Shown here: positions 1-64,000 of the stretch, piece by piece
How positions within the stretch are numbered: position 1 is the first letter of the stretch
How the letters are laid out: each line of letters starts with the position of its first letter
Source: Acidimicrobiia bacterium
GTDB lineage: Bacteria > Actinomycetota > Acidimicrobiia > Acidimicrobiales > Bin134
DNA length: 64,000 nucleotides
Assembly (NCBI GenBank): GCA_022826705.1
Contig: JAJDUJ010000007.1
Coordinates: 147,134 to 211,133, forward strand
Reading direction: 5' to 3'
Program-made: the position numbers and the translations under genes
The notes under the pieces: generated by a model
What the model was told of the DNA's origin: nothing
Databases searched by the model: none
Seen by the model: only the letters and a program-made list of their open reading frames with translations

Positions 1-74
1 ACGGCGCGTACATTTTGATCGACGGCGGCTCGCTAGCGTGGCGAGGCACCGTGGAACAACTGGGAATGGAGTAA
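1..74 (+). CDS. C-terminal end of a short-chain dehydrogenase/reductase (partial)
   Basis: Only the last 24 codons are inside the window, in the frame beginning at base 3 and ending at TAA 72-74. They read GAYILIDGGSLAWRGT followed by a short tail. The ILIDGG ending is the usual C-terminal strand of classical SDR oxidoreductases, which close the cofactor-side sheet with a (V/I)DGG motif. The next gene begins 4 bases later, so the two are probably co-transcribed. Substrate cannot be judged. Confidence 0.7.
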   Translation, partial: GAYILIDGGSLAWRGTVEQLGME

Positions 75-78
75 TCCA

Positions 79-486
79 ATGGCAGACAAACAAGCAGTAA
101 CCGAGCTTTTGAACCACGCCGGAGTGGCTTACGACGTGGGCGACAGCGACTTCCTCATCGGGATGTTCGCCCCTGATAACCCGGTGTTCGCAATGACGAT
201 CGCTGGCGGAGACCCGATCACCTTCGAGGGGTCGGAGGCCATCGCCGGTCTGTTCAGCGGGGCGATGGAGGAGCAGACCGATCAGCGCCGCCACGTGGTG
301 ACCAACCTCTACTTCGAGAACGAGTCCGAAGACTCCATCACCGCCATCAGCTATCTGGTGCTCATCACCGTGGAGAACGGCCAGCTCACTGTCCTCTCCA
401 GCGGCGTGTACACCGACGACTGCGTGCGAGTGGGCGACGACTGGAAGATCCAGAAGCGCTCCTTGGCCCTCGATCTGCCTTACTAG
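79..486 (+). CDS. NTF2-like / SnoaL-like family protein
   Basis: This 135-residue protein has the size and layout of the SnoaL/NTF2-like cone fold. An N-terminal helix (ELLNHAGVAYDVGDSDFLIG) is followed by alternating strands including RRHVVTNLYFE and a closing WKIQKRSLALDLPY strand. Members act as small-ligand isomerases, cyclases or dehydratases, or as non-catalytic binding proteins. The start ATG is 4 bases after the upstream SDR stop, with GGAG just before it. The pairing with an SDR and a downstream acyl-CoA ligase suggests catabolism of a hydrophobic acid or steroid-like compound, which is an inference. Confidence 0.7.
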   Translation: MADKQAVTELLNHAGVAYDVGDSDFLIGMFAPDNPVFAMTIAGGDPITFEGSEAIAGLFSGAMEEQTDQRRHVVTNLYFENESEDSITAISYLVLITVENGQLTVLSSGVYTDDCVRVGDDWKIQKRSLALDLPY

Positions 487-545
487 GCACGGTCGGCCAT
501 GAGCGGCCATGAACATCGCTACCGGTCTCTAGAAAGGAGCCGCAG

Positions 546-2105
546 ATGAACATCGGCCAGATTCCCGCCAAGTGGGCTCGGCAGACGCCGAACCGCGAGG
601 CGATCATCGACTCCACCACCGGCCAGCGGGTCACCTTCGCGGCCTTCGACGAGCACGTCCGCCGGCTGGCCAACGGACTGGTTGGCTTGGGCCTGGAGAA
701 GGGCGACCGGGTCGGCATCTTGAGCCAGAACTCGGTGGAGTACGCCGCGCTGTACTTCGCCTGCGGGCGCTCTGGCCTGGTGGCCCAACCAATGAACTGG
801 CGGCTGTCGGCCCCTGAGTTGGCCAAGATAGTCAACAACGGCGAGCCCCGGGCCTACATCACCCAGGGCGCATACGCCGCTGAGTCGGCCGAACTTTCCA
901 GGCTGGTGAGCTCGGTAGAGTACTGGCTCCAGTACGGCGAAGGTGGCGACGGCTCCTACGAGGAGCTGGTTGCCTCGTCGTCCGACGCCGAACCCGAGGC
1001 GTCTTCCGAGGTGGGCGACACCGACCCGCTGTTCATCCTCTACACCGGGGGCACCACCGGAGAGTCCAAGGGCGCCCTGCACAGCCACCGCAGCGTCTAC
1101 TTCGGGATGCTCAACCAAACAGTGGCCGAGCGCATCGTCCCCAGCGACGTGTACATGCTCACCGGGCAGATGTTCCACATTCCGGTGGTGCTGGCCATGA
1201 ACTACCTGGCCCACGGCTGCCCGCTGGTGCTGATGAACTTCGACGCCACTTTGGCCCTGGAGTTGATCCAAGAAGAGGGAGTGTCGGCCTTCCTGGGCGT
1301 CACCACCATGTTGAACTGGATGATGGCGGTGGAGGGGTTCGACGACTACGACATCTCCAGCCTCCGCAACATCCAATACGGCGGCGGACCCATGCCCTCC
1401 CGGGTCATCACCGAGGCCATGGACAAGTTCCCCTGCACGTTGATCCAGGGCTACGGCCAGACCGAGGGCACCACCATGTGTTTCTTGTCGCAGGAAGACC
1501 ACATCCGGGCCATTCGCGACGACCACCGGCCAGAGCGGCTGCGGTCGTGCGGTCGAGAAGGGTTCGTGACCTCGGTCCGGGTGGTGGACTCCGACGGCAA
1601 CGACGTGCCCTGTGACGGCAAGACGCCGGGACAGATAATCGTGCGGTCGGAGGCCAACATGCTGGGCTATTTCCGCCGCCCCGACCTCACCGCCGACACC
1701 ATCAAGGACGGCTGGATGTGGACCGGCGACATCGCCACCTGGGACGACGAGCGGTACGTGTTCATCGTGGACCGGGCCAAAGACATGATCATCTCCGGCG
1801 GGGAGAACATCTACTCGGTACAGGTTGAGGAGGCCATCGCCACCCACCAGGCTGTGCTGGAGACCGCGGTGATCGGCGTGCCCGACGACACCTGGGGTGA
1901 GTCGGTGATGGCTTACGTGGTGCTCAAGCCGGGGATGTCCGCCACCGAGGACGAGATCATCGACGCCGCCCGCCAGAACTTGGCCTCTTACCAGAAGCCA
2001 CGCTCGGTGGCCTTCGTGGACGAACTGCCCAAGGCGCCCACCGGCAAGATTCTCAAGCGGGTGTTGCGCGACCCCCACTGGGCCGACGAAGAGCGCCAAG
2101 TCTGA
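546..2105 (+). CDS. Acyl-CoA synthetase (AMP-forming, FadD-type)
   Basis: This is a full-length 519-residue adenylate-forming enzyme. It carries the P-loop YTGGTTGESKG (residues 166-176), the A5-type GYGQTEGT motif near 302, the WTGDIA hinge motif region, and a C-terminal PTGKILKR containing the catalytic lysine. Such enzymes activate a carboxylic acid with ATP to the acyl-adenylate and then load CoA. AAGGAG lies about 7 bases before the ATG. It sits directly downstream of an SDR and an NTF2-like protein in the same direction. The chain-length preference cannot be read from sequence. Confidence 0.9.
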   Translation: MNIGQIPAKWARQTPNREAIIDSTTGQRVTFAAFDEHVRRLANGLVGLGLEKGDRVGILSQNSVEYAALYFACGRSGLVAQPMNWRLSAPELAKIVNNGEPRAYITQGAYAAESAELSRLVSSVEYWLQYGEGGDGSYEELVASSSDAEPEASSEVGDTDPLFILYTGGTTGESKGALHSHRSVYFGMLNQTVAERIVPSDVYMLTGQMFHIPVVLAMNYLAHGCPLVLMNFDATLALELIQEEGVSAFLGVTTMLNWMMAVEGFDDYDISSLRNIQYGGGPMPSRVITEAMDKFPCTLIQGYGQTEGTTMCFLSQEDHIRAIRDDHRPERLRSCGREGFVTSVRVVDSDGNDVPCDGKTPGQIIVRSEANMLGYFRRPDLTADTIKDGWMWTGDIATWDDERYVFIVDRAKDMIISGGENIYSVQVEEAIATHQAVLETAVIGVPDDTWGESVMAYVVLKPGMSATEDEIIDAARQNLASYQKPRSVAFVDELPKAPTGKILKRVLRDPHWADEERQV

Positions 2106-2108
2106 TTC

Positions 2109-2132
2109 GGCGGCGGGCCCGACCCCGCCGCC
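2109..2132. terminator. GC-rich hairpin between convergent genes
   Basis: GGCGGCGGG (2109-2117) and CCCGCCGCC (2124-2132) form a perfect 9-bp stem with a 6-base loop. It lies between the stops of the acyl-CoA ligase (+) and the M16 peptidase (-). There is no T-tract, so it may stop or protect both transcripts without being a classical intrinsic terminator. Confidence 0.5.
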
Positions 2133-2147
2133 AGCCAGAACAACTCC

Positions 2148-5144
2148 TTACGGCAGCACCCGGACGATCTGGATGTGCTGATCGGGGTCGAACAGCAACG
2201 AGGCCAGATCTTGCACATCGGCCAGTTCCAGGGCCTCCAGCTCCTCGATCAGCCGTCCAGGAGTGGGCAGCTCGTCGTCGCCCACATAAGCCCGGCGGGA
2301 CAGCACACCTATCCAATCGCTGTTGGCGACCAACTCGTAGTCGTCACCAGCCACCGAGCGGGCCTGTTCGAATTCCTCAGCCAAGATCTCGCCGGCATGC
2401 AATTCGGCCACGATTCGGCCCATCTCCGCCTCGATTCCCGCCATCTGCTCGGGATCACCGCTTGCGGATACATCAGCGGTAACCCGCGGCTCGGGGGTGA
2501 TCGCCTGGCCAATGGACGCAGAGGCTGCGTAGGTGTCGCCCAAATCCTCCCTCACGTCCTCTACGAGCCTCGTATCCATGATCACGTTCAGTACCCTGGT
2601 GGCAACCTGAGTCGCCGGGCTCACGCCCAAAGGCGCCTCGAAGGTGTAGGTAACCGAAGTCGCCTGATTGTCCGGACCCAGCACCACCTCGCGGCGCACA
2701 ATCCCCTCAGGCTCCGCGGCACGCCGGTTGGTGTAGCTGTCGGCTTGGCGGGCGGGAAGGGTTCCCACATAAGTGCGGGCCATCTGCCCCACGGTGTCGC
2801 GGTCCACATCGCCGACGACGATCACCTCGAGGTCGTCCACTCCGCCGAAACGCTGGCGGTATATGCCCAGCAGTTCCTCGGCATTCAGGGAGTCGAGCCT
2901 CTTTTGAGGAGCGGCCAAGTTGAACCAGCCGAAGGCCTCCCCGTGTCGCGCCTCCAGGAATGCCAGTGCCTCCTGCCAACTGGGATCGGATTGCGATAGG
3001 GAGAGAATGATGCCCCCGATGTCGACAGCTTCGGCGAAGGCCTGCTCGTCTACCCGCGGCTGGGTCATGTACAGGTGCATGAGCTGGAACATCGTCTCGA
3101 CGCCCGCGGAATCAGAAGCGCCAGAAAAGCCCTCGGTTGTCTCAGCAATGTACGGCTCCACCCCGGCGTTGCGGTCATCCAGATAGCGGGAAATCTGCGA
3201 CGGGCTCAGATCTCCCAAACCACTGTTGACCACCGCCCGGGTCGCCAGGTACTGGGCCAACGGCCGTTCCCCTTCTTCGAGGGCCGACCAGCCGCCCCAC
3301 GAGGTCGCTCTCAAGTTGATCTCATTCTCGGCTATATCAGAGTAGGCGAAAGCAACTCTGGCGCCGTTGGGGAACACCCATTCATAGGCGTCGTCCAGCT
3401 CATCAGTGAGAGCTTCGATCGGCCCCTCACTCACCGGCTCTACCGGTTCGGGCACTGACAGGAGTTCTGTGGCCTCTGTGGGCTGAGCCGGCAGCTCTCC
3501 CGGCTCAGCGGCTTCCAGTGCTGCCTGCATCTCCTCGACGGTGGGAATCTCGGAGGTATCGGTGCCCACCGCGATCAGGATCACGCCGCTTTCGTCCAAG
3601 ATCTCCCGGTATCGCTCAGTGAGATCGCCGATCTGGATCTCTTCGAGCAGCGCATCGACACGAGCTGCGGTGTCTTCCAGCGCTCCGATGTCGCCGCCCC
3701 CCAAGAAGTGCGAGGTGTAGCGGCTGGCGTGCTGCCGATCCTGGATTGTGGGCGCCGCCTCGACCGCGGATTGCAGGTCGGCTCTGATCGTGTTGGCCGC
3801 CCTTTGCAGGTCGGCTTCGGCGAAACCGTGCTCCGCCAGGCTCAGGAGCAGCGACCAATAGTCGGTAAGGGCAGCCGAGAAGTCATCGGCCCTCAGGTTG
3901 GTGCCGTAGTACCGCAGTCCCCGGGTGTAGGAGAAGGCGCTCCAGTGCGTCGGATCGATCTGCGACAGGAACCCCTGCTCGTAGCCGTCTTGCAGGCGGT
4001 TGCCCACCATGATGCTGATGATCTCCTCGGTCCAGAGCTCCCGGTCGCCGTCGACAGTGCTGGGATCCCAAGAAGGCAGGCGAATATCCAAGGAGAGATA
4101 GGTGTAGGACTGCTCTGGGGAAGTGGCGATGTCGAAAGTCGGCGCCGGGTTCAGTGCCGACCAGTTGTCCGGGGCGTTGGGGGCGTCTCCGGCCTCGATG
4201 TCGCAGAAGTGCTCCTCAACCAGGTTCTCGAGCGTCTCAATGGGAAGGTCGCCCACCGCCACCACCGCCATATTCGACGGCACATACCACGTCTCATAGA
4301 AGTCCCGCAGGTCCTCTGCGGTGGTCGCCTCGATTACCTCCACCGTTCCGATGGGCGACCGGGCCTCATACGGGGTGTCTCGCACGTACATCTCGTCGAA
4401 CACCTGATGCACGACGCCGTCGCCGGTCTCCTCCCTCAGGCGGTATTCGTCGCGGATGATCCCCCTCTCCTCCTCCACATCATCGGGCGTGATGGTGGCG
4501 GCGTGGGCCCACTGGGAGAGCACATCGAATGCGGTGGCCACCGAGTCCTCTTCCTCGTCGATGACCAGGTCGAGCATGTAGACGGTCTCGTCGTATGAGG
4601 TGTAGGCATTGATGTCGGGGCCGAACTCCACCCCGATGGATTGGAGCGCATCGGTGATCTCGTTGCCGGGGTACTTCTCGGTGCCGTTGAAAAGCATGTG
4701 CTCCAAGAAGTGGGCATAGCCCGCCCCTTGAATGGGCTCGTTCAAAGACCCCGCATCCACCGCCAACCGCAGCGACAGGGCGCCGCCCGGGCTGTCGTTG
4801 GAGCGCACGTAATAGGTGAGCCCGTTGTCCAGCGTGCCGATCTTCACATCGGGGTCCACCGGCAGGAGGCCTTCACCTCGAGCGCCGTCGGCAGCCACTT
4901 CGGCGCTCTGGCAAGTGGCTTCTCCATCCTCCGCGGGCCCAGGGTCGGCGACTTCGTCGGCTTCCCTCTCGGCCTCCGAGGCAACCGTCGGCGCTGCGGT
5001 GGCCTCAACAGTCGGAGCTGGCTCTTCCGCCGCCGTGGCTTCACCTGCGTCGATCGCGCCGGTGACCGGCACATGGGTTTCGCTGTCCGAACAGGCGGCC
5101 GCTATCAGGACCGCGCTCAGCAACAGGATCAGGAGCTTCTTCAT
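2148..5144 (-). CDS. M16 family zinc metallopeptidase, predicted lipoprotein
   Basis: This 998-residue protein has a lipoprotein signal peptide (MKKLLILLLSAVLIAAAC, lipidated Cys18) and an acidic Ala/Pro/Glu linker to about residue 95. Two pitrilysin-type repeats follow. The first has the inverted zinc motif HFLEH (His145, Glu148, His149) and a downstream acidic patch at ERGIIRDEY that supplies the third ligand in this family. The second half (from about residue 590) lacks HxxEH, as in two-domain M16 proteases where the C-terminal half is structural. It probably degrades peptides outside the membrane. It lies 99 bases downstream of the ABC ATPase gene in the same direction and may share its transcript. 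GAGGCGGG precedes the ATG. Confidence 0.88.
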   Translation of the reverse strand: MKKLLILLLSAVLIAAACSDSETHVPVTGAIDAGEATAAEEPAPTVEATAAPTVASEAEREADEVADPGPAEDGEATCQSAEVAADGARGEGLLPVDPDVKIGTLDNGLTYYVRSNDSPGGALSLRLAVDAGSLNEPIQGAGYAHFLEHMLFNGTEKYPGNEITDALQSIGVEFGPDINAYTSYDETVYMLDLVIDEEEDSVATAFDVLSQWAHAATITPDDVEEERGIIRDEYRLREETGDGVVHQVFDEMYVRDTPYEARSPIGTVEVIEATTAEDLRDFYETWYVPSNMAVVAVGDLPIETLENLVEEHFCDIEAGDAPNAPDNWSALNPAPTFDIATSPEQSYTYLSLDIRLPSWDPSTVDGDRELWTEEIISIMVGNRLQDGYEQGFLSQIDPTHWSAFSYTRGLRYYGTNLRADDFSAALTDYWSLLLSLAEHGFAEADLQRAANTIRADLQSAVEAAPTIQDRQHASRYTSHFLGGGDIGALEDTAARVDALLEEIQIGDLTERYREILDESGVILIAVGTDTSEIPTVEEMQAALEAAEPGELPAQPTEATELLSVPEPVEPVSEGPIEALTDELDDAYEWVFPNGARVAFAYSDIAENEINLRATSWGGWSALEEGERPLAQYLATRAVVNSGLGDLSPSQISRYLDDRNAGVEPYIAETTEGFSGASDSAGVETMFQLMHLYMTQPRVDEQAFAEAVDIGGIILSLSQSDPSWQEALAFLEARHGEAFGWFNLAAPQKRLDSLNAEELLGIYRQRFGGVDDLEVIVVGDVDRDTVGQMARTYVGTLPARQADSYTNRRAAEPEGIVRREVVLGPDNQATSVTYTFEAPLGVSPATQVATRVLNVIMDTRLVEDVREDLGDTYAASASIGQAITPEPRVTADVSASGDPEQMAGIEAEMGRIVAELHAGEILAEEFEQARSVAGDDYELVANSDWIGVLSRRAYVGDDELPTPGRLIEELEALELADVQDLASLLFDPDQHIQIVRVLP

Positions 5145-5243
5145 ACCCGCCTCGTGGGTTCAGTGTTCAACTCGGCTCAACAGAGCCCGTGGCCGCAAAC
5201 AGTACCGACCCCCAGTGACACATCTCACACCACCGGCTGAGAA

Positions 5244-6788
5244 TCAGTGCTGGCTGTAGCAGATCTCCACGATGGCCGGCTCGGTGACTTCGTCACCCTC
5301 CAGCTCACCGACGATTCGACCTTCGTGGAGCACCAGCACCCGTTGGCACACGCCGACCAGCTCGGAGAACTCCGAGGAGATGAACACCACCGCCTTCCCT
5401 TCGGCGGCCAACTCCTCCATGATGTCGTAGATCTCCTCTTTGCCGTCTACATCCACCCCGATGGTGGGCTCATCGAAAACCAATACGTCCGCGCCCTGCT
5501 CCAGCCATTTGGCGATGACCACCTTCTGCTGATTCCCGCCCGACAACAATCGCACCAGTTGCCGGTCGTTGGGGGTGGCGATGCTCAACCGATCGATCCG
5601 GCGGTCAGCCGCCTGCTTCTCCGACCGTACAGACGGGGCTGGCACACGGGGATGCACCCGGTGGCGGTCCAACGAGGCCAGCGTGATGTTGTTGCGCACG
5701 CTGAAATCCATGATGTTGCCCTGGGTCTTGCGGTCTTCAGGCAAAAGGGCCAAACCTGCCGCCATTGACTCTGCCGGATGGTTGTCCCTGATCTCTTGCC
5801 CATGCACCCGAACCGCGCCCTCTCGACGGTGGTCGGCACCGAACACTGCCCGAACCAACTCGGTACGGCCACTGCCCATCAGCCCGCCTATACCCAGAAT
5901 CTCTCCCTTGCGCACGTCGAAAGAGCAGCCATGCACGCCGGTATCGGCACTCACTCCGTTAACATCTAACACCACCTCCGTGTCTGGACGACTGCCTACT
6001 CCCCGACTGGCCCTTCGTTCAGTGGCGGTTTGGGCGTGTTCATGGCCGGTGATGTGGGAAATCAGCAAGGAGCGATTCAGCGATGCGGTGGGTTCGTCGG
6101 CCACCAATTGCCCATTGCGCATCACGATCACCCGCTCGGTGAGCTCAAATATCTCCTCAAGACGGTGCGACACATACACCACGGTGATCCCGTCGTCTCG
6201 CAAACGACGAACGACGGCAAAAAGGTGCTCGATCTCCTCATCAGTTAGCGATGCGCTGGGCTCGTCTAGCACCAGAAGCTGCGCCTGCTGAGCCAATCCT
6301 CGGGCAATCATCACTAGCCGCTGCTTGGCCACGCTCAATTCCCCCACCGGCTCGCGAGGATCGATGTCTGCCTCCAGCCGGGCTATGGGCTCGGCGGCCC
6401 GTCGGTACAGCTCGGCCCAGTCCACGAACAGGCCCATCTTGCGGGGATAGCCCAGACCCATCATCACGTTTTCGGCTACCGACAAGTCGCCGACATCCTG
6501 CAAGTCTTGGTGCACGAAGGCCAGCCCAGCGTCGGTGGCATCGTGGGGACGGTGGAGCTCCAGGGGCTCGCCGTTCAGCTGCAAGTGGCCTTCATCGGCG
6601 TGCTCCGCGCCCGCAATGATCTTGATGAGCGTGCTCTTGCCCGCCCCGTTTTTGCCCACCAGTCCGACGATCTGGCCAGACTCCAGCGATACGGTCACAT
6701 TGTCGACCGCGAGCACTCCCGGATAGCGCTTGGTTACCTCGGAGATCTTGAGAAGCGATGTCGGTACAGCTAAAGCGGAGGTTGTCAT
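5244..6788 (-). CDS. Sugar ABC transporter, double ATP-binding protein (RbsA/XylG type)
   Basis: This 514-residue protein has two tandem ABC ATPase domains, as in carbohydrate importers of the CUT2 class. The first domain has Walker A GKNGAGKST, signature LSVAKQR and Walker B LLVLDEP. The second has the degenerate nucleotide site GLMGSGRTE and the strongly conserved LLSGGNQQKVVIAKW typical of RbsA/MglA/XylG. The ATG at 6788 overlaps the permease stop by four bases (ATGA), indicating translational coupling. A longer frame upstream would run into the permease and is not needed. It powers uptake with the permease and binding protein upstream. The sugar is unknown. Confidence 0.92.
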   Translation of the reverse strand: MTTSALAVPTSLLKISEVTKRYPGVLAVDNVTVSLESGQIVGLVGKNGAGKSTLIKIIAGAEHADEGHLQLNGEPLELHRPHDATDAGLAFVHQDLQDVGDLSVAENVMMGLGYPRKMGLFVDWAELYRRAAEPIARLEADIDPREPVGELSVAKQRLVMIARGLAQQAQLLVLDEPSASLTDEEIEHLFAVVRRLRDDGITVVYVSHRLEEIFELTERVIVMRNGQLVADEPTASLNRSLLISHITGHEHAQTATERRASRGVGSRPDTEVVLDVNGVSADTGVHGCSFDVRKGEILGIGGLMGSGRTELVRAVFGADHRREGAVRVHGQEIRDNHPAESMAAGLALLPEDRKTQGNIMDFSVRNNITLASLDRHRVHPRVPAPSVRSEKQAADRRIDRLSIATPNDRQLVRLLSGGNQQKVVIAKWLEQGADVLVFDEPTIGVDVDGKEEIYDIMEELAAEGKAVVFISSEFSELVGVCQRVLVLHEGRIVGELEGDEVTEPAIVEICYSQH

Positions 6789-7783
6789 CGCTGGGAAGCA
6801 CCAAGACGTGTAAACGCCATAGCCAACAACAAAATGCAACCCTTGGCAATATCCCTAACTCCGGTGCTATATCCCTCCAAAATTAGGCCCCGGTCAACCG
6901 CTTGCAAGAAGATCACGCCGAGCACCGTCCCCGGCACGTTGAATAGCGCACGCCTTGAGGCTGCGGCTCCCAAAAAAGCTGCGGCATAGGCTCCAAGTAG
7001 CGTTGAGAACCCGCTGTCAGCCACTGCCGAAGCAGTCCTCGCTGTTGAAGTAACCGCGGCAACCAGGGCCATTGCGCCGACAATGACAAAGCCAGATGCT
7101 CGTAATAGTTTGACATTTATGCCAGATAATCTTGCCGCTTCAGGATTGCCGCCAATGGCATACATATAACGACCCACTTCTGTCTTAGACATCAGCAGCC
7201 ATAGCAGTATCGCCATTCCTATAGAAATCCACACCGGCGTATGCAAGGAAAGCCAGGGGTCCGGTTGACCAACACCAAAGTCGCGATAGATATCGGGTAG
7301 ACCTCCTGAGCCAGTGATATTTCGGCCATCAGCACTCTCATACCTAGTGCCGAACAAGATCAGTCCAGTAGCAAGAGTAGTGATAAAGGAAGGCATTCCT
7401 ATATATGAGACCAACGTGCCGTTGACAACACCAGCAACAAGACAGAATGCTAAACCAATCAGGATTGCCCAAACCCAATACCAGTCATGATTGACAATAA
7501 GGAGCACGACAATCGCCCCTGCCGCCGACTGTATACCAGTAACAGATAAGTCGAAATCGCCCATTGCAAGAACCGCAGTGAGTCCTAAGGCTAGAAGCAG
7601 CAGTGGAGATGCTATGTTGAGAGTGTTACGAATTCCAGGATCTATATACCGGTCATTGAGAATTGCGAACGTAACAACACTGGCTAAGAGAGTCAGTATG
7701 ACCCCATATTGAGAAATAAATGATAGAACACTAAAGGCAGGACGCGACTTCAACGATTCAGAGGGAGTGGTCGTGTCAGTCAT
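6785..7783 (-). CDS. Sugar ABC transporter permease (RbsC type)
   Basis: This 332-residue, very hydrophobic protein belongs to the BPD_transp_2 family of CUT2 importers. The conserved cytoplasmic stretch AIGGNPEAARLSGI (around residue 210) is the loop that contacts the ATPase. GAGGAGG lies about 8 bases before the ATG. It follows the binding-protein gene after a 118-base gap holding a perfect hairpin, and overlaps the ATPase start by four bases. Its base composition is odd: bases 7081-7140 and 7621-7680 contain only 24 and 25 G+C of 60, against 35 of 60 in a sampled stretch of the ATPase gene. Confidence 0.9.
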   Translation of the reverse strand: MTDTTTPSESLKSRPAFSVLSFISQYGVILTLLASVVTFAILNDRYIDPGIRNTLNIASPLLLLALGLTAVLAMGDFDLSVTGIQSAAGAIVVLLIVNHDWYWVWAILIGLAFCLVAGVVNGTLVSYIGMPSFITTLATGLILFGTRYESADGRNITGSGGLPDIYRDFGVGQPDPWLSLHTPVWISIGMAILLWLLMSKTEVGRYMYAIGGNPEAARLSGINVKLLRASGFVIVGAMALVAAVTSTARTASAVADSGFSTLLGAYAAAFLGAAASRRALFNVPGTVLGVIFLQAVDRGLILEGYSTGVRDIAKGCILLLAMAFTRLGASQR

Positions 7784-7822
7784 TCCTAGAGCCTCCTCAA
7801 GTCGGGATTAGTTCCCAAGCGC

Positions 7823-7862
7823 GATTGAGCCGGCGACAAGACTGCTTGTCGCCGGCTCAATC
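7823..7862 (-). promoter_or_regulatory. Perfect 18-bp intercistronic hairpin between binding-protein and permease genes
   Basis: Arms 7823-7840 and 7845-7862 are exact reverse complements (GATTGAGCCGGCGACAAG) separated by the four-base loop ACTG. On the transcribed minus strand it follows the binding-protein stop by 39 bases and precedes the permease Shine-Dalgarno. No U-tract follows. It probably acts as a 3' stabiliser or partial attenuator, giving more binding protein than membrane components, as known for other binding-protein-dependent operons. Confidence 0.75.
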
Positions 7863-7901
7863 ATAGACATCAGGTATGCGCCACAGCGCAAGAACAGGGA
7901 A

Positions 7902-9080
7902 TTATCCGCAGTTTGCGACCCCGCTGAATTGTCCGCACCACTTGTTGCGGAAGTACTCCTCGTAGTCACCTGGGGGATCCGGTGCTGGAACCTCAGTGCT
8001 GTCGGCTGGCATGGCATTGACGGTGTCAATGGTGACCACCTGCCGTACGGAGAAGATTCGGCCGTCATAGCTCGGGGCACGCTCTTGGCTCGGCTCGGTG
8101 CCAAATACCAGCATCTGGGCAACGGCATCCACCTGCGCCCAACTCTGCCACTCCAGCTTCTCGTCCACCGCAGCGTCTACTCGGCCGTCGCGGATGTCAT
8201 TGACCGTGGTCGGATTGGCGTAGAAGGTGACCAATAGCGGTCGATCTGGATCGTCGCCATCGGGATAGAGGGCTCCAATTGCCGAGGCAGCGCCGATGGA
8301 AGCAACCGAGAAGTTGATCCAAACAGCGTCAACATCGTCATACTGCTGCAACTTGGTGGTCACATCAGCCTCGGTACCAGCCACCAGGTTGGCGAAGTCG
8401 CCTTCCCACTGGTCGACAACCGTGATGCCGGTCCCCTCGATAACCGAGTTGAGCCCGGTAATGCGCTTGTCGCTCCATGCGGTGGGCACCGTCTGCACAA
8501 TGATGTTGCCCCCTTCAGGAAGCTGCTCAACCAGATAGTTGGCAAGCTGCACACCGAGGTCGGTGTCATCGGAGGCGAAGCTGGCGATATAGAAGTCGCG
8601 GGGATCAACCTCGCCGCCGGCTGACAGCACCGGCACGCCCTCGGCCTCGGCCCGCTCGAGCACGTCGGTGATGAACGCCTCGGGGATGCCGTCGGTAAGC
8701 ATTACGTCGATGTCGGCGTCAAGCAGCTGGTTACCGCACACCGGCATCTGTGCCGGGTCGCCGGCGGCATCGCAGGTCTCATAGCCCCAGCCGAGGAAGT
8801 CCACCGCTTCCTTCGCAGCGTCCTCAATGCGCTTTCCGGCCTCATCGGCATAGATCCACTGGAGGTACCCAATCGTGATGTCGGGCAGCTCCGGAGCCAT
8901 TTCTTCAGTGGGCTCAGGGGCCGGAGCCTCAGTGGGTGCCGCGGTCGGTGCCGGGGCCGGAGCCTCAGTAGCCGGGGCAGGCGCTGGCTCATCAGCGACG
9001 TCGTCGTCGTTGCCGCACGCCGCGGCAACCAATGTCAACGCCAGCAGTGCAGCCAGCAGCTTCCACAAAGAGCGTTTCAT
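7902..9080 (-). CDS. Sugar ABC transporter substrate-binding lipoprotein
   Basis: This 392-residue protein has a lipoprotein signal (MKRSLWKLLAALLALTLVAA then Cys22), a tether of Pro/Ala/Glu repeats to about residue 65, and a periplasmic-binding-protein fold of the RbsB/XylF type beginning at PDITIGYLQW. GGAGAGGGG sits just before the ATG at 9080; the open frame continues 27 codons upstream without support. The ligand is not identifiable. It is the first gene of the importer operon and is followed by the 18-bp hairpin. Confidence 0.88.
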   Translation of the reverse strand: MKRSLWKLLAALLALTLVAAACGNDDDVADEPAPAPATEAPAPAPTAAPTEAPAPEPTEEMAPELPDITIGYLQWIYADEAGKRIEDAAKEAVDFLGWGYETCDAAGDPAQMPVCGNQLLDADIDVMLTDGIPEAFITDVLERAEAEGVPVLSAGGEVDPRDFYIASFASDDTDLGVQLANYLVEQLPEGGNIIVQTVPTAWSDKRITGLNSVIEGTGITVVDQWEGDFANLVAGTEADVTTKLQQYDDVDAVWINFSVASIGAASAIGALYPDGDDPDRPLLVTFYANPTTVNDIRDGRVDAAVDEKLEWQSWAQVDAVAQMLVFGTEPSQERAPSYDGRIFSVRQVVTIDTVNAMPADSTEVPAPDPPGDYEEYFRNKWCGQFSGVANCG

Positions 9081-9270
9081 AGTTGTCCCCTCTCCGGACG
9101 ATTGAGCGTCAGTACAACGCTTGAGGCTCCAATAGTAGGAAAATCGTCTATCTGGCACCAATCCCCCGCACCCGGTGCTATCAGTGCATCACCGCGAGCG
9201 CTTCTGGCCGCGGGCTATACGCTGCCTTACCCGGGAGCGCAGACACCCCCCAAGCACGTTTCTATTCATT

Positions 9271-9309
9271 TCTAGTGATGTATAAATATATTCGCTATAC
9301 TATCCTAGA
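9271..9309. promoter_or_regulatory. AT-rich imperfect dyad upstream of the AAA ATPase gene
   Basis: The left arm TCTAGTGATGTATA (9271-9284) mirrors TATACTATCCTAGA (9296-9309): TCTAG and GTATA are conserved in both arms around four unmatched bases. The sequence is strikingly A+T rich for this genome and contains TATACT (9296-9301), a good -10 candidate for the gene at 9356. The rest of the divergent gap 9081-9355 shows no gene. Confidence 0.4.
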
Positions 9310-9355
9310 AGTGGGTATAAAGTCCTCGGCAATTTTCAAATGGGAGGAAAAAACG

Positions 9356-10531
9356 GTGGAAGCCCATCGAAATCCTTACAGCCCGGGGGCCGGAAGCCCC
9401 CCACCAGCGCTTGCAGGCCGCGATACCGAGATCTCCGAGTTCGACGTGACGGTCCAACGTCTAGATCGCGGGCGGGCCGGCCGAAGCCAGATGCTTGTCG
9501 GCCTTCGCGGTGTGGGCAAAACGGTTCTTCTGCGCGAGTTCAATGCCATCGCCGCCCAGCGGGGTTGGGTCTGCCAGCACTACGAATGCGATGAGGGCAC
9601 AGACCTTGCTCAAGCCGCGGCAAGGCTGGCGCGAACGGCCATCTTGGATCTCTCTCCCGGGAAGCGCCTTGCGGAATGGGGGGCAAGTGCATTGGGGGTG
9701 CTCAAGTCATTTCAACTTGCATGGGAAGTTCCAGGCGGTGGGGCGGTTACCCTGGGTTTCGAGCCTGATCCGGTTCCAGGGCGCGCCGACTCCGGCGACA
9801 TGGGTCGCGACTTGGCTGATTTGTTCCGAGTCGTTGGACAGTTGGCCCAGGATCAAGGAACCGGAGTGCTGTTCGCCATAGACGAGATCCAGTATCTGCC
9901 CGCGGCGCGCCTTACACCGCTGCTGATGGCCCTGCACGAAGTCAGCCAGCTTCAGCTTCCCCTGATTGTGGCCGGCGCCGGACTTCCATCTCTGCTCGGC
10001 TTGCTCGGCGAAGCGAGGTCTTATGCAGAGCGTCTGTTCGTATTCTCGCCCATAGAGAGCCTCAACCGAGAAGCGGCTTTCGAGGCATTGGCCTCACCCG
10101 CCGAAGAAGAAAACGTTGAATGGGAGACATCCGCCTTGGAGGAGGTGCTTGATGCAACCTCGGGCTACCCATACTTCTTGCAGGAGTTCGGAATGCAGGC
10201 ATGGCGGATGGCACCCGGCCCGGACAGGATCACCCGCCAAGATGTCCTCACGGCAGTGCCACTTGCCAAAGAGCAGCTAGATCAGGGGTTCTTCGCTGTC
10301 AGGTTTGACAGGACGACGCGGGCAGAGCGCGAGTATCTGGCTGCCATGGCCTCATTGGGAGCGCAGGACTGTCGCTCTAGCGAAGTAGCCAGGGCGCTGG
10401 GAAAGACCACTCGGCAGGTCTCGACAATTCGCGATTCTCTGATCAAGCGAGGTCTGTGTTTCTCCCCCGCGCACGACGTGATCGCCTTCACAGTGCCGAT
10501 GTTCAATGAATTCCTCAAGCGGAGGCTGTGA
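9356..10531 (+). CDS. AAA family ATPase with C-terminal winged-helix region (Orc1/Cdc6-like AAA_16)
   Basis: The protein has 391 residues from a GTG start preceded by GGGAGG with an 8-base gap; the open frame extends 27 codons upstream but without a ribosome site. Walker A is GLRGVGKT (residues 49-56) and Walker B is LFAIDE (172-177) followed by IQYLP. An arginine-rich sensor region lies around AEREYLAA, and the C-terminal segment (LGKTTRQVSTIRDSLIKRGL) looks like a winged helix-turn-helix. These stand-alone P-loop ATPases are widespread in actinobacteria and archaea with unclear roles, perhaps DNA-linked. The AT-rich upstream region suggests transfer. Confidence 0.75.
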   Translation: MEAHRNPYSPGAGSPPPALAGRDTEISEFDVTVQRLDRGRAGRSQMLVGLRGVGKTVLLREFNAIAAQRGWVCQHYECDEGTDLAQAAARLARTAILDLSPGKRLAEWGASALGVLKSFQLAWEVPGGGAVTLGFEPDPVPGRADSGDMGRDLADLFRVVGQLAQDQGTGVLFAIDEIQYLPAARLTPLLMALHEVSQLQLPLIVAGAGLPSLLGLLGEARSYAERLFVFSPIESLNREAAFEALASPAEEENVEWETSALEEVLDATSGYPYFLQEFGMQAWRMAPGPDRITRQDVLTAVPLAKEQLDQGFFAVRFDRTTRAEREYLAAMASLGAQDCRSSEVARALGKTTRQVSTIRDSLIKRGLCFSPAHDVIAFTVPMFNEFLKRRL

Positions 10532-10572
10532 CCGACAGGCCAGAGTGCCGATGAGGGGCCATCTCACACGGC

Positions 10573-11781
10573 TCAGACCGGGTCGAATTCCACCTTGAGC
10601 TCGGACGGCGCCCGGAGGAAAACGCCGACCTCCTTGGCCTCGAAGCCGTCGGCAAAGCGGAGGTTCTCAGTGCAGTCCAGCACGATGTTGAGCGCGGCCT
10701 CGATCTCGGCTTTGGCCAGATAAGAGCCCACGCAGTGGTGGCGACCGAAGCAGAAGGTGGTGTGCTCAGCGTTGGCGGCGAAGGCGCTGGAGGCCGGCAG
10801 ATCTTTGCGGTTGATGTCGAACAGCTCGGGGTCGGTATGGGTGTACTTGCGCTCATCCCTGTTGGCCGCACCGATGATGCCGGTCACGGTGGCCCCCGCC
10901 GGAATGGTGCCGGTGCCCGACGGCAGCTCGGCCTCCTCGTGGGGCAGGCGCTGGATCCAGTGCGCGGGCGGGCTGTAGCGCAGAGTCTCGGCCACCGCCA
11001 TAGTGACCATGGAGCGGTCATTGCACACCTGCTCAAGCTGGTCGGGATGCTCCAACAGGTTCTTGAACAGGCTGGCAATGGCCTTGTCGGTGGTCTCTCC
11101 CCCAGCGGTCAAAAGCAGGCTGGTGAACGACTTGACCTCGATATCAGACAGGCCGCTGCCGTCGATCTCAGCCGTGACCAGATTCGACAGCAAGTCGTTA
11201 CCGGGGTTGCGGCGGCGCTCGGCGATCACCGGCATCAGGTACTCCTGGAACTCCACCCGGGTCTGCTCCCCTTCCGCGATGATGTCGGGGTCCTGATTGA
11301 TGTTGGACACGAACCGGTTGATCGACTCATACCAGTCCTGGAACTTGGGATGGTCCTCATCGGGCAGGCCCAGCATGGCCACGATCACCTTGATGGGCAG
11401 GTACCTCGACAAGCCCTCAACCAGATCGCAGCTCCCGTCGTCGATCCACTGATCGATCATCGAGCGAGCCTGGGCCTCGATCATGGGCATGAAGTCGGCC
11501 TCCAGCAATGCCCCCCGAAAGAAGGGGGCAACCAGATTGCGGTAGCGGGAGTGCTCCGCGCCGTGCTTGGACAGCAGTGTCGGGCCGTGAGCCGGCTCGA
11601 TCATCCACTCGTACATGTCGGTGCTGAAATCAGGGTTCTTGAATACGTGCTCCACATCGGCGTAGCGGCTCACAAACCAGGTATCGGACGCCTCGTCGTG
11701 GAAGCACGGATACTCGTCCCGGTACACCCGGTACACGTCGTAGCGATCTTCGTCGGAGCTGAGCAGGTCAGGTGGTGCCAT
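10573..11781 (-). CDS. Cytochrome P450
   Basis: This 402-residue soluble P450 has the heme-thiolate motif FCFGRHHCVG with Cys350 as axial ligand, the I-helix LLTAGGETTDKAI that supplies the oxygen-activating acid/Thr pair, and the ExxR motif ETLRYSPP. Type CYP125/CYP142-like bacterial enzymes hydroxylate steroid or terpenoid side chains; the exact substrate is unknown. ATG at 11781 is chosen because TAGAGT (11789-11794) lies 7 bases upstream, fitting a leaderless start; a GTG at 11790 is the alternative. It lies downstream of thiolase, DUF35 and SDR genes in the same direction. Confidence 0.9.
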   Translation of the reverse strand: MAPPDLLSSDEDRYDVYRVYRDEYPCFHDEASDTWFVSRYADVEHVFKNPDFSTDMYEWMIEPAHGPTLLSKHGAEHSRYRNLVAPFFRGALLEADFMPMIEAQARSMIDQWIDDGSCDLVEGLSRYLPIKVIVAMLGLPDEDHPKFQDWYESINRFVSNINQDPDIIAEGEQTRVEFQEYLMPVIAERRRNPGNDLLSNLVTAEIDGSGLSDIEVKSFTSLLLTAGGETTDKAIASLFKNLLEHPDQLEQVCNDRSMVTMAVAETLRYSPPAHWIQRLPHEEAELPSGTGTIPAGATVTGIIGAANRDERKYTHTDPELFDINRKDLPASSAFAANAEHTTFCFGRHHCVGSYLAKAEIEAALNIVLDCTENLRFADGFEAKEVGVFLRAPSELKVEFDPV

Positions 11782-11788
11782 GGCGGGC

Positions 11789-11794
11789 ACTCTA
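11789..11794 (-). promoter_or_regulatory. Putative leaderless -10 (TAGAGT) for the P450 gene
   Basis: TANNNT hexamer 7 bases before the ATG at 11781, with no Shine-Dalgarno sequence between them. Confidence 0.45.
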
Positions 11795-11835
11795 GCCAGA
11801 GGGAGCTCCCCAGTACCGAGAACCGGGTGAGCCGG

Positions 11836-13023
11836 TCAGCGGGTGCAGATCACCGAGGAACCGTGGCCGAACATGCCGTGGTTGATGGACAGGCCCACTT
11901 TGGCCCCTTCCACCTGGCGGTGTCCGGCCTCGCCCCGGAGCTGCCACACCATCTCGCACACCTGGGCGATGGCCTGTGCCGGAACGGCCTCGCCGAAGGC
12001 ACCCAGCCCGCCCGAGGGGTTCACGGGGATGCGTCCGCCTAACGAAGTGTCACCAGCTCTCAGCAACTTGGCGGCGTCGCCCCGCTCGCATAGTCCGATG
12101 TGCTCGTACCAGTCGAGCTCGTAGGCCGACGACAGGTCGTACACTTCGGCGAAGTCCAGGTCTTCGGGCGACACCGAGGCCTCCTCATAGGCCCGGGCCG
12201 CGATGTTGTCTTTGAAGGTCATGGTCTCGTCGCCCACTGCGGCCCACGAGTCCGACGCCAGATAGGGCAGTTCAATCACGCTGTTCGGGTAGGTGGGGCT
12301 CACCGTGGATATGCCCGACACCCGCACCGGGTTGTCCACTCCCCGGCTGGCCGCCCATTCCAGGCTGGACACCACCAGCGCGGCCCCGCCGTCGGAGGTG
12401 GCGCAGATCTCCAACAGGCGCAGCGGGTCGGCCACCATTGGCGAGTTGGCGATGTCGTCAACGTCGTATTCCTTGGTGTAGCGGGCGTTGGAGTTGAACA
12501 CCCCGTGACGGGAGTTCTTGACCTTCACCGCGGCAAAGTCCTCAGAGGTGTCGCCGTAGAGTTCCATGCGCCGCCGAGCATAGAGGGCGAAATATGTGGG
12601 GTTGGTGGCTCCCACCAAGTGGAACCGGAGCCAGTCGGGATCTTCGTGGCGCTCCCCGGCGTTGGGGGCGAAGAATCCCTTGGGGGTGGACTCGGCCCCC
12701 ACCACCAAGGCCACGTCGCACACCCCGGACAGAATCTGGGCCCGGGCGATGCTCAGCGCCGTAGCCCCCGAGGCGCACGCTGCGTACGAGCTGGCCAACT
12801 GGCAGCCGGTGAACCCCAGAGCGTTGGCAAAGGTGGATGCAGACACATAGCCCGGATAGCCGCAGCGCACGCTGTTGGCCCCCGATACGAACTGGATCTC
12901 GTCCCAGCCCACTTCGGCGTCGGCCAGTGCGTCGCGTGCCGCCTTTTCCCCGTACTCCACGAAGTTCCGGCCCCATTTGCCCCACGGGTGCATCCCCACA
13001 CCCAAGATGGCGATCTCGTCCAT
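11836..13023 (-). CDS. Thiolase-like lipid-transfer protein / acetyl-CoA acetyltransferase family (Ltp2-like)
   Basis: This 395-residue thiolase-fold protein has its reactive-site cysteine at Cys83 in SSYAACASGATAL, and NPSGGLGAFGEAVPAQ in the second half. Its C-terminal motif is HGMFGHGSSV rather than the usual CGGG loop. This is the pattern of the SCP-x/Ltp2 branch, some of whose members are retro-aldolases that remove propionyl-CoA in sterol side-chain degradation with a DUF35 partner. A DUF35 gene lies immediately upstream, supporting a paired complex. Activity remains an inference. Confidence 0.82.
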   Translation of the reverse strand: MDEIAILGVGMHPWGKWGRNFVEYGEKAARDALADAEVGWDEIQFVSGANSVRCGYPGYVSASTFANALGFTGCQLASSYAACASGATALSIARAQILSGVCDVALVVGAESTPKGFFAPNAGERHEDPDWLRFHLVGATNPTYFALYARRRMELYGDTSEDFAAVKVKNSRHGVFNSNARYTKEYDVDDIANSPMVADPLRLLEICATSDGGAALVVSSLEWAASRGVDNPVRVSGISTVSPTYPNSVIELPYLASDSWAAVGDETMTFKDNIAARAYEEASVSPEDLDFAEVYDLSSAYELDWYEHIGLCERGDAAKLLRAGDTSLGGRIPVNPSGGLGAFGEAVPAQAIAQVCEMVWQLRGEAGHRQVEGAKVGLSINHGMFGHGSSVICTR

Positions 13024-13063
13024 TTGCTACTTCACCCGCTTCCCTTCTGACCGATCTCGTCCA

Positions 13064-13516
13064 TCAGTCGTCTCCGTTCTCGCTCATCGGTGTCGGCGAC
13101 CACTTCCACACCAGGTAGTCATGCTCCTCGTCGGAATACAGCACATCGATCACCAGCTCCATCTCCATGCCCACCGAGAGGTCCTCCACCGAAACGCCTT
13201 CCACCACCTGGCCCAGCACCACCAAGTTTTCCTCGGCCAACCGCACCGCGGCAACCACGTAGGGCTCGAACTCATCTCCGGGGATGACATACGGCGCAGG
13301 CGGGGCGTACTCGCCCGTCGTGTACGACCAAAGCTCTCCAGTGCGGCTGAGCAACACCTCTTCGATCTCGTCGCCCAAACATGCTGGGTCAGAGCCGGCC
13401 AGAGCCTTGGGAAAGAAATAGGAGCTGCGGCTGCGAGCCCGCCCCCCGATCAGCCGAGGCTCATCGGAGTCGAGCGTGAACAGCCCCTCCACCGCGGCCA
13501 CTTGCGTCCTCGTCAT
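13064..13516 (-). CDS. DUF35 OB-fold protein, partner of the thiolase-like protein
   Basis: This 150-residue protein matches the DUF35 acyl-CoA-binding OB fold, with the rubredoxin-like N-terminal segment (RSSYFFPKAL ... LSRTGELWSYT) followed by the barrel (FEPYVVAAVRLAEENLVVLGQV). The four zinc-ligand cysteines expected in the N-terminal ribbon are largely missing; only Cys46 in DPACLGDE remains. These proteins bind Ltp2-type thiolases. The ATG at 13516 is favoured over an open upstream extension because TATGCT (13523-13528) lies 6 bases before it, as for a leaderless mRNA. Confidence 0.72.
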   Translation of the reverse strand: MTRTQVAAVEGLFTLDSDEPRLIGGRARSRSSYFFPKALAGSDPACLGDEIEEVLLSRTGELWSYTTGEYAPPAPYVIPGDEFEPYVVAAVRLAEENLVVLGQVVEGVSVEDLSVGMEMELVIDVLYSDEEHDYLVWKWSPTPMSENGDD

Positions 13517-13522
13517 AGCCGC

Positions 13523-13528
13523 AGCATA
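13523..13528 (-). promoter_or_regulatory. Putative leaderless -10 (TATGCT) for the DUF35 gene
   Basis: TANNNT hexamer 6 bases before the ATG at 13516. It lies between the SDR stop and the DUF35 start, so an internal promoter is likely. Confidence 0.4.
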
Positions 13529-13539
13529 GGTCTCAGCCG

Positions 13540-14301
13540 CTACCGGTTGAGCATCCCGCCGTCGACCACCATGGTGTCGCCGGATACCCATCGCGCCTCG
13601 TCGCTGCACAGCCATACGGCAGCCTCGGCCACCTCCACGGGCAGCCCCAGGCGCCCGCCGGGCATCATCTGGATGACCGCTTCGGCCATTTCCGGACTCG
13701 ACTCCCGCCACGACGCCACCATCGGGGTGTCGATCATTCCCGGACAAATGGCGTTGACCCGAATGCCCTTGTTGTTGAGCTCATCGGCGGCGTAGGTGGT
13801 CAGCCCCAGCACTCCCCGTTTGGCTGCGGTGTAGTGGGGCTGGCCCGGTGCAGGAATGAGGGCCGCTCCCGATGCCGTATTGACAATCGCTCCGCCGCCC
13901 TGGGCCAGCATCTGGATGATCTCATGCTTCATGCACAAGAACACCGAGGTCAGGTTGACCGCGATCATCTCATCCCACTGCTCGAGCGTGAGCTCGTGGA
14001 ACAGCCGGGAGGGGTGGGTGATGCCCGCGTTGTTGAAGGCGTAGTTGAGTTGGCCGAATGCCGACACCACCGATCCCACCAGGGCGGCCACTTGATCTTC
14101 GTCGGTGACATCGGTCTCGAAGAACTGGGCCTGGCCCCCTTCGGCCTGGACCAGGGCCACTGTCTCGGCACCCCCCTCTGTATTCCGGTCGGCCACCGCG
14201 ACGCTCGCCCCTCTCCGAGCGAACAACACTGCGGCGGATTGTCCGATGCCGCTAGCCCCACCGGTGACCAGCGCCACCTTGCCTTCCATCGTGTTATTCA
14301 T
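13540..14301 (-). CDS. Short-chain dehydrogenase/reductase
   Basis: This is a classical SDR of 253 residues: TGGASGIG nucleotide-binding motif, NNAG, and the catalytic Ser with YTAAK. It ends in the usual VDGG strand (DTMVVDGGMLNR). It oxidises or reduces a hydroxyl/keto group with NAD(P). AGAAGG lies 9 bases before the ATG at 14301; another ATG two codons upstream (14307) is too close to that site. It is the first gene of a minus-strand group with DUF35, thiolase and P450 genes. Confidence 0.87.
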   Translation of the reverse strand: MNNTMEGKVALVTGGASGIGQSAAVLFARRGASVAVADRNTEGGAETVALVQAEGGQAQFFETDVTDEDQVAALVGSVVSAFGQLNYAFNNAGITHPSRLFHELTLEQWDEMIAVNLTSVFLCMKHEIIQMLAQGGGAIVNTASGAALIPAPGQPHYTAAKRGVLGLTTYAADELNNKGIRVNAICPGMIDTPMVASWRESSPEMAEAVIQMMPGGRLGLPVEVAEAAVWLCSDEARWVSGDTMVVDGGMLNR

Positions 14302-14377
14302 GGCCATCTGCCTTCTATTGCCGTTGGTACGAGGACATAAGGTAGGCCACCGCGCAATGGAAACTGAAAGGACAGCA

Positions 14378-15475
14378 ATGAGCATCTCATCCTGGGACGA
14401 TTTCCCGGTTCACCAGTCCCCCGACTGGATCCGCCACGTAGCCACCACCGATCGCAACTTCTACGACCGCTATTACTTCAACCTGCACAGCTCCAGCGGC
14501 GAGCTTTTTGCCATCTTCGGAATGGGGCAATATCCGAACCTGGGCGTCCACGACGCATTCTGCTGCGTCGCACGGGGTGCCAAGCAGCACGTAATCCGGG
14601 CGTCTCGGCCGCTCACCGACCGCATGGACCAAACGGTCGGCCCCATTCGCATCGAAGTGATCGAGCCGCTCAAGAAGCTACGGGTCATCGTGGAGCCCAG
14701 CGAGCACACCATTGCCATGGACGTCACTTGGAATGCGGCCATCCGGCCCATTCCCGAGCCCAACCAGCACATCCGCAATGAAGGCCGCGTGGTATTCAAC
14801 ACTCAGCGCTTTGCCCAGCTCGGCCGGTGGGAGGGCACCTTGTCGGTAGGCGGCGAGGACTTCCAGGTAACCCCGGACCGGTGGGGGGGCGCCCGCGACC
14901 GCTCTTGGGGCATCCGACCAGTGGGCGAGGCCGAGTCGGACGGCATTCGCGAGGGCTCCAACGTCATGGCCGGCATGTGGAACTACTTTCCGATGCTGTT
15001 CGACGACCACGCCGTGCTTTATTTGAACCACGAGCAGCCCGATGGAAGCCGGAAACTGGTTGAGGCCAAGCGCATCTGGGCTGACGGGCGTCCCGACGAG
15101 GAATTGGGGCGGCCCGAGCACGACCACACTTTCGAGTCCGGCACCCGGGTGCTGACTCACTCCACCATTTCCTTCCCCGAATCGGGGCTGGAGATCGACT
15201 GCGAGCCCCTGCTGGTGAACTACGTGTCGGTGGGCACTGGCTACGGCATGGACGCCGACTGGCGCCACGGCATGTACCAAGGCCCCGAACTAGTGGTCCA
15301 GGGCAAGGTGTACGACGTGGATACCGAGGTCAAGCCCATCGGCCAATACGGAGTGGTGGACCACGTCGCCCGCTTTAGCTATGAGGGCAAGGAGGGCTTC
15401 GGCCTCTACGAGCACGGCTTCTTCGGCCCGTTCCCCGACTACGGGCTGAACGACGGGGCTGCCGTGGCCCCGTAA
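14378..15475 (+). CDS. Uncharacterised 365-residue protein (possible CrtC/AttH-like beta-barrel)
   Basis: I do not recognise a named family with confidence. The protein lacks a signal peptide and membrane segments. It is rich in aromatic residues and beta-type segments, with a conserved-looking WGGARDRSWGIRPVGE near residue 170 and repeated tryptophans. Proteins of this size next to SDR and P450 genes in actinobacteria are usually hypothetical; a hydroxyneurosporene-synthase/AttH-like lipocalin fold is a guess. GAAAGGA precedes the ATG at 14378; an earlier in-frame ATG at 14357 lacks a site. Confidence 0.7.
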   Translation: MSISSWDDFPVHQSPDWIRHVATTDRNFYDRYYFNLHSSSGELFAIFGMGQYPNLGVHDAFCCVARGAKQHVIRASRPLTDRMDQTVGPIRIEVIEPLKKLRVIVEPSEHTIAMDVTWNAAIRPIPEPNQHIRNEGRVVFNTQRFAQLGRWEGTLSVGGEDFQVTPDRWGGARDRSWGIRPVGEAESDGIREGSNVMAGMWNYFPMLFDDHAVLYLNHEQPDGSRKLVEAKRIWADGRPDEELGRPEHDHTFESGTRVLTHSTISFPESGLEIDCEPLLVNYVSVGTGYGMDADWRHGMYQGPELVVQGKVYDVDTEVKPIGQYGVVDHVARFSYEGKEGFGLYEHGFFGPFPDYGLNDGAAVAP

Positions 15476-15491
15476 GCGCCGAGAGCGCCGG

Positions 15492-15497
15492 TAAGCT
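15492..15497 (+). promoter_or_regulatory. Putative leaderless -10 (TAAGCT) for gcvP
   Basis: TANNNT hexamer 8 bases before the GTG at 15506, with no Shine-Dalgarno sequence in the gap. Confidence 0.45.
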
Positions 15498-15505
15498 AGA
15501 CCACC

Positions 15506-18436
15506 GTGCCAGTGCCGACAGCGCGCTCAGTAACCACTCCCCCCAACAGCCTGGCTGCTCTAGAAAATCCCGATGAGTTTCAGGCCCGCCATATCGGGCC
15601 CAATCCTGTGGACCAGGCGGAGATGCTGGCGGAGCTGGGCTGCGAGAGCTTGTCGGATCTGGTGGACGCCGCCGTTCCGTCCAGTATCCGCTCTACCGGG
15701 CCGCTGGAACTGCCCCCTGGGTTAACGGAGGCGGCCACCACTGAGGCGCTGCGGGAGCTGGCCGACCGCAACACAGTGGTCACATCGCTGATCGGGATGG
15801 GCTACTACGACACCATCACCCCGCCGGTGATCCGCCGCAATGTGCTGGAGAACCCCGCCTGGTACACCGCATACACGCCGTATCAGCCGGAGATCTCCCA
15901 GGGTCGCCTGGAGGCGCTGATTAACTTCCAGACCACGGTCACTGACCTCTGCGCCATGGGCATGGCCAACGCCTCGCTGCTCGACGAGGGCACAGCGGCC
16001 GCCGAGGCCATGACGCTGCTGCGGCGGCTTAACCGCAAGGCCCGTGACGACCGATTCATCGTCGACGCCGACACCCATCCCCAAACCATCGACGTGGTGG
16101 TTACCCGCGCCGAACCGCTGGGCATCGAGGTGGTGATCGCCGACCTAGAGCAGGCCAACATCGAGGAGCTTGCCGACGGGGCGTTCGGAGTGCTGGCGTC
16201 GTATCCCGGCAGCTCGGGGCGCGTCAGCGACTTGAGCGGAATCATCGCCGCCGCCCACAACGTCAATGCCCTGGTGGCCGTGGCCACCGATCTCCTGGCG
16301 CTATGCCTGCTGACCCCGCCCGGCGAGCTCGGCGCCGACGCGGTGGTCGGATCGTCGCAGCGGTTCGGGGTGCCCATGGGCTTCGGTGGCCCCCACGCCG
16401 GCTTCATCGCGGTGCCAGAGTCGGCCATGCGCTCGCTGCCCGGCCGGTTGGCCGGCGTGTCGATCGATGACGCCGGAGCGGTGGCCTACCGGCTCACCCT
16501 CCAGACTCGGGAGCAGCACATCCGCCGGGAGCGGGCCACCAGCAACATCTGCACCGCGCAGGTGCTGTTGGCGGTGATGGCCGCCATGTACGCCGTGTAC
16601 CACGGCCCCGAAGGGCTGGCCCGCATCGCCCAGCGGGTCCACCGCCTGACCGCCATTGCCGCCCACGGGTTGCGACAGGCCGGCATCGAGTTGGCCGCCG
16701 AGCACTTCTTTGACACCGTCACCGTCCGAGTACCGGGCCAAGCCTCAGAGGTCGTGGCCGCGGCATTGGCCGAGGGGCTCAACTTGCGCCCGGTTGACGG
16801 CGACACCGTGGCCTTCTCATTGGACGAGACCACCACCCGGAGCACGCTGCTCTCTTTGTGGCGGGCCTTCGGTATTGCCGCCGATCCCCAAGACATCGAC
16901 GACCTTGACGCGACGACTCCCGACGCCCTGCCATCCGACGGTGTGCGGACCAGCGAGTACCTGACCCACCCGACATTCCACCTGTACCACAGCGAGACCG
17001 AGATGCTGCGCTATCTGCGCCACTTGGCCTCCAAGGACCTGGCCCTGGACCGAACCATGATCCCGCTTGGGTCGTGCACCATGAAGCTCAACGCCACCAC
17101 CCAGATGGAGCCGGTGAGCTGGCCCGAGTTCGCCGCCATGCACCCCTTTGCCCCCTCTGATCAGACCGAGGGCTACCGGGCGCTGATCGATGAGTTGGAG
17201 CAGATGCTGGTGACCATCACCGGCTACGCCGCAGTGTCGCTCCAGCCCAACGCCGGCTCCCAGGGCGAGTTGGCCGGACTGCTCGCCATTCGGGGCTACC
17301 ACGCCGCCCGGGGCGAGACGCAGCGGGATGTGTGCCTCATCCCCGCCTCCGCACACGGCACCAACGCAGCCAGCGCAGTCATGGCCGGCATGCGAGTGGT
17401 GGTCGTGGCCTGTGACGACGACGGCAACGTAGACATGGACGACCTGAAGGCCAAGGTGGTGGAGCACGACGACCGGCTCAGCGCCCTCATGATCACCTAC
17501 CCGTCTACACACGGGGTGTATGAGGCCACCGTGACCGAAGTGTGCGACCTGATCCATGCCTACGGCGGGCAGGTGTACTTGGACGGGGCCAACCTCAACG
17601 CCCTGGTAGGGGTGGCCCAACCCGGTCAGTTCGGCGCCGACGTCTCCCACCTGAACCTCCACAAGACGTTTTGCATTCCCCACGGCGGCGGCGGGCCCGG
17701 GGTGGGCCCCGTGGCGGTCGGCCCTCATCTGGCCCCGCACCTGCCCAACCACCCGGTAGTGGCCGAGGCCGGCCCGTCCACAGGGGTGGGGGCGGTTTCC
17801 GCTGCTCCTTGGGGCTCGGCCGGCATCCTGCCCATCTCCTGGGCCTATATCACCGCCATGGGAGGAGAGGGACTGACTGAAGCCACCGGGGTGGCTCTGC
17901 TCAGCGCCAACTACCTGGCCAAACGGCTCGACGGTCTGTTTCCGGTGCTCTACACCGGTGAGAACGGCCTCGTGGCCCACGAGTGCATCATCGACCTGCG
18001 TCCCCTCCACGCCCAGACTGGCGTCACCGTAGAAGATGTGGCCAAGCGGCTCATCGACTTCGGCTTCCACGCCCCCACGGTGTCGTTCCCGGTGGCGGGC
18101 ACACTGATGGTGGAGCCCACCGAATCGGAGTCAAAGGCTGAGCTAGACCGCTTCGTGGCGGCCATGACAGCCATTAGAGCGGAGATCGACCACGTGGCCG
18201 ACGGGCTGATCGACATGGAAGACAGCCCGCTGCGCCGCGCTCCCCACACCGCAGCCGCAATCGCCGACGACAACTGGGATCGCCCTTACTCCCGGGAGCA
18301 GGCCGCCTTCGCCCTCCCGGAGATTCGCGAGCGCAAGTATTGGTGCCCTGTCGGTCGGATCGACGGCGCCCACGGCGACAAGAACGTGTTTTGCGCCTGT
18401 CCGCCCATCGAGGACCTCCAAGACGCCGGTTCATAG
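15506..18436 (+). CDS. gcvP: Glycine dehydrogenase (decarboxylating), P-protein of the glycine cleavage system
   Basis: This 976-residue single-chain P-protein has both halves fused. The N-terminal half begins with FQARHIGP and the PLP-binding half carries [17 protein letters not shown] with Lys720 as Schiff-base lysine, preceded by [14 protein letters not shown]. It decarboxylates glycine and passes the aminomethyl group to lipoylated GcvH. gcvT and gcvH are in the same window but about 40 kb away on the other strand; the lipoamide dehydrogenase is not seen. The GTG start with an upstream TAAGCT suggests a leaderless mRNA. Confidence 0.96.
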
Positions 18437-18522
18437 GGAAACAGCCGTTTCGCCCCAATAGCCACCGGCCCACTAGTTTTCGGGGCTGCTAGATATTGCG
18501 CCCCGACAAAGGAGACCAACCG

Positions 18523-19323
18523 GTGCCCGACGCCATTGTGGAACGAGACGGCCAATCAATCATCATCACCATGAACCGCCCCGAGCGCTACAACGCCCTG
18601 TCGGGAGCGATGATGGTGCGGATGTTGGACGCCTACGAGGAGGCCGACAACAACGACGACATCCGTTGCATCATCGTGACTGGCGCAGGAGGTAATTTCA
18701 GCTCGGGCGCCGATCTCAAGGCCATGAGCGGCGACGCCGGCAACGCCGACCCTGAAATCGACGTGGCCGCCCGTCAGGCCGCCGACCCCGAGCTCCACTG
18801 GAAGGCCTTGCTGCGCAGCTATCGGCCTACCAAGCCAATCATCGCCGCCGTCGAGGGAGTAGCCATCGCCGGGGGCACCGAGATCCTCCAGGCCATGGAC
18901 ATCCGCGTGGCCGGGGAGAGCGCCCGATTCGGAGTGTCAGAGGCCCGCTGGTCGCTCTACCCCATGGGCGGCTCCGCAGTGCGGCTACGCCGCCAGATCC
19001 CCTACACCGTCGCCGCGGAGATCCTGCTCACCGGCAAGCACATCACCGCCGCCGAGGCCAAAGACATCGGCTTGGTCGGCCACGTTGTGCCCGACGGCCA
19101 GGCACTGGACAAGGCCAAGGAGATCGCCGCGGTCATCTGCGAGAACGGTCCCCTGGCAGTGGAGGCCATTCTCCGCACCCTGCACGAAACCGACGGCATG
19201 ACCGAAGAAGAGGCTCTCGCCCACGAGTTTGAATACGGCTGGAAGGTGTTCCAGAGCGATGACGCCAAAGAGGGCCCCTTGGCCTTCAGCCAGAAGCGAA
19301 AGCCTGAGTTCAAACGGAGATAG
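18523..19323 (+). CDS. Enoyl-CoA hydratase/isomerase family protein
   Basis: This 266-residue crotonase-fold protein has the first oxyanion segment [13 protein letters not shown] and the second [18 protein letters not shown]. The C-terminal helices follow, with a short KPEFKRR tail. GTG at 18523 is preceded by AAGGAG with an ideal gap, so an upstream TTG is rejected. It hydrates or isomerises an enoyl-CoA in acid catabolism. The amidohydrolase gene starts two bases after its stop, so the two are co-transcribed and likely work in one route. Confidence 0.87.
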
Positions 19324-19325
19324 CG

Positions 19326-20165
19326 ATGAACGCCACCTCGGGCATATCGGTATTCGACGTCCACCACCATGTGGGCGACGCCTCGGGTGCGCTGGGCCTG
19401 CCGCCTGAGGAGGCCCCCGATCCCGAGGCCTACGCCGCCCTGGAGCTGGCCAAGCGCATCGAGATCATGGAATCCGGCGGCATAGACCAGGCCGCGGTGA
19501 TTCCCGGTCATGGTTATCTAAGGCCCAACGGCCATGCCGATACCCAGGCCGTGAATGACAAGATCGCCGCCTACCGCGACGCCACCCCCAACCGCTTCCC
19601 GGTGGCCATCGGCATTGTGGAGCCCCGCGACGGCGAGACCAGCCTGGGCGAGTTGGAGCGGGCCGCCGGGCCGCTCGGCCTGGTCGGGATGAGCTTCCAC
19701 ACTCGCTTCCAGGGGGTGAGCCTCGACAACCACTGGGTGAACACCTACGTGGGGGCCATGGGCGAGCTGGGCCTGCTCCCGGTGGTCCACGCGCTGGATG
19801 AGACTGCGGAGGAGTCGCTGTGGAAAGTGGGGTTGCTCGCCTCCCGCCACCCCGATCTAACCATGCTGGTGCTCGACGGCTACTCCACTCACGAGGGCAC
19901 CAAGCACTGCGGACACCTGGCTGCCACCTATCCCAATCTGGTGTTCGATTGCAGCCTTTCATACAATTTCGACTTCATCGCCAACCATGTGCGCCAGCAC
20001 GGCGCCCACCGTTACGTCTATGGGACCGACCTGTACTCCTGGCCACTCGGCCAGCGCATCAGCCACATCCTGGGGCAGATGCTTGAGTCGGATCTGTCAG
20101 ATGACGACAAGATCGCAATAGCTGGAGCCAACGCCCGGCAACTATTTGGACTGGAACCATCATGA
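19326..20165 (+). CDS. Amidohydrolase (TIM-barrel metal-dependent hydrolase, Amidohydro_2)
   Basis: This 279-residue protein begins with VFDVHHHVGDASG, where the HxH of strand 1 binds metal. Later it has PVVHALDE and YGTDLYSW, with the Asp that acts as catalytic base near the end of the barrel. The family includes decarboxylases and hydrolases of ring-derived acids. It follows the enoyl-CoA hydratase by two bases and overlaps the next gene by four bases (ATGA). That makes it unusual as a link from catabolic genes to a transport operon. Confidence 0.82.
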   Translation: MNATSGISVFDVHHHVGDASGALGLPPEEAPDPEAYAALELAKRIEIMESGGIDQAAVIPGHGYLRPNGHADTQAVNDKIAAYRDATPNRFPVAIGIVEPRDGETSLGELERAAGPLGLVGMSFHTRFQGVSLDNHWVNTYVGAMGELGLLPVVHALDETAEESLWKVGLLASRHPDLTMLVLDGYSTHEGTKHCGHLAATYPNLVFDCSLSYNFDFIANHVRQHGAHRYVYGTDLYSWPLGQRISHILGQMLESDLSDDDKIAIAGANARQLFGLEPS

Positions 20166-22033
20166 AGCACCCCCGAAAAAGCCGACATCCAGCGTGGATT
20201 GCGAGTGCTCTGCTAGCGGTGGCAATGGCAGCCGGTGCATGCGGGACCGTGGGCGAGGAAACCAACGAGGTGGCCGCCACCGACCTGAGCGAGATCATGC
20301 CCGAGGGCCTGTTCGAAGCGCTGGAGAACGTGGCCAATCCTCCCGCCGAACCTGCTCCAGACCCGGCGCCGGGCGAATCGCTGGCGGAGGAGATCTACGA
20401 AACGCTGGTCCCCGCCCAGGCTGACAATGAGCAAGAACTCTCCGAAGAAGAACTTCTGCGGCTGCGCGATGAGGCGTTCGTGGACTTCTCCCGCTGCATT
20501 CGCGACGAGGGCTTCCCCGACTTCCCCGACATCGACAGCTCGCAAATCGTCGACCAGGCCTCGTTCCTCAGGGCCATGCAGGAAGCCGGGGTGAGCTTCA
20601 CCCAGCCCGGTTTGGCCCCAGCGCTCCAAACCTGCGCCAGCGTCTTCAGCGAGTTGATCGCACTCGCGCCGCAGCAGGACACCAACGTGCAGCAGGTAGA
20701 GCAGGAGGAGAATGCGGTGGCGTTCTCCCAGTGCATGCGCGACCAAGGGCTGGACGACTTTCCCGATCCCGATTTCGGCCAGTACCCCAATACCGGGTTT
20801 CCCGGGCAAGGCGACGGCTCAGGGGTGACCCCCGAAATTCAAGCTGCGTTGAGAGTGTGCCTCCCGGTGTTCGGCGGAGCGGAGCCCAACGAGGCCGCCG
20901 CTCCCCCACCACCTGACGACCCGACCCCAGCGGCTCAAGTCACGGCCAGCAACCCGCAGGGCACCTCCAACGCACAGTCTTCAGCTACCAGCACCCAGGC
21001 GCCACAACCAGCCGGTGAGGGGTCGACACCCGCCCCGGGCCCCACGGTCAGCGCCAGCGTGCTGCGGGACACTGAAGAGCTGAACACTGCCGAAGTGGTG
21101 CGGCGCGACTTGATCGACACTGAGGAGTTCTCCGGGACTCTCGGCTATGGCGATCCTGAAGCACTGCATACCAACACCTCCGGTGTCGTTACCGGACGCC
21201 TGCCGACAGAGGGCGATGTGCTCGGTGTTGGCGATGTCCTCTTCGAGGTAAACAGCTATCCGGTTGTGCTGCTCCGGGGAGAGCGGCCCATGTACCGCCC
21301 CTTTGAGCGCGACATGGAGGAGGGTCCCGATGTCGAGCAACTCGAGCAGGCCTTGGCCGACATGAGATTACCCGGCTACGAGGACATGACTATCGATGAG
21401 GATTTCACCCGAGTCACCGAGGATCTGGTGGAGGAATGGCAAAACCGCCTAGGAGTTGAAAAGACCGGAGTCATCGACATGGGCTTCGTAGTGTTCATCG
21501 AAGCCCCCATCCGCATCTCATCGGTGAACGTGATCGAGGGTCAGACAATCTCGGCTCAAGCGGCCGCCTTCACCATCACCGGTCAAGACCAGGAGATTGT
21601 CAGCAACCTCGATCCTGCCGATGCCGAGATCGTAAACCGGTTGGATCGAGTTGAAGTAGAGCTCCCCGACGGCCGGGTCACCCCTGGTGCAGTCGCAGAA
21701 GTGGCCCGAGTCGCCACTCGATTGACCAACCCCCAAACCGGCGCGCCGGGTGACCCCACCATCGAGGTGATCATCGTCCTGCTGGACGGAGAGGCATCGG
21801 CCCGATTCGACGCCGCTCCCGTGGACTGGACCATCACCAAAGAGGTGACCCCCAATGCCCTGGTGGTTCCCGCTTCAGCGTTGATCGCCACCGTGGACGG
21901 AGGCTTCTCAGTGGAGGTGGTCCAAGAGGGGGAGACAACCCTGGTTCCAGTCGAGGTCGGCACTTTTGTCGACGCTCTCGTGGAGATCACAGGCGGCGAT
22001 CTCGAAGTGGGCGACCTCGTGCGCATCCCCTAG
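20162..22033 (+). CDS. Lipoprotein membrane-fusion (MacA-like) adaptor with Cys-repeat N-terminus and embedded peptidoglycan-binding domain
   Basis: The protein has 623 residues. A lipoprotein signal ends at Cys27. Residues about 85-240 hold two copies of an FS(R/Q)C(I/M)RD(E/Q)G ... DFPD ... C..VF unit, each with two cysteines. A Pro/Ala/Ser-rich linker follows. The C-terminal half resembles HlyD/MacA adaptors of Gram-positive MacAB-type pumps ([16 protein letters not shown] ... [12 protein letters not shown]), with a PG_binding_1-like insert near [16 protein letters not shown]. The next two genes encode the matching ATPase and permease. The ATGA overlap with the amidohydrolase indicates coupling. 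Confidence 0.75.
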
Positions 22034-22085
22034 TGGCGCGGCCTCCAACCGAAACAAGTCTGGGACGCTCTCAGCGAGCATTCTG

Positions 22086-22781
22086 ATGTCGACCGAGCCC
22101 CGGAGAGTGCTGGAGCTGCACCAGGTGGTCAAGCACTACCCGGGCACTCCCCCGGTGCGGGCCCTTGACGGCGTGGATCTGGTGATTCGCGCCGGCGAAT
22201 TGGTGGCAGTGGTCGGACCCTCGGGGTCGGGCAAGAGCACCATGCTTAACATCATGGGGGCGCTGGACCGTCCCAGCTCGGGCGAAGTCATTGTGGACGG
22301 CCAAACCCTGTCGCGGGTTCGCGATAAAGAAGTGTCCGCAGTTCGAGGACGGCGCATCGGGTTTGTATTTCAGCAATTCCACCTGCTCGAGGGATTGTCG
22401 GCGCTCGACAACGTGGCCTCAGGCAACCTCTATCAGGGAGCCAGCCTGCGTTGGAGGCGGCAGATGGCCCGCGAGGTGCTAGAGCGGGTAGGGCTCGGCC
22501 ACCGAATGGGCCATCGGCCGGGCAAGCTCTCTGGCGGCGAGCGCCAGCGAGTAGCCATCGCCCGGGCGTTGTTGGGCGACCCGGCCATCGTGCTGGCTGA
22601 TGAGCCCACCGGAAACCTCGACTCTCAGACCACCGAGGAGATCGTCGAACTCTTCTTGGAACTCAACCGGGCGGGTTCCACCATTGTGATCATCACCCAC
22701 GACCGGGATCTGGCCGCCAGGATGCCCCGATCGGTCTCCATCCTCGACGGCCGCATCAGCCACGACTCGGCGGAATCCTGA
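22086..22781 (+). CDS. ABC transporter ATP-binding protein, MacB/LolD type
   Basis: This 231-residue ATPase has Walker [11 protein letters not shown]-loop [10 protein letters not shown], signature [15 protein letters not shown] and Walker [14 protein letters not shown], which is the usual MacB/LolD/FtsE set. ATG at 22086 removes a 40-residue upstream frame that overlaps the adaptor gene. It lies between adaptor and permease in a three-gene tripartite-type set. It energises mechanotransmission rather than classical transmembrane flux, as known for the family. Confidence 0.9.
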
Positions 22782-22782
22782 T

Positions 22783-24027
22783 ATGGCGCGCCGCAAACTG
22801 CGAATCCGGGACGCCAAGAAGAACGCTTCACGCAGCAGACTGCGAATCCGCGACGCTTTGTCGCTGGGGACGCTGGGACTCCGGACTCGGAAGGGCCGCA
22901 CGGCCATGGCCGCCATCGGCATCGCCATCGGCGTGGCCTCCCTGGTGGCGCTGGTGGGCATCATCAACTCCGGAGAAGCCGACGCCCAGCGGGACCTGCT
23001 GGAGCAGGGAATTGACGTGTTGGAGTTGACGCCCGGCACATCTTTTGCCGACGATCCCGAGCTGCTGCCTGGAGCAGCCGCGGCCATTGACACCCATATG
23101 CGAGATTTGGTGGACGTGGTGGCCTCCATTCGTCGAGTACCGGCCACTATGCGAAAAACCGACCTCATCCCTGAGGTGGAGACGGGAGGCATTCGCCTTT
23201 TTGCCGTCAACGAGGACGACTTGGACTTGTTGATTCCGCTGCGGGGCGGAATGGCGCACGGCCGATTTCACGATGCGGCCACCTTGCAAGTGCCCACGGT
23301 GGTGCTCGGATCCGACACCGCCCAGGTTCTGGGCTTCGACGAGCTCTACGCCAACCCAACCGTCCACATCTCCGGGCACGAGTTTGCCGTGATAGGCGTG
23401 CTCGACCCGTTCACCATCAGCCAAGGACTCACCTTGAATCGAGCCGCGCTGATCGGCTTCCCGGTTGCCGAGGAACTCTATGACGCCGACGACAACCCCG
23501 AGCGCATCTGGGTGCAGGCCGACTTGGACGTAATCGAGCAGGTTCGACAGTTGCTCCCGCGCCAGGCCAACCCCGAGGCGCCGGGCGAGGTGGCAGTGTC
23601 GTCGCTTGATCTTGAAGCCCGGGAGATCATCAGCGAGAACTTCGAGTCGCTGCTCAGCCTGCTGGTGGTGGTCATCATCGTGGTGGGGGCAATCGGGGTG
23701 GGCAACATCATGCTCATCTCGGTGCTGGAACGCCGGGGCGAAATCGGGGTGCGTCGGGCGCTCGGCGCCCGGAAGATACACATCGCAGCGCAGTTCCTCA
23801 TCGAGTCGATGCTGCTGACTCTGCTCGGAGGCTTGGCGGGAATCGTGCTCGGGCTCTCCGTCGTAGCGGTGGTTACCCAAGTGCTGGAGTGGCCGATGAC
23901 GGTGGAGTTGTCGTTTGTCGGCGTCGGCCTAGGGGTAACGCTTGGAGTGGGGCTGGTGGCCGGGATGTACCCCTCTTGGCGGGCATCCCGCATGGACCCG
24001 GCCGAGGCCGTCCGCCCTGCGGCCTAG
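22783..24027 (+). CDS. ABC transporter permease, MacB/FtsX family
   Basis: This 414-residue protein has the MacB layout. One N-terminal transmembrane helix (MAAIGIAIGVASLVALVGI) is followed by a large extracytoplasmic domain (about residues 65-275). Three C-terminal helices start at LLSLLVVVIIVVGAIGVGN, with the conserved ERRGEIGVRRALGA loop between them. The basic N-terminus contains a duplicated LRIRDA. It begins one base after the ATPase stop. With the adaptor and ATPase it should form an efflux or lipoprotein-handling complex. Confidence 0.88.
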   Translation: MARRKLRIRDAKKNASRSRLRIRDALSLGTLGLRTRKGRTAMAAIGIAIGVASLVALVGIINSGEADAQRDLLEQGIDVLELTPGTSFADDPELLPGAAAAIDTHMRDLVDVVASIRRVPATMRKTDLIPEVETGGIRLFAVNEDDLDLLIPLRGGMAHGRFHDAATLQVPTVVLGSDTAQVLGFDELYANPTVHISGHEFAVIGVLDPFTISQGLTLNRAALIGFPVAEELYDADDNPERIWVQADLDVIEQVRQLLPRQANPEAPGEVAVSSLDLEAREIISENFESLLSLLVVVIIVVGAIGVGNIMLISVLERRGEIGVRRALGARKIHIAAQFLIESMLLTLLGGLAGIVLGLSVVAVVTQVLEWPMTVELSFVGVGLGVTLGVGLVAGMYPSWRASRMDPAEAVRPAA

Positions 24028-24068
24028 TGGCGTGCTTCTCGGCTACTTGACCTGCATCGAACACGAAA

Positions 24069-24074
24069 TAGTGT
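24069..24074 (+). promoter_or_regulatory. Putative leaderless -10 (TAGTGT) for the acyl-CoA dehydrogenase at 24082
   Basis: TANNNT hexamer 7 bases before ATG 24082; no Shine-Dalgarno sequence. Confidence 0.45.
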
Positions 24075-24081
24075 CTGGGCC

Positions 24082-25284
24082 ATGACTGTCACCCTCGAGG
24101 AGTTTCGGCAGCGGACTCAAGAGTTTCTGACCGCCAACGCCGTTCCCCGCAGTGAACCGCCGTTGGAGTGGACTGAGGAATCGCTGGTGGCCGAGTGCCG
24201 TCGATTCCACGGTGCGCAAGCCGAAGCCGGGCTGGGAGGCATCACCTATCCGGTGGAATACGGCGGACAGGGTCTAGACAAGAGCTACCTCGAGGTGTTC
24301 AACCAGGAGCTGTCCCGCTATCAGGCGCCACTGGTGCCCGCGGCCATCTCGCATGGGATGTGCCTGCCGGTGATGAACGACTTCGGCACTCCTGAACAGC
24401 AGGCTCGCTACCAGGCCCGGATCATCCGCTGCGACGACCTCTGGTGCCAGATGTTCTCCGAGCCCGGCGCCGGCTCCGATGTGGCCTCTCTGGCCACCCG
24501 GGCGGTACGCGACGGCGATGAGTGGGTGCTGAACGGCCAGAAGGTGTGGACCTCGGGCGCCCAGTATTGCGAGTACGGGCTGTGCGTGGCCCGAACCGAC
24601 CCCGCCCAGCCCAAACACCGGGGGCTGTCCATGTTCATCATCGACCTGTCGCTGCCCGGCGTGGACATCCGGCCGCTGCGCCAGATCAACGGGAGCTCGC
24701 ACTTCAACGAGGTCTACTTGACCGACGTGCGGGTGGGCCACGACTGCCTGGTGGCGGGAGAGGGCGAAGGCTGGAACGTGGCAGTGGCCATGCTCATGTA
24801 CGAGAGGGTGGCCATCGGCGCCGGCGGCTCTGGGGCCATGGGCAACCGCATGGGCAGCGCCCAGCTCATTGCCGAAGCCCAGAAGCGGGGTCGCAATACC
24901 GATCTCGTGACCCGAGGGGCTCTGGTCGATCTACACATCAGGGAGCGGATCCAGGGCTTTATCGGGATGCGGATCCGCCAGGCAGCCGAGGCGGGTCGGG
25001 CGCCCGGCCCGGAGGGGTCAATCGCCAAGCTGAACGCCGCGCTGATCAGCCGTCAGGCAGCCGACTTGGCCATCGAGCTGGCCGGTGCGTCGGGCCAAGC
25101 CTGGGCCACCGACGACGATGACGGCCGCCAGTGGGCCGACGGGGTGATCAGCTCGCCGGGGATGGGCATTGCCGGGGGTACCAACGAGGTGCAGCGCAAC
25201 ATCATCGGTGAGCGGGTGCTGGGCCTGCCCAAAGAGCCCGACCCCTACAAGGGCCAGCCCTGGGAAGCGGTCCCCCGCTCCTAA
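24082..25284 (+). CDS. Acyl-CoA dehydrogenase
   Basis: This 400-residue flavoenzyme has the FAD/substrate motif QMFSEPGAGSDVASL and VLNGQKVWTSGAQ in the middle. The C-terminal helical domain ends in GGTNEVQRNIIGERVLGLPKEP. It introduces a 2,3-double bond into an acyl-CoA. Its TAGTGT hexamer and lack of ribosome site suggest its own leaderless mRNA. It is convergent with coaE. Chain or steroid substrate preference is unknown. Confidence 0.9.
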   Translation: MTVTLEEFRQRTQEFLTANAVPRSEPPLEWTEESLVAECRRFHGAQAEAGLGGITYPVEYGGQGLDKSYLEVFNQELSRYQAPLVPAAISHGMCLPVMNDFGTPEQQARYQARIIRCDDLWCQMFSEPGAGSDVASLATRAVRDGDEWVLNGQKVWTSGAQYCEYGLCVARTDPAQPKHRGLSMFIIDLSLPGVDIRPLRQINGSSHFNEVYLTDVRVGHDCLVAGEGEGWNVAVAMLMYERVAIGAGGSGAMGNRMGSAQLIAEAQKRGRNTDLVTRGALVDLHIRERIQGFIGMRIRQAAEAGRAPGPEGSIAKLNAALISRQAADLAIELAGASGQAWATDDDDGRQWADGVISSPGMGIAGGTNEVQRNIIGERVLGLPKEPDPYKGQPWEAVPRS

Positions 25285-25302
25285 AGCCTGCCTGATAGTC
25301 GG

Positions 25303-25914
25303 CTAGCCGCTGGTCAGCGCGGCCCACACCTGATCAACGGCCGCGGCCAGTTCATTTGGAGTGCCGTCGTTCACGATCACATGGTCTGCAATCGCCCGGC
25401 GCTGGGCGTCGGTGGCCTGGCTGGCCATGCGGGCTCGGGCCTGCTCTTCGGTGAGGCCCCGCTCGATCAGCCGGGGCAAGCGCACTGCTTCGGGCGCCTC
25501 CACCACCACCACTTGGGTGTAGCCCCGCCCCGATTCCAGCTGCCCCAGCCGGCTCTCGGTCAAAACTGCCATGTCGAGCACCACCACTTGGACTTCTCCA
25601 CTTTCGTCCAATTCCTGAATCTGCACGTCAAGCTCGGCGTTGATGGCCGGATGGCTAACTGCCTCCAGTGCAGCCAACCGATCCGGGCGGCCGAACACCT
25701 CGGCAGCCACCTTGGCCCGATCGATGTGCCCGTGGGCATCCACGATTGCGAGGCCGAAAGCGTCGATCACCCCCTGCTCGGCTCGACCCCCAGGGGCCAG
25801 CACCTGCCGCCCGATTGCGTCCACATCGATCACCGCTGCCCCGAGCTCGGCAAATCGGGCTGCCGCGGTCGATTTCCCGGCCCCAATTCCCCCAGTGAGT
25901 CCCACCACCAGCAT
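25303..25914 (-). CDS. coaE: Dephospho-CoA kinase
   Basis: This 203-residue kinase starts MLVVGLTGGIGAGKST (P-loop within residues 5-16), followed by the CoA-binding acidic VIDVDAIGRQV and the family's LIERGLTEEQARARMASQ. It phosphorylates dephospho-CoA at the 3'-hydroxyl, the last step of CoA synthesis. ATG at 25914 is preferred over a GTG 11 codons upstream because TAGCCT lies 7 bases before it. It sits between three acyl-CoA dehydrogenase genes. Confidence 0.93.
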   Translation of the reverse strand: MLVVGLTGGIGAGKSTAAARFAELGAAVIDVDAIGRQVLAPGGRAEQGVIDAFGLAIVDAHGHIDRAKVAAEVFGRPDRLAALEAVSHPAINAELDVQIQELDESGEVQVVVLDMAVLTESRLGQLESGRGYTQVVVVEAPEAVRLPRLIERGLTEEQARARMASQATDAQRRAIADHVIVNDGTPNELAAAVDQVWAALTSG

Positions 25915-25921
25915 CAACGTG

Positions 25922-25927
25922 AGGCTA
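25922..25927 (-). promoter_or_regulatory. Putative leaderless -10 (TAGCCT) for coaE
   Basis: TANNNT hexamer 7 bases before ATG 25914 on the minus strand. Confidence 0.45.
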
Positions 25928-25974
25928 CCTGTCTTGTATGGCCGCACTCTGTCTGGGGCTGCCAGACTTGGGCC

Positions 25975-27162
25975 ATGCGCGTCGAGTTGACCGATGACCA
26001 GCTAGAGCTTCAGCAAGAGTTGCGGACGTATTTCGCCAATCTCATGACCGATGAGGTGCGGGCGAAGATCCGCCACACCGAAACCGAGGCCAACGAGGAC
26101 TACAAGGCGCTGATCCGCCAGATCGGCAGCGATGGCTGGCTAGGAGTGGGCTGGCCGGTGGAATACGGCGGCAAGGGATTTACCCCCATCGAGCAGTACA
26201 TCTTCTTCAACGAGGCTTGGGCCGCCCAGGTGCCGGTGCCGTTCCTCACCATCAACACGGTGGGGCCGACCATTCGGGAATACGGCAACGACCGCCAGAA
26301 GGACTTCTTCTTGAAGAAGATCCTGGCCGGTGAGATGCACTTCTCCATCGGCTATTCCGAGCCCACCGCAGGCACCGACCTAGCCGCGCTCAAGACCCGG
26401 GCGGTGCGCGACGGCGACGAGTGGGTTGTGAACGGCCAGAAGCAGTTCACCAGTCTGGCCTACGACGCCGACTACGTATGGCTGGCCGCTCGCACCGACC
26501 CCGACGCCCCCGCCCACAAGGGCATCACCATGTTCTTGGCCCCCACCGACGACCCCGGATTCGACATCCAGCCGTTCATCACCATGGGCGGCTCCCACAC
26601 CACCTCCACGTTCTACGACAACGTGCGAGTGCCCGATTGGCTGCGGGTGGGCGAGGTGAACGGGGGCTGGGGCCTCATCACCAATCAGCTCAACCACGAG
26701 CGGGTGTCGTTGTGCGCCTCCGGGGGCATCGCCAATCTGGTGAACCAAGCGGTGGAATGGGCCAAAGAGGCCAAGCTGCCCGACGGCCGCCGGGTGATCG
26801 ACCAGGAATGGGTGCAGGTCAAGCTGGCCGAGTGCCGGGCCCGGGTGGAGTTCCTGGACCTGTTGAACTGGAAGGTGGCCTACGAGAGCACCGTCGGCAA
26901 CAACGTGAACCCTGCCTTGGCCTCCACCATCAAGGTTTGGGGATCGGAGTCGATGCACCTCATCTACTCCGGTCTGACCGAGGTGGTAGGGGCTACTGGC
27001 CACCTCAAGAAGGGCTCCCCCCATGCCGAGTTCTCCAGTCGGATGGAGGAGTCCTACCGGGGCTGTTGGATCCTGACCTTCGGGGGTGGAACCAACGAGA
27101 TCCAGAGGGACATCATCGGCATGGCCGGCCTCGGCCTGCCCCGCGAGAAGCGGCGCAAGTAG
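25975..27162 (+). CDS. Acyl-CoA dehydrogenase (large-chain type)
   Basis: This 395-residue protein has EYGGKGFTPIEQYIFFNEAW, the FAD motif SIGYSEPTAGTDLAAL, VVNGQKQFTSLA and a GGTNEIQRDIIG C-terminus. With the next gene it resembles the actinobacterial FadE pairs that form alpha2beta2 acyl-CoA dehydrogenases for steroid side chains. ATG at 25975 cuts off an upstream frame antisense to coaE. The downstream gene starts 20 bases later with GGGAGGAG, so the two are one transcript. Confidence 0.9.
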   Translation: MRVELTDDQLELQQELRTYFANLMTDEVRAKIRHTETEANEDYKALIRQIGSDGWLGVGWPVEYGGKGFTPIEQYIFFNEAWAAQVPVPFLTINTVGPTIREYGNDRQKDFFLKKILAGEMHFSIGYSEPTAGTDLAALKTRAVRDGDEWVVNGQKQFTSLAYDADYVWLAARTDPDAPAHKGITMFLAPTDDPGFDIQPFITMGGSHTTSTFYDNVRVPDWLRVGEVNGGWGLITNQLNHERVSLCASGGIANLVNQAVEWAKEAKLPDGRRVIDQEWVQVKLAECRARVEFLDLLNWKVAYESTVGNNVNPALASTIKVWGSESMHLIYSGLTEVVGATGHLKKGSPHAEFSSRMEESYRGCWILTFGGGTNEIQRDIIGMAGLGLPREKRRK

Positions 27163-27182
27163 CGCAGGGAGGAGAGCGGAAG

Positions 27183-28292
27183 ATGGATTTCACCCTTAGT
27201 GAAGAACAGCAGGCGGTTTCCGAGCTGGCCAACCGGATCATGGGCGACCGCCTCGACATGGAGCGGCTCATGGAGATCGAAGCCGCCGACGAGTGGTTCG
27301 ACCGAGGCCTCTACAGCGAACTGGCCGCGGCTGGGCTGGTGGGCATCGGCCTGGGCGAGGACGTGGGAGGCGGCGGTCTGGACTTTATGGCCGTCGGACA
27401 GGTGCTGGAGGCCCAAGGCCGCCATGTCGCCCCGCTCCCCTTGTGGAGCGGGATGCTGGCCGCGCTGGCAGTGGACGCTTTCGGCTCCGACGAGCAGCGT
27501 CAGCGAGAGCTCCCCGGCTGTGCCGACGGTTCCACCGTTCTGACCCTCGGCTTGCAGGAGTACCTGAACGACGACATCACCAACCCCACGGCCCGGGTGG
27601 TGGACGGCAAGATGGTGGGCACCAAAGAGGTGGTGGAGTTCGCGGCTGAGTCGTCCAAGATCGTGGTGGTAGCCGGTCTCGACGACGGCACTGACAATGG
27701 CATCATCAGCGGAACCGGGCTGTTCTTGGTGGACCTGTCCGACCCCGCAATCACCATGGAGGCGGGCGTGTCCACCCGGCTTCAACCGGTACACCAGGTG
27801 AGCTTCTATGGCGTCCCGTGCGAGCCGCTCGGCGACGCCGACGGCATCTCCGTAGCCTGGCTGGCCGATCGGGCCGTGGCCCTGCTGTGCGCCACCCAGA
27901 TGGGCGTGGTGGATCGGGCGCTGCGCCTGGCCGCCGAATACACCTCTGAGCGGGAGCAGTTCGGGCGTCCGGTGGCCACGTTCCAAGCAGTTACCCAGCG
28001 CTTGGCCGACCAATTCATGCACGTGGAGGCAGTGCGGCTGTGTGCCAACGCCGTGCTCTACGACTTGACCGAGGGCAACGACGCTTCGCTACGGCTGCCC
28101 ATCGCCAAGTGGTACGCCTCTCACTGGGCCCACGATGTGGCCCACGCCACCCAGCACGTCCACGGCGGCATGGGGGTGAGCGTGGACTACCCGCTGCACC
28201 GCTACACCCTGTGGAACAAGCACATCGAATGCAGCCTGGGCGCCGGCACCCAACAGCTCCGCACTTTGGGCGCGAGGTTGGCGGCCAGCTAA
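27183..28292 (+). CDS. Acyl-CoA dehydrogenase family protein (second subunit)
   Basis: This 369-residue protein is a divergent acyl-CoA dehydrogenase. It has the N-terminal helical domain (MDFTLSEEQQAV ... VGIGLGEDVGGGGL), a shortened middle domain lacking a clear FAD-binding EPGAG motif, and the C-terminal HVHGGMGVSVDYPLHRY segment. Such proteins pair with a canonical partner to make heteromeric FadE enzymes. GGGAGGAG precedes ATG 27183. Its TAA stop interlocks by four bases with the convergent hydrolase gene. Confidence 0.85.
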   Translation: MDFTLSEEQQAVSELANRIMGDRLDMERLMEIEAADEWFDRGLYSELAAAGLVGIGLGEDVGGGGLDFMAVGQVLEAQGRHVAPLPLWSGMLAALAVDAFGSDEQRQRELPGCADGSTVLTLGLQEYLNDDITNPTARVVDGKMVGTKEVVEFAAESSKIVVVAGLDDGTDNGIISGTGLFLVDLSDPAITMEAGVSTRLQPVHQVSFYGVPCEPLGDADGISVAWLADRAVALLCATQMGVVDRALRLAAEYTSEREQFGRPVATFQAVTQRLADQFMHVEAVRLCANAVLYDLTEGNDASLRLPIAKWYASHWAHDVAHATQHVHGGMGVSVDYPLHRYTLWNKHIECSLGAGTQQLRTLGARLAAS

Positions 28293-29191
28293 GTCCTCTC
28301 CGCCATGTAGGCAGCCAGCTCGGCGATGCCCTCTTCGGCTTCGGGGGCCACGCTGGCCAGAAGGTGCCAGACGTGCATCATGTCTTGCCAGGGGCGGAAC
28401 TCCACGGTGCCGTTGGCGTTCTCGATGCCCTTGACCACCCGGGTGCTGTCGTCGTAGAGCACCTCCTCGGTTCCCACCTGGATCATCATGGGAGCCAGGT
28501 CGTCGAAGGTGCCGAACACCGGTGAGACGTAGGGATCGGTGGCGTCAACGCTTTGCGCGTAGGCCATGACCATCCCATGCAGGGAATCGGCGCCGGCCAG
28601 CATGGGGTCGCGGTCGGCCCGCTCGGTCATGGAATCGCCAGAGAACGTCAAGTCGGTCCACGGCGAGATGGGGGCAGCGCAGGCGGGCTGCTCCAGGCCC
28701 TCGTCGCGCAGCTTCATGCACAATGCGATGGTCAGTCCCCCACCGGCGGAATCGCCGCTGATGGCGCTGTGGGATGCCTCTCCCCCATTGGCCAGGTGCC
28801 ATTGCCACGCGGCCATGGCATCGTCTAACGCAGCCGGAAAGGGATTCTCCGGTGCGAGCCGGTAGTCCACGTTCAACAGCCGGGCCTTGGCCTCCACCGC
28901 CAGACGGCTGACCACGTGGCGATGGGTGTTCAGGTTGCCCACCACATAGCCGCCGCCGTGCAGGTAGATGATGGTCCGGTTGCCATCCACCTCGGGGGGC
29001 GTCACCCATTCGGCGGGTACCCCGCCGGCGTCCACCGGAGTGAAGCTCACCCCCTCGGGGACGGGCATCGAGCTGTAGGCCGCCTCGAAACCGGCCCGGG
29101 TCGTGGCCAAGTCAGCCGGCGGACCAGCAGCGGCATCCTGCATCTGCTGCCTTAGTGCGGCGACCGCCGCGTTGTAGGCGTCTGACGGCAT
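28289..29191 (-). CDS. Alpha/beta hydrolase (hormone-sensitive lipase family)
   Basis: This 300-residue esterase has the HSL oxyanion motif HGGGYVVG and the nucleophile motif GDSAGGG. The acid and His near the C-terminus are in MIQVGTEEVLYDDS and WQDMMHVWH. It hydrolyses short-chain or lipid-like esters in the cytoplasm. GGGAG lies upstream of the ATG. The D-hydroxyacid dehydrogenase gene ends 17 bases upstream in the same direction, so they are likely co-transcribed. Confidence 0.87.
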   Translation of the reverse strand: MPSDAYNAAVAALRQQMQDAAAGPPADLATTRAGFEAAYSSMPVPEGVSFTPVDAGGVPAEWVTPPEVDGNRTIIYLHGGGYVVGNLNTHRHVVSRLAVEAKARLLNVDYRLAPENPFPAALDDAMAAWQWHLANGGEASHSAISGDSAGGGLTIALCMKLRDEGLEQPACAAPISPWTDLTFSGDSMTERADRDPMLAGADSLHGMVMAYAQSVDATDPYVSPVFGTFDDLAPMMIQVGTEEVLYDDSTRVVKGIENANGTVEFRPWQDMMHVWHLLASVAPEAEEGIAELAAYMAERT

Positions 29192-29207
29192 TTATTTCTC
29201 CCTTTTC

Positions 29208-30248
29208 TCAATAGCCCCGATCGGGGTCTACCACGTTGAGAAGCGGCTCGTCGGCCAGAAAGCGCTCCAGATTGTCGCAGAACAGCTCCATCAGGGCTTC
29301 GTTGTAGCCATCGCGGGCGGTGGAGCAGTGTGGCGACAAGTACATGTTGGGGGCGTCCCACAGCGGGCTGTCGGCGGGCAGTGGCTCCTCTCGGGTCACG
29401 TCCAGCACCGCGGCGCCCACCTGCCCCGATTCCAGCGCAGCCACCAACGCGGCCTCGTCGATGATCGATCCGCGGCCCACGTTTACCACCACCGCGCCCG
29501 GCTTGAGCCGTCCTAGGCGCTCAGCGTCGAACAAATCGATGGTCTCGGGGGTATGTGGTGCGCTCAACACCACCGCGTCGCAGCGGGCCAGCATCTCATC
29601 AAGGCCGTCGAGGCTGAACAGCTCATCGACGTCCGGATCGGTGTCGCCGGGTTGGGCCGAGCGGCGGCTTCCCAGCACGGTGGTCTCGAAGGCCTTGGCC
29701 CGACGGGCCACGTCCCGTCCGATGGCCCCCAAGCCGACAATGCCGATGGTCTTCCCCTTCACCAACAGGCCCTGGTGCATTTCCCAGTGGTGGTCTTTCT
29801 GCTGGCGCTCCAGCACCCGGATGTCCTTCCACACTTCCAGCAACCGGCCGATGGCGAATTCGGCAATGGGAGCAGAGGCCACCCCGGCGGCATTGGTCAA
29901 CGCAATGCCCTTGGCCTTCAGCTTGGCCGGCTCCAGTTGCCCGATACCCGCGCCAATGGCCTGCACCCACCGCAATCGAGGCGCCCAATCCCTGATTCCC
30001 GGGGGCAGGTCGAGGGCCATCAACACGTCGGCCCCGGCAATGGTGTCCTTCTCTGCCTCCGTCAGGGGCGGCGCAGTGGCCAGGAGTTCCTCGGTGACCC
30101 GGCCCTTGGCCTTGGCATCCCGCAGCCCATGGGGCTCGAAATAACCGATGTTGTCGAACTTCACGCTGGGGAATCGGCGGTGCAGGTCTTCGAGCTCCGA
30201 ATCCTCCATTGCCAGCGGATACATCACAACGGCGTTGACCTTGCTCAC
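29208..30248 (-). CDS. D-2-hydroxyacid dehydrogenase (NAD-binding)
   Basis: This 346-residue protein has the GLGAIGRDVARRAKA dinucleotide motif, NVGRGSIIDEAALVAAL and the C-terminal SPHCS catalytic His region. It reduces 2-keto acids or oxidises D-2-hydroxy acids. GTG at 30248 is chosen because TAGGGT lies 7 bases before it; a GTG eight codons upstream (30272) has no signal. It is divergent from the SDR at 30308 with mirrored putative -10 elements. Confidence 0.87.
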   Translation of the reverse strand: MSKVNAVVMYPLAMEDSELEDLHRRFPSVKFDNIGYFEPHGLRDAKAKGRVTEELLATAPPLTEAEKDTIAGADVLMALDLPPGIRDWAPRLRWVQAIGAGIGQLEPAKLKAKGIALTNAAGVASAPIAEFAIGRLLEVWKDIRVLERQQKDHHWEMHQGLLVKGKTIGIVGLGAIGRDVARRAKAFETTVLGSRRSAQPGDTDPDVDELFSLDGLDEMLARCDAVVLSAPHTPETIDLFDAERLGRLKPGAVVVNVGRGSIIDEAALVAALESGQVGAAVLDVTREEPLPADSPLWDAPNMYLSPHCSTARDGYNEALMELFCDNLERFLADEPLLNVVDPDRGY

Positions 30249-30255
30249 GGCGGGA

Positions 30256-30261
30256 ACCCTA
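30256..30261 (-). promoter_or_regulatory. Putative leaderless -10 (TAGGGT) for the D-hydroxyacid dehydrogenase
   Basis: TANNNT hexamer 7 bases before GTG 30248 on the minus strand. Confidence 0.4.
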
Positions 30262-30265
30262 GTTT

Positions 30266-30304
30266 CCGACACCGCTTTTTGTTGCAGACAGGCGGTAGCG
30301 TCGG
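30266..30304. promoter_or_regulatory. Interrupted inverted repeat in a divergent promoter region
   Basis: CCGACACCGC (30266-30275) mirrors GCGGT (30292-30296) plus GTCGG (30300-30304) with a three-base insertion. It lies between divergently transcribed hydroxyacid dehydrogenase and SDR genes and includes the -10 of the SDR. A regulator-binding site is possible. Confidence 0.3.
30296..30301 (+). promoter_or_regulatory. Putative leaderless -10 (TAGCGT) for the SDR at 30308
   Basis: TANNNT hexamer 6 bases before ATG 30308. Confidence 0.45.
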
Positions 30305-30307
30305 CCC

Positions 30308-31198
30308 ATGGACACTCTTGAGGGCAAAGCAGCAGTCATCACCGGCGGGGCCAGCGGGATGGGCCGGGCCATGGCCGACCGATTCGGCGCGGCCGGGGCC
30401 CGCATCATGATCGCCGACGTGGAGGGCCCCGCCATGGACGCTGCGGTGGCTGAGATGAACGACGCCGGAGTGGATGTGGTGGGCGTGCTCACCGACGTGA
30501 GCTCCGAGCGGGACATGGATGAGCTGGCCGAGGCTGCTTTCGCCCGGTTCGGGCAGGTCAACGTGGTGTGCAACAACGCCGGCGTGGGCGGCGGCGGTTT
30601 GATGCACGAGCTCGCCACCGCCGACTGGGAATGGATTCTCGGAGTGAATCTGTGGGGGGTGATTCACGGCATCCGGGTGTTCTTGCCCCACTTGATGGGG
30701 CACGGCGACGGCCACATCGTGAACACCGGTTCCATCGCCGGCCACACCTCGTATCCCAATATCGGTCCCTACAACGCCTCCAAGCACGCGGTGGTGACCA
30801 TCTCGGAGACGCTCTACAACGAGCTTCAGGATAGCGGCTCGCCGGTCGGGGTATCGGTGCTGTGCCCCGGCCTGGTGACAACCAACATCATCAACTCCGA
30901 GCGCAACCGCCCCGAGACGCTGCGCTCCCCGATCATCCCACCCGACCTCACTCCTGAGGACGAGGAGCGGATCCAGTTGATGATGGCCATCTACGAGGAT
31001 GCGGTGAAGCCTCCTGAGGTGGCCGAGCTGGTGTACAACGCGGTGCTCGACAACCAGTTCTACATCTGGACCGACTACGTGTACGCGCCAGCCATCATGC
31101 AGCGCCACGAGGACATACAAAAGGGGCGCAACCCCAGCTTCCGGGGCCAGCTCATCGACGAGGACCAGACCGCCAAAGGGCCTCCCCAGGACGGCTGA
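30308..31198 (+). CDS. Short-chain dehydrogenase/reductase
   Basis: This 296-residue SDR has TGGASGMG, the acidic IADVEG after strand 2 (NAD preference), CNNAGVGGGG, and the catalytic Ser with YNASK. The C-terminus is longer than usual, with a tail of about 40 residues after NAVLDNQFYIWTD. It lies 8 bases upstream of the mycothione reductase gene in the same direction. No substrate can be assigned. Confidence 0.86.
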   Translation: MDTLEGKAAVITGGASGMGRAMADRFGAAGARIMIADVEGPAMDAAVAEMNDAGVDVVGVLTDVSSERDMDELAEAAFARFGQVNVVCNNAGVGGGGLMHELATADWEWILGVNLWGVIHGIRVFLPHLMGHGDGHIVNTGSIAGHTSYPNIGPYNASKHAVVTISETLYNELQDSGSPVGVSVLCPGLVTTNIINSERNRPETLRSPIIPPDLTPEDEERIQLMMAIYEDAVKPPEVAELVYNAVLDNQFYIWTDYVYAPAIMQRHEDIQKGRNPSFRGQLIDEDQTAKGPPQDG

Positions 31199-31206
31199 TC
31201 CCGCCT

Positions 31207-32565
31207 ATGGCCGACTCACCCGAGCACTTCGACCTGGTGGTGGTGGGCACCGGGTCGGGCAACAGCGTCCTCACCCCCGATTTCGACGACTGGCGGGTGG
31301 CGCTGATCGAACGGGACGTATTCGGGGGCACCTGCCTCAACCGGGGGTGCATCCCCTCCAAGATGTTCGTGTACGCCGCCGACATGGCCCACCAAGCGGG
31401 CCGCACCGGGCACCTAGGGGTGGACACCTCGTTGGACGAGGTGCGCTGGCCCGAGATCGTGGACCGGGTGTTCGGGCGAATCGACCCCATCGCCCAGGGC
31501 GGAGAGGACTACCGGCACAGCCTCGACAACGTGACCGTGTTCAACGGCGATGCCCGGTTCACCGGCCACAAGGCGCTTGAGGTGAACGGACAGCAGATCA
31601 CCGGCGACCACATCGTGCTGGCCGCCGGCGCCCGGCCGTACATCCCCCCGATCCCTGGCCTGGACGAGGCCCCCTACCACACCTCCGACACCGTCATGCG
31701 GCTGGAAGCGCTGCCCGAGCGGCTGGTGATCTTGGGCGGGGGCTATATCGCCGCCGAACTGGGCCATGTTTTGGATGCCATGGGCGTGTCGGTGTCGATC
31801 GTGAACCGCTCCGAGCGGCTGCTGCGGGCCGAGGACGAGGACGTGTCGGCTGCGTTCACGCAGATCGTGGGCCAGCGCATGGATTGCGCTCTCGGCTCTC
31901 CCATCGTCGACGTTTCCCAAGCAGGGTCGCAGATCACCGTCCGCACCGAGGCCCGGAGTGTGACCGGCGATGTGCTGCTGCTGGCCACCGGTCGGGTGCC
32001 CAACGGCGAGCAGCTGGGCGTGACCCGCTCAGGGGTGGACCTCGACGACCAGGGCTATGTGGTGACCGATGAGTATCTTCGCACCGGGGTGGAGGGGGTA
32101 TGGGCGCTGGGCGACATCTGCCATGCGGCCCAGCTCAAACACACCGCCAACGAGGACACCCGGGCGGTGGCCCACAACATCGCCCACCCCGACGACCTGC
32201 GGGCACCCGATCACTCCGGCATTCCCCACGCGGTGTTCGCCTATCCCCAAGTGGCCGCGGTGGGGGCCACCGAGCAGGCGTTGCGAGCCGAGGGGCGGCC
32301 CTATCTCCGAGCCGTTCGCCCTTACAGCGATACCGCCTACGGCTGGGCAATGGAGGACACCACCAGCTTCACCAAGGTGCTGGCCGATCCCGATACCCGG
32401 CTCTTGCTGGGTGCCCACATCATCGGCCCTCAGGCCCCCACCCTGATCCAGCAGCTCATCCAGGGAATGCAGTTCGGCCTCACCGTGGACGAGATGGCCC
32501 GGGGTCAGCTCTACATCCACCCCGCGCTGACCGAGGTGGTCGAACAGGCGCTGTTGGAGCTCTAG
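31207..32565 (+). CDS. mtr: Mycothione reductase
   Basis: This 452-residue FAD disulfide oxidoreductase has the N-terminal VVVGTGSGN, the redox pair Cys43/Cys48 in GGTCLNRGCIPSK, the NAD(P) motif ILGGGYIAAELGH, and the C-terminal IHPALTEVVEQA with the active-site His. Starting with GTGSGN rather than GxGxxG, together with the KMFVYAAD segment after the redox Cys pair, fits mycothione reductase better than lipoamide dehydrogenase. It keeps mycothiol, the actinobacterial thiol, reduced. This supports the phylum assignment. Confidence 0.88.
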   Translation: MADSPEHFDLVVVGTGSGNSVLTPDFDDWRVALIERDVFGGTCLNRGCIPSKMFVYAADMAHQAGRTGHLGVDTSLDEVRWPEIVDRVFGRIDPIAQGGEDYRHSLDNVTVFNGDARFTGHKALEVNGQQITGDHIVLAAGARPYIPPIPGLDEAPYHTSDTVMRLEALPERLVILGGGYIAAELGHVLDAMGVSVSIVNRSERLLRAEDEDVSAAFTQIVGQRMDCALGSPIVDVSQAGSQITVRTEARSVTGDVLLLATGRVPNGEQLGVTRSGVDLDDQGYVVTDEYLRTGVEGVWALGDICHAAQLKHTANEDTRAVAHNIAHPDDLRAPDHSGIPHAVFAYPQVAAVGATEQALRAEGRPYLRAVRPYSDTAYGWAMEDTTSFTKVLADPDTRLLLGAHIIGPQAPTLIQQLIQGMQFGLTVDEMARGQLYIHPALTEVVEQALLEL

Positions 32566-33375
32566 CTACGCCGCAGGGGCGGCGGCCACCGGGCCCGCGC
32601 CGGAGGGGTCGTAGATGGTGACCCTGTGGATGCGGCGGTGGTCGGTGCCGTAGTCGTCGATGGCGTAGTGCATGGTGCAGCGGTTGTCCCACAAGGCAGC
32701 GTCGCCGTCGTTCCATCGCCACCGCACGATGTACTCGGGCTGCTCCATGTGGTCGCACAACAAGGCCAGCAGGCACCTGCTCTCCAGGTGGCTCATGCCC
32801 TGAAGCGATGACGTCCAGCCCCGGTTCACAAACAGGATGCGTTTGCCGGTCTCGGGGTGGATGGTTATGGCCGGATGATCGGTGAACTCGGTCAGGCCAG
32901 CACGTCCGTGGCAGGCGATGACCCCTTCGAGGGCCGCCTTGAGGGGCTGCGACAGGCCCTCGTAGGCGGCCTGGGTGTTGGCCCACATGGTGTCGCCACC
33001 GGAGGGCGGTGACTCCTTCATGGACAGAAGCGACCCCAGTGGGGGCTGGCGGGAGAACGTCACGTCGGTGTGCCAGAAGTTGGCCCGTGAGTACTCGTTG
33101 GCGCTGTCCAGCACCAGGATCTTGCCCTCATCGTCCACCGTGTGGTGGTAGCGATGGTCGGTGTCGTCGTTGCTGACCGCGGCCAGATCACCGAAGAGCG
33201 ACCCCAAGGCCACGTGCTGCTCGTCGGTCAGGTGGATCTGGGGGAAGAACAGCACCTTGTGGGCCCAGAACGCCTCCCGCAGCTCGGCCGCTACCCCGTC
33301 GTCGAGGTGATCGGCATCGAGCCCTTCCACCGTGGCGCCCAAGGCCGCCGGCAGCGCAGTCACTTTGATGCTCAT
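32566..33375 (-). CDS. TauD/TfdA family Fe(II)/2-oxoglutarate dioxygenase
   Basis: This 269-residue protein has the iron facial triad His102-x-Asp104 (FWHTDVTF) and distal His236 (DNRCTMHYA). The 2-oxoglutarate-binding Arg is in HRRIHRVTI. Family members oxidise taurine, alkylsulfates, 2,4-D or other acids. Its stop abuts the mtr stop without a gap. It is co-directional with the ligase gene ending 24 bases upstream, so the pair may process one compound. Confidence 0.88.
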   Translation of the reverse strand: MSIKVTALPAALGATVEGLDADHLDDGVAAELREAFWAHKVLFFPQIHLTDEQHVALGSLFGDLAAVSNDDTDHRYHHTVDDEGKILVLDSANEYSRANFWHTDVTFSRQPPLGSLLSMKESPPSGGDTMWANTQAAYEGLSQPLKAALEGVIACHGRAGLTEFTDHPAITIHPETGKRILFVNRGWTSSLQGMSHLESRCLLALLCDHMEQPEYIVRWRWNDGDAALWDNRCTMHYAIDDYGTDHRRIHRVTIYDPSGAGPVAAAPAA

Positions 33376-33399
33376 GGCTCTATGTTTCCAGATCGGGGC

Positions 33400-35043
33400 C
33401 TACTCCGACAGAGAGTCGAGGGCGAACTGCTTAGCCCACTGATAGTCGGGCTTGCCATTGGCGCCCCGCTGGACGGCATCGGCCCGGATGAGCGACTTGG
33501 GGAGCTTGTAGGCGGCCAAGCGGGTGCGAGCGTCGGCAATGACCTCGTCGTCGCCCACCGCCTGAGATGCCGGGTCGCCGGCCATCTGCACCACCGCGGT
33601 AACCGCCTCGCCCCACTTCGGGTCGGGCACTCCCACTACCAGGCAGTCGGCCACTGCGGGATGGGCCTTCACCGCCTCTTCCACTTCCTCGGGATAGATC
33701 TTCTCCCCCGCGCTGTTGATGCAGGCCGAGCCCCGGCCCAGCAGGGTGATGGTGCCGTCGGCCTCAACAGTGGCCCAATCCCCGGGCACCGACCAGCGCC
33801 TCCCGCCAATGGTGCGGAAGGTGGCCGCCGTCTTCTCCGGGTCCTTGTAGTAGCCGATGGGGATGGGGCCGCCTACCGCCACCATGCCCTGCTGCCCTGA
33901 GCCGGGTTCCACCGGCTGGCCGTTTTCGTCGAACACCGCGGCGTTCTCCCCCAGGGTGAACCGGGCGGTTGCTGATCCGCCCTCCCGGTCGCTGATCCTC
34001 ATGCCGGTGCCGGTGCCCTCACTGGAGCCCAAGGAGTCCACCAGCTTCATGTTCTTGTGTACCAGCAGAGCTTCTTTTGCCGGCTGGCTCCAGATCACCC
34101 CCGACGACATGACCATGAACACCGACGACAGGTCGTAGGGCTCGCCCCGGGCGGCGGCTGCGTCCAAAGCCTCCGCCATGGGTCGCCCGAAAGCGTCGCC
34201 CACAATGGTGAGCACGGTGGCCCGGTCGCGCTCCACGCAGCGCCACAGGGCATCGGCGTCAAAGCTGCGCTCCGGCATGGTGATCACCGCCCCACCCTGG
34301 GTGAAGGTGGCCAGCGCCACAATGCTGGCCGTGCCGTGCATCAGAGGGGAGGCCGCTAGCTGGCGGGTAATCCGGTTGCTGTTATAGATGGCCGCGATGT
34401 TGGACTTGACCTGCTCCGGGTTCTCCGGGACCGGCAGCCTCAACGCCTTGAAGTTGGGGGCCATGGCGCCGATCACCGAGCTGTGAGGCCACATGACCCC
34501 CTTGGGATTGCCCGTAGTGCCGCCGGTGTAGAGGATCCACAGGTCGTCAGGGCTGCGATCGATGGGCGGCGCCGGCTCGTGGCCGGCGATCACCTGCTCG
34601 TAGTCCAGCGCCCAGTCGGGTACTGGATCGCTGGGCTCGCCCACCTGGATGGCCACCCGCAGCAAAGGCAGGTCGCCCCTGGCCTCCTCCACCCGGTCGG
34701 CCAGCTCGGGAGAGAAGAACACCGCCTTGGCGTCGGCATCCTCCAACAGATGGCGCAACTCCCCGGCCAGGTAGCGGTAGTTCACATTGCAGGGAGCAGC
34801 CCGGGCCTTGAACGCCCCGAAGGTGACCTCGCTATAGGGGTTGCCGTTGTAGAGGTAAAGCCCCACGTTGTCGCCCGCGTCGATGCCGAATTCCCCCAGC
34901 CCAGCCGCCAGCCGAGCTGCTCGATTCTCAAACTCTTGCCAGGTTCGGCTGACCGGATGACACACCACCGCATCTGCGTCTGGCACCACTTCCGCAATTG
35001 TTTCCCACGCAGTGGCCAGGTTCAGGGGCACAGCGAGTGACAT
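33400..35043 (-). CDS. Acyl-CoA synthetase (FadD19-like)
   Basis: This 547-residue ligase has P-loop YTGGTTGNPKG (residues 172-182), the SSEGTGTGMRIS region in place of the usual YG.TE, and a C-terminal ANGKPDYQW containing the catalytic lysine. The NVNYRYLAGELRHLLEDADAKA segment is characteristic of the steroid/long-chain FadD17/FadD19 group. The start is only 11 bases from the start of a divergent ligase gene. Substrate identity is an inference. Confidence 0.88.
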   Translation of the reverse strand: MSLAVPLNLATAWETIAEVVPDADAVVCHPVSRTWQEFENRAARLAAGLGEFGIDAGDNVGLYLYNGNPYSEVTFGAFKARAAPCNVNYRYLAGELRHLLEDADAKAVFFSPELADRVEEARGDLPLLRVAIQVGEPSDPVPDWALDYEQVIAGHEPAPPIDRSPDDLWILYTGGTTGNPKGVMWPHSSVIGAMAPNFKALRLPVPENPEQVKSNIAAIYNSNRITRQLAASPLMHGTASIVALATFTQGGAVITMPERSFDADALWRCVERDRATVLTIVGDAFGRPMAEALDAAAARGEPYDLSSVFMVMSSGVIWSQPAKEALLVHKNMKLVDSLGSSEGTGTGMRISDREGGSATARFTLGENAAVFDENGQPVEPGSGQQGMVAVGGPIPIGYYKDPEKTAATFRTIGGRRWSVPGDWATVEADGTITLLGRGSACINSAGEKIYPEEVEEAVKAHPAVADCLVVGVPDPKWGEAVTAVVQMAGDPASQAVGDDEVIADARTRLAAYKLPKSLIRADAVQRGANGKPDYQWAKQFALDSLSE

Positions 35044-35054
35044 TATCGTGAGTC

Positions 35055-36554
35055 GTGAGCACTGCCCGAGCCGATGCTGTCCACTTTCCTAGAGGCATAG
35101 ATCCCGATGACGTGGACTTGCTGGACGAAGTCAGCCTTCCAGCGGCGTGGGCCAAGCGGTGGGCATCCGGGGCGACCAAACCGACGTTGTGGGACCGGGG
35201 GACCGGGTGGATCTCAAGGGGCGACTTAGCTAGGCGCACGAAGGTCGCAGCCGGAAGGCTCTTCAGTGCAGGGCTCCGCAAAGGCGACCGAGTCATCCTC
35301 TCGGCAGCCGCGTCGGTGGACTTGGTGGTAGCTCATGTGGCTGCTCTGCGGCTGGGGCTCATCGTGGTGCCGGTGAACGGGGCCTATCAGCGAGCCGAGC
35401 TAACCCACATTGTGAATGACGCCGATCCCCGTGCTGCGGTGGTGGACAAGCCCGAATGGGTGCGGTGGCTGGCCGAGCTTGCCCCCGAGATGACTGTGGC
35501 GTCCCCCCGGCTGGACATCGAAGAGGGCCAGGCCCCCAGTCTCGACCAGCTCTCCAGCGGCGATCCCGCGCTGTTGGGCTATACGTCGGGAACCACTGGG
35601 GTGCCCAAAGGAGCGGTGCTGACCCACGGGAACTTGCTGGCCGGGGCCGAGTCGGTGCGCATTGCCTGGCGGTGGACGCCCGACGATCGCTTGGTTCTTG
35701 CCCTCCCCCTGTTTCACATGCACGGTCTGGGAGTGGGGCTCCATGGCACCTTGTTGACCGGCGCTTCCGCAGTGCTGCTTAACGGGTTCTCCCCCGACAC
35801 CGTGTTAGATGCGGCCCAAGCCCACGACGCCACCCTGTTCTTCGGTGTGCCCACCATGTACACCCGGCTGGCCCAGTCGCCCAGGGTTGGAGAACTCTCC
35901 CGGCTTCGGCTGTGCGTGGCCGGCTCCGCTGCCCTGTCCGCTGATCTCCACCGCCGCCTGCAAGAGGCCGCCGGAGTGCGAGTGCTGGAGCGCTACGGCA
36001 TGACCGAGACCATCATGCTGGTGTCCAATCCCTACGACGAAGAGCGCCGCGCCGGAACAGTGGGATTCCCCCTCCCCAGCGTGGAGCTGCGGTTGGCTCC
36101 CGACAGTGGCGAAGTGATGGTGCGGGGACCAAACGTATTTGCCGGATACTGGCGCCGCCCCGAGGCCACCGAGGAGGCATTCGACCAAGACGGTTGGTTC
36201 CGCACCGGCGATTTAGGCGAGTTTGACGAAGACGGCTATCTCCGGCTGCGAGGCCGGGCCAAAGAGTTGGTGATCTCCGGCGGCCTGAACGTCTACCCCC
36301 GTGAGGTGGAAGACGCCCTGCGCTCTCACCCCGACATCGACGACGTAGCCATCACCGGCACCCCCGACGAAGAGTGGGGCGAACTGGTCACCGCTTGGGT
36401 GGTGCCAGCTGCTGGCAAGACCCCGAAGCTGGAAGACCTGCGATCCCACCTAGACGGCGTGTGCGCCGACTTCAAACATCCCCGGCTGCTCCACCTGGTA
36501 GACGAACTCCCCCGCAACGCCCTAGGCAAAGTGCAGAAGCATCTCTTGGGCTAG
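35055..36554 (+). CDS. Acyl-CoA synthetase (malonyl-CoA synthetase/MatB-like)
   Basis: This 499-residue adenylate-forming enzyme has P-loop TSGTTGVPKG (177-186), LPLFHMHGLGVGLHGTL, ERYGMTET and a C-terminal RNALGKVQK lysine motif. The HMHGLGVGLHGTLL stretch is typical of the MatB-like group. The GTG start is uncertain: TATCGT lies five bases upstream, and there is no Shine-Dalgarno sequence. The stop shares CTAG with the convergent NTF2-like gene. Confidence 0.86.
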   Translation: MSTARADAVHFPRGIDPDDVDLLDEVSLPAAWAKRWASGATKPTLWDRGTGWISRGDLARRTKVAAGRLFSAGLRKGDRVILSAAASVDLVVAHVAALRLGLIVVPVNGAYQRAELTHIVNDADPRAAVVDKPEWVRWLAELAPEMTVASPRLDIEEGQAPSLDQLSSGDPALLGYTSGTTGVPKGAVLTHGNLLAGAESVRIAWRWTPDDRLVLALPLFHMHGLGVGLHGTLLTGASAVLLNGFSPDTVLDAAQAHDATLFFGVPTMYTRLAQSPRVGELSRLRLCVAGSAALSADLHRRLQEAAGVRVLERYGMTETIMLVSNPYDEERRAGTVGFPLPSVELRLAPDSGEVMVRGPNVFAGYWRRPEATEEAFDQDGWFRTGDLGEFDEDGYLRLRGRAKELVISGGLNVYPREVEDALRSHPDIDDVAITGTPDEEWGELVTAWVVPAAGKTPKLEDLRSHLDGVCADFKHPRLLHLVDELPRNALGKVQKHLLG

Positions 36555-36952
36555 AGCGGCTTCAGATGCACGCAGAGAGGCCCGAGCAAGGCCTCCACAA
36601 AGCCGTCGTCGCAGTACAGCTTCTCCCCGGTGAGCAGATTGCCTTCGGCAGGCATCATCGACATAACCATGTGGCGGGTCTGGCCGTCGATCTCCACCCA
36701 GTATTCCTGGATGGCGCACTGGTCGTTGGTCCACTCCCCCAACACCCCGTAGCCGGTCACCCGCTGGGCGAACTTGGGATACTGCTCCAGATAGAAGGTC
36801 CGGGCCAGGTCACCGCCGGTGAAGCCCTTGCCCATCGGCCAGAACTCGTAGGTGGGCTCGTCCACCAGCGTGGCCAGCGTCCGCTCGGCGTCGTTCTCCG
36901 CTTCGGCGGCAGCATGCTCACGAGCTAGGTCCAGGATCTCTTCAGGTGTCAT
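36551..36952 (-). CDS. NTF2-like / SnoaL-like protein
   Basis: This 133-residue protein has the N-terminal helix EEILDLAREHAAAEAENDAERTL cut by the LVDEPTYEFWP strand and a WTNDQCAIQEYWVEI core typical of the NTF2-like cone. It may be a small isomerase, cyclase or steroid-related binding protein. TAAGCT lies 6 bases before the ATG, suggesting a leaderless mRNA divergent from the CoA transferase gene. Confidence 0.75.
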   Translation of the reverse strand: MTPEEILDLAREHAAAEAENDAERTLATLVDEPTYEFWPMGKGFTGGDLARTFYLEQYPKFAQRVTGYGVLGEWTNDQCAIQEYWVEIDGQTRHMVMSMMPAEGNLLTGEKLYCDDGFVEALLGPLCVHLKPL

Positions 36953-36958
36953 TGCCGG

Positions 36959-36964
36959 AGCTTA
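36959..36964 (-). promoter_or_regulatory. Putative leaderless -10 (TAAGCT) for the NTF2-like gene
   Basis: TANNNT hexamer 6 bases before ATG 36952 on the minus strand. Confidence 0.45.
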
Positions 36965-36993
36965 GTGGTGTGTCGTTTCAGCCCATGCAGGGG

Positions 36994-36999
36994 TACGTT
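36994..36999 (+). promoter_or_regulatory. Putative leaderless -10 (TACGTT) for the CoA transferase
   Basis: TANNNT hexamer 6 bases before GTG 37006. Confidence 0.4.
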
Positions 37000-37005
37000 G
37001 CTGGA

Positions 37006-38148
37006 GTGAGCTCGGCCAAGCCTCTGGATGGCGTGCTGGTGGTCTCAATCGAACAAGCAGTGGCTGGACCCTTGGCGTCTTGCCGGCTGGCCGACGCCGG
37101 AGCCAGGGTGATCAAGGTCGAGCGGGCCGAGGGCGACTTCTCCCGGGGTTACGACGCGGCTGCCGACGGGCTGTCCAGCTACTTCGCCTGGCTGAACAGG
37201 GGCAAGGAATCGATCGTCCTCGACCTCAAAGGCAGCGAGGACCAAGCCCTGTTGGGGCGAATAATCGAACGGGCCGACGTCTACATCCAGAATCTGGCCG
37301 TCGGCGCGGCCCAACGGCTGGGCTTCGGCTCAGAATCCCTGCGTGAGCGGCATCCCCGCCTGGTGGCCTGTGACATCTCGGGCTACGGACCCACCGGGCC
37401 CTATGCCCAGATGAAGGCCTACGACCTGCTGGTACAGGCCGAGAGCGGCCTGGTGTCGGTGTCGGGGGCGCCGGGACCCCTCGGCCGAGTCGGGGTGTCG
37501 GTGGCCGACATCGCCACCGGCGAGGCCGCGGCCCGAGCCATCAGCCAAGCATTGGTCCGCCAAGCCCGCACCGGCGAAGGCGCAAAAATCGAGGTCTCGC
37601 TGTTCTCGACCATGGCCGAATGGATGACCGTCCCCCTGCTGCACCACGACTACCTCGGCCAGGGACCACAGCGGGTGGGGCTAGCCCACCCGTCCATCGC
37701 CCCTTATGGGGGCTTCACCACCGCCGATGGCACCACCCTGCTAATCGCCGTGCAGTCCGACCGCGAGTGGCGCACTCTGTGCGAAGAAGTGCTCGACCGA
37801 TCAGACCTGTCCCACGATCCCCGCTTCGCCACCAACAAAGCTCGAGTCACGAACCGTGCCGCGACCGACGACGCCGTCGCCGAGGTCTTCGCCCGCCTGA
37901 GCACTGAAGACCTGCACCGCAAGCTCACCGACAGCCGCATGGCCTTTGGAGCCGTCAACGACGTGGCCGGCCTTTCTTCGCACCCTCAACTAAACCGGAT
38001 CACCGTCGCTCACGATGATGGCACCGTCGACCTCCCCGCCCCTGCCACCACCGCCGACTGGGACGAAACTGGCGACGCTGCCGCCCACTCCCTCCCCGCC
38101 ATCAACCAGCACGGCCCCCAAATCCGAGCCGAGTTCGCCGAGGGCTAG
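37006..38148 (+). CDS. CoA transferase family III (CaiB/BaiF)
   Basis: This 380-residue protein has the class III opening PLDGVLVVSIEQAVAGP, ADAGARVIKVERAEGDF with the conserved Arg-free CoA-binding loop, DLKG, and the catalytic-Asp neighbourhood CDISGYGPTGPYA. It moves CoA between carboxylic acids. GTG 37006 follows TACGTT by six bases and matches where family members start; in-frame starts at 36946 and 36985 lack signals and the first would overlap the divergent gene. Confidence 0.87.
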   Translation: MSSAKPLDGVLVVSIEQAVAGPLASCRLADAGARVIKVERAEGDFSRGYDAAADGLSSYFAWLNRGKESIVLDLKGSEDQALLGRIIERADVYIQNLAVGAAQRLGFGSESLRERHPRLVACDISGYGPTGPYAQMKAYDLLVQAESGLVSVSGAPGPLGRVGVSVADIATGEAAARAISQALVRQARTGEGAKIEVSLFSTMAEWMTVPLLHHDYLGQGPQRVGLAHPSIAPYGGFTTADGTTLLIAVQSDREWRTLCEEVLDRSDLSHDPRFATNKARVTNRAATDDAVAEVFARLSTEDLHRKLTDSRMAFGAVNDVAGLSSHPQLNRITVAHDDGTVDLPAPATTADWDETGDAAAHSLPAINQHGPQIRAEFAEG

Positions 38149-38161
38149 GACCCCGTCTAGC

Positions 38162-39679
38162 TCAGGTGAACTGCTGGCGGAGGCGGAATTTTTCTACTTT
38201 GCCGTTGCCGGTGCGGGGGAGCTCTTCTATGGGCTGAATGGTGGTGGGGACCTTGTAGGGGGCCAGGGTTCCTTCGGTGTGGGTCCGTAGGTCATCCTCG
38301 GTAGGGAGCTCGTAGCCGTCGGCTACCACGATGAAGGCGGCCACTGTCTCGCCCAGTACCGGGTCGGGCCGGGCCACCACGGCGATGTCGCCGACTGCGG
38401 GGTGGGTGCGCAGGGCGGTCTCTACCTCGATGGTGGACAGGTTCTCCCCACCACGGCGCACGATGTCCTTCTGGCGGTCCACGAAGTAGAGGTAGCCGTC
38501 GTCGTCCACGTAGCCCAGATCGCCGGTGCGGAACCAGTCTCCTGAGGTGGCAGCCTCGGTGGCCTCCGGATCCTCTATGTAGCCGTTGAAGCCGATGGTG
38601 GACCGCAGGAAGCAGATCTCCCCGGTTTCACCCGTCGGTGCTTCTGAGCCGTCGGGAAGGAATATCCGCAGCACCGAACCCTCGAATGGCTTGCCTACCG
38701 AGCCGGGCCGGCGGGGTTCGTCCAATCGGGTGTAGGTGCCCGACCCGGCCTCGGTCATGCCGTACCAGTCCATGCACGGCACCCCGTAGCGCTCCTCGAT
38801 CTGCTCGATGATCGGGGCGCAGCCCAACGGGATCATCACCCGCAGCGAGTGCGACTTCTCGTGGGGACCGGGGGGCTGGGCCATCAAGATGTTGATGATG
38901 GGCACCAGGGTGAGGAAGTAGGTCGGGCGGTACAGGTCGACCAGCGCCCAGAACCGCGACGCCGAGAACTTGCGCTGCATGACCACGCTGGCTCCCCGGC
39001 TCAGCGCTGACATGGCCCCGCCCATGGCATTGCCGTGGAACAGCGGGGTTACCACCAGCGAGCGGTCGGTGTGGCTCAGCCCGAACATCTCCTCATAGGG
39101 CACCGCCCCTCCGGCGAACAGCTCGGGACTCATCGGTACAGCCTTGGGGCGCCCGGTTGTGGTGCCCGAGGTGTAGAGCACGTTGCCCTCCACGAAGCCG
39201 TCCACCGTGGGAAGGTCTAAGCCCGCGCCTTCCGGTGACTCGCCGATGAGATCGGCCAGCAGCAGTGCCCCGTCCACCGGCTCGTCCACGCTCACCACCG
39301 CTTCCACCATGTCCATGCCTGCAGTTAGGGCCACGGCACGCTCGGCCCGCTCGGCCTCAGCGAACACCAAGCGGCACCGGGAGTGGTTGAGCACGAAATC
39401 CAGTTCCGGATCGGTCCACTCCGGGTTGATGGGAACGCCCGCAAGACCGATGGCCTGCATACCCAGCTGGCACTCGATGTACTCGGGGCGGTTCTGCATC
39501 CAGATGCAGGCCCGATCGCCCAGTCCTAGCCCGAAGCGGGTGTGGAACTGGTGGGCTAGAGCCCCGCCGTGGGCAGCCAGCTCTCGGAAGGAGCGGTGGC
39601 CGTCCTGCTCGGTGAGCACCGCCAGCTTGTCGGGCCAAGTTCGGCTGAAGTCGCGAACGACGTCATACAAGGTGGGCAT
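38162..39679 (-). CDS. Acyl-CoA synthetase (CaiC-like AMP-binding enzyme)
   Basis: This 505-residue ligase has P-loop TSGTTTGRPKA (170-180) with an extra Thr, DWYGMTEAGSGT, and a C-terminal RTGNGKVEKFRLR lysine motif. The closest recognisable style is the crotonobetaine/carnitine-CoA ligase group. It is convergent with the CaiB-like transferase, so the two could serve related CoA chemistry. TAGGCT eight bases before the ATG suggests a leaderless start. Confidence 0.87.
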   Translation of the reverse strand: MPTLYDVVRDFSRTWPDKLAVLTEQDGHRSFRELAAHGGALAHQFHTRFGLGLGDRACIWMQNRPEYIECQLGMQAIGLAGVPINPEWTDPELDFVLNHSRCRLVFAEAERAERAVALTAGMDMVEAVVSVDEPVDGALLLADLIGESPEGAGLDLPTVDGFVEGNVLYTSGTTTGRPKAVPMSPELFAGGAVPYEEMFGLSHTDRSLVVTPLFHGNAMGGAMSALSRGASVVMQRKFSASRFWALVDLYRPTYFLTLVPIINILMAQPPGPHEKSHSLRVMIPLGCAPIIEQIEERYGVPCMDWYGMTEAGSGTYTRLDEPRRPGSVGKPFEGSVLRIFLPDGSEAPTGETGEICFLRSTIGFNGYIEDPEATEAATSGDWFRTGDLGYVDDDGYLYFVDRQKDIVRRGGENLSTIEVETALRTHPAVGDIAVVARPDPVLGETVAAFIVVADGYELPTEDDLRTHTEGTLAPYKVPTTIQPIEELPRTGNGKVEKFRLRQQFT

Positions 39680-39687
39680 CGCCGGGC

Positions 39688-39693
39688 AGCCTA
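39688..39693 (-). promoter_or_regulatory. Putative leaderless -10 (TAGGCT) for the CaiC-like ligase
   Basis: TANNNT hexamer 8 bases before ATG 39679 on the minus strand. Confidence 0.4.
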
Positions 39694-39719
39694 GTGAGGG
39701 GAAGGCTCAGACCGCTGGT

Positions 39720-40502
39720 TCACGTCACCACGTCGGCCGCACCCCCGTCGATGCGAAGGTGGGCGCCGTGGATCTGGCGGGCCCGGTCGCTGCACACGAA
39801 GGCCACCAACTCCCCCACGTCGGACACGGTGGCGATGCGACCCGTCAGCGTGGGCATTATCTCGGTGGTGACGTGGCGCTCGATCTCGTCCCATTCAGTG
39901 GAGCGGCCCTCCCGCTCGGCCTGACGAGTCCACATTTCCACTAGTTCCGGGGTGGCAATAGCCCCCGGGCTCACGCAGTTCACCGTCACCCCAGTGCCGG
40001 CCAACTCCCGGGCCAGACTCACCGTCATCGCCGGTAGAGCCCCCTTGGCCGCGTAGTAGCCGGGAATGCGATCGCCGGGACGAGTTGCGCCCACGGTTGA
40101 CACCAGCACGATCCGGCCCCAGCCCCGCTCCATCATGGCGGGAACCATGAGCCGGGTCATCCGTACCGCGGTGAGCACATTGCGGTTGTAGGCATCCACC
40201 CAGACATCCGTGCCGTCATCCCCCCAGGTGCCGCCTACCGCCACCCCGTAGTTGTTGACCAATATGTCCACCGGGCCGCACTGGCTGACCACCGCCTCAG
40301 CCCCCGCATCAGTGCAGATGTCGCCCCACACAGCCCGAACCGGCGACCCCAGCTCATCGGCCAGCCAATCGGCCTGCCCTTCATCAAACCCGTGAACCAC
40401 CACCTCAGCGCCCTCCGCAGCCAGCACCCGAGCAATCCCACTCCCCGTCCCCCGATAGCTCCCCGTAACCAGCGCCACTCTTCCAGCAAGGCCAAGATCC
40501 AT
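39720..40502 (-). CDS. Short-chain dehydrogenase/reductase
   Basis: This 260-residue SDR has a variant nucleotide loop TGSYRGTGSGIA, NNYGVAVGG in place of NNAG, and the catalytic Ser with YYAAK. It ends AHLRIDGGAADVV. The NNYG variant and the six-residue longer glycine loop set it apart from the two other SDRs here. Role unknown. It stands upstream of the CaiC-like ligase in the same direction, 40 bases away. Confidence 0.84.
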   Translation of the reverse strand: MDLGLAGRVALVTGSYRGTGSGIARVLAAEGAEVVVHGFDEGQADWLADELGSPVRAVWGDICTDAGAEAVVSQCGPVDILVNNYGVAVGGTWGDDGTDVWVDAYNRNVLTAVRMTRLMVPAMMERGWGRIVLVSTVGATRPGDRIPGYYAAKGALPAMTVSLARELAGTGVTVNCVSPGAIATPELVEMWTRQAEREGRSTEWDEIERHVTTEIMPTLTGRIATVSDVGELVAFVCSDRARQIHGAHLRIDGGAADVVT

Positions 40503-40635
40503 GGTCCAATGCTGGCATAGGACAGAGCGAACGGCGACCGCCAGGAAAATGGTCAGTATTTTTCATTGAATATCCATATATTCTCATCATATTCCTAGAC
40601 CTGCTTCACAATTTCCTGCTCTCAAGGCGACGAAA

Positions 40636-40836
40636 GTGCTGCGCCTGCTGCGCAAGATCGGATACAGGGAGGTTCCAGGTCTCGGGAAAGGCTCGCACGT
40701 CTGGCTGAGAGCCGAGGGGAGAAAATCAATCTGCTTGCCGATGCACAAGGGGCGAGAATTGTCTCCACGGCTCCTTCGGAAGATGCTCGTCGAGGACGCG
40801 GGTCTCTCTGATGCTGAAATCGACGCGCTACTCTGA
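40636..40836 (+). CDS. hicA: HicA-like toxin (mRNA interferase) of a HicAB pair
   Basis: This is a 66-residue double-stranded-RNA-binding-fold protein with GKGSHVWL (catalytic His in the GSH motif), LPMHKGRELSPRLLRKML and a DAGLSDAEI tail, all typical of HicA/YcfA. HicA proteins cleave mRNA in a ribosome-independent way. The GTG start has AAGG eight bases upstream. In-frame codons before it read PALKATK, which looks like the usual HicA N-terminus, but no ATG/GTG/TTG precedes them, so the start is odd. Confidence 0.78.
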   Translation: MLRLLRKIGYREVPGLGKGSHVWLRAEGRKSICLPMHKGRELSPRLLRKMLVEDAGLSDAEIDALL

Positions 40837-40856
40837 GCCAAGGCGGAAAGGCAAGA

Positions 40857-41093
40857 ATGTCCAGGATAAAGGCCTACAAGAACCCAGACAGGGGTCCCGC
40901 TTGGTGCGCTGAGGGTGAAATGGGTGAATTCTCCTACTACGCGAGTGCCGACACCCTTGAAGAGCTCAGTACGTTGATCGCGGAAGCTGCCGCGGAAAGC
41001 GGCATTTTTCCTGAGGTGATCCTGGTGGACGACCCCGACAAGGATGAAGCTCCTATTGCCGAGATTGATCTGTCAGCTACCGGGGTCAGATGA
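40857..41093 (+). CDS. HicB/DUF1902-like small antitoxin candidate
   Basis: This 78-residue protein follows hicA by 20 bases. Its N-terminal half, [13 protein letters not shown] followed by [21 protein letters not shown], matches the strand-strand-helix partial RNase H-like fold of HicB/DUF1902 antitoxins. The C-terminal DNA-binding domain seen in longer HicB proteins is absent. GGAAAGG precedes the ATG. Its TGA overlaps the aroC ATG (ATGA), so translation is coupled to chorismate synthase. Confidence 0.6.
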
Positions 41094-42187
41094 GCAGTTC
41101 GACGGGGCGATTGTTCCGGGTAACGACGTTCGGGGAGTCCCACGGCGGCGGCATCGGCGCGGTGGTGGACGGCTGCCCTCCTCGGCTTTCGCTGAATGAG
41201 GAGATGATCCAGCACGATCTCGACCGGCGGCGACCCGGTCAGAGCCGGCTCACCACCCTGCGGGACGAGGCCGACAAGGTGCAGATCCTCTCGGGGATCT
41301 TCGAGGGCCACACGCTGGGATCGCCCATTGCCATGCTGGTGGGTAACACCGATGCCCGGCCCAGCGCATATGAGGACTTCAAGGACGTCTACCGGCCTTC
41401 CCACGCCGACTACACCACCGAAGCCAAGTACGGCATTCGCAATTGGCAGGGAGGGGGCCGGGCCAGCGCCCGGGAAACCATCGGCCGAGTGGCGGCCGGT
41501 GCCATCGCCCGCCAGCTCCTTCGGACCGCAGCCGACATCGAGGTGCTGGCCTGGGTCCGACAGGTGGGCACCGTCGCAGCCGATATCGATCTGACTGCGG
41601 TGACTTTGGCCGATGTGGAGGCCGACGCCACCCGATGCCCGTCGCCCGAACACGCGGAAGCTATGACCGAGGCCATCGAGGCCGCTCGCCGCGACGGCAA
41701 CTCGCTGGGCGGGATAGTCGAGTGCGTGGCCCGAAGGGTCCCCCCAGGCCTGGGCGAGCCGGTGTTCGACAAACTGGACGCTGATTTGGCCAAGGCCGCC
41801 CTGTCGCTGCCCGCGGCCAAGGGCTTCGAGATCGGCTCGGGCTTCGCGGGGGTGACCATGACCGGCCGAGAACACAACGATCCCTTTGCCCCCGGCCCTG
41901 ACGGCCGGCCCCGCACTGCTTCCAACCGCTCCGGCGGAGTGCAAGGCGGAATCAGCAACGGAGAGGACATCGTGATCCGAGTGGGGTTCAAACCCACCGC
42001 CACTATCGCTTCACCGCAAGAGACAGTCGACCGCGACAACAACCCGGTCACCCTGGCCGCCCGCGGCCGCCACGACCCGTGCGTGCTGCCCCGAGCGGTG
42101 CCCATGGTGGAGGCCCAAGTGCTGCTGGTGCTGGCCGACCACTGGCTCCGTCAACAGGCCGTGGATGTGATCGGCGACGGAGCCTGA
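41090..42187 (+). CDS. aroC: Chorismate synthase
   Basis: This 365-residue enzyme has all family signatures: [17 protein letters not shown] at the N-terminus, [20 protein letters not shown] in the middle and [15 protein letters not shown] further on. It converts EPSP to chorismate using reduced FMN, the last common step of aromatic amino acid synthesis. No other shikimate genes adjoin it. The ATG overlaps the preceding HicB-like gene by four bases, making it the third gene of an unusual operon. Confidence 0.96.
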
Positions 42188-42197
42188 CCGAACTAAA

Positions 42198-42989
42198 ATG
42201 GCCGACCGCTCCTACAAGCCCGTCACCCCCGAAGGCCAGCGCCTGCTCGTCGAAATCGACAACCGCATTGCTGTCATCACCTTGAATCGGCCTGAAGCCC
42301 GCAACGCCATGACCAAGCGGATGCGCAACGACCTGTGCGCCGCGTTGCGAGCAGCCGATACCGACGACGGGGTGGACGCCGTCATCTTGACCGGAGCCGA
42401 CCCGGTGTTCACCGGCGGCGTAGACCTGCGCGAGGTGGCCGCCGACGGCGTGACAGAAAACCCTGACGGGAACAAACGGCAAGCCGAGGACCCGGCCCAA
42501 GCCTGCCGGGACACCGCCAAGCCCCTGATCTGCGCGGTGAACGGCACCTGCGTCACCGGCGGCCTGGAGATCGCTCTGAGCTGCGACTTCATCGTGGCCT
42601 CCGATCAAGCAAGATTCGCCGACACCCACGCCAAGATCGGGGTTATCGCCGCATGGGGCATGACAGCGCTCCTACCTCGAGCAGTCGGCAAGCGCATGGC
42701 CAAGGAGATGACCTCGTCCGCCCGCTTCGTCTACGCCGAAGAGGCCCTCCGCATCGGCCTGGTCAACCACGTCGTCCCCCACGATGAACTGCTCAACTAC
42801 GCCCGAGGGGTGGCTACCGAAATCGTGGCCGCCACCACCCCCGCCACCGCAGCCACCATGCGCATCTACGACGACACCGACGGCATGAGCTTCACCGAGG
42901 CCAAAGACGTCGAAGAACAGGCCATGCGCAACTGGACCGTCGACACCGACGACATGCAGCGCCGCGGTCTCGGGAAATCCAAGAGTTGA
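42198..42989 (+). CDS. Enoyl-CoA hydratase
   Basis: This 263-residue crotonase has LNRPEARNAMT, the oxyanion segment GADPVFTGGVDLREV, and ICAVNGTCVTGGLEIALSCD. It starts 10 bases after aroC and probably belongs to the same transcript. It hydrates enoyl-CoA esters; the catalytic glutamates of classical crotonase are not clearly present (KIGVIAAWGMT occupies that loop), so isomerase or other crotonase chemistry is possible. Confidence 0.85.
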   Translation: MADRSYKPVTPEGQRLLVEIDNRIAVITLNRPEARNAMTKRMRNDLCAALRAADTDDGVDAVILTGADPVFTGGVDLREVAADGVTENPDGNKRQAEDPAQACRDTAKPLICAVNGTCVTGGLEIALSCDFIVASDQARFADTHAKIGVIAAWGMTALLPRAVGKRMAKEMTSSARFVYAEEALRIGLVNHVVPHDELLNYARGVATEIVAATTPATAATMRIYDDTDGMSFTEAKDVEEQAMRNWTVDTDDMQRRGLGKSKS

Positions 42990-42991
42990 TC

Positions 42992-43021
42992 GAATCCTGA
43001 TCACGCGTGATCAAAGGATTC
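42992..43021. terminator. Hairpin between convergent genes, overlapping the lppM-like stop codon
   Basis: The 14-base palindrome GATCACGCGTGATC (42999-43012) is flanked by GAATCC (42992-42997) and GGATTC (43016-43021), giving a two-part stem that serves both the enoyl-CoA hydratase and the LppM-like gene. No T-tract is present. Confidence 0.5.
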
Positions 43022-43852
43022 CAGCGGCCCCTGTTCGACGCGTCTTCGACGAGAGTGGTGGATCAACCAAGCTGCGCCTACGGAGACAACCAAACCTCCT
43101 AGGAAAATCACGGCAACAACTGACCCTGCTCCCCAGCCTTCTTCAACTGACTCTGCTTCCCAATCTTCTTCAACTGACTCTGCTTCCCAATCTTCTTCAC
43201 AATCATCGGTGCCGTCGGTCTCAGCGATCAATGGATCCGGTGGACCGTAGAGGCCGACTTCCCAGTAGAACGTGGAATCTCGACAACTACTGCTAACCCT
43301 ATCGGCGTTGTGAGTGACAGATTTGCCCGGCAAGGTTGCTGTGAGCCTTGTGGAGCCTTCGAAGTGCCGATCGGATTCGTCGATGTCTTCAGATTCGAGT
43401 GGTAATTCCAGTCTCCAACCAACGGGATTGACTTTGCTCACTATGGGGCCCCTGTCGTCCCCGTATGGAACGAAAATACGGTCCGCATGTTCAGACCCCC
43501 AGACGACTCGCCAAAATAAGCGGCAATTCACCCCATCAGCGGCTTCACCTTTCTCCGATTCAATTTGAACGCCTTGAAGCGTCGGGTTCACAAAGGGGAT
43601 ACCGAGCGGGCCCATGACATTAAAGAACTGGTCGCAGGCGTTGTCAGTTGATGAATCTGAGGCGAGACCCAAGAGATCCAAATCTGAACTCTCCATGACT
43701 TCCTCAACGAATTCTTTGGATATTTCAATCTCAAGTACGAGTGACCCACTTCCGTCAGGGTTTACCGAGATTTCCATGGCGGCACTAAGGCACGCGGCAA
43801 CGAGGACCATTGCGACAATTGCTACCGCGGTGGCACGGAGCCAAGTCTTCAC
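43001..43852 (-). CDS. LppM-like lipoprotein with C-terminal membrane anchor
   Basis: This 283-residue protein has a lipoprotein signal (MKTWLRATAVAIVAMVLVAA then Cys21). It then has the LppM-type start MEISVNPDGSGSLVLEIEIS, a 9-residue acidic tandem repeat (EEDWEAESV-like), a transmembrane helix SVVAVIFLGGLVVSVGAAW and a basic tail. LppM proteins are actinobacterial surface lipoproteins of unclear role. GTG 43852 has TAGTGT seven bases upstream. The gene is A+T rich for this window: bases 43681-43740 hold 22 G+C of 60. Confidence 0.7.
   Translation of the reverse strand: MKTWLRATAVAIVAMVLVAACLSAAMEISVNPDGSGSLVLEIEISKEFVEEVMESSDLDLLGLASDSSTDNACDQFFNVMGPLGIPFVNPTLQGVQIESEKGEAADGVNCRLFWRVVWGSEHADRIFVPYGDDRGPIVSKVNPVGWRLELPLESEDIDESDRHFEGSTRLTATLPGKSVTHNADRVSSSCRDSTFYWEVGLYGPPDPLIAETDGTDDCEEDWEAESVEEDWEAESVEEGWGAGSVVAVIFLGGLVVSVGAAWLIHHSRRRRVEQGPLESFDHA
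43117..43194. repeat. 27-base tandem repeat inside the LppM-like gene
   Basis: Two identical 27-base units lie at 43141-43167 and 43168-43194, preceded by a degenerate 24-base copy at 43117-43140. They encode a repeated nine-residue acidic segment just before the membrane helix, and so vary linker length without changing frame. Confidence 0.85.
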
Positions 43853-43859
43853 CCGGCTG

Positions 43860-43869
43860 ACACTAACCT
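43860..43869. promoter_or_regulatory. Overlapping divergent leaderless -10 elements (TAGTGT minus, TAACCT plus)
   Basis: TAGTGT (43860-43865, minus) lies 7 bases before GTG 43852. TAACCT (43864-43869, plus) lies 6 bases before ATG 43876. The two hexamers share two base pairs, so the divergent promoters must compete. Confidence 0.4.
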
Positions 43870-43875
43870 GCAACA

Positions 43876-44769
43876 ATGCCTGTACCGGTAACCCCTCCGC
43901 AGTTCAGCGTGTTCATGCCGCAAATGCGGATGGACATGGCCATCATCGAGGAGCGAGTGCGGGCCGCCGAGGCCAGCGGGTTTCACAAGATCGACCTCAT
44001 GGATCATCTAAATCCGCCGTTGTTGTCGTCCGCTCCCATGTACGACGCCTTTGTGACCGCGGCGGCGGTGGCGGCGTGGACTGAGCGGGTGCGAATCGGC
44101 CACATGGTGCTGTGCGGGCAGTTCCGCCATCCGGCACTGCTGGCCAAGATGGTTGTGAGCCTGGATCACTTCAGCGGAGGGCGCTTTGATCTGGGTATCG
44201 GGTGGGGCTCGGTCCCTGATGAGATGGAGCGTTTCGGCCTCGGTGACGAGCCGCCGGCGGTGAGGGCCGCCCGCCTGCGGGAGACCCTGGAGGTGGTGCA
44301 GGCCCTGCTTACCGGCGAACCCGTGAATCATCAGGGGCGGTTCTTCCAGATGGAGAACGCCCAGCAGCAGCCGACCCCGGTCAACGGCCACATCCCGATT
44401 GTGATCGGAGGCGCGGGCCGCAAGCTGACCATGCCGCTGGTGCGGGACTTCGCCGATTGGTGGAACTGCCCGGTGTACGGAATGGCCGAACTGGCTGAGT
44501 TGCTTCCACTCGCTGGCAACGCCCGATTGTCTGTGCAACGGGCCATCGGTTTGGCTCCGTCCTCGGCCGCCCGGGACGAGATAGTGGCCACCGCCCAGCG
44601 CCGGTTCGGCGACTGGGCCTTGGTGGCGGGTACCCCCGACGAGGTGGCCGAGGGCCTTCAGTCCGACCGGGAGATGGGTGCCGAACAGTTCGTGCTCCAG
44701 TTCAGCGACTTCGCCACCCCCGAAACGCTCGAGCTGTTCGCCGCTGAAGTGATGCCTGCGGTCACCTAG
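43876..44769 (+). CDS. LLM class flavin- or F420-dependent oxidoreductase
   Basis: This 297-residue protein has the bacterial-luciferase TIM-barrel layout: FSVFMPQMRMDM at the start, RVRIGHMVLCGQFRHPALLAKMV, SGGRFDLGIGWGSVPDEMERF, and IVIGGAGRKLTMPLVRDFADWWN. Actinobacterial members often use F420 rather than FMN. The substrate is unknown. The leaderless-type start overlaps the promoter of the divergent lipoprotein gene. Confidence 0.85.
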   Translation: MPVPVTPPQFSVFMPQMRMDMAIIEERVRAAEASGFHKIDLMDHLNPPLLSSAPMYDAFVTAAAVAAWTERVRIGHMVLCGQFRHPALLAKMVVSLDHFSGGRFDLGIGWGSVPDEMERFGLGDEPPAVRAARLRETLEVVQALLTGEPVNHQGRFFQMENAQQQPTPVNGHIPIVIGGAGRKLTMPLVRDFADWWNCPVYGMAELAELLPLAGNARLSVQRAIGLAPSSAARDEIVATAQRRFGDWALVAGTPDEVAEGLQSDREMGAEQFVLQFSDFATPETLELFAAEVMPAVT

Positions 44770-44808
44770 CCACCCTTTTCTGCTTTCTCCGGCAGCAGAA
44801 CTCCCCCG

Positions 44809-44814
44809 TATCAT
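44809..44814 (+). promoter_or_regulatory. Putative leaderless -10 (TATCAT) for trpC
   Basis: TANNNT hexamer 7 bases before ATG 44822. Confidence 0.45.
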
Positions 44815-44821
44815 CCGACTC

Positions 44822-45532
44822 ATGGGAGCTGATGAGAGGGCCAGTCGAGCAGGGCGTTTCAAGCAGGCCCTTTTGGCCAGCGATGACGTGGCCATCATCG
44901 CTGAGATCAAGCGTCGCTCCCCGTCTCGGGGCGATCTGAACACAGACCTCGACCCAGCTGAATTGGCAGTGGCCTATCGCGACGGCGGGGCGTCCTGTTT
45001 GTCGGTGCTCACCAATCAAGAAATGTTCGGCGGCAGCGGCGACGACCTGGCCGCGGCGTCCCGATCCTCTGGGTTGCCCGTCCTCCGCAAGGATTTCATC
45101 ACCAGCGTCGAAGACGTCCATAAATCCCATGAGATGGGGGCCGATGCACTGCTGCTGATCGTGGCCGACCTCACCGGTGCCCAGTTGGCCGAGCTCCACG
45201 ATCTGGCTCTGTCGCTGGGCATGGACGTGCTCACCGAGGTGAAATCGGAAAGCGAGCTAGGCATCGCCCTTGAAGCGGGGGCCGACATCATCGGCGTAAA
45301 CCAACGGGAGAAGCCGAAGAGCGCGGCCTTCACCATGGACTACCAGCGAGCTGAGCGCATGGCACCGCTATTGCCCGATCACGTGGTGAAGGTGGCCGAG
45401 TCGGGCATCGCCGTGTCCGGCGGCACTACGATGGCCGCGGTTCGCGACGCTGGCTACGATGCCGCCCTTATTGGTGAGGCTCTGGTGACCTCCGGTGACC
45501 CCAAAGAGCGGCTCCAAGAGCTGCTCTCCTAG
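44822..45532 (+). CDS. trpC: Indole-3-glycerol phosphate synthase
   Basis: This 236-residue TIM-barrel enzyme has IIAEIKRRSPSRG (catalytic Lys), PVLRKDFIT (second Lys), GADIIGVNQRE and VAESGIAVSGG for phosphate binding. It closes the indole ring in tryptophan synthesis. It is about 20 residues shorter at the N-terminus than typical TrpC but retains the catalytic set. No other trp genes are adjacent. Its stop interlocks (CTAG) with the convergent MaoC gene. Confidence 0.9.
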   Translation: MGADERASRAGRFKQALLASDDVAIIAEIKRRSPSRGDLNTDLDPAELAVAYRDGGASCLSVLTNQEMFGGSGDDLAAASRSSGLPVLRKDFITSVEDVHKSHEMGADALLLIVADLTGAQLAELHDLALSLGMDVLTEVKSESELGIALEAGADIIGVNQREKPKSAAFTMDYQRAERMAPLLPDHVVKVAESGIAVSGGTTMAAVRDAGYDAALIGEALVTSGDPKERLQELLS

Positions 45533-45927
45533 TCGCCAGCCAGCCTTCCCGCCGCCGTGCCCCGCAGCACCTGGGTGCCGTGCTGATCGGTGGTGGATAT
45601 ATCCACTTCCACTGAGCCATCGTCATGCACCGCGGTCACCACTAGCTCGGTGGCCAGCGTGTCTCCCGGCCATACCGGCTTCAGGAAGTCTGCCCCGTAG
45701 CGGTCCAGCCCTTCAGGGCCGAAAACCGCAACCAAAGCCTCTCCAGTGACGCCCATGGTCAGCATGCCGTGGGCGAAGAGCTGGTCGAAGCCGTGGGTGG
45801 TGGCGTAGATCTCGTCGTGGTGGAAGGGGTGGAAGTCGCCGGAGGCCCCCGCGTAGGCCACCAGCTGCGTCCGGGTGAGCCCTTCGGCCACCACCTGGCG
45901 GTGGCGAGCGCCAACCTCGGGCTTCAT
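45529..45927 (-). CDS. MaoC-like hydratase (hydroxyacyl dehydratase subunit B type)
   Basis: This 132-residue hot-dog protein has the hydratase motif YAGASGDFHPFHHDEIYA, with Asp and His as catalytic pair, then GFDQLFAHGMLTMGVTGEAL. ATG 45927 overlaps the upstream gene's TGA (ATGA). Together they resemble the HadA/HadB or ChsH-type heterodimers of actinobacteria, which hydrate or dehydrate acyl chains. The open frame upstream of this ATG lies inside the partner gene. Confidence 0.85.
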   Translation of the reverse strand: MKPEVGARHRQVVAEGLTRTQLVAYAGASGDFHPFHHDEIYATTHGFDQLFAHGMLTMGVTGEALVAVFGPEGLDRYGADFLKPVWPGDTLATELVVTAVHDDGSVEVDISTTDQHGTQVLRGTAAGRLAGD

Positions 45928-46346
45928 TCCCGCACCTCTTTGGCCGCCCTCACGTTGATCCACCGGGCGGTCACACAGGGCTGACCGTCGGCGTCAACAA
46001 AGGTGGTGACAATCTCCCGGAACCGCAACTGGCCGCCCCGACGCCCCTGCTTGAACCACTCCTCCCCGTCGGCCACCGTGGCAGTGAGCACTTCCCCGGC
46101 CCGGGGGTGGCGGTGGTACTCGAACACCATCCCGGCGTGGAACCCCGAACCCGACTCGGGTGCCACCGGCGGCCACGAGCGATCGGAGCGCAAGCGGCGG
46201 TCATAGTCGGGGTCGTATCGGTCGGCGGCCACCATGAACGTAGGTGGCGCTGCCGCGTCGGGATCGAAAGACGCATCGAGATCGCCCACTGCCCGCTTGA
46301 ACTCCTGAATGTGGCCCGCCTCGATGGGGAATTCGAATGAGCGCAT
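45924..46346 (-). CDS. MaoC N-terminal domain protein (FAS1-like dehydratase, subunit A type)
   Basis: This 140-residue single hot-dog protein has an N-terminal helix (IEAGHIQEFKRAVGDLD), the segment PTFMVAADRYD, and MVFEYHRHPRAGEVL. It lacks the D-x-x-x-x-H hydratase motif, as expected of the structural partner of a MaoC subunit. It is translationally coupled to the catalytic subunit gene and lies 13 bases downstream of the alcohol dehydrogenase gene. Confidence 0.82.
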   Translation of the reverse strand: MRSFEFPIEAGHIQEFKRAVGDLDASFDPDAAAPPTFMVAADRYDPDYDRRLRSDRSWPPVAPESGSGFHAGMVFEYHRHPRAGEVLTATVADGEEWFKQGRRGGQLRFREIVTTFVDADGQPCVTARWINVRAAKEVRE

Positions 46347-46359
46347 CTACATCTCCTGG

Positions 46360-47319
46360 CTAGGGGACAAGAACGATCTTGCCAAAGAAATCGGAACTCT
46401 CCATCAACCGATGAGCCTCCGCGATCTCGTCCAACCCGTACACCGCGGCAATCTGCGGCGTGACCTGTCCCTGGGCGATCATCGACAGCAAACCCTGCAT
46501 AGTGGCTGCGATCCGCTGATTGTCGGGGCGGCCCACGCCCATGAGGGTGATGCCCTTCACGAACAATTGGCCCAAGTGCAATTCCCCCATGTGCCCGGCG
46601 GTGACCCCGCAGGTCACGAACCGGCCTTCGGGGGCCAGCGACCGGATCGCGGCGGCGAACACCGGGGTGCCCACATGGTCGAGCACCACGTCCACCCCTC
46701 TGCCGTCGGTGGCCCCTCTCACGGCCGCAACGATGTCGTCGCTGTAGTGATCGATGGCCAGATCCGCTCCCAGCTCCACCGCTCGAGCCCGTTTGTCGGC
46801 TGAGCCCGCGGTGGCAATCACCCGACAGTCCATCGCCCGGGCAATCTGTATCCCGAAGCTGCCCACTCCCGAGCCAGCGGCCATCACCAGCACGGTCTCT
46901 CCCGGCTGGACCTGAGCCTTCTCGATAAGAGCCTGATGGGCTGATCGGCCCGCAGTGGGGGTAGCACCGCCAGCCTCGAAGCTGATGCCGTCAGGAAGGG
47001 GAAACGTCAACTCCGCGGGAGCTAGCGCCAGCGAGGCGTGGGTCCGCTCGCCCGACGCCACCACCCGATCACCCACCGCCACCGTGTTCACCTGCACACC
47101 CACTGCCTCCACCACCCCGGCAATGTCGCGTCCGCCCACATGCTGGGGCCAGCGAAGCTTCATGCCGTGCGAGCCCTCCCGCCAATACACGTCTACCCGA
47201 TCCATCGACGTGGCCTTCACCTGGATCAGCACATCGTGAGGGCCGGGCTCGGGATCGGGTAGCTCCCCCACCCGCAGCACATCCAGCCCGCCCTGGGTCT
47301 CGTGGTAGGCGGCCCGCAC
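46360..47319 (-). CDS. Zinc-free medium-chain dehydrogenase / quinone oxidoreductase
   Basis: This 319-residue MDR protein has the GroES-like N-terminal domain (RVDVYWREGSHG ... VGGRDIAGVVEAVG), the NADPH motif GSGVGSFGIQIARAMDC, and the closing GLDEIAEAHRLMES. Zinc-binding cysteines of alcohol dehydrogenases are absent, fitting the quinone-oxidoreductase branch. The GTG start follows the NTF2-like gene stop by two bases, so it is the second gene of a four-gene operon. Confidence 0.85.
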   Translation of the reverse strand: MRAAYHETQGGLDVLRVGELPDPEPGPHDVLIQVKATSMDRVDVYWREGSHGMKLRWPQHVGGRDIAGVVEAVGVQVNTVAVGDRVVASGERTHASLALAPAELTFPLPDGISFEAGGATPTAGRSAHQALIEKAQVQPGETVLVMAAGSGVGSFGIQIARAMDCRVIATAGSADKRARAVELGADLAIDHYSDDIVAAVRGATDGRGVDVVLDHVGTPVFAAAIRSLAPEGRFVTCGVTAGHMGELHLGQLFVKGITLMGVGRPDNQRIAATMQGLLSMIAQGQVTPQIAAVYGLDEIAEAHRLMESSDFFGKIVLVP

Positions 47320-47321
47320 GG

Positions 47322-47951
47322 TCAGCGCACTCGCACGCTGGGGAGTCTTTCGGCTTTACCCCGCAACCAGGTCAGGAACTCCCCCACCGGCGCGGGCTCG
47401 GCCACATCGGCGGGTTCGGCCAGGCGGGTCTCCCAGAACTCCCGATAGGTGGGCCAGAACTCGTGCCACGCCCCCTCGTAGGGCTCCTCGTCGGGCCAGC
47501 GCATCTTGTTGTCTCCGATCGGTGGGGCGTTCAGATCGGTGGCATACCAGTACAGGGGAAGCCGCCGCCGGAAGTACCACCGGCCGTCGATGCGCTCGTA
47601 GTCGTCCCAGTACATCATGGTCATGATCACCCACTCGTCGCCGGTCTCATGCTCGTTGCGGGAGTACACCACCCCCCGGGCCCGATTGGGCCCGTCGAAC
47701 TCGATTATGTGGTTGCCGGTCACATGGGCGGTGCCGGTGAACTGACTGCTCATCGTTTCGCGGAACCACTCGGCCAGCGCGGCCCGCCCGGAACGCCCCC
47801 GGCCCACCTGCACATCGGCGGGGAACAGGCTGACCCATGCATCGGTGGCCCGCATATCCAACGCCAGGCAGTAGCGGGCAGCCAACCCCCGGATCTCCTC
47901 GATGGACTCCAACCGCTCCAGCCGCTCCTCCAGCAATTCTGTGGACTCCAT
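47322..47951 (-). CDS. NTF2-like / SnoaL_4 family protein
   Basis: This 209-residue protein has RLESIEEIRGLAARYCLALDM, then the NTF2-like cone with FTGTAHVTGNHIIEFDG and MMYWDDYERIDGRWYFRRR. The C-terminal extension of about 60 residues is longer than in the two other NTF2-like proteins here. It heads the operon with a quinone oxidoreductase and two MaoC subunits. TAAGTT six bases before the ATG indicates a leaderless mRNA starting beside a perfect palindrome. Confidence 0.78.
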   Translation of the reverse strand: MESTELLEERLERLESIEEIRGLAARYCLALDMRATDAWVSLFPADVQVGRGRSGRAALAEWFRETMSSQFTGTAHVTGNHIIEFDGPNRARGVVYSRNEHETGDEWVIMTMMYWDDYERIDGRWYFRRRLPLYWYATDLNAPPIGDNKMRWPDEEPYEGAWHEFWPTYREFWETRLAEPADVAEPAPVGEFLTWLRGKAERLPSVRVR

Positions 47952-47957
47952 GGCGGC

Positions 47958-47977
47958 AACTTAGCGGCCGCTAAAGT
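47958..47977. promoter_or_regulatory. Divergent leaderless promoter region: TAAGTT (minus) and TAAAGT (plus)
   Basis: TAAGTT (47958-47963, minus) lies 6 bases before ATG 47951, and TAAAGT (47972-47977, plus) lies 8 bases before ATG 47986. The two -10 elements flank and overlap the palindrome at 47961-47974. Confidence 0.45.
47961..47974. promoter_or_regulatory. Perfect 14-base palindrome, likely operator for a divergent promoter pair
   Basis: TTAGCGGCCGCTAA is an exact palindrome centred in the 34-base gap between two divergent genes, and it overlaps both putative -10 hexamers. A repressor bound here would shut both genes. No candidate regulator gene is adjacent. Confidence 0.55.
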
Positions 47978-47985
47978 GCGGCCCC

Positions 47986-48684
47986 ATGACCGCAGGAGTT
48001 GTTTTGGCCCATGGGGCGTTTCACGGACCGTGGTGTTGGGAACGGGTGCAGGAGTGCTTGAGGGACATGAGCATCGCCGCCCACGCTTCCGATCTGTGCC
48101 GTCCGACCACCGCAGAGGACATCGCCACATTCCAGGCCGATGTAAACGGCATGAGGGAGCATTTGGGTGGTGAAGGGCCAGTGGTGGCTGTGGGCCATTC
48201 GCTCGGCGGCCTGTCTATCTCCGGGCTCGACCCGGCCACGGTGGACCACCTGGTATACCTGGCCGCCATCCTCCCCGGCGACGAGAGCGGCGAGGCGAAT
48301 CCCCCCGATGTGGCCGAAGCGGTGATCGCCGAGAACTTCTTCCCCGCCCTTGAACACGGCGAAGACGGCTACAGCTCGGTGAAGCCCGGGGCCGCAGGCG
48401 ACCTCTTCTACCACGACTGCACCCCTGAAGATGTCGCCTGGGCCGAGTCGCAGCTCCGCCCCCAGCCGCTAGGCCAAGCGCCGTACAGCTTCGCTCGGGC
48501 GGCCTGGCGGGACGTGGAGTCCACCTACATCGTGTGCGCCGACGACCGCACTCTGACCGCCGAGTTTCAGCGGACATGCGCGGGCCTGGTCGGCAGCTCC
48601 GTGGTGATGGAGGGCAGCCACTCCCCCATGCTGGCCCAGCCCGAGGCCGTGGCCGCGGTAATTGCCCAGGCCACCGGCCTGTAG
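47986..48684 (+). CDS. Alpha/beta hydrolase
   Basis: This 232-residue hydrolase has the AHGAFHGPWCWE oxyanion opening, the nucleophile elbow VGHSLGGLS, and a C-terminal GSHSPMLAQPEAV His motif. Its layout is close to the salicylate-esterase/hydroxynitrile-lyase (MES) group. It is divergent from the NTF2/ADH/MaoC operon across a palindromic operator-like sequence, so it may be co-regulated with it. The substrate is unknown. Confidence 0.83.
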   Translation: MTAGVVLAHGAFHGPWCWERVQECLRDMSIAAHASDLCRPTTAEDIATFQADVNGMREHLGGEGPVVAVGHSLGGLSISGLDPATVDHLVYLAAILPGDESGEANPPDVAEAVIAENFFPALEHGEDGYSSVKPGAAGDLFYHDCTPEDVAWAESQLRPQPLGQAPYSFARAAWRDVESTYIVCADDRTLTAEFQRTCAGLVGSSVVMEGSHSPMLAQPEAVAAVIAQATGL

Positions 48685-48718
48685 CACCACCCGGCCCAAC
48701 CATCTGAAAGGAATCCCC

Positions 48719-49750
48719 ATGGAATACCGCACACTGGGAGGATCCGGAGTCCAGGTGAGCACCCTGTGCCTGGGGGCCATGATGTACGGACCCGCGGGCA
48801 ACAACGACGAAGCCGAGTGCGCGGCCATGACCCACAAGGCGCTCGACGCGGGGATCAACTTCATCGACACCGCCGACCGCTACAGCATGGGCATCTCCGA
48901 GGAGATCGTCGGGCGGGCCATCAAGGGCCGGCGCGACAACGTGGTGTTGGCCACCAAGTTCTACGGACCGATGGGCGACGACATCAACATGCAGGGCGGC
49001 TCCCGCCGCTGGGTGACCCAGGCGGTGGAAGACAGCCTGCGCCGCCTCGACACCGACTATATCGACCTGTACCAGATGCACCGCCCCGACCCCCGCACCG
49101 ACTTCGGCGACACTCTGGCCGCGCTCACCGACCTGGTGCGGGCCGGCAAGATCCGCATGATCGGCACCTCCACCTTCCCCGCCGAACTCATCGTGGAAGG
49201 CCAATGGGCCGCCGAGCGCCGCGGATTGGAGCGGGTCCGCTGCGAGCAACCCCCTTACTCCATCTTCACCCGGGAGATCGAGCGGGCGGTACTGCCCACC
49301 TGCCTGGCCTACGACATGGGCGTAATCGTGTGGAGCCCGCTCAACGGCGGCTGGCTCACCGGCAAATACCGCAAAGACGCCGACTGGCCGGAGAACTCCC
49401 GGGCCACCCGCAATCTGGTCAGCGCCAAACGCTGGGACCGAGAAAACCCCGTGGTGGCCCACAAGCTCGACCTCGTGGAGGAACTCGATGCCCTGGCCGC
49501 CGAGGTGGGCTGTTCAATGGCCACCCTGGCCTACGCCTTTACCTTGGCCCACCCCGCGGTCACCTCTACCATCATCGGCCCCCGCACCCCCCAGCAACTC
49601 GACGCCGCCCTAGAAGACCCCGATCTGCGGCTAACCAACGATGTCCTAGACCGAATCGACGAATTGGTCCCTCCCGGCAAAGACCTAAACCCCGACGACG
49701 CCTTCTACATCCCCCCAGCGGTCTCCGACCCCGCTCTTCGGAGGATCTAG
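48719..49750 (+). CDS. Aldo/keto reductase
   Basis: This 343-residue AKR has the catalytic set Asp and Tyr in FIDTADRYSMG, Lys in NVVLATKFYG and His in LYQMHRPDP, plus SPLNGGWLTGKYR and the NADPH-binding STIIGPRTPQQL. ATG 48719 has GAAAGGAAT upstream; the open frame before it is not used. The stop interlocks with the convergent transporter gene (CTAG). It reduces carbonyl compounds with NADPH; the natural substrate is unknown. Confidence 0.88.
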   Translation: MEYRTLGGSGVQVSTLCLGAMMYGPAGNNDEAECAAMTHKALDAGINFIDTADRYSMGISEEIVGRAIKGRRDNVVLATKFYGPMGDDINMQGGSRRWVTQAVEDSLRRLDTDYIDLYQMHRPDPRTDFGDTLAALTDLVRAGKIRMIGTSTFPAELIVEGQWAAERRGLERVRCEQPPYSIFTREIERAVLPTCLAYDMGVIVWSPLNGGWLTGKYRKDADWPENSRATRNLVSAKRWDRENPVVAHKLDLVEELDALAAEVGCSMATLAYAFTLAHPAVTSTIIGPRTPQQLDAALEDPDLRLTNDVLDRIDELVPPGKDLNPDDAFYIPPAVSDPALRRI

Positions 49751-52659
49751 GTCGTACGCTCCCCAGACCGCTCAATAGCCCGCACATCAGTCCCCAGGTA
49801 AGAGGCAATCACCAGCGGATCGTTCCGCACCTCCTCCGGAGATCCCTCGGAGATCACTCGCCCTGCCTCCAAGCAGTAGACCCGGTCGCTGATGCTCATG
49901 ACCAGCGGCATGTCGTGCTCGATCACCACCACCGCTGCGCCCAGCTCGGCCTGGATGCGCCGGATGAGCGGACCGAACGCCTCGCTCTCCCGCTGGGCCA
50001 CACCCCCGGTGGGCTCGTCTAACAGCAGCACCTTGGCGTCCACCGCCAGCAGGCTGGCCAGTTCCACTATCCGGCGCGTCCCGGTGGACAGGTTGGAGAT
50101 GAAGTGGTCGGCATAGCGACCCAGCCCCACAAAGTCCATGAGGCCGTCGACGTCGGCCCGCTTGCGCCGCTCCTGGCCCGGCGATGGCGGCACTCCCAGC
50201 AGCGACGGCACCAGCAAGGAGCGGTCACGGGCCTCCATGGCCACCATCAACGCTTCCCTCACGGTGAGATCCGGATAGATCTTGGCATGCTGGAATCCCC
50301 GGCCCAGGCCGCCCCGGTGACGGCGGTATGACGGCAGGCGCGAGATGTCCCTTCCCAGCACTTCCACTTGGCCTTTGAACGGCACGAACCCGCTGACCGC
50401 GTTCATGAGGGTGGACTTGCCCGCGCCATTGGAGCCGATCAGGCCGACCAGCTCTCCCTGGTACACGTCAATGGAGACCTCGTCCACCGCCACCTTCCCG
50501 CCGAAGTGGACATGTACGTTCCGCACCGCCAGCCACGGTTGACCCTCCTCTACCGAAACCGTGCGCTCGCTGGTGATCGGCACCGGCTTGTCCAACGCCG
50601 GCACCGGCATTGCCGCGTCGCGCGCCGCCATGCGCTCATCGGCCAGCCCCAACAAGAAGTCGCGCAGCTTGTAGAGGAGCTGCATGAACCCGCCGGGGAA
50701 GTACATCAACAACAGCAACAGGCCCACACCGGAAGTGAGCAGACGCACTTCGTCGCTGGCCCCGAAGATGGCGGGAATGCCCTTCACCCACAGCACGCCC
50801 AGCAGCGGCCCGGCAATCGAACCCAGCCCGCCGATGATGGCGATGGCGATCACGTTGATCGACTCGTTGGAGTTGAACAGGACTTGGGGGTTGATGGTGG
50901 GCTCGCCGGTGATGATCAACCCGCCCCCCAGTGCGGCCAGCCCCCCGGCCAGGGTGAACGAGATGAGCTTGATCCGGCTACCCGACACGGTGGAGGCGGC
51001 GGCCATGTCCTCGTTGTCGCGCACCGCGATCATCATTCGGCCGATTCCGGTCTTGCGCAGGTGCGCCACCATCCACACCGCCAGGGCCAGCAAAACAAGC
51101 ACCAAGAAGAAGAACGACTTGCGGGAGGCGGTGAAGTCGAACGGGCCCCACACCGGCGGGATGACTTTGGGCGTATTGGTGGCCCCCTGAGTGAACACGT
51201 CCTGCCCGAAGATCCACGACATGGCGGCGATGGCGAACGCCAGCGTGGTCACCGCCAGCATGAGCCCCTTCACCCGCAGCGCGGGCACGCCGATGATGAA
51301 GGCGGTGACCATTCCCGCGGCCACCGCGATCACCATGGCCACCCCCCAGGGAAGGTCGAACGACCAATCCCACCAGTCGAACGGTATCGGGATGTCGCCG
51401 TTCTCGGTTAGCGCTACCACCGTGAGGCCGCCCACTCCGGCGAAGGCGAACTGGCCCAACGAGAGCTGCCCCGCCCAGCCGGTGAGCATCGACACCGACA
51501 AGGCGATCAAAGCGAAGCCCAAGATGCGGGTCCAGGTGTAGAGGTTGGAGTTCTTGGTGAGGAACAGCCCGAGCAGCACCAGAGCACCGAACAGGGCGAC
51601 GAATCCGAACCTCGACAGGTTGCGGACGTACCACAGGCCTCGGAGCCGCTCAGGGATGGCCTTCACCTTGGGCGACAGCGACCACTCTCCTTCGTCGTCG
51701 GTGCCCCGGCGGGCGAACATCACCGTGATCACCAAGATGGCGATGAAGAAGATCACATCCACCGCCTCGCGGATCTCCCGGTCGACGTTGCCCTGGAACA
51801 GCCGCTGGAAGATGCCCAGACAGATGCCGGCGATCAGGGTGACCCACAGCGATCGCATCCGGGCGATCAACGCCACCAGCAGCACCCGAAGAAGCAGGCC
51901 CGGCCCGAGGCTGGCAGTGCCCGCATCGGCCGCGCTGACCCGGAATGGTGCCAGCAAGATCAACGTAATACCGGCCAGCGCCCCGCCGATGGTCCACACC
52001 ATGGTGGACACCCGTCGCACGCTGATGCCAAACAGGCGGCCCGTGTCGGCGTTCTCTGCGGATGCTCGAATGGCCAGCCCAAAACGTGTGCGACCCAAGA
52101 ACAGCGCCAAGATTGCGATCACCAGCGGCACCAGGATCATCACAATCAATTCACGGCCCCCAAACCGGAGGTCACCCGTAGGCGCCCATCTCCTTGTGTT
52201 GAGATCGGCGATTTCCCAGTGAATGAAATCGAAATCCAATTCAAAACCTGTCGGCACGGGAAACGCTGTCGGAAGGGGAAACGGCCCCGGCCGAGAGACA
52301 TCGGGCAGCTCAATGGAGGCGAAGATGGCCAACTGGGCCACCCCCAGCGTGGCGATGAACAGCACCAGGCGCGGCGAGTCGAACAGCCGCCGCACCACCA
52401 CCAACTCGGTGACCATGGCGAACCCGGCCGCCGCCCCAACCGACAAGAAGAATGCCAGCCAGTAGGGCACGTCGTAGCGGAACGTGAGCATGGCCATCAG
52501 GGCCACGCCGAAGCTCCCGATCTCGGCGTGGGCGAAGTTGAGCACTCCGGTGGACCGGTAGATGAGCACGAAGCCGGCGGCCAGCGCGGCCACGATGAGC
52601 CCCTGCACGCTGCCCGAGAACAGGTCCTGTTGGGAGATCTCCCAGCCGATGTCGATCAC
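49747..52659 (-). CDS. Fused branched-chain amino acid-type ABC transporter: LivH-LivM-LivG
   Basis: This 970-residue single chain combines three normally separate subunits. Residues about 10-320 are a LivH permease (STGVLNFAHAEIGSFG), about 350-670 a LivM permease (LTGWAGQLSLGQFAFAGVGG), and about 710-960 a LivG ATPase with Walker A GSNGAGKST (742-750), signature LSTGTRR (857-863), Walker B VLLLDE (877-882) and His915. It should form the membrane core and one ATPase of an importer. It is downstream of the MFS-LivF gene by 44 bases. The GTG start lacks a strong ribosome site. Confidence 0.9.
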   Translation of the reverse strand: MIDIGWEISQQDLFSGSVQGLIVAALAAGFVLIYRSTGVLNFAHAEIGSFGVALMAMLTFRYDVPYWLAFFLSVGAAAGFAMVTELVVVRRLFDSPRLVLFIATLGVAQLAIFASIELPDVSRPGPFPLPTAFPVPTGFELDFDFIHWEIADLNTRRWAPTGDLRFGGRELIVMILVPLVIAILALFLGRTRFGLAIRASAENADTGRLFGISVRRVSTMVWTIGGALAGITLILLAPFRVSAADAGTASLGPGLLLRVLLVALIARMRSLWVTLIAGICLGIFQRLFQGNVDREIREAVDVIFFIAILVITVMFARRGTDDEGEWSLSPKVKAIPERLRGLWYVRNLSRFGFVALFGALVLLGLFLTKNSNLYTWTRILGFALIALSVSMLTGWAGQLSLGQFAFAGVGGLTVVALTENGDIPIPFDWWDWSFDLPWGVAMVIAVAAGMVTAFIIGVPALRVKGLMLAVTTLAFAIAAMSWIFGQDVFTQGATNTPKVIPPVWGPFDFTASRKSFFFLVLVLLALAVWMVAHLRKTGIGRMMIAVRDNEDMAAASTVSGSRIKLISFTLAGGLAALGGGLIITGEPTINPQVLFNSNESINVIAIAIIGGLGSIAGPLLGVLWVKGIPAIFGASDEVRLLTSGVGLLLLLMYFPGGFMQLLYKLRDFLLGLADERMAARDAAMPVPALDKPVPITSERTVSVEEGQPWLAVRNVHVHFGGKVAVDEVSIDVYQGELVGLIGSNGAGKSTLMNAVSGFVPFKGQVEVLGRDISRLPSYRRHRGGLGRGFQHAKIYPDLTVREALMVAMEARDRSLLVPSLLGVPPSPGQERRKRADVDGLMDFVGLGRYADHFISNLSTGTRRIVELASLLAVDAKVLLLDEPTGGVAQRESEAFGPLIRRIQAELGAAVVVIEHDMPLVMSISDRVYCLEAGRVISEGSPEEVRNDPLVIASYLGTDVRAIERSGERTT

Positions 52660-52703
52660 AGCACGGCCATCCGGTGTCGGCCTGCGTCAGCTAGCCTCAC
52701 CGC

Positions 52704-54995
52704 TCAACCACCCTCGGCGCCGAGGAACACCGCCCGTACGAGGTCGTCTCGCTCGGCCAGCTCCTGGGCCGGACCCTCGAAGCGCACCCGGCCCTTCTCC
52801 ATGAACACCGCCCGCTCGGCCACGCTCAGGGCCACGTTCAGCGACTGCTCCACGATGATCATGGTGAGCCCGGTTTCCTTCAGTTGCTCCACCACCTCCA
52901 GCAGCTCTTGCACCACCACCGGGGCCAAGCCCAACGAGAGCTCGTCAATGAGCAGCACCTCGGGTTCGTGCATCAAGCCCATTCCGAAGGCCAGCATCTG
53001 CTGCTGGCCCCCGGAGAGGTCTCCAGCGGCTTGGGTGCGCTTCTCCCGCAGCGCACCGAACACGTCGTACACCCGCTCGACTCGCCGGAAGATCTCGGCC
53101 TTCTCCTCTTTCGTGCTGAGCATGGTGGCCAGAAGGTTCTCCTCCACCGTCAGGCCGGGGAACACTCCGGCGCCTCCCCGCACCTGCACGATGCCCTGTT
53201 TGAAGCGCAGCTCGGCATCGGCGTAGGTGATGGTGCGCCCGTTGAGCCGGATGGCCCCCCGGTCGGGCACGCCCAAGCCGCTCACCGCCCGCAAAAGGGT
53301 GGACTTGCCCGCGCCGTTGGTGCCCAGAAGGGCCAGCGTCTCACCGCGGCGCACCTCCAGCCCGCAGTCGAACAGCACCTGCACCGGGCCGTAGCTGTAG
53401 TCCAGCCCCCGTACCTGGAGCACCGGAATGTCGTCGGGGTGCTCCGACATGCGGCGCATCTCCTCTTGCTCCTCAACCAGCTCGCTCACCGCCAGCGAGA
53501 TGTCGCGCTTGATGTAGCGGGAGCCGTAAGCCACCAGCAGGCCGCCGATGATCGAAGCCGGCGGGGCCACGACGCTTAGCGCGAGGCGCTCACCATGAGC
53601 ATCGCTTATGGCCCCACCGATGATGCTGCCCATAAACCCGCCCATCAAGAAAATGAACACCGGCAGCAGGGCAAACGCCTGCGCCCGCATCCGGTAAGGG
53701 GCCACCGCGCCGATAATGGGGCCAGCAGCCACAAATGCGGCTGATGTGCATCCGCTGGCCAGTCCGATGCCCAAGATCAATAGGCCCGGTTGGTGGAACC
53801 TCAACGCCACGAGGATCAGCAACCCATAGGCCACCACGAAAACGCCGGCACTCCGCACCATCTTGGCCGGATCGGTGCGGAACATTCCGCTAAAGGCACG
53901 ACCTGCAAGCGGAATCGTGAACAAGCTAGGCAACCAGATGAGCGAGGTGTATATGCCCCTTTCCAAAGGTTCGTAGCCGTACTCCTCTTCCATAAGCAGA
54001 TTGAGCAGGCTGGGAACCGTCACAAGGGCAAATCCAAGAGTCCCCACCCCCACTGCCAAGAAGTAGAAGGTCTTGACCTTCTTGAGACGGGCGAACGCAG
54101 TGGACATCGAAACGGGTAGGTCCGAGCCGATGGGGGGCATGTCGTACTGTTCCCCCAAAATCGCCTGCTGTTCATTGCCCGCGCGACGAGGTTCTCTCAG
54201 GAAGATGGCGGCTGCGATAACCAAGACCGCGGTGGGCACGGCGAAAATGAAGAATGGCCAGCGCCACCCATCAGCTCCCCCGGCAGCCTGGGCAATGGCA
54301 CCAGCCGTAACCGGTCCGATGAGCAAACCGATGGGTCGGCCCATACCCTCAAAGGCAAATATGCGGGTCCGAGCGGCAATCGGATAGGAGTCAGTCAGCA
54401 GCGAGGAGTGGACGGGCAGGCGGTTGGACTGTCCCACCCCGGTGAACACTCTCGCCCAGAAGAACTGGAATGGATTGATCACCAACCCTGTCAAGAACAC
54501 ACTGGCGGCCCACCACGCAGTAGCAACGGGGACGATGAGAGTGCGCTTGACCCTGTCGGCCAGCCATGCCAACGGCACTGCCCCCAACACCAGCGCCACT
54601 CCACCAAAGCCGGCAATGCCCAGGATGACGGTATCGGAGACATCGAAGGCATCCTGAAGATCGGAAATCAATACGGTTACTGCTCCCCGGTCGAGCTCGT
54701 CGACCACATTGAGCAGGAACAAAATCAACACCATGCTCAATCCGCCGACCCGGATGGACTCTTTGAGGGTCATGGGCTCTTCGCCCACGCCGGGGAGCAG
54801 GTCGTCGGGAAGCACCACGATCTCCGATTTGGCTTCCTGCTCCGCCAAGCGCTTGGACTCCTCCTCGAAGACCGCCGATGCCAGATTGGCCGGATCGTCG
54901 AGTTCGTCCGGGTGGTTCAGATCCGGAACCTCCATAGGGGGCTCGTCCCGTGCGGAATTGCCGGTCGAGGACTCCATGTCCACCGGCTCATCCAT
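52704..54995 (-). CDS. Fusion of a major facilitator (MFS) transporter with a LivF-type ABC ATPase
   Basis: The protein has 763 residues. An acidic N-terminal tail (1-80) is followed by 10-12 hydrophobic helices of an MFS protein (about 85-490), with the motif-A loop LAWLADRVKR (142-151) and FAFEGMGRPIGLLIGP. Residues about 525-757 are a LivF ATPase: Walker A GTNGAGKST (558-566), signature LSGGQQQ (660-666), Walker B VLLIDE (690-695) and VEQS in place of the H-loop, as usual for LivF. The reading frame is continuous with no internal stop. It is the first gene of the LivHMG operon and divergent from the binding protein. Confidence 0.88.
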   Translation of the reverse strand: MDEPVDMESSTGNSARDEPPMEVPDLNHPDELDDPANLASAVFEEESKRLAEQEAKSEIVVLPDDLLPGVGEEPMTLKESIRVGGLSMVLILFLLNVVDELDRGAVTVLISDLQDAFDVSDTVILGIAGFGGVALVLGAVPLAWLADRVKRTLIVPVATAWWAASVFLTGLVINPFQFFWARVFTGVGQSNRLPVHSSLLTDSYPIAARTRIFAFEGMGRPIGLLIGPVTAGAIAQAAGGADGWRWPFFIFAVPTAVLVIAAAIFLREPRRAGNEQQAILGEQYDMPPIGSDLPVSMSTAFARLKKVKTFYFLAVGVGTLGFALVTVPSLLNLLMEEEYGYEPLERGIYTSLIWLPSLFTIPLAGRAFSGMFRTDPAKMVRSAGVFVVAYGLLILVALRFHQPGLLILGIGLASGCTSAAFVAAGPIIGAVAPYRMRAQAFALLPVFIFLMGGFMGSIIGGAISDAHGERLALSVVAPPASIIGGLLVAYGSRYIKRDISLAVSELVEEQEEMRRMSEHPDDIPVLQVRGLDYSYGPVQVLFDCGLEVRRGETLALLGTNGAGKSTLLRAVSGLGVPDRGAIRLNGRTITYADAELRFKQGIVQVRGGAGVFPGLTVEENLLATMLSTKEEKAEIFRRVERVYDVFGALREKRTQAAGDLSGGQQQMLAFGMGLMHEPEVLLIDELSLGLAPVVVQELLEVVEQLKETGLTMIIVEQSLNVALSVAERAVFMEKGRVRFEGPAQELAERDDLVRAVFLGAEGG

Positions 54996-55059
54996 GGCAG
55001 CCCCTCATCGGGGCAAGACACTAGGACATTCGCGACGCGTAGCGCACGGTAACGACTGG

Positions 55060-55088
55060 TTCACAGCCGACCAATCATCGGCTAGGGT
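55060..55088 (+). promoter_or_regulatory. Putative promoter of the branched-chain binding-protein gene
   Basis: TTCACA (55060-55065) and TAGGGT (55083-55088) are separated by 17 bases, and the spacer itself is bounded by GCCGA/TCGGC, a 5-base inverted repeat. The GTG start at 55120 with AGGGGGG would leave a leader of roughly 25 bases. Confidence 0.4.
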
Positions 55089-55119
55089 TCACCGTTCAAA
55101 CGTCCGTAGGGGGGTAACC

Positions 55120-56820
55120 GTGTCTCACAAGATGCTCAAGATTCTGGGGATACTGCTGGCATTAACGCTTATCGCCGCGGCATGCGGAGGCGACGACGAT
55201 GACGACGGTGCACAACCAGCACCGGCAGAGGACACCGAGGCTCCGGCCACCGACGAACCGGATGCCCCAGCAGATTCCGACGGTGAAGACGAGCCAGCCC
55301 CGGCAGAGGAAACCGCGGCGCCGGCCACCGACGAGGAAGAGCCTTCTGAGCCATCCGACGATTCAGGCGAGCCATCCGAACCGGCAACCGAAGAGCCGGT
55401 GGACATCGGTTTCGACGAGCCCCGGGGCGACTTGTTCATAGATTTCCACAGGACCTTCGACCGCTCCCACCCGTTCCAGTCGCTGGACGTGTTCTGCACG
55501 GCCACGCCCGATCCGGATTCGCCGCCCCAGGCCACCGACGTGGGCATCACCGAGGACTCCATCACCATCGTCCACCTCCGCACCAAGCTCGAGGAGTTGG
55601 AGGGCATCGGCTTCGCCGTTCCGGTCGGCGACCCCAAGGACATGTTCGAGGCGTTCACCAAGGCGATCAACGAGGATTGCAACGGGATCTGGGGTCGCCA
55701 GATCGACCTCCGTCTCGTAGAGGTATCCGCGCTCGGCGGCGGTGGCGAGGACATCGACACGCTGCGCAACCAAGCCTGTATCGAAGCCACCGAGGATCAC
55801 AACGCGGTGATCGTGACCAACACCACCGGCTTCCAGGGCAGCGCAATCTTGTGCATTGCGGCCGACCACGACACCCTGTTCCTCACCACCCAGGGCAACC
55901 CCCGCGAGTTCCACGAGCAAGCCAACGGCCTGCTGTACTCGCTTAGCCCCGTGGCCGAGGATTCGGTGGTCAACATGACCCAGGCGATCATCGACACCGG
56001 CGCCTTGGACGGCAAGACCATTGCGGTGATCTGGCCCGATACCCCCGGGCAGCCCGAGACCGTGCAAGCCGGGATTATCGATGTTTTGGAAGCCGCCGGC
56101 TATGACATCGCGGTGGCCGAGCAGATCGGCTGCGGCGGTGCCACCACCTGCCGCGAGGGCAACGACATCGCGGTGGAGCGGATGCTGGAAGAGGGCGTCG
56201 ACGTGGTCTTCCCCGGCCTCAACGTGCTCAGCCTGCCCCAGTTCATCAATGAGATGGTCAACCAGGGCTACACCCCCGGCGACGTGCAGTTCTACAACTC
56301 CGACTTCAACAGCCAGGCCGGCGACTTGGTGTCGGGCAAGGTGGCCCAGTTCGGCGGAGACGCCGCCGCGGAGATGTACAACGGCACCATCATCATCGAC
56401 GATGCCCCCACCGGGAACTTCCGCTCCGATGACCCGATTCTCAGCTTCAATGCACCGCTCAACATCATGTGCAACGAGACCTATGCGGCCCATAGCGCCA
56501 TCGGCGCCCGCCACATCCGGGAGATTTACGGGAGCTACGACAGCGCCTACGGCATGACCTCCACGGTGTGTACCGAGATGCGCATGGTGGCCCGGGCCAT
56601 CTACGACGCCGGGCCTAACCCCACTCGCCAGGACATCTACACCGCCTTCCAGAACCTGGGTTCGGTGGACATCCAGCACCAGCTTCCCGCCACCTTCGGC
56701 CCCAACAAGTTTGGTGCCCCCGACGTGGTGACCGAGTTGGTGTTCAACTTCCCATGCCCCGGCGATGCCGACATTCCCACCTGCGTCCAGCAGACCGCTC
56801 CCTATCGGCCACTCGGTTAG
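55120..56820 (+). CDS. Branched-chain amino acid-type ABC substrate-binding lipoprotein
   Basis: The protein has 566 residues. The lipoprotein signal ends at Cys22, followed by a run of Asp and about 75 residues of Asp/Glu/Pro/Ala linker. The type I binding-protein domain (Peripla_BP_6) starts near DVGITEDSITIVHL and includes VIVTNTTGFQGSAIL and KTIAVIWPD. The linker is unusually long. GTG 55120 is preceded by AGGGGGG. It is the ligand receptor for the LivHMG/MFS-LivF system encoded divergently; the ligand could be an amino acid, amide, urea or an aromatic acid. Confidence 0.87.
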   Translation: MSHKMLKILGILLALTLIAAACGGDDDDDGAQPAPAEDTEAPATDEPDAPADSDGEDEPAPAEETAAPATDEEEPSEPSDDSGEPSEPATEEPVDIGFDEPRGDLFIDFHRTFDRSHPFQSLDVFCTATPDPDSPPQATDVGITEDSITIVHLRTKLEELEGIGFAVPVGDPKDMFEAFTKAINEDCNGIWGRQIDLRLVEVSALGGGGEDIDTLRNQACIEATEDHNAVIVTNTTGFQGSAILCIAADHDTLFLTTQGNPREFHEQANGLLYSLSPVAEDSVVNMTQAIIDTGALDGKTIAVIWPDTPGQPETVQAGIIDVLEAAGYDIAVAEQIGCGGATTCREGNDIAVERMLEEGVDVVFPGLNVLSLPQFINEMVNQGYTPGDVQFYNSDFNSQAGDLVSGKVAQFGGDAAAEMYNGTIIIDDAPTGNFRSDDPILSFNAPLNIMCNETYAAHSAIGARHIREIYGSYDSAYGMTSTVCTEMRMVARAIYDAGPNPTRQDIYTAFQNLGSVDIQHQLPATFGPNKFGAPDVVTELVFNFPCPGDADIPTCVQQTAPYRPLG

Positions 56821-56833
56821 CGAATCGACGACC

Positions 56834-56883
56834 CCCGATAGCTGTCGCTGCTGCCATTCCCAAGGCGCGGCGATAGCATCGGG
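56834..56883 (+). promoter_or_regulatory. Long hairpin overlapping the ribosome site of the first selenoprotein gene
   Basis: Left arm 56834-56851 pairs with 56867-56883 in 17 base pairs (two G-U) with a single bulged A, closing a 15-base loop. Its 3' side contains GGG of GGGAGG, which directly abuts the GTG at 56887. It may terminate the upstream gene or mask the start of the selenoprotein gene. Confidence 0.6.
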
Positions 56884-56886
56884 AGG

Positions 56887-57882
56887 GTGAGTCCTCCATC
56901 TCTCTGGCCTGGCTACCGGACCAGGGGGTTTGCCGCTGCCTTGGCTATGGCGCTGGCATTGGGCCTGGTCGCCGCCGCCTGCGGGAGTTCCGAGACTTCG
57001 GAGACCGACAACGCCGCATCGACGGCCGCTCCCACCGCGGCATCCACCCTCGCGGAGTCAGACCAGCAAACGGCACAGGATCCGACACCTACCGAGGCCG
57101 CGTCCGCCGAGGCGACGACAGAGCCGAGTACCGACCAGGACAGCATGGGAGCTTCTCCCGGCTTGCCCGAGCCAGACGAGGCTCCTGCTCCCGATCCGAC
57201 CGAAGAGGCAGCCAGCAGCACTCCCACGGAGCCAGCAGCTGCCCCCGAGTCGACTTCAGCTCCCGAGCCGGCAGCTACCGCCGCCCCAGCGGCCACGTCG
57301 GCCCCGCAGGCGACTCCGGCACCGACGTCTGCTCCCGCCCCCACGCCCACGGAGCCACCACCCACGCCAGCAGCGACACCTCGGCCGACTCCGCCACCCA
57401 CTCCACCTCCCACGCCAGAACCGACTCCCGACCCGACACCGGAGCCCACGCCAGTGCCCGATTCAGATCTGCCTTCGGTGCAGATGGTGAACGTGGCCAC
57501 CGGAGCCACCGTAAACCTGGCCAGCTTCGCCCCGTCGGATCGGCCCATCGTGCTCTGGTTCTGGGCGCCCCATTGACCCACCTGCCGCCGGGAAGCCCCC
57601 GGCCTCGAGCAGTTGGCTCGAGACAACACCGATAAGTTCACCATGATCGGGGTGGGCGCCCGAGACAGTCTGAGTCAGGCCGAGAACTTCGTTCGAGTCA
57701 CTGGATCAGGAAATTCGCTCCTAATGCTCTGGGATTCGTCCGGCGCCTCCTGGAACGGGCTGGGAATAACCAGCCAGCACCGGATAATCGTCCTCAACCG
57801 GTTCGGGCAGGAAATCGACAAGCGGGCCAACCCGTCGCACAGCTGGATCCTGGACAAGGTGGCCAGCATTGGAACGGCCTGA
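56887..57882 (+). CDS. Predicted selenoprotein: secreted DsbE/MPT53-like thioredoxin-fold lipoprotein with UxxC active site (copy 1)
   Basis: Reading UGA 57574-57576 as selenocysteine gives a 331-residue protein. It has a lipoprotein signal with Cys32, a Pro/Thr/Ala linker to about residue 195, and then a thioredoxin fold: ATVNLASFAPSDRPIVLWFWAPH, Sec230-Pro-Thr-Cys233, RREAP, IGVGARDSL and LMLWDSSGASW. The frame stays open to TGA 57880-57882 and the post-UGA sequence is clearly homologous to copy 2 and to mycobacterial DsbE/MPT53, which has WCPFC at this site. The usual cis-Pro is replaced by His (TSQHRIIVL). Termination at the UGA would yield a useless stub. The GTG start abuts GGGAGG, which is unusually close. 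Sec insertion is inferred; the Sec machinery is not in this window. Confidence 0.82.
57577..57622 (+). promoter_or_regulatory. Candidate bacterial SECIS element after UGA of copy 1
   Basis: Two stacked hairpins follow the UGA. Hairpin A is GCCGGG/CCCGGC (57587-57592/57598-57603). Hairpin B is CTCGAGC/GCTCGAG (57604-57610/57616-57622) with loop AGTTG. The loop of B begins 35 bases after the UGA and has G among its first two bases, fitting what I recall of bacterial SECIS rules. Only hairpin B is intact in both copies. Confidence 0.55.
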
Positions 57883-57895
57883 AATGGAGAAAACC

Positions 57896-58468
57896 ATGAG
57901 ATCGAAAATCAAGGTTCTCGCCATTGCCGCCTGCTTGGCCGTTACCGCAGTCGCTTGCGGAGACAGCACCGACGGCCCTGAGACTGCCCCACCTGAGGCG
58001 CCGCCCGCTCAGGCGCCCGCACCCGAACCGACCGCCGAGACCACCGCCCCAGCTCCGGCATCTGATCTGCCCTCGGTTGACCTGGTGGACGTGGGCACCG
58101 GGGCCACCGTAAACCTGGCCAGCTTCGCCCCCGCGGACCAGCCCCTCGTTCTTTGGTTCTGGGCGCCCCATTGAACCATCTGCCGCCGGGAAGCCCCCAG
58201 CGTCGAGCAGTTCGCTCGAAACAACTCTGACAAACTCACAGTGATCGGAGTCGGAACCCAAGACAGCCTCGGTTTGGCTGAGAGCTTCGTGCAATCCACC
58301 GGAACCACCTTCACCATGCTCTGGGATCCGACATTTGAGTCTTGGCGTCAACTGGGCATCTCCGGCCAGCCCGCCGGGATGCTGCTGGACAGCAACGGCA
58401 CAATCCTGACCTCGTGGCGGGGCGGGATACCCCAGAGCCGGGTGCTTGAGGCAGTCGACGCCGCGTAA
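57896..58468 (+). CDS. Predicted selenoprotein: secreted DsbE/MPT53-like thioredoxin-fold lipoprotein with UxxC active site (copy 2)
   Basis: Reading UGA 58172-58174 as selenocysteine gives a 190-residue protein. The signal peptide ends at Cys21, a 35-residue Pro/Ala linker follows, then VLWFWAPH, Sec93-Thr-Ile-Cys96, RREAPSVEQF, VIGVGTQDSLG, MLWDPTFESW and the cis-Pro loop GISGQPAGMLL. The frame ends at TAA. Copy 2 starts 13 bases after copy 1 with GGAGA before ATG 57896; ATG 57884 is an alternative. It retains the complete thioredoxin set except Cys to Sec and the neighbouring Trp to His. It likely reduces or isomerises disulfides outside the membrane. Confidence 0.85.
58175..58219 (+). promoter_or_regulatory. 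Candidate bacterial SECIS element after UGA of copy 2
   Basis: Hairpin A (58185-58190/58196-58201) carries one C-A mismatch. Hairpin B, TCGAGC/GCTCGA (58203-58208/58214-58219) with loop AGTTC, is perfect. The distance from UGA to the loop of B is identical to that in copy 1. Confidence 0.55.
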
Positions 58469-58472
58469 CCCG

Positions 58473-59534
58473 TTAGACGAACGGGAGCTTGACCACGGTG
58501 GCCGGCGTGGGGGTGCCCCGCATGTCCACGGCCAACTCGTCTCCGATGTCCGCGTCGGGAGGGACGAAGGCCAAGGCGATACCGGTCTCCAGCATGGGTG
58601 AGAAGTTGCCCGACGTGACCTCCCCAACAACTTCGCCATCCCGAAGCACTGCTTGGCCCTCCCGGGGCGGGCGTCGACCCTCGACTCGCAGCCCCCGCAG
58701 CCGTCGGTGAACGCCCTTCTCCTTTTCGGCGGCCAGTGCCCCACGGCCCTGAAACGATGGCTTATCCCACCGCACCACCCAGCCCAATCCGGCTTGCAGC
58801 GGGGTGATGCCGGGACCGAGCTCATGGCCGTGCAGCGGCAAACCTGCTTCCAAGCGCAGCGTGTCGCGGGCTCCCAGCCCAGCGGGAGTGATCCCCACGG
58901 CGGTCACCGCATCCCATAGCCGCTCAGCCGCCTCCGCGGGCACGGCCATCTCCACGCCGTCTTCTCCGGTGTAGCCGGTGCCGGCCACGGTCAGCGAGAC
59001 GCCCTCCCACTCCACCGATCCAACGCAGTTGCGGGCCACTTCCGACGCCCCTGGCGACACTGCGGCCAACCGGTTGCGGGCCTCGGGACCCTGCACCGCC
59101 AACACTGCTCGGCTTCCGGTCACATCGACAGCCTGGAAACCTTCATTGTCATCCGAGCTGCTCAGCGCGTCGCGCACCCGGTCGGTGTTGGATGCGTTGG
59201 GCATCACATCGAAGCTGTGGTCATCGGTCCACCACACGATGATGTCGTCCAGCACCGAGCCGTCGTCGCCGAGCAGGTGGGTGTACTGGGTGCGACCAGG
59301 ACCTATTCGAGCCAGATCATTGGTAAAGGCCTGCTGAAGCCGCTCATAGGCGTCGGTACCGGATACTCGGAGGGTTCCCAAATGGCTCACGTCGAAGACC
59401 ACTGCGTCGGTTCGACATGCTCGATGCTCAGCCAGCGTGCCCGACGGATAGGACAGCGGCATTTCCCAGCCGCCAAAGGGAACCATCTTGGCCCCCAGCG
59501 CCCGGTGGGAAGCCTCCAGCGGAGAAGAACGCAC
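58473..59534 (-). CDS. gcvT: Aminomethyltransferase, T-protein of the glycine cleavage system
   Basis: This 353-residue folate-dependent enzyme has KMVPFGGWEMPLSYPSGTLAEH, the catalytic-Asp region VFDVSHLGTLRVSG, and the C-terminal MRGTPTPATVVKLPFV typical of GcvT. It takes the aminomethyl carbon from GcvH to tetrahydrofolate. It is the last gene of the pgsA-to-gcvT operon and converges on the second selenoprotein gene with a 4-base gap. GTG start. Confidence 0.94.
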   Translation of the reverse strand: MRSSPLEASHRALGAKMVPFGGWEMPLSYPSGTLAEHRACRTDAVVFDVSHLGTLRVSGTDAYERLQQAFTNDLARIGPGRTQYTHLLGDDGSVLDDIIVWWTDDHSFDVMPNASNTDRVRDALSSSDDNEGFQAVDVTGSRAVLAVQGPEARNRLAAVSPGASEVARNCVGSVEWEGVSLTVAGTGYTGEDGVEMAVPAEAAERLWDAVTAVGITPAGLGARDTLRLEAGLPLHGHELGPGITPLQAGLGWVVRWDKPSFQGRGALAAEKEKGVHRRLRGLRVEGRRPPREGQAVLRDGEVVGEVTSGNFSPMLETGIALAFVPPDADIGDELAVDMRGTPTPATVVKLPFV

Positions 59535-59550
59535 GTCTGGCCTCGTTCGG

Positions 59551-59916
59551 CTAGTGAGACTCGGCCCCTGCCCCAGTGTGGGTCAGGTCGCCGTCCAGCC
59601 CGGAGGCATCGTCAAAGCCGTATTTGCTCAAAAGGTTGCGATAGTCCCGCTGGCAGAGCACGACGATGTCGATGTGGGGAAAGCACTCCCGCAAGCGGCG
59701 GACTTTGCCGTTCTTGCGGGTGATGTACTTCTGGCGTGCGGTGGTGATCTCCACATAGCGATCAAACTGAGGCAAATAGAAGTCTGGGCTGAACGCCTCG
59801 GTGACTTCGCCTATCTCATTTCGGGAGAGCACAAAAGTGTCGGGCTCGTAGCGCCACTCGATGCCGTAGAAATCGAGCAATTCAGCGAACTGTCGCTCCG
59901 AATCATGGGCGAACAC
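59551..59916 (-). CDS. Small PD-(D/E)XK/TnsA-like nuclease-fold protein
   Basis: This 121-residue protein has a restriction-endonuclease-like layout: Glu in the first helix (SERQFAELLDFYGI), then FSPDFYLPQFDRYVEITT, where Asp and E-x-T correspond to the D...(E/Q)xK core with Thr in place of Lys, then a basic helix RKNGKVRRLRE and DIVVLCQRDY. The family is common in actinobacteria and not characterised to my knowledge. GAGGAGG lies 11 bases before the GTG. It lies 16 bases upstream of gcvT in the operon. Confidence 0.65.
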   Translation of the reverse strand: MFAHDSERQFAELLDFYGIEWRYEPDTFVLSRNEIGEVTEAFSPDFYLPQFDRYVEITTARQKYITRKNGKVRRLRECFPHIDIVVLCQRDYRNLLSKYGFDDASGLDGDLTHTGAGAESH

Positions 59917-59933
59917 GCGCTTGCCGGCCTCCT

Positions 59934-60431
59934 CTAGGACCCAGTTCGGGCGGCACCGATCCCGGATTGCGGCTCTGATGTATCCACAGGCAGAGCCTCC
60001 TCAATAGGCAACTCCCTCACCGCGGCATCTACCTCTTCGATCAAGCCCTCCATGCGGAGATAGAGCGCGCCCTGGCCCTGGCGCAGCGCATCCAGAATCT
60101 GCTCATCGGTGCGAACCAGCAGCGACTTGTTGCCGTTGATCACCAAATCGGCGCTGGCCACCTCTTCGCCGAGTTCGTCGCGCAGGTAATCGAACACCTC
60201 GCGCACCCGCTGGAGAGCGATTCCCTCATCCAACAGACGCTTGATCAGCTTTAACTCCAGCAAATCGTTGTAGGAGTACCGGCGACGGCTGCCGCTTCCC
60301 TCCGCTTCCTGAGCGGTGGAAACAACCAAACCAGTCCGGGTCCAGTAGTCCAGCTGGCGGTAGGTGATGCCGACAATCTCGATGGTCTGAGGAGAACTGA
60401 AGTCTTTGGCTATCTGTGCGCGATCGCTCAT
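59934..60431 (-). CDS. MerR family transcriptional regulator (Rv1830-like)
   Basis: This 165-residue regulator has an N-terminal MerR helix-turn-helix (IVGITYRQLDYWTRTGLV) and the wing with RRRYSYNDLLELKLIKRLLDEGI. The C-terminal dimer helix contains an unusual EDA-rich segment (LIEEVDAAVRELPIEEALPV). The order with ftsR and bfn resembles the mycobacterial Rv1828-Rv1829-Rv1830 neighbourhood. Its own promoter contains a perfect 9-base inverted repeat in and beside the spacer, suggesting autoregulation or control by FtsR. Confidence 0.88.
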   Translation of the reverse strand: MSDRAQIAKDFSSPQTIEIVGITYRQLDYWTRTGLVVSTAQEAEGSGSRRRYSYNDLLELKLIKRLLDEGIALQRVREVFDYLRDELGEEVASADLVINGNKSLLVRTDEQILDALRQGQGALYLRMEGLIEEVDAAVRELPIEEALPVDTSEPQSGIGAARTGS

Positions 60432-60500
60432 TTGACTCTCCGGTGCTGGGGCGCGCCCCAGATGCTGCTGCTTACATCGGGGAAACTACGCCAATGGATT

Positions 60501-60534
60501 TCCACAGGGTAAACCTCTCCCTGTGGATTGTCAA
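60501..60534 (-). promoter_or_regulatory. Promoter with MerR-type operator upstream of merR
   Basis: On the minus strand TTGACA (60529-60534) and TACCCT (60506-60511) are separated by 17 bases. A perfect inverted repeat, TCCACAGGG/CCCTGTGGA (60501-60509 and 60519-60527), has one arm in the spacer and the other overlapping the -10. This is the position used by MerR-family proteins. It also implies that merR can be transcribed apart from the upstream genes. Confidence 0.6.
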
Positions 60535-60559
60535 GGAGCGATCTGGCCGGAAAAGGAAG

Positions 60560-61060
60560 TCAGCCGTTGAAGTCTTCCGGGGTGACTTGATCCAAAAACT
60601 CCCGAAATTGGTCTAGAACCTCCTCAGTTGGAGGCTCATCGCCTTCGGGCTCGTCAGGTTCCACCGCATGCCCGGCGGCATCCAGTACCGACTCATCGGC
60701 GAAGATCGGCGCCCCCGCGCGAATCGCCAGAGCCACCGCATCTGAGGGACGACTGGAGATACGACGGGCGCCGTTGCCCCCCTTCAACTCCAACTCGGCG
60801 TAAAAGGTCCGATCTCGCAACTCGGTCACCACAATGCGGTCGAGTTGCACGCCCAAGTCGTCCAGCACGTTCTTGAACAGATCATGGGTCATGGGGCGGG
60901 GCGTCTCCACCTCCTCCATGGCCAATGCGATGGCTTGAGCCTCTGCCGCTCCGATGAAAATGGGCAGGAGCCGACCCTCACCGTCGGTCTCCCGCAGCAG
61001 CACGATGGGGGCGTTGGACGGAAGTTCGATCCGCACCCCGATCAGCTCCATTTCCTTCAT
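60560..61060 (-). CDS. Bifunctional nuclease family protein (DUF151)
   Basis: This 166-residue protein has the DUF151 core: MELIGVRIELPSNAPIVLLRE, LLPIFIGAAEAQAIALAM, TYDLF-like THDLFKNVLDDLG, RDRTFYAELEL and RPSDAVALAIRAGAPIF. DUF151 proteins have reported DNase/RNase activity in plants and bacteria, with unclear bacterial roles. It lies 10 bases after hpt and before merR. ATG 61060 is chosen over GTG 61069. The acidic C-terminal tail is variable in the family. Confidence 0.9.
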   Translation of the reverse strand: MKEMELIGVRIELPSNAPIVLLRETDGEGRLLPIFIGAAEAQAIALAMEEVETPRPMTHDLFKNVLDDLGVQLDRIVVTELRDRTFYAELELKGGNGARRISSRPSDAVALAIRAGAPIFADESVLDAAGHAVEPDEPEGDEPPTEEVLDQFREFLDQVTPEDFNG

Positions 61061-61070
61061 CGCACCCACG

Positions 61071-61628
61071 TTAGTAGAGCATAGAGACGTAAGCGTCGGG
61101 ATCGTCGGCCAGTAGGTTGGGATCTCCGATCACCAATCGGTCGAGATTGCGGTAGCGGCCGGCCCAGTCCAGGCCGTAGCCCAAAAAGAACTCGTCCGGC
61201 GCCTCGAAGCCCACGTGGTCGGGCTCGAGCGGCAAGATGCGGCGGGCACTTCGGTTGAGCAGCGCAGCCACCGCCACCGATGCCGCCGACCGCCGGCGCA
61301 ATTCTCCCATCAGGTACGCGAGGCTCAGCCCGGTGTCCACGATGTCCTCCACCAGCACGACTTGGCGCCCGGTCACGTCGCAGTCCAAATCCTTGACCAA
61401 TCGGACCCGTCCGGAATCAGCGGCGAACCGGGACAACGCCAAGAAGTCCACCTCCACCGTTATGTCCACCGCTCGGACCAGATCGGCCAGAAACGGCAGG
61501 CTTCCCTTCAGTACCGACACCAGCACAACCCCATCGGAGTACTGCTGGGAGATCTCCGAAGCCACCCGCCCGACGGCCTGCTCTATGGCCTCCGGGCTTG
61601 CGAACAGCTCGGGCGCCTTACGGCCCAC
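61071..61628 (-). CDS. hpt: Hypoxanthine phosphoribosyltransferase
   Basis: This 185-residue enzyme has VVLVSVLKGSLPFLADLVRAV, the PRPP-binding loop VVLVEDIVDTGLSL, and the purine-specificity segment PDHVGFEAPDEFFLGYGLDW. It salvages hypoxanthine or guanine to IMP/GMP. It sits between ftsR and bfn, where mycobacteria have no such gene, so it appears inserted in an otherwise conserved order. Only four bases separate it from ftsR. Confidence 0.94.
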   Translation of the reverse strand: MGRKAPELFASPEAIEQAVGRVASEISQQYSDGVVLVSVLKGSLPFLADLVRAVDITVEVDFLALSRFAADSGRVRLVKDLDCDVTGRQVVLVEDIVDTGLSLAYLMGELRRRSAASVAVAALLNRSARRILPLEPDHVGFEAPDEFFLGYGLDWAGRYRNLDRLVIGDPNLLADDPDAYVSMLY

Positions 61629-61632
61629 GCTG

Positions 61633-62352
61633 CTAACGATTCCGAGTGTGGCCGGCCAGGGCGCATCGGAGCAGCGACAGCCGCAACTCCGAACCGAGAT
61701 TGATCAGCTCTACCAGCGTGTCCTGGGATTGCCTGCGGGACTGGGCCGTGCGCTGCATCACCATGGGCATAATCCGCTGCTCCATCAGTCCCGCCTCTCG
61801 TTCTGCCGCCGACTTGTAGGCCCGCAGGTGGCGAGGCTCCACCCCATGGGCCAAGAAGCCGGCTGCCACTTTGGCCACAATCACTGCTTCGCTGCCGTAG
61901 TGCCGCAGCGCACCGTCGTCAAGGGGCTCGATGAGGCCAAACTTCTGAAGCTCCATGATCTTGGATTGGCTCAGCCCGCTCGCTGAGGCCAGCTCGTCCA
62001 GGGTCAGCGACACAGACACCGACCCCGGGTCCAGCGGGTTGGGCCGGCGCGCCCCTCGGGGGCTGGCCCCGTCGCTGTTGGATTCGCTGCCTCCTTCGGA
62101 CCCGCCGAAGTCTTGGTGGTCGATGCGCTCCTTGATGACCTTGAGGGGCAGGAAGTGATCCCGCTGCTGCTCAAGAATCCAGCGCAGCCGGCTGATGTCG
62201 ATGTCGGTGAACTTCCGGTACCCAGATTGGTTTCGCTCGGGATCGATGAGGCCCTGGCTTTCCAGAAAACGGATCTTGGAGATGCTGATATCGGAGAACT
62301 CCTCTTTCAGCAGATCCAGCACCTGCCCGATAGACCGATACTGGGTGCTCAT
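61633..62352 (-). CDS. ftsR: MerR family regulator, FtsR (Rv1828) type
   Basis: This 239-residue regulator has YRSIGQVLDLLKEEFSDISISKIRFLESQGLI as an atypical MerR DNA-binding domain (split here by the wing RSGYRKFTDIDISRL). A Ser-rich linker (about 95-120) follows, then a second HTH-like C-terminal domain SQSKIMELQKFGLIEPL. FtsR controls cell-division and growth genes in corynebacteria and mycobacteria. It overlaps the FHA gene by four bases (ATGA). Confidence 0.85.
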   Translation of the reverse strand: MSTQYRSIGQVLDLLKEEFSDISISKIRFLESQGLIDPERNQSGYRKFTDIDISRLRWILEQQRDHFLPLKVIKERIDHQDFGGSEGGSESNSDGASPRGARRPNPLDPGSVSVSLTLDELASASGLSQSKIMELQKFGLIEPLDDGALRHYGSEAVIVAKVAAGFLAHGVEPRHLRAYKSAAEREAGLMEQRIMPMVMQRTAQSRRQSQDTLVELINLGSELRLSLLRCALAGHTRNR

Positions 62353-62837
62353 CCGCCGGTCCCGTCGTAGAACACCAGCTTGAATCGCCCTACTTGAAGC
62401 TCGTCGCCGTTCTTCAATCCGGCATCCTCCACCCTGCGGCTATTCAGATAGGTTCCGTTCAGCGAGCCCATGTCTTTGACGTGCTGCACCAAGCCATCCC
62501 GATAAACCTCGGCATGGCGCCGGGAGACGGTGATGTCGTCCAAGAAAATGTCGGAGTCGGGATGGCGGCCCACCACTACCCGGGTCTGAGCCAGCTCGAA
62601 TCGACTGCCCGCGGCCGGCCCCTGGGTAACCACCAACACCGCCGGCTGACGGACCAGACCGGCCTCGATATCCAACTCAGTGGTCGGCTCGTCCACGGAG
62701 CCAGCTCCTTCGGAGTCGCCAAGTGGTTTGAGGCGATACCCGCACGAGGCGCAGAAGTTGTCATCAATCCCGCTGACATGACCGCATTGCGGGCAGATGA
62801 CCCCTTGGGCCTCTCCGTCATCGGGCCGGGAGGTCAA
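62349..62837 (-). CDS. FHA-domain protein (GarA/OdhI-like) with N-terminal zinc ribbon
   Basis: This 162-residue protein starts with a zinc ribbon (CPQCG...CASCG), then EPTTELD, which may be the phosphorylatable Thr-Thr motif of GarA/OdhI. The C-terminal FHA domain is GRHPDSDIFLDDITVSRRHAEV with GSLNGTYLN. In mycobacteria GarA controls 2-oxoglutarate and glutamate flux after PknG/PknB phosphorylation. The TTG start overlaps the gcvH TGA (TTGA). The zinc ribbon at the N-terminus differs from GarA. Confidence 0.83.
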   Translation of the reverse strand: MTSRPDDGEAQGVICPQCGHVSGIDDNFCASCGYRLKPLGDSEGAGSVDEPTTELDIEAGLVRQPAVLVVTQGPAAGSRFELAQTRVVVGRHPDSDIFLDDITVSRRHAEVYRDGLVQHVKDMGSLNGTYLNSRRVEDAGLKNGDELQVGRFKLVFYDGTGG

Positions 62838-63220
62838 TCGATGCTCTCAGTCAGATCGGTATAAGCCGCCGCATCCAGGAGTTTGTCCAGCTCTGACAAA
62901 TCGGAGGCTTCGATGATGCAGATCCACCCTTCGCCGTAGGGGTCTTCATTCAGCCGCTCGGGGTGATCGATCAGGTCGGTGTTCACCTCGACCACTGTGC
63001 CGGTTACCGGCGAATAGATCTCTGAGACCGACTTGGTGGACTCGACCTCGCTGAACGGCTCGCCACTAGCCACCTCGGTTCCCACCGGGGGGAGGTCGAT
63101 GTAGACCACATCGCCAAGGGCGTCCTGCGCGTAGTCGGTGATGCCCAGACAGACCCGGTTGCCTTCTGTCCTCGTCCATTCGTGATCTTCGGAGTAGCGC
63201 AGTTCAACCGGTACGTTCAT
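62834..63220 (-). CDS. gcvH: Glycine cleavage system H protein
   Basis: This 128-residue protein carries the lipoylation motif ESTKSVSEIYSP with the modified Lys, plus YSEDHEWTRTEGN and GVTDYAQ-like GITDYAQDALGDVVYIDLP. The lipoyl arm shuttles intermediates between GcvP, GcvT and lipoamide dehydrogenase. ATG 63220 gives the normal length; 12 in-frame codons upstream are not needed. It lies second in the operon after the CDP-alcohol phosphotransferase. Confidence 0.95.
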   Translation of the reverse strand: MNVPVELRYSEDHEWTRTEGNRVCLGITDYAQDALGDVVYIDLPPVGTEVASGEPFSEVESTKSVSEIYSPVTGTVVEVNTDLIDHPERLNEDPYGEGWICIIEASDLSELDKLLDAAAYTDLTESID

Positions 63221-63258
63221 TGGAGACACCGTACCGGCTCTCGCCCAAACTCTCAACC

Positions 63259-63849
63259 TCAGCTTGAGGCTCCGGCTCTCCCTTCGGCGAGAGCCCGGCG
63301 AGCACGAGGTATGTATTCAAAAGCCGCGTAGTAGCTGAGCGCCAACGACGGAATGCCCAATCCCCATCCGACACCCCGCAGGGCTGCTCCCCCACCCACG
63401 CTCGAATCTCCCAGCAGCAGAAACGGCAGGGCGAACATGAGCCCGAACGTGGCTGTTTTGCCGGTCCAGGTCACGTCAATCCGGCGAGCCCCCATTGCGC
63501 CCAGCACCACTGTGGCCAGCGACACCACCGCCTCTCTGACCAGCATGGTCACCCCAAATGCCGCATGGAGAGAGCCGTCCACCATCATCGCCACCACCGC
63601 AGCCAGAAACATCAGCCGGTCGGCGGTTGGGTCCAGGATCTTCCCCAGTTCCGAGACCTGGTTGAACCGCCGGGCAATATAGCCGTCTACCCAGTCGGTG
63701 GCCCCCAGAACGCCGAGCAGGATGGCGGCCCCGGCCCGATTCCCCATGCCCAGCAACAACACGCAGAACACCGGCACACACCCCAGCCGAAGCACCGAGA
63801 TGACATTGGGAACCGTCCAAACCCGCCACTCAGCACTACCCGAATTCAC
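63259..63849 (-). CDS. pgsA: CDP-alcohol phosphatidyltransferase (phosphatidylglycerophosphate synthase type)
   Basis: This 196-residue membrane enzyme has the full catalytic motif [20 protein letters not shown] followed by DPTADRL, which is D-G-x2-A-R-x8-G-x3-D-x3-D. About five hydrophobic helices follow. It links CDP-diacylglycerol to an alcohol, most likely glycerol-3-phosphate. Mycobacterial gcvH is near a pgsA-type gene too. The GTG start with TAGCAT eight bases upstream indicates a leaderless operon mRNA. Confidence 0.87.
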
Positions 63850-63857
63850 GGTGGCCC

Positions 63858-63863
63858 ATGCTA
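63858..63863 (-). promoter_or_regulatory. Putative leaderless -10 (TAGCAT) for the pgsA-gcvT operon
   Basis: TANNNT hexamer 8 bases before GTG 63849 on the minus strand. Confidence 0.4.
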
Positions 63864-63892
63864 CAGAGGCAAGCCGGGGGGTGGCCCGGACT

Positions 63893-63898
63893 TACAAT
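63893..63898 (+). promoter_or_regulatory. Putative leaderless -10 (TACAAT) for the HIT gene
   Basis: TACAAT is the best -10 match among the leaderless candidates and lies 6 bases before ATG 63905. Confidence 0.55.
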
Positions 63899-63904
63899 GG
63901 GGCG

Positions 63905-64000
63905 ATGGCCAGCGTCTTTTCCTTGATCATCAACCGAGACCTGCCGGGGCACTTCGTGTGGGAAGACGATGACTGCGTGGCCATCCTGTCCATCAACCCA
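63905..64000 (+). CDS. HIT family protein, N-terminal fragment (cut by window end)
   Basis: The first 32 codons read [20 protein letters not shown] and then [12 protein letters not shown]. This matches the start of HIT (histidine triad) nucleotide hydrolases, which open with a short helix, an acidic D/E-D-D and an F/I-L-(D/S)-I-N-P strand. The His triad lies outside the window. The usual Cys in the first helix is Ser here. Confidence 0.75.

What the first reader, a model, noticed from the sequence alone, without database searches (positions are those of the whole stretch)
56887..58468. Two tandem predicted selenoproteins: DsbE/MPT53-like lipoproteins with UxxC instead of CxxC
Seen: both genes are open from a lipoprotein signal peptide to WFWAPH, then have an in-frame UGA at exactly the same codon (57574-57576 and 58172-58174), and stay open in the same frame for about 100 residues that complete a thioredoxin fold. 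The codon replaced is the nucleophilic Cys of CxxC, giving U-P-T-C and U-T-I-C; the resolving Cys is kept. Known: selenocysteine typically replaces redox Cys, and mycobacterial DsbE/MPT53 has LWFWTPWCPFC at this position. Inferred: the UGAs are recoded, making two secreted selenoproteins, probably not described in Acidimicrobiia.
Basis: partly seen in the sequence, partly recalled or inferred. Interest (0 to 1): 0.93.

Follow-up and report, generated by a model that had tools for sequence, protein, structure and literature searches.

The report
Tandem selenocysteine redox lipoprotein genes
Two neighbouring genes of an uncultured actinobacterium each carry a UGA stop codon exactly where relatives have the catalytic cysteine, followed by a conserved, covarying RNA hairpin, so they are predicted to make membrane-anchored selenocysteine redox proteins, part of a family that recurs across its class.

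Summary
Both genes have an in-frame UGA at the catalytic-Cys codon (57574, 58172) and, read through, complete a DsbF/MPT53-like thioredoxin fold. The genome carries tRNA-Sec, SelA, SelB and a UGA-containing SelD, plus other UGA genes at known Sec sites. In the class, 56 sampled genomes keep UGA in this family: 49 have tRNA-Sec, the other 7 SelA. Cys versions (TGC/TGT) sit at the same codon, mostly in genomes lacking the machinery. Two hairpins follow the UGA. The second (UCGAGC-AGUUN-GCUCGA, loop 34 nt after UGA) fits the published bSECIS model, covaries, freezes synonymous codons and couples the residue at +15 (Arg/Gln) to base pairing: 111 of 111 UGA members of the WFWAPH set, 0 of 17 Cys rows. 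UGA-type SelD shows the same layout. UxxC thioredoxin-like selenoproteins are a known kind, and selA/selB are already reported as frequent in sponge-symbiont bins; I found no description of this subfamily or its RNA. Sec insertion, substrate and redox direction are untested. An open frame after UGA alone would be no evidence in this window.

The parts
56887..57882 (+). Gene 1: predicted Sec lipoprotein, 331 aa read through (lipobox-like LVAAAC, about 160-residue Pro/Thr/Ala-rich linker, thioredoxin-like domain from about residue 193); UxxC = U-P-T-C; His at the usual cis-Pro place (SQH)
57574..57576 (+). In-frame UGA of gene 1 at the catalytic Cys codon
57587..57603 (+). Hairpin H1 after the UGA of gene 1 (sequence varies in the family; structure favoured over synonymous shuffles)
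57604..57622 (+). Hairpin H2 of gene 1, the predicted bSECIS core: CUCGAGC-AGUUG-GCUCGAG; loop starts 34 nt after UGA, G at loop position 2
57896..58468 (+). Gene 2: predicted Sec lipoprotein, 190 aa read through (lipobox-like TAVAC); UxxC = U-T-I-C; cis-Pro kept (GQP); 13 nt after gene 1
58172..58174 (+). In-frame UGA of gene 2 at the catalytic Cys codon
58184..58202 (+). Hairpin H1 after the UGA of gene 2
58203..58219 (+). Hairpin H2 of gene 2, the predicted bSECIS core: UCGAGC-AGUUC-GCUCGA

Best explanation
Two adjacent genes carry an in-frame UGA where homologues have the catalytic cysteine, followed by a conserved covarying RNA hairpin, and this UGA is very likely decoded as selenocysteine to give two predicted membrane-anchored DsbF/MPT53-like thiol-disulfide oxidoreductases. 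Shown: the UGAs, the Sec pathway genes, the Cys/UGA pairing in relatives and the RNA element's conservation; the fold is a confident prediction. Inferred: SelB with Sec-tRNA binds the second hairpin (H2, loop RGUUN), whose loop starts 34 nt after the UGA, and inserts Sec; the first hairpin (H1) fills the gap and probably helps to position or stall the ribosome. Inferred: the product is exported and anchored as a lipoprotein, its selenolate attacks disulfides or other oxidised sulfur outside the membrane, the mixed selenenylsulfide is resolved by the Cys three residues on (U-P-T-C, U-T-I-C), and the protein is re-reduced by a CcdA/DsbD-type membrane carrier, one of which is encoded beside the ordinary Cys-TlpA of this genome.
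Against: No peptide or selenium data exist here. G087 and G185 have tRNA-Sec and SelA but a Cys form of this domain, so UGA is not obligatory. tRNA-Sec was not found in 7 of the 56 UGA genomes, G252 of the same genus among them; there only SelA supports the pathway. H2 alone (17 nt) reaches the published -7.5 kcal/mol in only 38 of 64, though the 50 nt after UGA do in 64 of 64. Rfam has no match at the site. In the second set 9 of 35 UGA rows, other TlpA-like subtypes, lack H2 at this register. No conserved operon partner shows a substrate or electron donor (crude gene finding). 61 of 112 UGA members also end in UGA, so the cell must tell the two uses apart.
Confidence: 0.9

Rival explanations
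1. The UGAs are ordinary stops: the genes are pseudogenes or make short truncated lipoproteins of 229 and 92 aa, as databases now annotate some relatives.
For: Database proteins P0011-P0013 end at WFWAPH (106-108 aa); P0012 is named hypothetical protein. Open frames after UGA are not rare in this window (15 of 100).
Against: Same UGA codon in over 100 loci with 94-103 codons kept open behind it in 110 of 112, conserved thioredoxin fold behind the UGA, constrained synonymous codons and covarying hairpin, UGA tracking Sec machinery.
Confidence: 0.02
2. UGA is read through as another amino acid (a UGA-decoding tRNA or general read-through) rather than as Sec.
For: None specific; leaky UGA read-through happens in many bacteria (recalled).
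Against: tRNA-Sec with anticodon tca and SelA, SelB, SelD are present; UGA also serves as the final stop in 61 of 112 UGA members; the position is the redox Cys; the hairpin fits the bSECIS model.
Confidence: 0.02
3. Same Sec proteins, but they work as oxidants of secreted proteins (as recalled for MPT53/DsbE of mycobacteria) or as peroxide- or metal-handling proteins rather than as reductases; copy 1, with His at the cis-Pro place, may bind a metal through Sec, Cys and His.
For: Closest solved relatives are DsbF and MPT53; the cis-Pro place holds P in 51, S in 14, H in 3 of 68 rows; the tandem copies differ there.
Against: CcmG and ResA match the fold about as well; a DsbD_TM carrier is encoded; no direct evidence either way.
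Confidence: 0.35
4. The UGA is a selenium-responsive switch: at low selenium a short lipoprotein is the main product and has its own role.
For: Recoding in E. coli is about 30-40% efficient and needs selenium (PMC4513850, abstract start and passages), so truncated product is expected.
Against: The short form ends at the active site and so lacks most of the thioredoxin domain; what remains is largely linker.
Confidence: 0.05

Closest known systems
DsbF (3ios) and MPT53 (1lu4), actinobacterial DsbE-like secreted oxidoreductases
   Different: Catalytic Cys is a UGA codon with a bSECIS-like element; His replaces Trp before it; long Pro-rich linker in copy 1; 30-32% identity
Published UxxC selenoprotein families: Prx-like thiol:disulfide oxidoreductase (PF00578), Redoxin family protein (PF08534), thiol-disulfide isomerase-like protein (cd02966)
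   Same: Same Pfam domains over cut-off and same UxxC motif (Table 1 passages of PMC13188914)
   Different: Their representative accessions could not be fetched, so closeness is open; term searches of the selenoproteome papers gave no Acidimicrobi- and no Actinobacteri-; PMC1794560 does report selenoproteins of other Actinobacteria
NCBIfam WAxxUGC_long (NF041054), ResA-like selenoprotein
   Same: TlpA/ResA-like domain with Sec
   Different: UGC motif; 24.3 bits against a cut-off of 300 for gene 2
Canonical bSECIS (PMC13188914 Fig. 2 legend; E. coli fdhF as textbook case, recalled)
   Same: 5-nt apical loop, 6-bp stem, G then U at loop positions 2-3, loop 34 nt after UGA
   Different: A second, separate hairpin H1 lies between the UGA and the recognised hairpin, also in UGA-type SelD genes of the same order
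CcmG/DsbE, ResA, TlpA
   Different: Cys instead of Sec; TIGR00385 dsbE cut-off not reached (40.5 of 123.15)
selA/selB enrichment in sponge-symbiont bins (PMC5649159)
   Same: Reports SelA and SelB together in most symbiont bins of various phyla; its bin134 (Sva0996) is one of the tandem-pair genomes here
   Different: The passage names no selenoprotein and no RNA element; its supplementary table was not seen

Membership tests
Bacterial selenoprotein | In-frame UGA where homologues have a redox Cys | tested here: met
   113 TGA, 3 TGC, 1 TGT at the motif, a set enriched for TGA by the scan pattern; further Cys forms
Bacterial selenoprotein | selA, selB, selC, selD in the same genome | tested here: met
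Bacterial selenoprotein | Sec shown in the protein | not testable with these tools
   needs 75Se labelling or mass spectrometry
bSECIS (model in PMC13188914) | 4-16 bp upper stem with 3-9 nt apical loop | tested here: met
   6 bp and 5 nt; 96.4% of cells paired in 64 sequences
bSECIS (model in PMC13188914) | G in the first two loop positions | tested here: met
   loop position 2 is G in 64 of 64 (invariant G39)
bSECIS (model in PMC13188914) | 16-37 nt from UGA to the apical loop | tested here: met
   34 nt in the ungapped alignment; 32 nt in SelD of this genome
bSECIS (model in PMC13188914) | MFE at or below -7.5 kcal/mol | tested here: met
   64 of 64 over the 50 nt after UGA, but 38 of 64 for the 17-nt H2 alone; window sites -24.6 and -17.5 over 50 nt
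DsbE family (NCBIfam TIGR00385) | Score over curated cut-off 123.15 | tested here: not met
   40.5 bits for the gene 2 domain, 28.2 for gene 1
MPT53/DsbF-like fold | Thioredoxin fold with CxxC/UxxC at the start of the active-site helix | tested here: met
MPT53/DsbF-like fold | cis-Pro opposite the active site | tested here: inconclusive
   Pro in gene 2, His in gene 1; Pro in 51 of 68 rows
Published UxxC families PF00578 / PF08534 / cd02966 | Domain plus UxxC | tested here: met
   PF00578, PF08534, PF13905 over cut-off with U-P-T-C and U-T-I-C
Published UxxC families PF00578 / PF08534 / cd02966 | Closeness to the listed representative sequences | not tested
   no tool fetches those accessions
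Lipoprotein | Signal peptide with lipobox Cys | tested here: inconclusive
   crude pattern in 59 of 64 upstream frames; no signal-peptide predictor available

The most novel reading that the evidence does not exclude
Actinomycetota use a distinct two-hairpin SECIS in which the SelB-binding hairpin sits one hairpin away from the UGA, and this RNA dictates the protein: residues V-E-Q-F-A-R/Q behind the selenocysteine are kept for base pairing rather than for catalysis, so that a residue can flip (Arg to Gln) in step with a silent codon change. In this clade selenocysteine is a standing tool of extracytoplasmic thiol chemistry.
Probability: 0.5. Interest if true: 0.82.

Novelty: new variant of a known kind. 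Interest (0 to 1): 0.73.

Why it matters
In this class tRNA-Sec is found in 246 of 395 sampled genomes, and a selenoprotein subfamily runs through it that, in the database entries I looked at, is cut off at the UGA. A 2026 review says that aerobic bacteria rarely keep selenoproteins (PMC13188914, passage), whereas a 2016 survey found many aerobic Sec users (PMC5029168, passage); this clade, thought to be largely aerobic (recalled), is a direct test case. The 64 divergent elements give an unusually strong covariation case for one bacterial SECIS, and a clean example of an mRNA structure shaping the amino acids next to an enzyme's active site. The read-through sequences allow re-annotation at once.

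Tried and rejected
Open frame behind the UGA as evidence by itself: rejected, since 15 of 100 TGA-ended ORFs in the window (the two genes included) do the same. TGA inside a match as a proxy for Sec: corrected, since in G342 and G095 the motif codon is TGC and the counted TGA lies elsewhere. Rfam over the site: no match. RNAalifold consensus: only H2 is kept in register; H1 slips between registers, so it was tested by synonymous shuffles instead. R1 model over the own genome: only the two window sites are convincing (E 2.8e-16, 1.2e-14; next 0.097), so this strict model does not find the other UGA genes. Neighbour analysis with a crude gene finder on the named loci: largest cluster of 336 neighbour proteins is a GcvT-like gene on the other strand (21 proteins, 13 loci), no redox partner seen (GCV_T by Pfam for the window copy only). 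Tree of 71 rows: Cys rows fall in several places (4 changes, at least 2 forced), so a single origin of U is not shown; many forks are unresolved. First SelD script printed nothing and was redone. G043: the motif could not be read (TGA and TAG in the match). Membership of the published families could not be settled by sequence. NCBIfam scores against cut-off are shown only for gene 1 and the gene 2 domain; for the other 67 rows of A3 the call gives counts and best E-values.

Papers: PMC13188914, PMC9312934, PMC1088965, PMC1794560, PMC2398784, PMC5029168, PMC4513850, PMC5330540, PMC5649159, PMC13083753 and PMC7760498 seen as matched passages (some also as abstract start); PMC12013277 as abstract start, its passage search matched nothing; others only as search listings. 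That this subfamily is not in print rests in an open-access library without supplements, so it is a weak negative; PMC12013261, a likely place, is not held.

Full report
Observation. The two genes are as described. Gene 1 runs from GTG 56887 to TGA 57882 and gene 2 from ATG 57896 to TAA 58468, 13 nt apart; each has one extra in-frame TGA, at 57574 and 58172. Both TGAs follow VLWFWAPH and precede xxCRREAP. Pfam Redoxin, AhpC-TSA and Thioredoxin_8 score over cut-off when the TGA is read as a residue. An open frame behind the TGA would not by itself be evidence here: 15 of 100 TGA-ended ORFs of at least 90 aa in this window, these two included, stay open for 97 or more codons.

Sec machinery. The window is C30:147134-211133 of a 3.45-Mb draft of 31 contigs, 95.4% complete. 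On C27 lie tRNA-Sec (68.6 bits, gathering 47; tRNA-SeC with anticodon tca by ARAGORN) and, 15 kb on, selA and selB overlapping by 4 bases. selD lies on C10 and has its own in-frame TGA at SHGAG-U-AGK. The same genome has a formate dehydrogenase-like gene with RT-U-HAPSV, two peroxiredoxins with U at the presumed peroxidatic position (KASTKG-U, KALTPG-U) and a protein with NW-U-GC; the roles of these residues are recalled. With the two window genes and selD that makes seven UGA genes at Sec-like sites, found by searching only a few families.

Relatives. In 395 genomes of the class, 350 match the domain at 1e-6. Of the first 91 rows of that match list (E up to 3.3e-20), 83 hold a TGA. All five other genus members in the sample have it, and two of them (G320, G252) also have two copies side by side. 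The motif codon was read in fetched stretches: 41 places in the window and the first 40 stretches, 37 TGA and 4 Cys, with later batches. Together with the pattern-scan loci, 117 distinct places gave 113 TGA, 3 TGC and 1 TGT; this count is enriched for TGA because the scan pattern contains it. An exact pattern scan (WFWAPH-U-xxC) over genome contigs (84,980 species) gave 114 stretches; of the 80 listed, 71 are titled Acidimicrobi- or Ilumatobacter, one is Sva0996 marine group and 8 are unresolved actinobacteria or bacteria; the other 34 were not shown. Of 112 UGA members with a stop in view, 110 have 94-103 codons behind the UGA. A phylum-wide sample gave 35 of 396 genomes at 1e-20, with UGA members also outside the class: one close member (G552, WFYAPH-U) and others of a WFWAPW-U type.

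Machinery and UGA go together. tRNA-Sec is in 246 of 395 class genomes. Of 58 genomes flagged with TGA in this family, two (G342, G095) proved to be TGC at the motif. Of the other 56, 49 have tRNA-Sec and the remaining 7 have SelA; the motif codon was read as TGA in 55 and could not be resolved in one, G043. Cys-only genomes are nine after this correction: seven have neither tRNA-Sec nor SelA found, two (G087, G185) have both. Sec use in such bacteria is not wholly unreported: a study of sponge-symbiont bins notes SelA and SelB together in most bins of various phyla, and its bin134 (Sva0996, Acidimicrobiia) is the record MPNQ01 that carries the tandem pair here (passages of PMC5649159; L149).

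RNA element. In 64 sequences left after removing near-copies, the region behind the UGA aligns without gaps. H2, columns 32-37 with 43-48, is paired in 96.4% of cells, with 25 cells changed on both sides against 4.8 in shuffles; slid structures pair 19-47%. Two of the six pairs never vary and so say nothing. The loop is A/G-G-U-U-N, with G at position 2 in 64 of 64, starting 34 nt after the UGA. This meets the loop, stem, G and spacing rules of the published model; the energy rule is met by the 50 nt after the UGA in 64 of 64, and by the 17-nt hairpin alone in 38 of 64. Synonymous codon choice is constrained where the stem lies: Glu +11 is always GAG and Gln +12 always CAG, and GCT and CGA are strongly preferred at +14 and +15. 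Energies against synonymous shuffles give z of -2.09 for H1 and -2.89 for H2, and -0.40 to 0.20 in four control windows. H2 with at least 5 of 6 pairs is in 111 of 111 UGA members of the WFWAPH set (2 of 113 dropped for lack of flanks) and in 26 of 35 UGA rows of a later set, the nine misses being other TlpA-like subtypes; it is in 0 of 17 Cys rows, one locus counted twice. The residue at +15 is Arg in 46 sequences, all with C as third base of codon +10, and Gln in 18, of which 14 have U there: the protein follows the RNA. Shared ancestry makes the p value of 6e-11 too small; the Gln carriers are however divergent.

SelD as control. The 30 best-scoring SelD loci of the order gave 27 UGA and 3 Cys forms. 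The UGA forms show the same layout: z -1.57 for the H1 stretch and -3.41 for the H2 stretch, with codon usage taken from the lipoprotein family. In this genome the SelD H2 loop is GGUCG at 32 nt. So a two-hairpin layout is shared by two unrelated genes of the clade.

Protein. AlphaFold2 with 68 sequences (4 of them Cys forms) gives pLDDT 97.3 and pTM 0.91 for the gene 2 domain. The best structural and sequence matches are DsbF (3ios) and MPT53 (1lu4), with CcmG and ResA close behind. No NCBIfam model reaches its cut-off for gene 1 or the gene 2 domain; among selenoprotein models WAxxUGC_long gives 24.3 of 300 bits. One protein-database search found 28 proteins; of the nine read, three end in WFWAPH at the UGA, one of them named hypothetical protein, and others are Cys forms such as WFWAPHCTICRREAPE. 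The cis-Pro place is Pro in gene 2 and in 51 of 68 rows, His in gene 1 and its two genus orthologues, Ser in 14.

Mechanism. Committed reading: SelB bound to H2 inserts Sec; the lipoproteins act outside the membrane as fast thiol-disulfide oxidoreductases, Sec attacking and Cys +3 resolving, most likely as reductants fed by a CcdA/DsbD-type carrier, since a DsbD_TM protein is encoded beside the Cys-TlpA of this genome. The decoding part I hold at about 0.97, the fold and location at about 0.9, the reductive direction at about 0.55.

Novelty. UxxC thioredoxin-fold selenoproteins are an established kind. New here, as far as my searches reach, are this lipoprotein subfamily, the extent of Sec use in Acidimicrobiia, and a two-hairpin SECIS with strong covariation. 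The literature search covers open-access papers only, without supplements. At this check I lowered interest slightly, because selA/selB in sponge-symbiont bins were already in print.

Noticed in passing
G000:C30:110331-111602 (locus L319): Formate dehydrogenase-like gene with in-frame TGA in RT-U-HAPSV, upstream of the window on the same contig.
   Followed up: partly
L311, L312, L316 (G000 C30:272130, C3:150427, C23:89048): AhpC/TSA-family genes with in-frame TGA: two Bcp-like peroxiredoxins (KASTKG-U, KALTPG-U) and an NW-U-GC protein. Their RNA elements were folded but not analysed.
   Followed up: partly
window 57454-57882 and L025, L026: Copy 1 of the tandem has His at the cis-Pro place (SQH); 14 other family rows have Ser (NS). 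Sec, Cys and His together could form a metal site.
   Followed up: no
L293-L303, L306: WFWAPW- or WLWAPW-U-xxC relatives outside the class carry the H2 hairpin with other stem sequences (GCGCAGGUUGCGC, GCACAGGUGGUGC): a phylum-level Sec subfamily.
   Followed up: partly
L262-L264, L266-L268, L270, L305, L309: Further TlpA-like genes with UGA lacking H2 at this register; some seem to have a hairpin nearer the UGA. L309 holds a TGC and a TGA copy side by side.
   Followed up: no
L133:6006 and 6227: Two WFWAPH-U motifs only 221 nt apart, not a multiple of three: probably a partial or frameshifted duplicate.
   Followed up: no
L031, L097 (other families of the order): Tandem pairs elsewhere branch apart from the window's pair in the tree, so duplication seems to have happened more than once (weakly resolved).
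   Followed up: partly
L045, L091 (G087) and L255 (G185): Genomes with tRNA-Sec and SelA but Cys forms of this domain, candidates for Sec-to-Cys replacement.
   Followed up: no
G252 and six more genomes: UGA members and SelA present but tRNA-Sec not found at 1e-9; assembly gap, filter loss or divergent tRNA not resolved.
   Followed up: partly
L149 (MPNQ01000016.1, Sva0996 bin134): Sponge-symbiont bin with the tandem pair; the source paper reports selA and selB as frequent in symbiont bins and rarer in their references, a lead on why Sec is kept.
   Followed up: partly
L017:13939-15495 (G000:C27, minus strand): 518-aa ORF joining a 2Fe-2S domain to a short piece of a molybdopterin-binding domain, between tRNA-Sec and selA; looks like a shrunken Mo-hydroxylase.
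   Followed up: no
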